Of a stretch of DNA of 6,177 nt, positions 1 to 6,177 are shown piece after piece (the stretch's first letter is position 1; each line of letters starts with the position of its first letter). The position numbers and the translations under genes are program-made. The notes under the pieces are model-generated. The model had not been told where the DNA came from, did no database searches, and saw nothing but the letters and a program-made list of their open reading frames with translations. The stretch lies in the NCBI GenBank assembly GCA_039804165.1, contig JBDRZZ010000044.1:1-6177 (forward strand). The letters are read 5' to 3'. This stretch comes from a candidate division WOR-3 bacterium (GTDB lineage: Bacteria > Hydrothermota > UBA3072).

Positions 1-115
1 GTTCTCCTTCAACAGATGTGCCTTGTAGAGTCTTCTATTTACCCTCAGAAGGTCTCTAAGGGCCTTCATAGCATCCCTCTTTAGGTTCGCTACTCGGCTA
101 AGGAGTATGAATTTC
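1..115 (-). pseudogene. Partial ISL3-like transposase fragment
   Basis: Read on the minus strand, codons from 114 down to 1 are open and give a peptide beginning KFILLSRVAN and ending NRRLYKAHLLKEN at the window edge. The pattern of a basic 'LL' start, an 'NL' turn, a leucine-rich helix, then 'N.RLYKA.LLKE' resembles the middle of ISL3-family (DDE) transposases, where a similar segment precedes the last catalytic part. Only about 38 residues are visible; the rest would lie left of the window. The N-terminal part of such a protein should continue to the right of 115, but that position is occupied by the tip of the IS256-type element, and no ISL3 sequence resumes beyond 668. The gene is therefore broken here. 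Family assignment comes from motif memory only and could be wrong; that it is coding rests on the residue pattern. Confidence 0.5.
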
Positions 116-152
116 GGGATTAACCAGAAAATTGTGTAAAAATTTATACTAT
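116..152 (+). repeat. Left terminal inverted repeat of IS256-type element
   Basis: The outer part is GGGATTAACC, followed by AG and the core AAAATTGTGTAAA at 128-140, then TATACTAT at 145-152. The reverse complement of 633-668 reads GAGACTAACC, CTT, the same 13-base core, TA, then TATCCTAT. The two ends align with small gaps and a handful of mismatches. The exact outer tip is uncertain by a few bases. Confidence 0.7.
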
Positions 153-165
153 AACCAAAAAGTTT

Positions 166-172
166 AGGAGGT
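166..172 (+). promoter_or_regulatory. Ribosome binding site of truncated transposase
   Basis: A near-perfect AGGAGGT lies 5 bases before the ATG at 178. It fixes the start and shows that the truncated protein still has an intact translation signal. Confidence 0.85.
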
Positions 173-177
173 AAGTA

Positions 178-606
178 ATGGCAAGGAGAGGAAGAAAGCT
201 TGATCCAGAAACAGAGTTTAAACACTTTATTTCCTCTATGGAGGACTTCCTTCATCGAGGGCAATACCCAAGTCTTACCATCCTTCTGGAAGGTATCCTG
301 AATTATCTCATGCAGAAGGAAAGGGAGTTCTATCTCCAGAAGAACCCTCAGGAGTATGCAAATGGCACTTATAAAAGAACACTCACAGCCAACTTCGGTC
401 AGCTTCATCTAAGGATCCCCAGGGTAAGAATATCAAATACCTTCAGACCTGCCCTTTTGCCTGCCAGGTGGAAGCGCTTTAATAAAGACTATGAGGAGTT
501 TTTACTCGCTTTAAGCTACAGGTTGAAGCAGATATTTGCATTGAGATTTGAGGAGGTTGACAAAGTTGTTTATTTAGAGAATATAGGGGTAGCAGAAAAT
601 GTTTAA
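178..606 (+). pseudogene. Truncated IS256/Mutator-family transposase (N-terminal part)
   Basis: This is a 142-codon frame. Residues 1 to about 115 show the N-terminal DNA-binding region of IS256-family transposases: a helical start, then the family hallmark 'NGTYKRTL...FGQLHLRIPRVR' (about 62-83) and 'FRPALLPARWKRFNKDYEEFLLAL' (about 89-112), each given here with gaps. After about residue 113 the resemblance stops; the last 29 residues (from SYRLKQ) do not match the expected continuation and probably come from beyond an internal deletion. The DDE catalytic domain is absent, as full-length members have about 400 residues. It therefore cannot catalyse transposition. A retained DNA-binding piece with a good ribosome binding site could still be made and might bind the element ends, but that is speculation. 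Confidence 0.8.
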
Positions 607-632
607 AAGGGATATTGCAAAATTTTTAAAAG

Positions 633-668
633 ATAGGATATATTTACACAATTTTAAGGGTTAGTCTC
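633..668 (-). repeat. Right terminal inverted repeat of IS256-type element
   Basis: This is the inverted partner of 116-152. The shared core appears as TTTACACAATTTT at 643-655, and the outer end as GGGTTAGTCTC at 658-668. It starts 26 bases after the stop codon of the truncated transposase, which fits the tight spacing typical of insertion-sequence right ends. Confidence 0.7.
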
Positions 669-1391
669 TACTTTTAAATATCATAGTCAATCAAATGATT
701 TTAGGATTTGAAAGAATAGAGCTAAATAAAAAAATTGTAGAGGAGACAATTCTGAGGATTTCTTTGGAGAGATTTTTTTCCGACTTTAGTAGAACGAATT
801 TTTCGTGATATTAAAAAATATGGAAATTTGAGATGTTACCCCAAAAAAACAGAGGCAACTATTCTTTTTTTAGATATTGTAGGATTCACAAAGATGATAG
901 AAGGACTTCCTCTTATAGAGATTTCTAAAATTTTATGTGATTTTTTTTGATTTAATAGTCAATGAAATATTTGATGAAAATGGGGTAATATATATATGGG
1001 TGATGGATTAATGGCAATTTTTGGAGTTCCTGAGAAGGATGAAGAGCACGCCATTAGAGCTGTTCGATGTGGATTGAGTATTTTAAATAAACATTCTAAA
1101 TTTATAAGTGATTTGCCTAACAACAAAAAATTTAACATACGTATAGGAATTGAATCAGGTGAAGTAATAGCAGGATACATGGGGTCAAGTAAAAGACTGG
1201 AATATACTGCAATGGGTTATGCAGTAGTAGCAGCAAAAAGAATAGAATCTTTAACAAAACCAAATAGTATTTATATAGGAAGGGAGACTTATAGAAAGAT
1301 TTGTCATAGATTCAAAATATTTTTTGTAGGTATATTATCCTTACAGAAAGGTGAGGGGGAAATAGAGGTATGGGAAGTGTTGAGAGATTGA
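669..1391 (+). pseudogene. Broken GAF-class III adenylate/guanylate cyclase (3' part)
   Basis: Coding similarity starts directly after the insertion element. LLLNIIVNQMILGFE resembles the last helix of a GAF domain, followed by a linker and 'LERFF..PTLVERI', the usual entry to a class III cyclase domain. The frame then breaks in a T run at 773-779, continues as 'ILFLDIVGFTKM' (first metal Asp), breaks in a T run at 941-948, continues as 'DLIVNEIFDENG', and breaks a third time at about 985-996. The last frame runs from 996 to 1391: MGDGLMAIFG (second metal Asp), 'NIRIGIESGEVIAGYMGS', 'YTAMGYAVVAAKRIE', ending EVLRD. In active enzymes the latter motif is normally GD.VN.A.R; here Asp is Tyr and the catalytic Asn is Val, although Arg remains. 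The N-terminus is missing. Such proteins make cyclic nucleotides and often carry FHA or GAF sensors. This copy is dead. Confidence 0.85.
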
Positions 1392-1403
1392 ATGCTATAA
1401 CAA

Positions 1404-1421
1404 TTTTATAACTTTTATAAC
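1404..1421. repeat. Tandem 9-bp repeat TTTTATAAC x2, possible operator
   Basis: Two exact adjacent copies of TTTTATAAC occupy 1404-1412 and 1413-1421, and a third TATAAC lies at 1396-1401. They sit just upstream of the proposed promoter at 1432-1459. OmpR-type winged-helix proteins commonly bind tandem direct repeats spaced about one helical turn, so this is a candidate site for the regulator encoded at 4065-4766. The sequence is very AT-rich and TATAAC also occurs at 150-155 within the mobile element, so chance is a real alternative. Confidence 0.3.
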
Positions 1422-1431
1422 ATTTTTAATA

Positions 1432-1459
1432 TTGAATTTTAATTTGATTTTATTATAAA
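1432..1459 (+). promoter_or_regulatory. Candidate sigma-70-type promoter for the cluster
   Basis: TTGAAT (1432-1437) and TATAAA (1454-1459) are separated by 16 bases, 22 bases before the first gene's start codon. This is the only intergenic stretch between the cyclase remnant and the downstream cluster, so a promoter is expected here. AT-rich background makes the exact boxes uncertain; TTGATT at 1444-1449 is another partial match. Confidence 0.4.
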
Positions 1460-1470
1460 AAATTTCATTT

Positions 1471-1478
1471 AGGAGGTG
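1471..1478 (+). promoter_or_regulatory. Strong ribosome binding site for small gene
   Basis: AGGAGGTG stands 3 bases before the ATG at 1482. Such a strong site argues that the small frame was a real gene and fixes its start. Confidence 0.75.
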
Positions 1479-1481
1479 GAT

Positions 1482-1675
1482 ATGATTTGGACAAGAAAAG
1501 ATAAATTCAAAAAGTGGCTATTTATACTTTATCTAAAAAGATACAAACTCTTGAGGGATTCATGCTGGTTTTAGATTTAAAAACTAATAAAAGGAAAACA
1601 ATAGAGATTCCTCTTGAAAAGAAAGATTACAGCAAAGAATTAAGAAGAGCCAAGATAATGATAAGATTTGGTTAA
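1482..1675 (+). pseudogene. Small 64-codon gene of unknown function with one frameshift
   Basis: From the ATG the frame reads MIWTRKDKFKK and then runs out at a TAG (1572-1574) after 30 residues. Adding one base to the A run at 1509-1513 joins it to a second frame that continues VAIYTLSKKIQTLEG, MLVLDLKTNKRKT, IEIPLEKKDYSKELRRA and ends IMIRFG with TAA at 1673-1675. The repaired product would have 64 residues, be rich in Lys, and have no obvious signal peptide or membrane segment. I do not recognise its family. It lies 6 bases before the Clp ATPase gene, so it belongs to the same transcript and may have been translationally coupled to it. The break may be a true mutation, a sequencing error in a homopolymer, or less likely a programmed frameshift. 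Confidence 0.6.
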
Positions 1676-1681
1676 ATAAAT

Positions 1682-4051
1682 ATGAAGCCTCTTTCAACTG
1701 GAGCACAAATAGCTATAAGTATAGCTGCTACAGAAGCAAAATTTATACCGAGTCCTTATCTTGAAAATGAACATGTTTTCTTAGGACTTTGCAAAGTAGA
1801 AGATGTATTGACCTTAGATGAAGTAGAGGGGATATCTGAAAACCAGTTTAATGATGCTAAAAGGGAAATACAAAATTTCTCTAATTTTCTCAGATCTTGT
1901 GGCATTGATCCAAAAACTGCTCGCAGAAGATTAAGAGTAATTATAAAATACAAACAACCTGTAGAAAGCAATTTTACAGGTCACAGAAGTGAAAGATGTA
2001 GGGAAATGTTTAATACTGCTGAAAGGATAAGTGATGAAGAAGGGAAATCAAAAATAGAATTAAAACACTTTTTCCATGCTATAATGTTAAATCCCTCTTC
2101 AATCCTTCTGGAGCTTTTTTCAAATCTTGGGTTAAAAGAAATAATAAAAGCTTCTTTATCAAAGGAACCGACGTATGATGAGACAATTGTCATGGAAGAC
2201 ATAAAGAGAGAGACTGAACCTATAGAAAAGGAGAAAAGAACACCAACCCCATTTCTTAATAAATTTGGAAGAGACTTAACAGAACTTGCAAGACAGGGAA
2301 AACTTGAGCCATGCATAGGAAGAAAGGCTGAGATTAAAAAATGTGCTCAAATACTTCTTCAGAAAAGAAAGAATAATCCTATTCTTGTAGGAGAGGCAGG
2401 GGTTGGGAAGACATGTATAGTAGAAGGACTTGCACAATATATAGTAAAACCTGATGCTCATGAAAACTTAAGGAATTTAAGGATTGTTGAAATCAATATG
2501 GGAAGTCTTATTGCAGGAACAAGGTATAGAGGTGATTTTGAAGAAAGACTGGAAAATATAATTAAAGAGGCATCTTCTGAGCCAAACATAATTCTTTTCA
2601 TAGATGAAATACATACAATTGTCGGAGCAGGGGAAGCAGCTGGAGCCCCGCTGGATGCAGCAAATATTCTCAAGCCTGCTTTAGCAAGAGGTGAAATAAA
2701 ATGTATTGGAGCAACCACTACTAAAGAATATAGAAGATATATAGAGAAAGACGCTGCTCTTGAAAGAAGATTTCAAGTAGTATGGGTAGAGGAACCAACG
2801 ATTGAGGAAACAGTTGAGATTATCAAAGGGATAAGAAAGAGATTTGAAGCACACTACGGAATATTTATTCCTGATTCAGTAATTGAAATAGCAATTGAAC
2901 TCTCTGTAAAGTATTTACCTGATCATCGTCTTCCTGACAAAGCAATTGATCTTATTGACCAGGCATGTGCAAGAAAAGCGCTTTTTACTCTTACACCCGG
3001 TAAAAAGTTTGAAGAATCTAATGGATTGACAGTAACGGACATAGCACAGGTATTATCAGAAAGATGTAGGATTCCTGTAAAGGAACTTACGGAAGATGAG
3101 AAAGAAAGGCTTTTAAGAATGGAAGAATATTTTAGACAAAGAGTTATGGGACAAGAGCATGCTATAAAGACAGTAGCAGAAACAATAAGGAAAGCAAAGA
3201 CAGGACTTAAAGATCCAAATAAGCCACTTGGTTCTTTTCTTTTTCTTGGAGCAACGGGGACAGGAAAAACAGAGCTTGCAAAAGCATTGGCAGAATTTTT
3301 GTTTCACTCTGAAGAAAGACTTATTGTAATTGATATGTCTGAATATCAGGAAAAGCATTCTGTTGCAAAATTAATTGGTGCTCCTCCTGGTTATGTAGGT
3401 TATGAAGAAGAAGGATATCTTACAGGGAAAGTGAGAACCAATCCATATTCAGTAGTTCTTTTTGATGAAATAGAAAAAGCCCATCCTGAAGTTCTTGACC
3501 TCTTGCTTCAGATTCTTGATGAAGGTAGACTAACAGATTCTCATGGAAGAAAAGTAAAATTTACAGAAACCATAGTTATTATGACTTCTAATCTTGGAGT
3601 ATCAACCTTACAAAAAGTTAAAAAAATTGGGATAGTAGTTCAAGATGAAGAAACAAAGGATTATGATTCTTATGAAAAAGTTATTGAAGAAGCAGTAAGA
3701 AAAGCTCTGAGACCTGAGCTTTTAAACAGAATTCAGAAAAAGATAATTTTTTATCCTTTAAGTAAAGAGACTATGAAAAAAATTTTAAGAGAAAAATTTC
3801 TTCCGGAGCTTAACAAAAAACTTTTGTTTAAGAATATTAAAGTTAGCTTGACTGAGGAGGCATTAGATTTTATTGTAAGTAAAGGTTACAGTGAAGAGTA
3901 TGGAGCGAGGAATTTAAAGAGAGCTTTTGAACAATATGTTGAAGAACCTCTTTCAGAAAGGATACTGGAAGGTAATTTCAAAGAAGGAGATGCAATAGAA
4001 GTTCAGATGGAAGGTGAAAGTTTAAAATTTAATCTTGGGATAAGTAATTAA
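1682..4051 (+). CDS. ClpA-like double-AAA+ unfoldase, partner of ClpP
   Basis: This is a 789-residue cytosolic ATPase that unfolds substrates for a peptidase. A diverged Clp N-domain occupies about 1-160 (ENEHVFLGL at 28-36; second repeat from about 101), with an unusual stretch between the repeats. D1 has Walker A GEAGVGKT (237-244), pore loop around Y282, Walker B ILFIDEIH (304-311) and arginine fingers ALERRF (359-364). D2 has Walker A GATGTGKT (523-530; most relatives have GPTGVGKT), pore motif GYVGY (570-574), Walker B VVLFDEIEKAHP (591-602), sensor TSNLG (635-639), RPELLNRI (677-684) and sensor-2 GAR (741-743). The D1-D2 linker is short, so the ClpB/ClpC coiled-coil middle domain is absent, as in ClpA. 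KKIGIVVQDE (647-656) aligns with the ClpP-docking loop of ClpC/ClpA (IGF/VGF/IGL), supporting pairing with the ClpP encoded at 4851. No clear ribosome binding site precedes the ATG; a stop codon lies in frame at 1673. Coupling to the small gene is plausible. Confidence 0.93.
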   Translation: MKPLSTGAQIAISIAATEAKFIPSPYLENEHVFLGLCKVEDVLTLDEVEGISENQFNDAKREIQNFSNFLRSCGIDPKTARRRLRVIIKYKQPVESNFTGHRSERCREMFNTAERISDEEGKSKIELKHFFHAIMLNPSSILLELFSNLGLKEIIKASLSKEPTYDETIVMEDIKRETEPIEKEKRTPTPFLNKFGRDLTELARQGKLEPCIGRKAEIKKCAQILLQKRKNNPILVGEAGVGKTCIVEGLAQYIVKPDAHENLRNLRIVEINMGSLIAGTRYRGDFEERLENIIKEASSEPNIILFIDEIHTIVGAGEAAGAPLDAANILKPALARGEIKCIGATTTKEYRRYIEKDAALERRFQVVWVEEPTIEETVEIIKGIRKRFEAHYGIFIPDSVIEIAIELSVKYLPDHRLPDKAIDLIDQACARKALFTLTPGKKFEESNGLTVTDIAQVLSERCRIPVKELTEDEKERLLRMEEYFRQRVMGQEHAIKTVAETIRKAKTGLKDPNKPLGSFLFLGATGTGKTELAKALAEFLFHSEERLIVIDMSEYQEKHSVAKLIGAPPGYVGYEEEGYLTGKVRTNPYSVVLFDEIEKAHPEVLDLLLQILDEGRLTDSHGRKVKFTETIVIMTSNLGVSTLQKVKKIGIVVQDEETKDYDSYEKVIEEAVRKALRPELLNRIQKKIIFYPLSKETMKKILREKFLPELNKKLLFKNIKVSLTEEALDFIVSKGYSEEYGARNLKRAFEQYVEEPLSERILEGNFKEGDAIEVQMEGESLKFNLGISN

Positions 4052-4064
4052 AATGTGAAAATTC

Positions 4065-4766
4065 ATGGAAAAACATAATTTTTTGGTAGTTTTGGAAGGA
4101 GAACCTTACGAAAAAAATGAGTGTTTACCTCTTCCAGATTTTGAAAAGATAATTCTTGGCAGATCTCAAGGACAACACAAAGCAGATATAAGCTTTGATA
4201 GTCTTTATATCTCAAGAATTCATGCAGAAATTCAGTGCATTAATGGGAAATATTACATAAGGGATTTAAGTAAACATGGAACATGGCTTAATCATAATAA
4301 AATTGAAAAGGGTAAATTTTATGAGCTTAAAGATGGAGATGTTATTATTTTGAGTAAAAGAGAAGCTGTTTTAATTTGTCGGTTAAATTATGAGCCTGGG
4401 CAAACATTTGATTATATTGAGTTTAGCCAAACTCAAATTGAAAACTTCGTAGATAAAACTGCGAAAGATAATATTATCTTTGAAAAGGAAAAAAGGAAAG
4501 TAAAAATTCACAACAAAGAATATGAGCTAAGTGGAAGGGAGTTAAAACTTTTTGAAATACTATACGAAAATAGAAACAAGGTAGTAAGTGTAGAAGCCAT
4601 CATCAATTACATATGGCCTAAAAGAGCGGTTTCAGACCGTTATGTAGTAACTCCCGAGGAAGTAAGGCAGGTTGTCTACAGACTTAGAAAACGTTTAGAT
4701 CCTTATGGGAATAAGTATATAAGAACTTTAAGAGGTGAAGGTTTTTTACTTGAGATACCAGAGTAG
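4065..4766 (+). CDS. FHA domain - winged-helix (OmpR-type) DNA-binding regulator
   Basis: This protein has 233 residues. The N-terminal FHA domain covers about 25-105: GR at 32-33, SRIHAEI at 50-56 (Ser50, Arg51, His53), YYIRDLSKHGTWLN at 63-76, then a GD turn at 91-92. These are the residues that bind phosphothreonine in FHA domains. A linker of about 35 residues leads to a C-terminal Trans_reg_C winged helix (about 143-233): YELSGRELKLFEILYENR, VVSVEAIINYIW, EEVRQVVYRLRKRLD, and the wing IRTLRGEGFLLE. There is no receiver domain, so control by phosphorylation would come through phosphopeptide binding rather than Asp phosphorylation. The gene starts 13 bases after the ATPase stop codon with only a weak ribosome binding site (GTGAAAA). 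An in-frame ATG at 4053 is followed at once by TGA, so 4065 is the start. Binding partners and target promoters are unknown; the tandem repeats near 1404 are one candidate. Confidence 0.92.
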   Translation: MEKHNFLVVLEGEPYEKNECLPLPDFEKIILGRSQGQHKADISFDSLYISRIHAEIQCINGKYYIRDLSKHGTWLNHNKIEKGKFYELKDGDVIILSKREAVLICRLNYEPGQTFDYIEFSQTQIENFVDKTAKDNIIFEKEKRKVKIHNKEYELSGRELKLFEILYENRNKVVSVEAIINYIWPKRAVSDRYVVTPEEVRQVVYRLRKRLDPYGNKYIRTLRGEGFLLEIPE

Positions 4767-4771
4767 ATTTT

Positions 4772-4812
4772 CCCTATGAGGGTTGCTATGGCTTAAAAAA
4801 GTATCTTTAAGC
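4772..4812. promoter_or_regulatory. Two inverted repeats between regulator gene and clpP
   Basis: CCCT-ATG-AGGG (4772-4782) and GCTTAAA ... TTTAAGC (arms 4791-4797 and 4806-4812, 8-base loop) lie in the 84-base gap, the longest within the cluster. Neither is followed by a T run and the stems are AT-rich and short, so a strong intrinsic terminator is unlikely. They could be operator sites, an attenuator or an RNA-processing hairpin that sets separate clpP expression. Confidence 0.4.
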
Positions 4813-4838
4813 TCTCATCTTTAATGGAATAAAAAATA

Positions 4839-4845
4839 GGGAGGA
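4839..4845 (+). promoter_or_regulatory. Ribosome binding site of clpP
   Basis: GGGAGGA lies 5 bases before the ATG at 4851. It is much stronger than the sites of the two preceding genes, consistent with a higher need for the 14-subunit peptidase. Confidence 0.8.
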
Positions 4846-4850
4846 AATAA

Positions 4851-5441
4851 ATGGGTATTCTTAAAGTTCCATATGTAATAGAACAGACACCTGCAGGAAT
4901 AAGACATGTAGATATCTATTCTCGGCTTCTTTCTGAAAGGATGATTTTTCTTACTGGCGAGATTAATGATGATGTAGCAGACATAATCACAGCTCAACTT
5001 TTTTACCTTGAGGCAGAAGATCCTAAAAAGGATATTTACTTTTACATAAACAGTCCAGGAGGTGTGGTAACAGCTGGATTAGCTATTTATGATGTTATGC
5101 AATATATAGCCTGTGATGTAGTAACTATTTGCATAGGGCAGGCAGCATCAATGGCTGCGGTGCTACTTGCAGGAGGCAAAAAAGGAAAGAGAATGGCTCT
5201 TCCTAATGCAAGAATAATGATTCATCAACCACTGGGAGGTGCTCAAGGACAAGCGAAAGACCTTGAGATACAGGCAAGGGAAGTAAACAGAATAAAAGGA
5301 GTTATTAACAAAATTTTATCTTATCATACAGGACAGCCTATTGAAGTTATTGAAAGAGATACAGATAGAGACTTTTTTATGACAGCTGAAGAAGCAGTAA
5401 AGTATGGGTTGATTGATAAGGTTATATATAAAAAAACTTAA
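4851..5441 (+). CDS. clpP: ATP-dependent Clp protease proteolytic subunit ClpP
   Basis: This is a serine peptidase of the S14 family, 196 residues, the usual length. It forms a two-ring 14-mer in the cytosol that degrades proteins threaded in by Clp ATPases. The catalytic triad is complete: Ser100 in GQAASMAA, His125 in [11 protein letters not shown], and Asp174 in [13 protein letters not shown]. Also seen are the N-terminal VPYVIEQ axial-loop region, [15 protein letters not shown], and [17 protein letters not shown] (oxyanion and substrate-binding strand). No signal peptide is present and the protein starts close to the mature form. The usual GQAASMGA is GQAASMAA here, a mild change. The gene sits apart from clpX and tig, at least in this window, and beside a ClpA-like ATPase, so it may be a dedicated or second copy, or the only one in the genome; the window cannot tell. 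Confidence 0.97.
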
Positions 5442-5444
5442 TGT

Positions 5445-6177
5445 ATGAGATTAGATATGAAAAACTTAAGAGCATCTGCTCTTACAGACAAGGGGGTAGT
5501 GAGACAAAACAATGAAGATGCCTTTTTTATTGATGAAGAAAGAGGTATCTTCATCGTAGCAGATGGTATGGGAGGTCATAATGCAGGGGAGGTGGCAAGC
5601 AGTCTGGCTGTAACTACTATTAAAGATTTTCTTTATAAAAAAGGAGATATACAGGACAGTAAACAAATTAAGAAAGCCCTTGTTGAATCAATATTTTCTG
5701 CTCATGAAGAAATTAAGAAAAAATCAGAACAAGAAAATTCCCTCAAGGGAATGGGAACCACGGTTGTTGTAAGTTATCTAAAGGATAGAACATTACATAT
5801 ATGTTCGGTGGGTGATAGCAGAGGATATCTTATAAGAGATAAAAAAATTATTAAGCTTACTGAAGACCATTCTGTAGTAGCAGAGCTTCTTAAATCAGGT
5901 GTAATTAATGAAGAGGAGGCTAAGTTACATCCTATGAAAAATGTAATAACTCAGGCTCTTGGAATAGGAACCCCACCTATTCCATTTTTTGTAAGAGAAC
6001 AACTCAGAGACGATGACTTAATTTTATTATGCACTGATGGCTTAACAGAAATGCTAACGGATGAGGAAATTTTGTCCACATGCTTACAAAAAAGAAATAA
6101 TATTTCAGATATGGCTAAGGCTTTTATTGATGAGGCAAATAAAAAGGGAGGAAAAGACAATGTAACGGTTGTTTTGA
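5445..6177 (+). CDS. PP2C-family Ser/Thr protein phosphatase, 3' end cut by window
   Basis: This is a metal-dependent phosphatase (PPM/PP2C, like bacterial Stp/PrpC) that removes phosphate from Ser/Thr in cytosolic proteins. All metal and signature motifs are present: NNEDA (Asp25), VADGMGGHNAGE (Asp40-Gly41), GMGTTVV (102-108), SVGDSRGYLIR (121-131), LTEDHS (138-143), NVITQALG (166-173), CTDGLTEML (Asp198) and GGKDNVTVVL (Asp238). At 244 visible residues it is close to the usual 240-260, so only a few residues and the stop should lie beyond the window. The ATG at 5445 begins 3 bases after the clpP stop; a second in-frame ATG at 5457 is equally possible and has a GAG 7 bases upstream. Neither has a strong ribosome binding site, suggesting coupling to clpP. 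Its natural opponent would be a Hanks-type kinase, not visible here. Confidence 0.95.
   Translation, partial: MRLDMKNLRASALTDKGVVRQNNEDAFFIDEERGIFIVADGMGGHNAGEVASSLAVTTIKDFLYKKGDIQDSKQIKKALVESIFSAHEEIKKKSEQENSLKGMGTTVVVSYLKDRTLHICSVGDSRGYLIRDKKIIKLTEDHSVVAELLKSGVINEEEAKLHPMKNVITQALGIGTPPIPFFVREQLRDDDLILLCTDGLTEMLTDEEILSTCLQKRNNISDMAKAFIDEANKKGGKDNVTVVL

Follow-up and report, generated by a model that had tools for sequence, protein, structure and literature searches.

Adaptors and arginine phosphorylation are known to control bacterial Clp proteases. In Bacillota, the CtsR-McsA-McsB-ClpC system keeps a regulator and an arginine kinase within the clpC operon (PMC5506225), an operon that was confirmed in a sequence annotation. 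In the PrkA/PrpC-ReoM-ClpCP pathway of Listeria, a Hanks-type kinase and a PP2C-type phosphatase govern the degradation of MurA by ClpCP (PMC7286690), and in Mycobacterium phosphorylation by PknH stimulates the DNA binding of the regulator EmbR (PMC4601284). No description of an operon joining an FHA gene with Clp genes was found in the open-access literature. The locus analyzed here lies in the draft genome (1.96 Mb, 49 contigs, 95% complete) of a candidate division WOR-3 bacterium, on a contig of 6177 bp (C44) which is the whole stretch of DNA that was analyzed and is referred to as the window. It joins a predicted phosphothreonine reader with DNA-binding power, a predicted eraser and what is likely their own Clp protease, and offers a small, testable parts list. 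It differs from described systems in combining these known parts in one cluster.

Gene content of the window

All four genes of the cluster lie on the plus strand. The gene of an HSP100/Clp unfoldase (1682..4051, 789 aa), assigned from its open reading frame and Pfam/NCBIfam matches, is followed by the gene of a regulator with an FHA domain and an OmpR/PhoB-type winged helix (4065..4766, 233 aa), by the second clpP of the genome (4851..5441, 196 aa) and by the gene of a PP2C-type Ser/Thr phosphatase of the Stp1/PrpC family (5445..6177), which encodes 244 aa up to position 6176 before the contig end cuts its open frame. A previous sequence-only reading had described four intact same-strand genes with gaps of 13, 84 and 3 bases. 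The coordinates and gaps were re-read and are exact, and the first three genes are indeed intact, but the PP2C frame is still open at 6177. The identities given to the FHA-winged-helix protein, ClpP and PP2C were confirmed by Pfam and NCBIfam domain matches. The label “ClpA-like” for the unfoldase agrees with its architecture, which lacks an M domain, but not with its scores, which stay below the cut-offs of all NCBIfam HSP100 models.

Judging from the 13- and 3-bp gaps, co-transcription of the four genes is plausible. The 84 bp that separate the FHA gene from clpP (4767..4850, plus strand), with a GGAGG-type ribosome-binding site ahead of clpP, would leave room for another promoter; neither promoter nor terminator signals were in excess in this gap, and the counts of the promoter scan were at chance level.

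The part of the window 5′ of the cluster contains several damaged genes. A remnant of a class III (adenylate/guanylate) cyclase at 795..1391 (plus strand) carries at least two frameshifts, in a run of T and in an AT repeat. Its C-terminal part is open at 996-1391, where the Guanylate_cyc match lies, and its upstream half is spread over other frames. This remnant is probably a neighbour outside the Clp system. A truncated IS256/Mutator-type transposase of 142 aa (178-606) lies at the start of the contig, where the GC content is higher, and exists as a single copy in the genome. A contig break caused by a repeat at the window start was ruled out, as the first 700 bp occur only once in the genome. 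A small open reading frame at 1482-1676 has a GGAGG-type ribosome-binding site and a frameshift after about 12 codons; its second part (AIYTLSKKIQTLEGFMLVLDLKTNKRKTIEIPLEKKDYSKELRRAKIMIRFG) stops just short of the unfoldase start.

The unfoldase and its predicted ClpP partner

The unfoldase contains two Walker AAA+ modules (Pfam AAA, AAA_lid_9, AAA_2 and ClpB_D2-small) and aligns with ClpC across both of them. ClpC is also its closest match among solved structures. The NCBIfam models of ClpB, ClpA and ClpV (TIGR03345) gave 805, 726 and 663 bits against cut-offs of 1232, 993 and 885, respectively, and on these curated scores the protein is not a ClpA, ClpB or ClpV proper. Its N-domain is divergent: Pfam recognized no Clp_N there, no relative of this domain was found in IMG/VR, and its structure model (mean pLDDT 47) was too poor for use. 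A plasmid search yielded only generic ClpB/ClpC and OmpR-domain matches.

At the site of the M domain the unfoldase has only about 30 residues, compared with about 80 in ClpC and 143 in ClpB. In the alignment, its ClpP-docking loop 'KKIGIVVQDE' stands opposite 'KYVGFNVQDE' of B. subtilis ClpC. The core IGI of this loop aligns with VGF of B. subtilis ClpC, IGL ('SIGL') of E. coli ClpA and VGF of a sequence from another genome of the phylum (G125), its third residue being I and not F or L. The loop is missing from the aligned sequences of a ClpB-like paralogue in the same genome (contig C14), of G129 and of E. coli ClpB. The combination of a ClpC-like loop with the lack of an M domain makes a ClpP partner likely. 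As clpP stands two genes 3′ of the unfoldase gene, we infer from these sequences that both products likely form a dedicated two-part Clp protease.

ClpP and the PP2C phosphatase

The ClpP of the window matches CLP_protease with an E-value of 2e-85, reaches 311 bits with TIGR00493 (cut-off 308.6) and matches the solved E. coli ClpP with an E-value of 1e-79. The catalytic S (GQAASM), H (MIHQP) and D (ERDTDRD) align with those of the E. coli enzyme. The other clpP of the genome adjoins clpX on contig C17; its product is 58% identical to the window ClpP, while the window ClpP shares 66-68% identity with ClpPs from other families of the phylum. Given this clpP-clpX pair, the clpP of the window is an extra copy. 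The genome also contains further HSP100 genes, and the cluster is an accessory second Clp system, probably with a patchy distribution.

The phosphatase scored 259.6 bits with NF033484 (Stp1/IreP; cut-off 230) and matches solved bacterial PP2Cs with an E-value of 1e-41. It includes the metal-binding Asp motifs of the family (NEDAFF, DGMGG, GDSR, TDGLT and DNVT). Its C-terminus is missing, the frame being open to the last base of the contig, past 'KDNVTVV', a motif which in bacterial PP2Cs lies close to the C-terminus.

The FHA-winged-helix regulator

The regulator combines an FHA domain (residues 30-96; E-value 2e-18) with a winged helix (residues 151-229), which matches Trans_reg_C with an E-value of 1.5e-14 and 54.2 bits (cut-off 26.2). 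With GRS, SRIH and KHGTWLN the FHA domain exhibits the signature (GR, SxxH, N/H-G) that predicts phosphothreonine binding. The structure model of the regulator matches FHA and OmpR-family DNA-binding domains, including the folds of CovR and ArlR.

Relatives of this protein are rare. The other 146 genomes of the phylum, including those of the same genus and family, contained no match at 1e-10, and weaker matches within the order cover a single domain. No strong relative was found in phage and viral sets including IMG/VR, and a phage or virus origin was rejected on this result and on the absence of N-domain relatives of the unfoldase from IMG/VR. A distant FHA-winged-helix protein in Paenibacillus has no clp gene nearby. 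In a scan of 84,980 species genomes a single close relative was detected (69% identity by tblastn, 73% by MAFFT), with GRS, SRIH and KHGTW common to both copies. This locus (L012) is a 3.2-kb contig of 3x coverage (JANXDN010000062.1) which is filed in an Aenigmatarchaeota MAG; the contig is bacterial-looking and probably misbinned.

The FHA-winged-helix gene of L012 is intact. The 91 bp just 5′ of it share 80% DNA identity with positions 3033-3123 of the window, inside the unfoldase gene, and soon run into stops. By its alignment this stretch is a 30-codon clpA relic, located as clpA is in the window. No second unfoldase match was found in the Aenigmatarchaeota MAG, and neither clpP nor a PP2C gene lies 3′ of the FHA gene of L012. 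From the relic ahead of this FHA gene it follows that the order clpA-FHA was present in another lineage and predates C44. At the same time, the four-gene set is not obligatory, as L012 goes without clpP, PP2C and an intact clpA.

Hanks-type kinases in the genome and beside related unfoldases

The window contains no kinase gene. Three loci of the genome exceed the Pfam Pkinase cut-off. The closest kin of the unfoldase in the phylum, also by domain layout, belong to three species of one other genus (L047 in G125, L048 in G126 and L049 in G124), where the gene of a Hanks kinase with many TPR repeats lies 1-4 bp 5′ of the gene of a divergent HSP100 protein without an M domain. The N-domain motif HRSExCRxxFxxAE is common to the window unfoldase and this kinase-linked kin. 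Their grouping is supported at 100/98 in the full tree and at 100/96 when E. coli ClpA is left out and the tree is built from the AAA parts only. It is probable, the tree program warning of long branches that meet and the members being only about 42-45% identical. As the kin stand directly behind a Hanks-TPR kinase gene in another genus, the unfoldase subfamily is linked to Hanks kinases, which is independent evidence that it serves settings of Ser/Thr phosphorylation. Judged from the open reading frames, the stretches read around the kin contain no FHA, ClpP or PP2C gene. The kinase-unfoldase pair, kept in three species of one genus, merits a separate study.

One of the kinases of the genome (L052; contig C24 of G000, 7273-9195, minus strand) is fused to an FGE-sulfatase domain. 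Its gene starts 14 bp inside the contig end and points inward, and GGAG stands right at the contig edge. Codon 113 of this gene is an in-frame TAG; the kinase may be dead or the TAG may be a base error. At 1e-40, none of the other 146 phylum genomes yielded a relative of its 491-aa part; this kinase and the FHA gene are both private to the genome among the phylum genomes searched. Were C44 and C24 adjacent, the PP2C gene would gain eight codons before a stop that overlaps the start of the kinase gene, which makes a join of both contigs suggestive. Their ends do not overlap, but this is uninformative as no contig ends overlap anywhere in the assembly. Many contig ends (C1, C3, C11, C12, C18, C22, C31, C41 and others) share long near-identical stretches, which indicates that dispersed repeats broke the assembly. 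These stretches are missing from C44 and from the C24 end.

Discussion

The cluster might be an accessory proteolysis module controlled by phosphothreonine, working like CtsR-McsB-ClpC or PrkA/PrpC-ReoM-ClpCP. In this reading, to which we give slightly less than an even chance, threonines would be marked by one of the three Hanks-type kinases of the genome, most suggestively the one at the C24 edge. The FHA-winged-helix protein would be a one-component regulator whose DNA binding is altered once a phosphothreonine peptide docks, its target probably being the promoter of the module itself or a small regulon. The dedicated unfoldase-ClpP protease would then remove a target, perhaps the regulator, and the PP2C would strip the phosphates and thereby reset the state. 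Gene content and order, domains, the ClpP loop, the second clpP, the kinases of the genome and the kinase adjacency of the unfoldase kin are observations, whereas co-transcription, the partnership with ClpP, the acting kinase, the degraded protein and any feedback are inferred. A self-contained circuit encoded jointly as clpA-fha-clpP-pp2C-kinase, accessory among uncultured bacteria, in which the regulator itself is recruited or released for ClpAP degradation through phosphothreonine, as a phosphothreonine analogue of CtsR-McsB-ClpC, appears quite unlikely.

The sequence-only reading had likewise proposed a switch made of a kinase, the FHA protein, Clp proteolysis and PP2C. The kinases in the genome, the ClpP loop together with clpP and the kinase-linked kin of the unfoldase all argue for it, and a genome devoid of Ser/Thr kinases, which that reading had named as speaking against the switch, is not what was found with three loci above the cut-off. 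The conservation of the gene neighbourhood, however, largely fails, as no strong relative of the regulator exists in the 146 phylum genomes and L012 lacks clpP and PP2C. The kinase-linked unfoldase kin with neither FHA nor ClpP gene in the stretches read, the window without a kinase gene, the in-frame stop of the C24 kinase and the long branches in the unfoldase grouping also speak against the switch. The complete four-gene set is known from one instance, which limits the confidence.

A possible, somewhat less likely explanation is a loose neighbourhood in which an accessory Clp operon stands beside an ordinary local one-component regulator and a general Stp-type PP2C untied to proteolysis. 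The PP2C, a standard Stp1/PrpC member, could indeed serve the kinases of the genome generally, and HSP100, FHA and PP2C genes could have mixed by chance around such a generic phosphatase. FHA-winged-helix proteins also exist without clp neighbours, and L012 lost clpA yet kept its FHA gene. Mere neighbourhood fits less well with gaps of 13 and 3 bp, with clpP being flanked by two separate phosphothreonine-pathway genes and with unfoldase kin that is kinase-linked in another genus. Both the phosphothreonine switch and the loose neighbourhood would be compatible with C44 being foreign, i.e., misbinned or recently transferred from another thermophile, in which case the kinases of the genome would be uninformative about it. 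The FHA gene is missing at 1e-10 from genus, family and phylum, the ClpP is closer to ClpPs of other families (66-68%) than to that of the genome itself (58%), and the contig is just 6 kb long and ends without overlap to other contigs. L012, its sole relative, is a small contig as well and is filed in a MAG that makes an improbable host. Nevertheless, a foreign origin is somewhat unlikely in our view: overlaps are absent throughout the assembly, the estimated contamination is 0, and GC content and tetranucleotides are bin-typical (distance 0.178 versus 0.174 ± 0.047 among pieces of the genome itself), a fit for which binning itself selects.

Loci for type VI secretion (T6SS) also join an HSP100 ATPase, FHA, PP2C and a kinase, and the unfoldase reaches 663 bits with the ClpV model TIGR03345. 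That the cluster is a piece of a T6SS control set (ClpV, Fha/TagH, PppA, PpkA) is nonetheless extremely improbable. The ClpV score is below the cut-off of 885, the unfoldase carries a ClpP loop with clpP in the same cluster, the regulator has a winged helix and a TagH match that is weak and local, and the contig contains no T6SS structural gene. A T6SS fragment was rejected by the ClpP loop, the neighbouring clpP and the ClpV cut-off. An anti-phage defence system was rejected as well, as PADLOC yielded generic AAA, PP2C and kinase matches and none for the FHA protein or ClpP. The cluster is real, uncommon and made of known parts, at best a variant of phospho-controlled Clp proteolysis and at worst a loose neighbourhood.

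Compared with described systems, the window has its HSP100, FHA and PP2C parts in common with the threonine phosphorylation pathway of T6SS (PpkA, PppA, Fha, ClpV), but differs from it by ClpP, the ClpP loop and the FHA-winged-helix fusion, with no T6SS genes on the contig. A divergent N-domain, together with a ClpP loop in some members, is also known from ClpI and other non-canonical HSP100 classes (PMC10149685); ClpI contains an M domain, which the window unfoldase lacks. EmbR and EspM are, like the regulator of the window, transcription factors with an FHA and a DNA-binding domain, and no clp neighbours are described for them in the cited papers (PMC4601284, PMC7002343). EmbR has the order OmpR-type domain-BTAD-FHA, unlike the window regulator, whereas EspM shares the N-terminal position of the FHA domain (PMC7002343) but has a different, larger DNA-binding half.

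The PrkA/PrpC-ReoM-ClpCP pathway resembles the window in linking a Hanks kinase and PP2C with Clp proteolysis, a control that is predicted for the window. It acts through the small protein ReoM instead of an FHA transcription factor, and no single clp operon is described for it (PMC7286690). The CtsR-McsA-McsB-ClpC system likewise brings together a DNA-binding regulator, protein phosphorylation and an unfoldase with a ClpP loop, and an arginine phosphatase (YwlE) resets it (PMC5506225). There, the kinase is encoded in the operon and clpP and the phosphatase elsewhere, whereas the window includes clpP and PP2C but no kinase. The folds of CtsR and the window regulator are unrelated. CtsR signaling relies on phospho-arginine and has no FHA domain, while the code predicted for the window is phosphothreonine; if this is true, the operon would add both a new code and a new lineage to phospho-controlled proteolysis.
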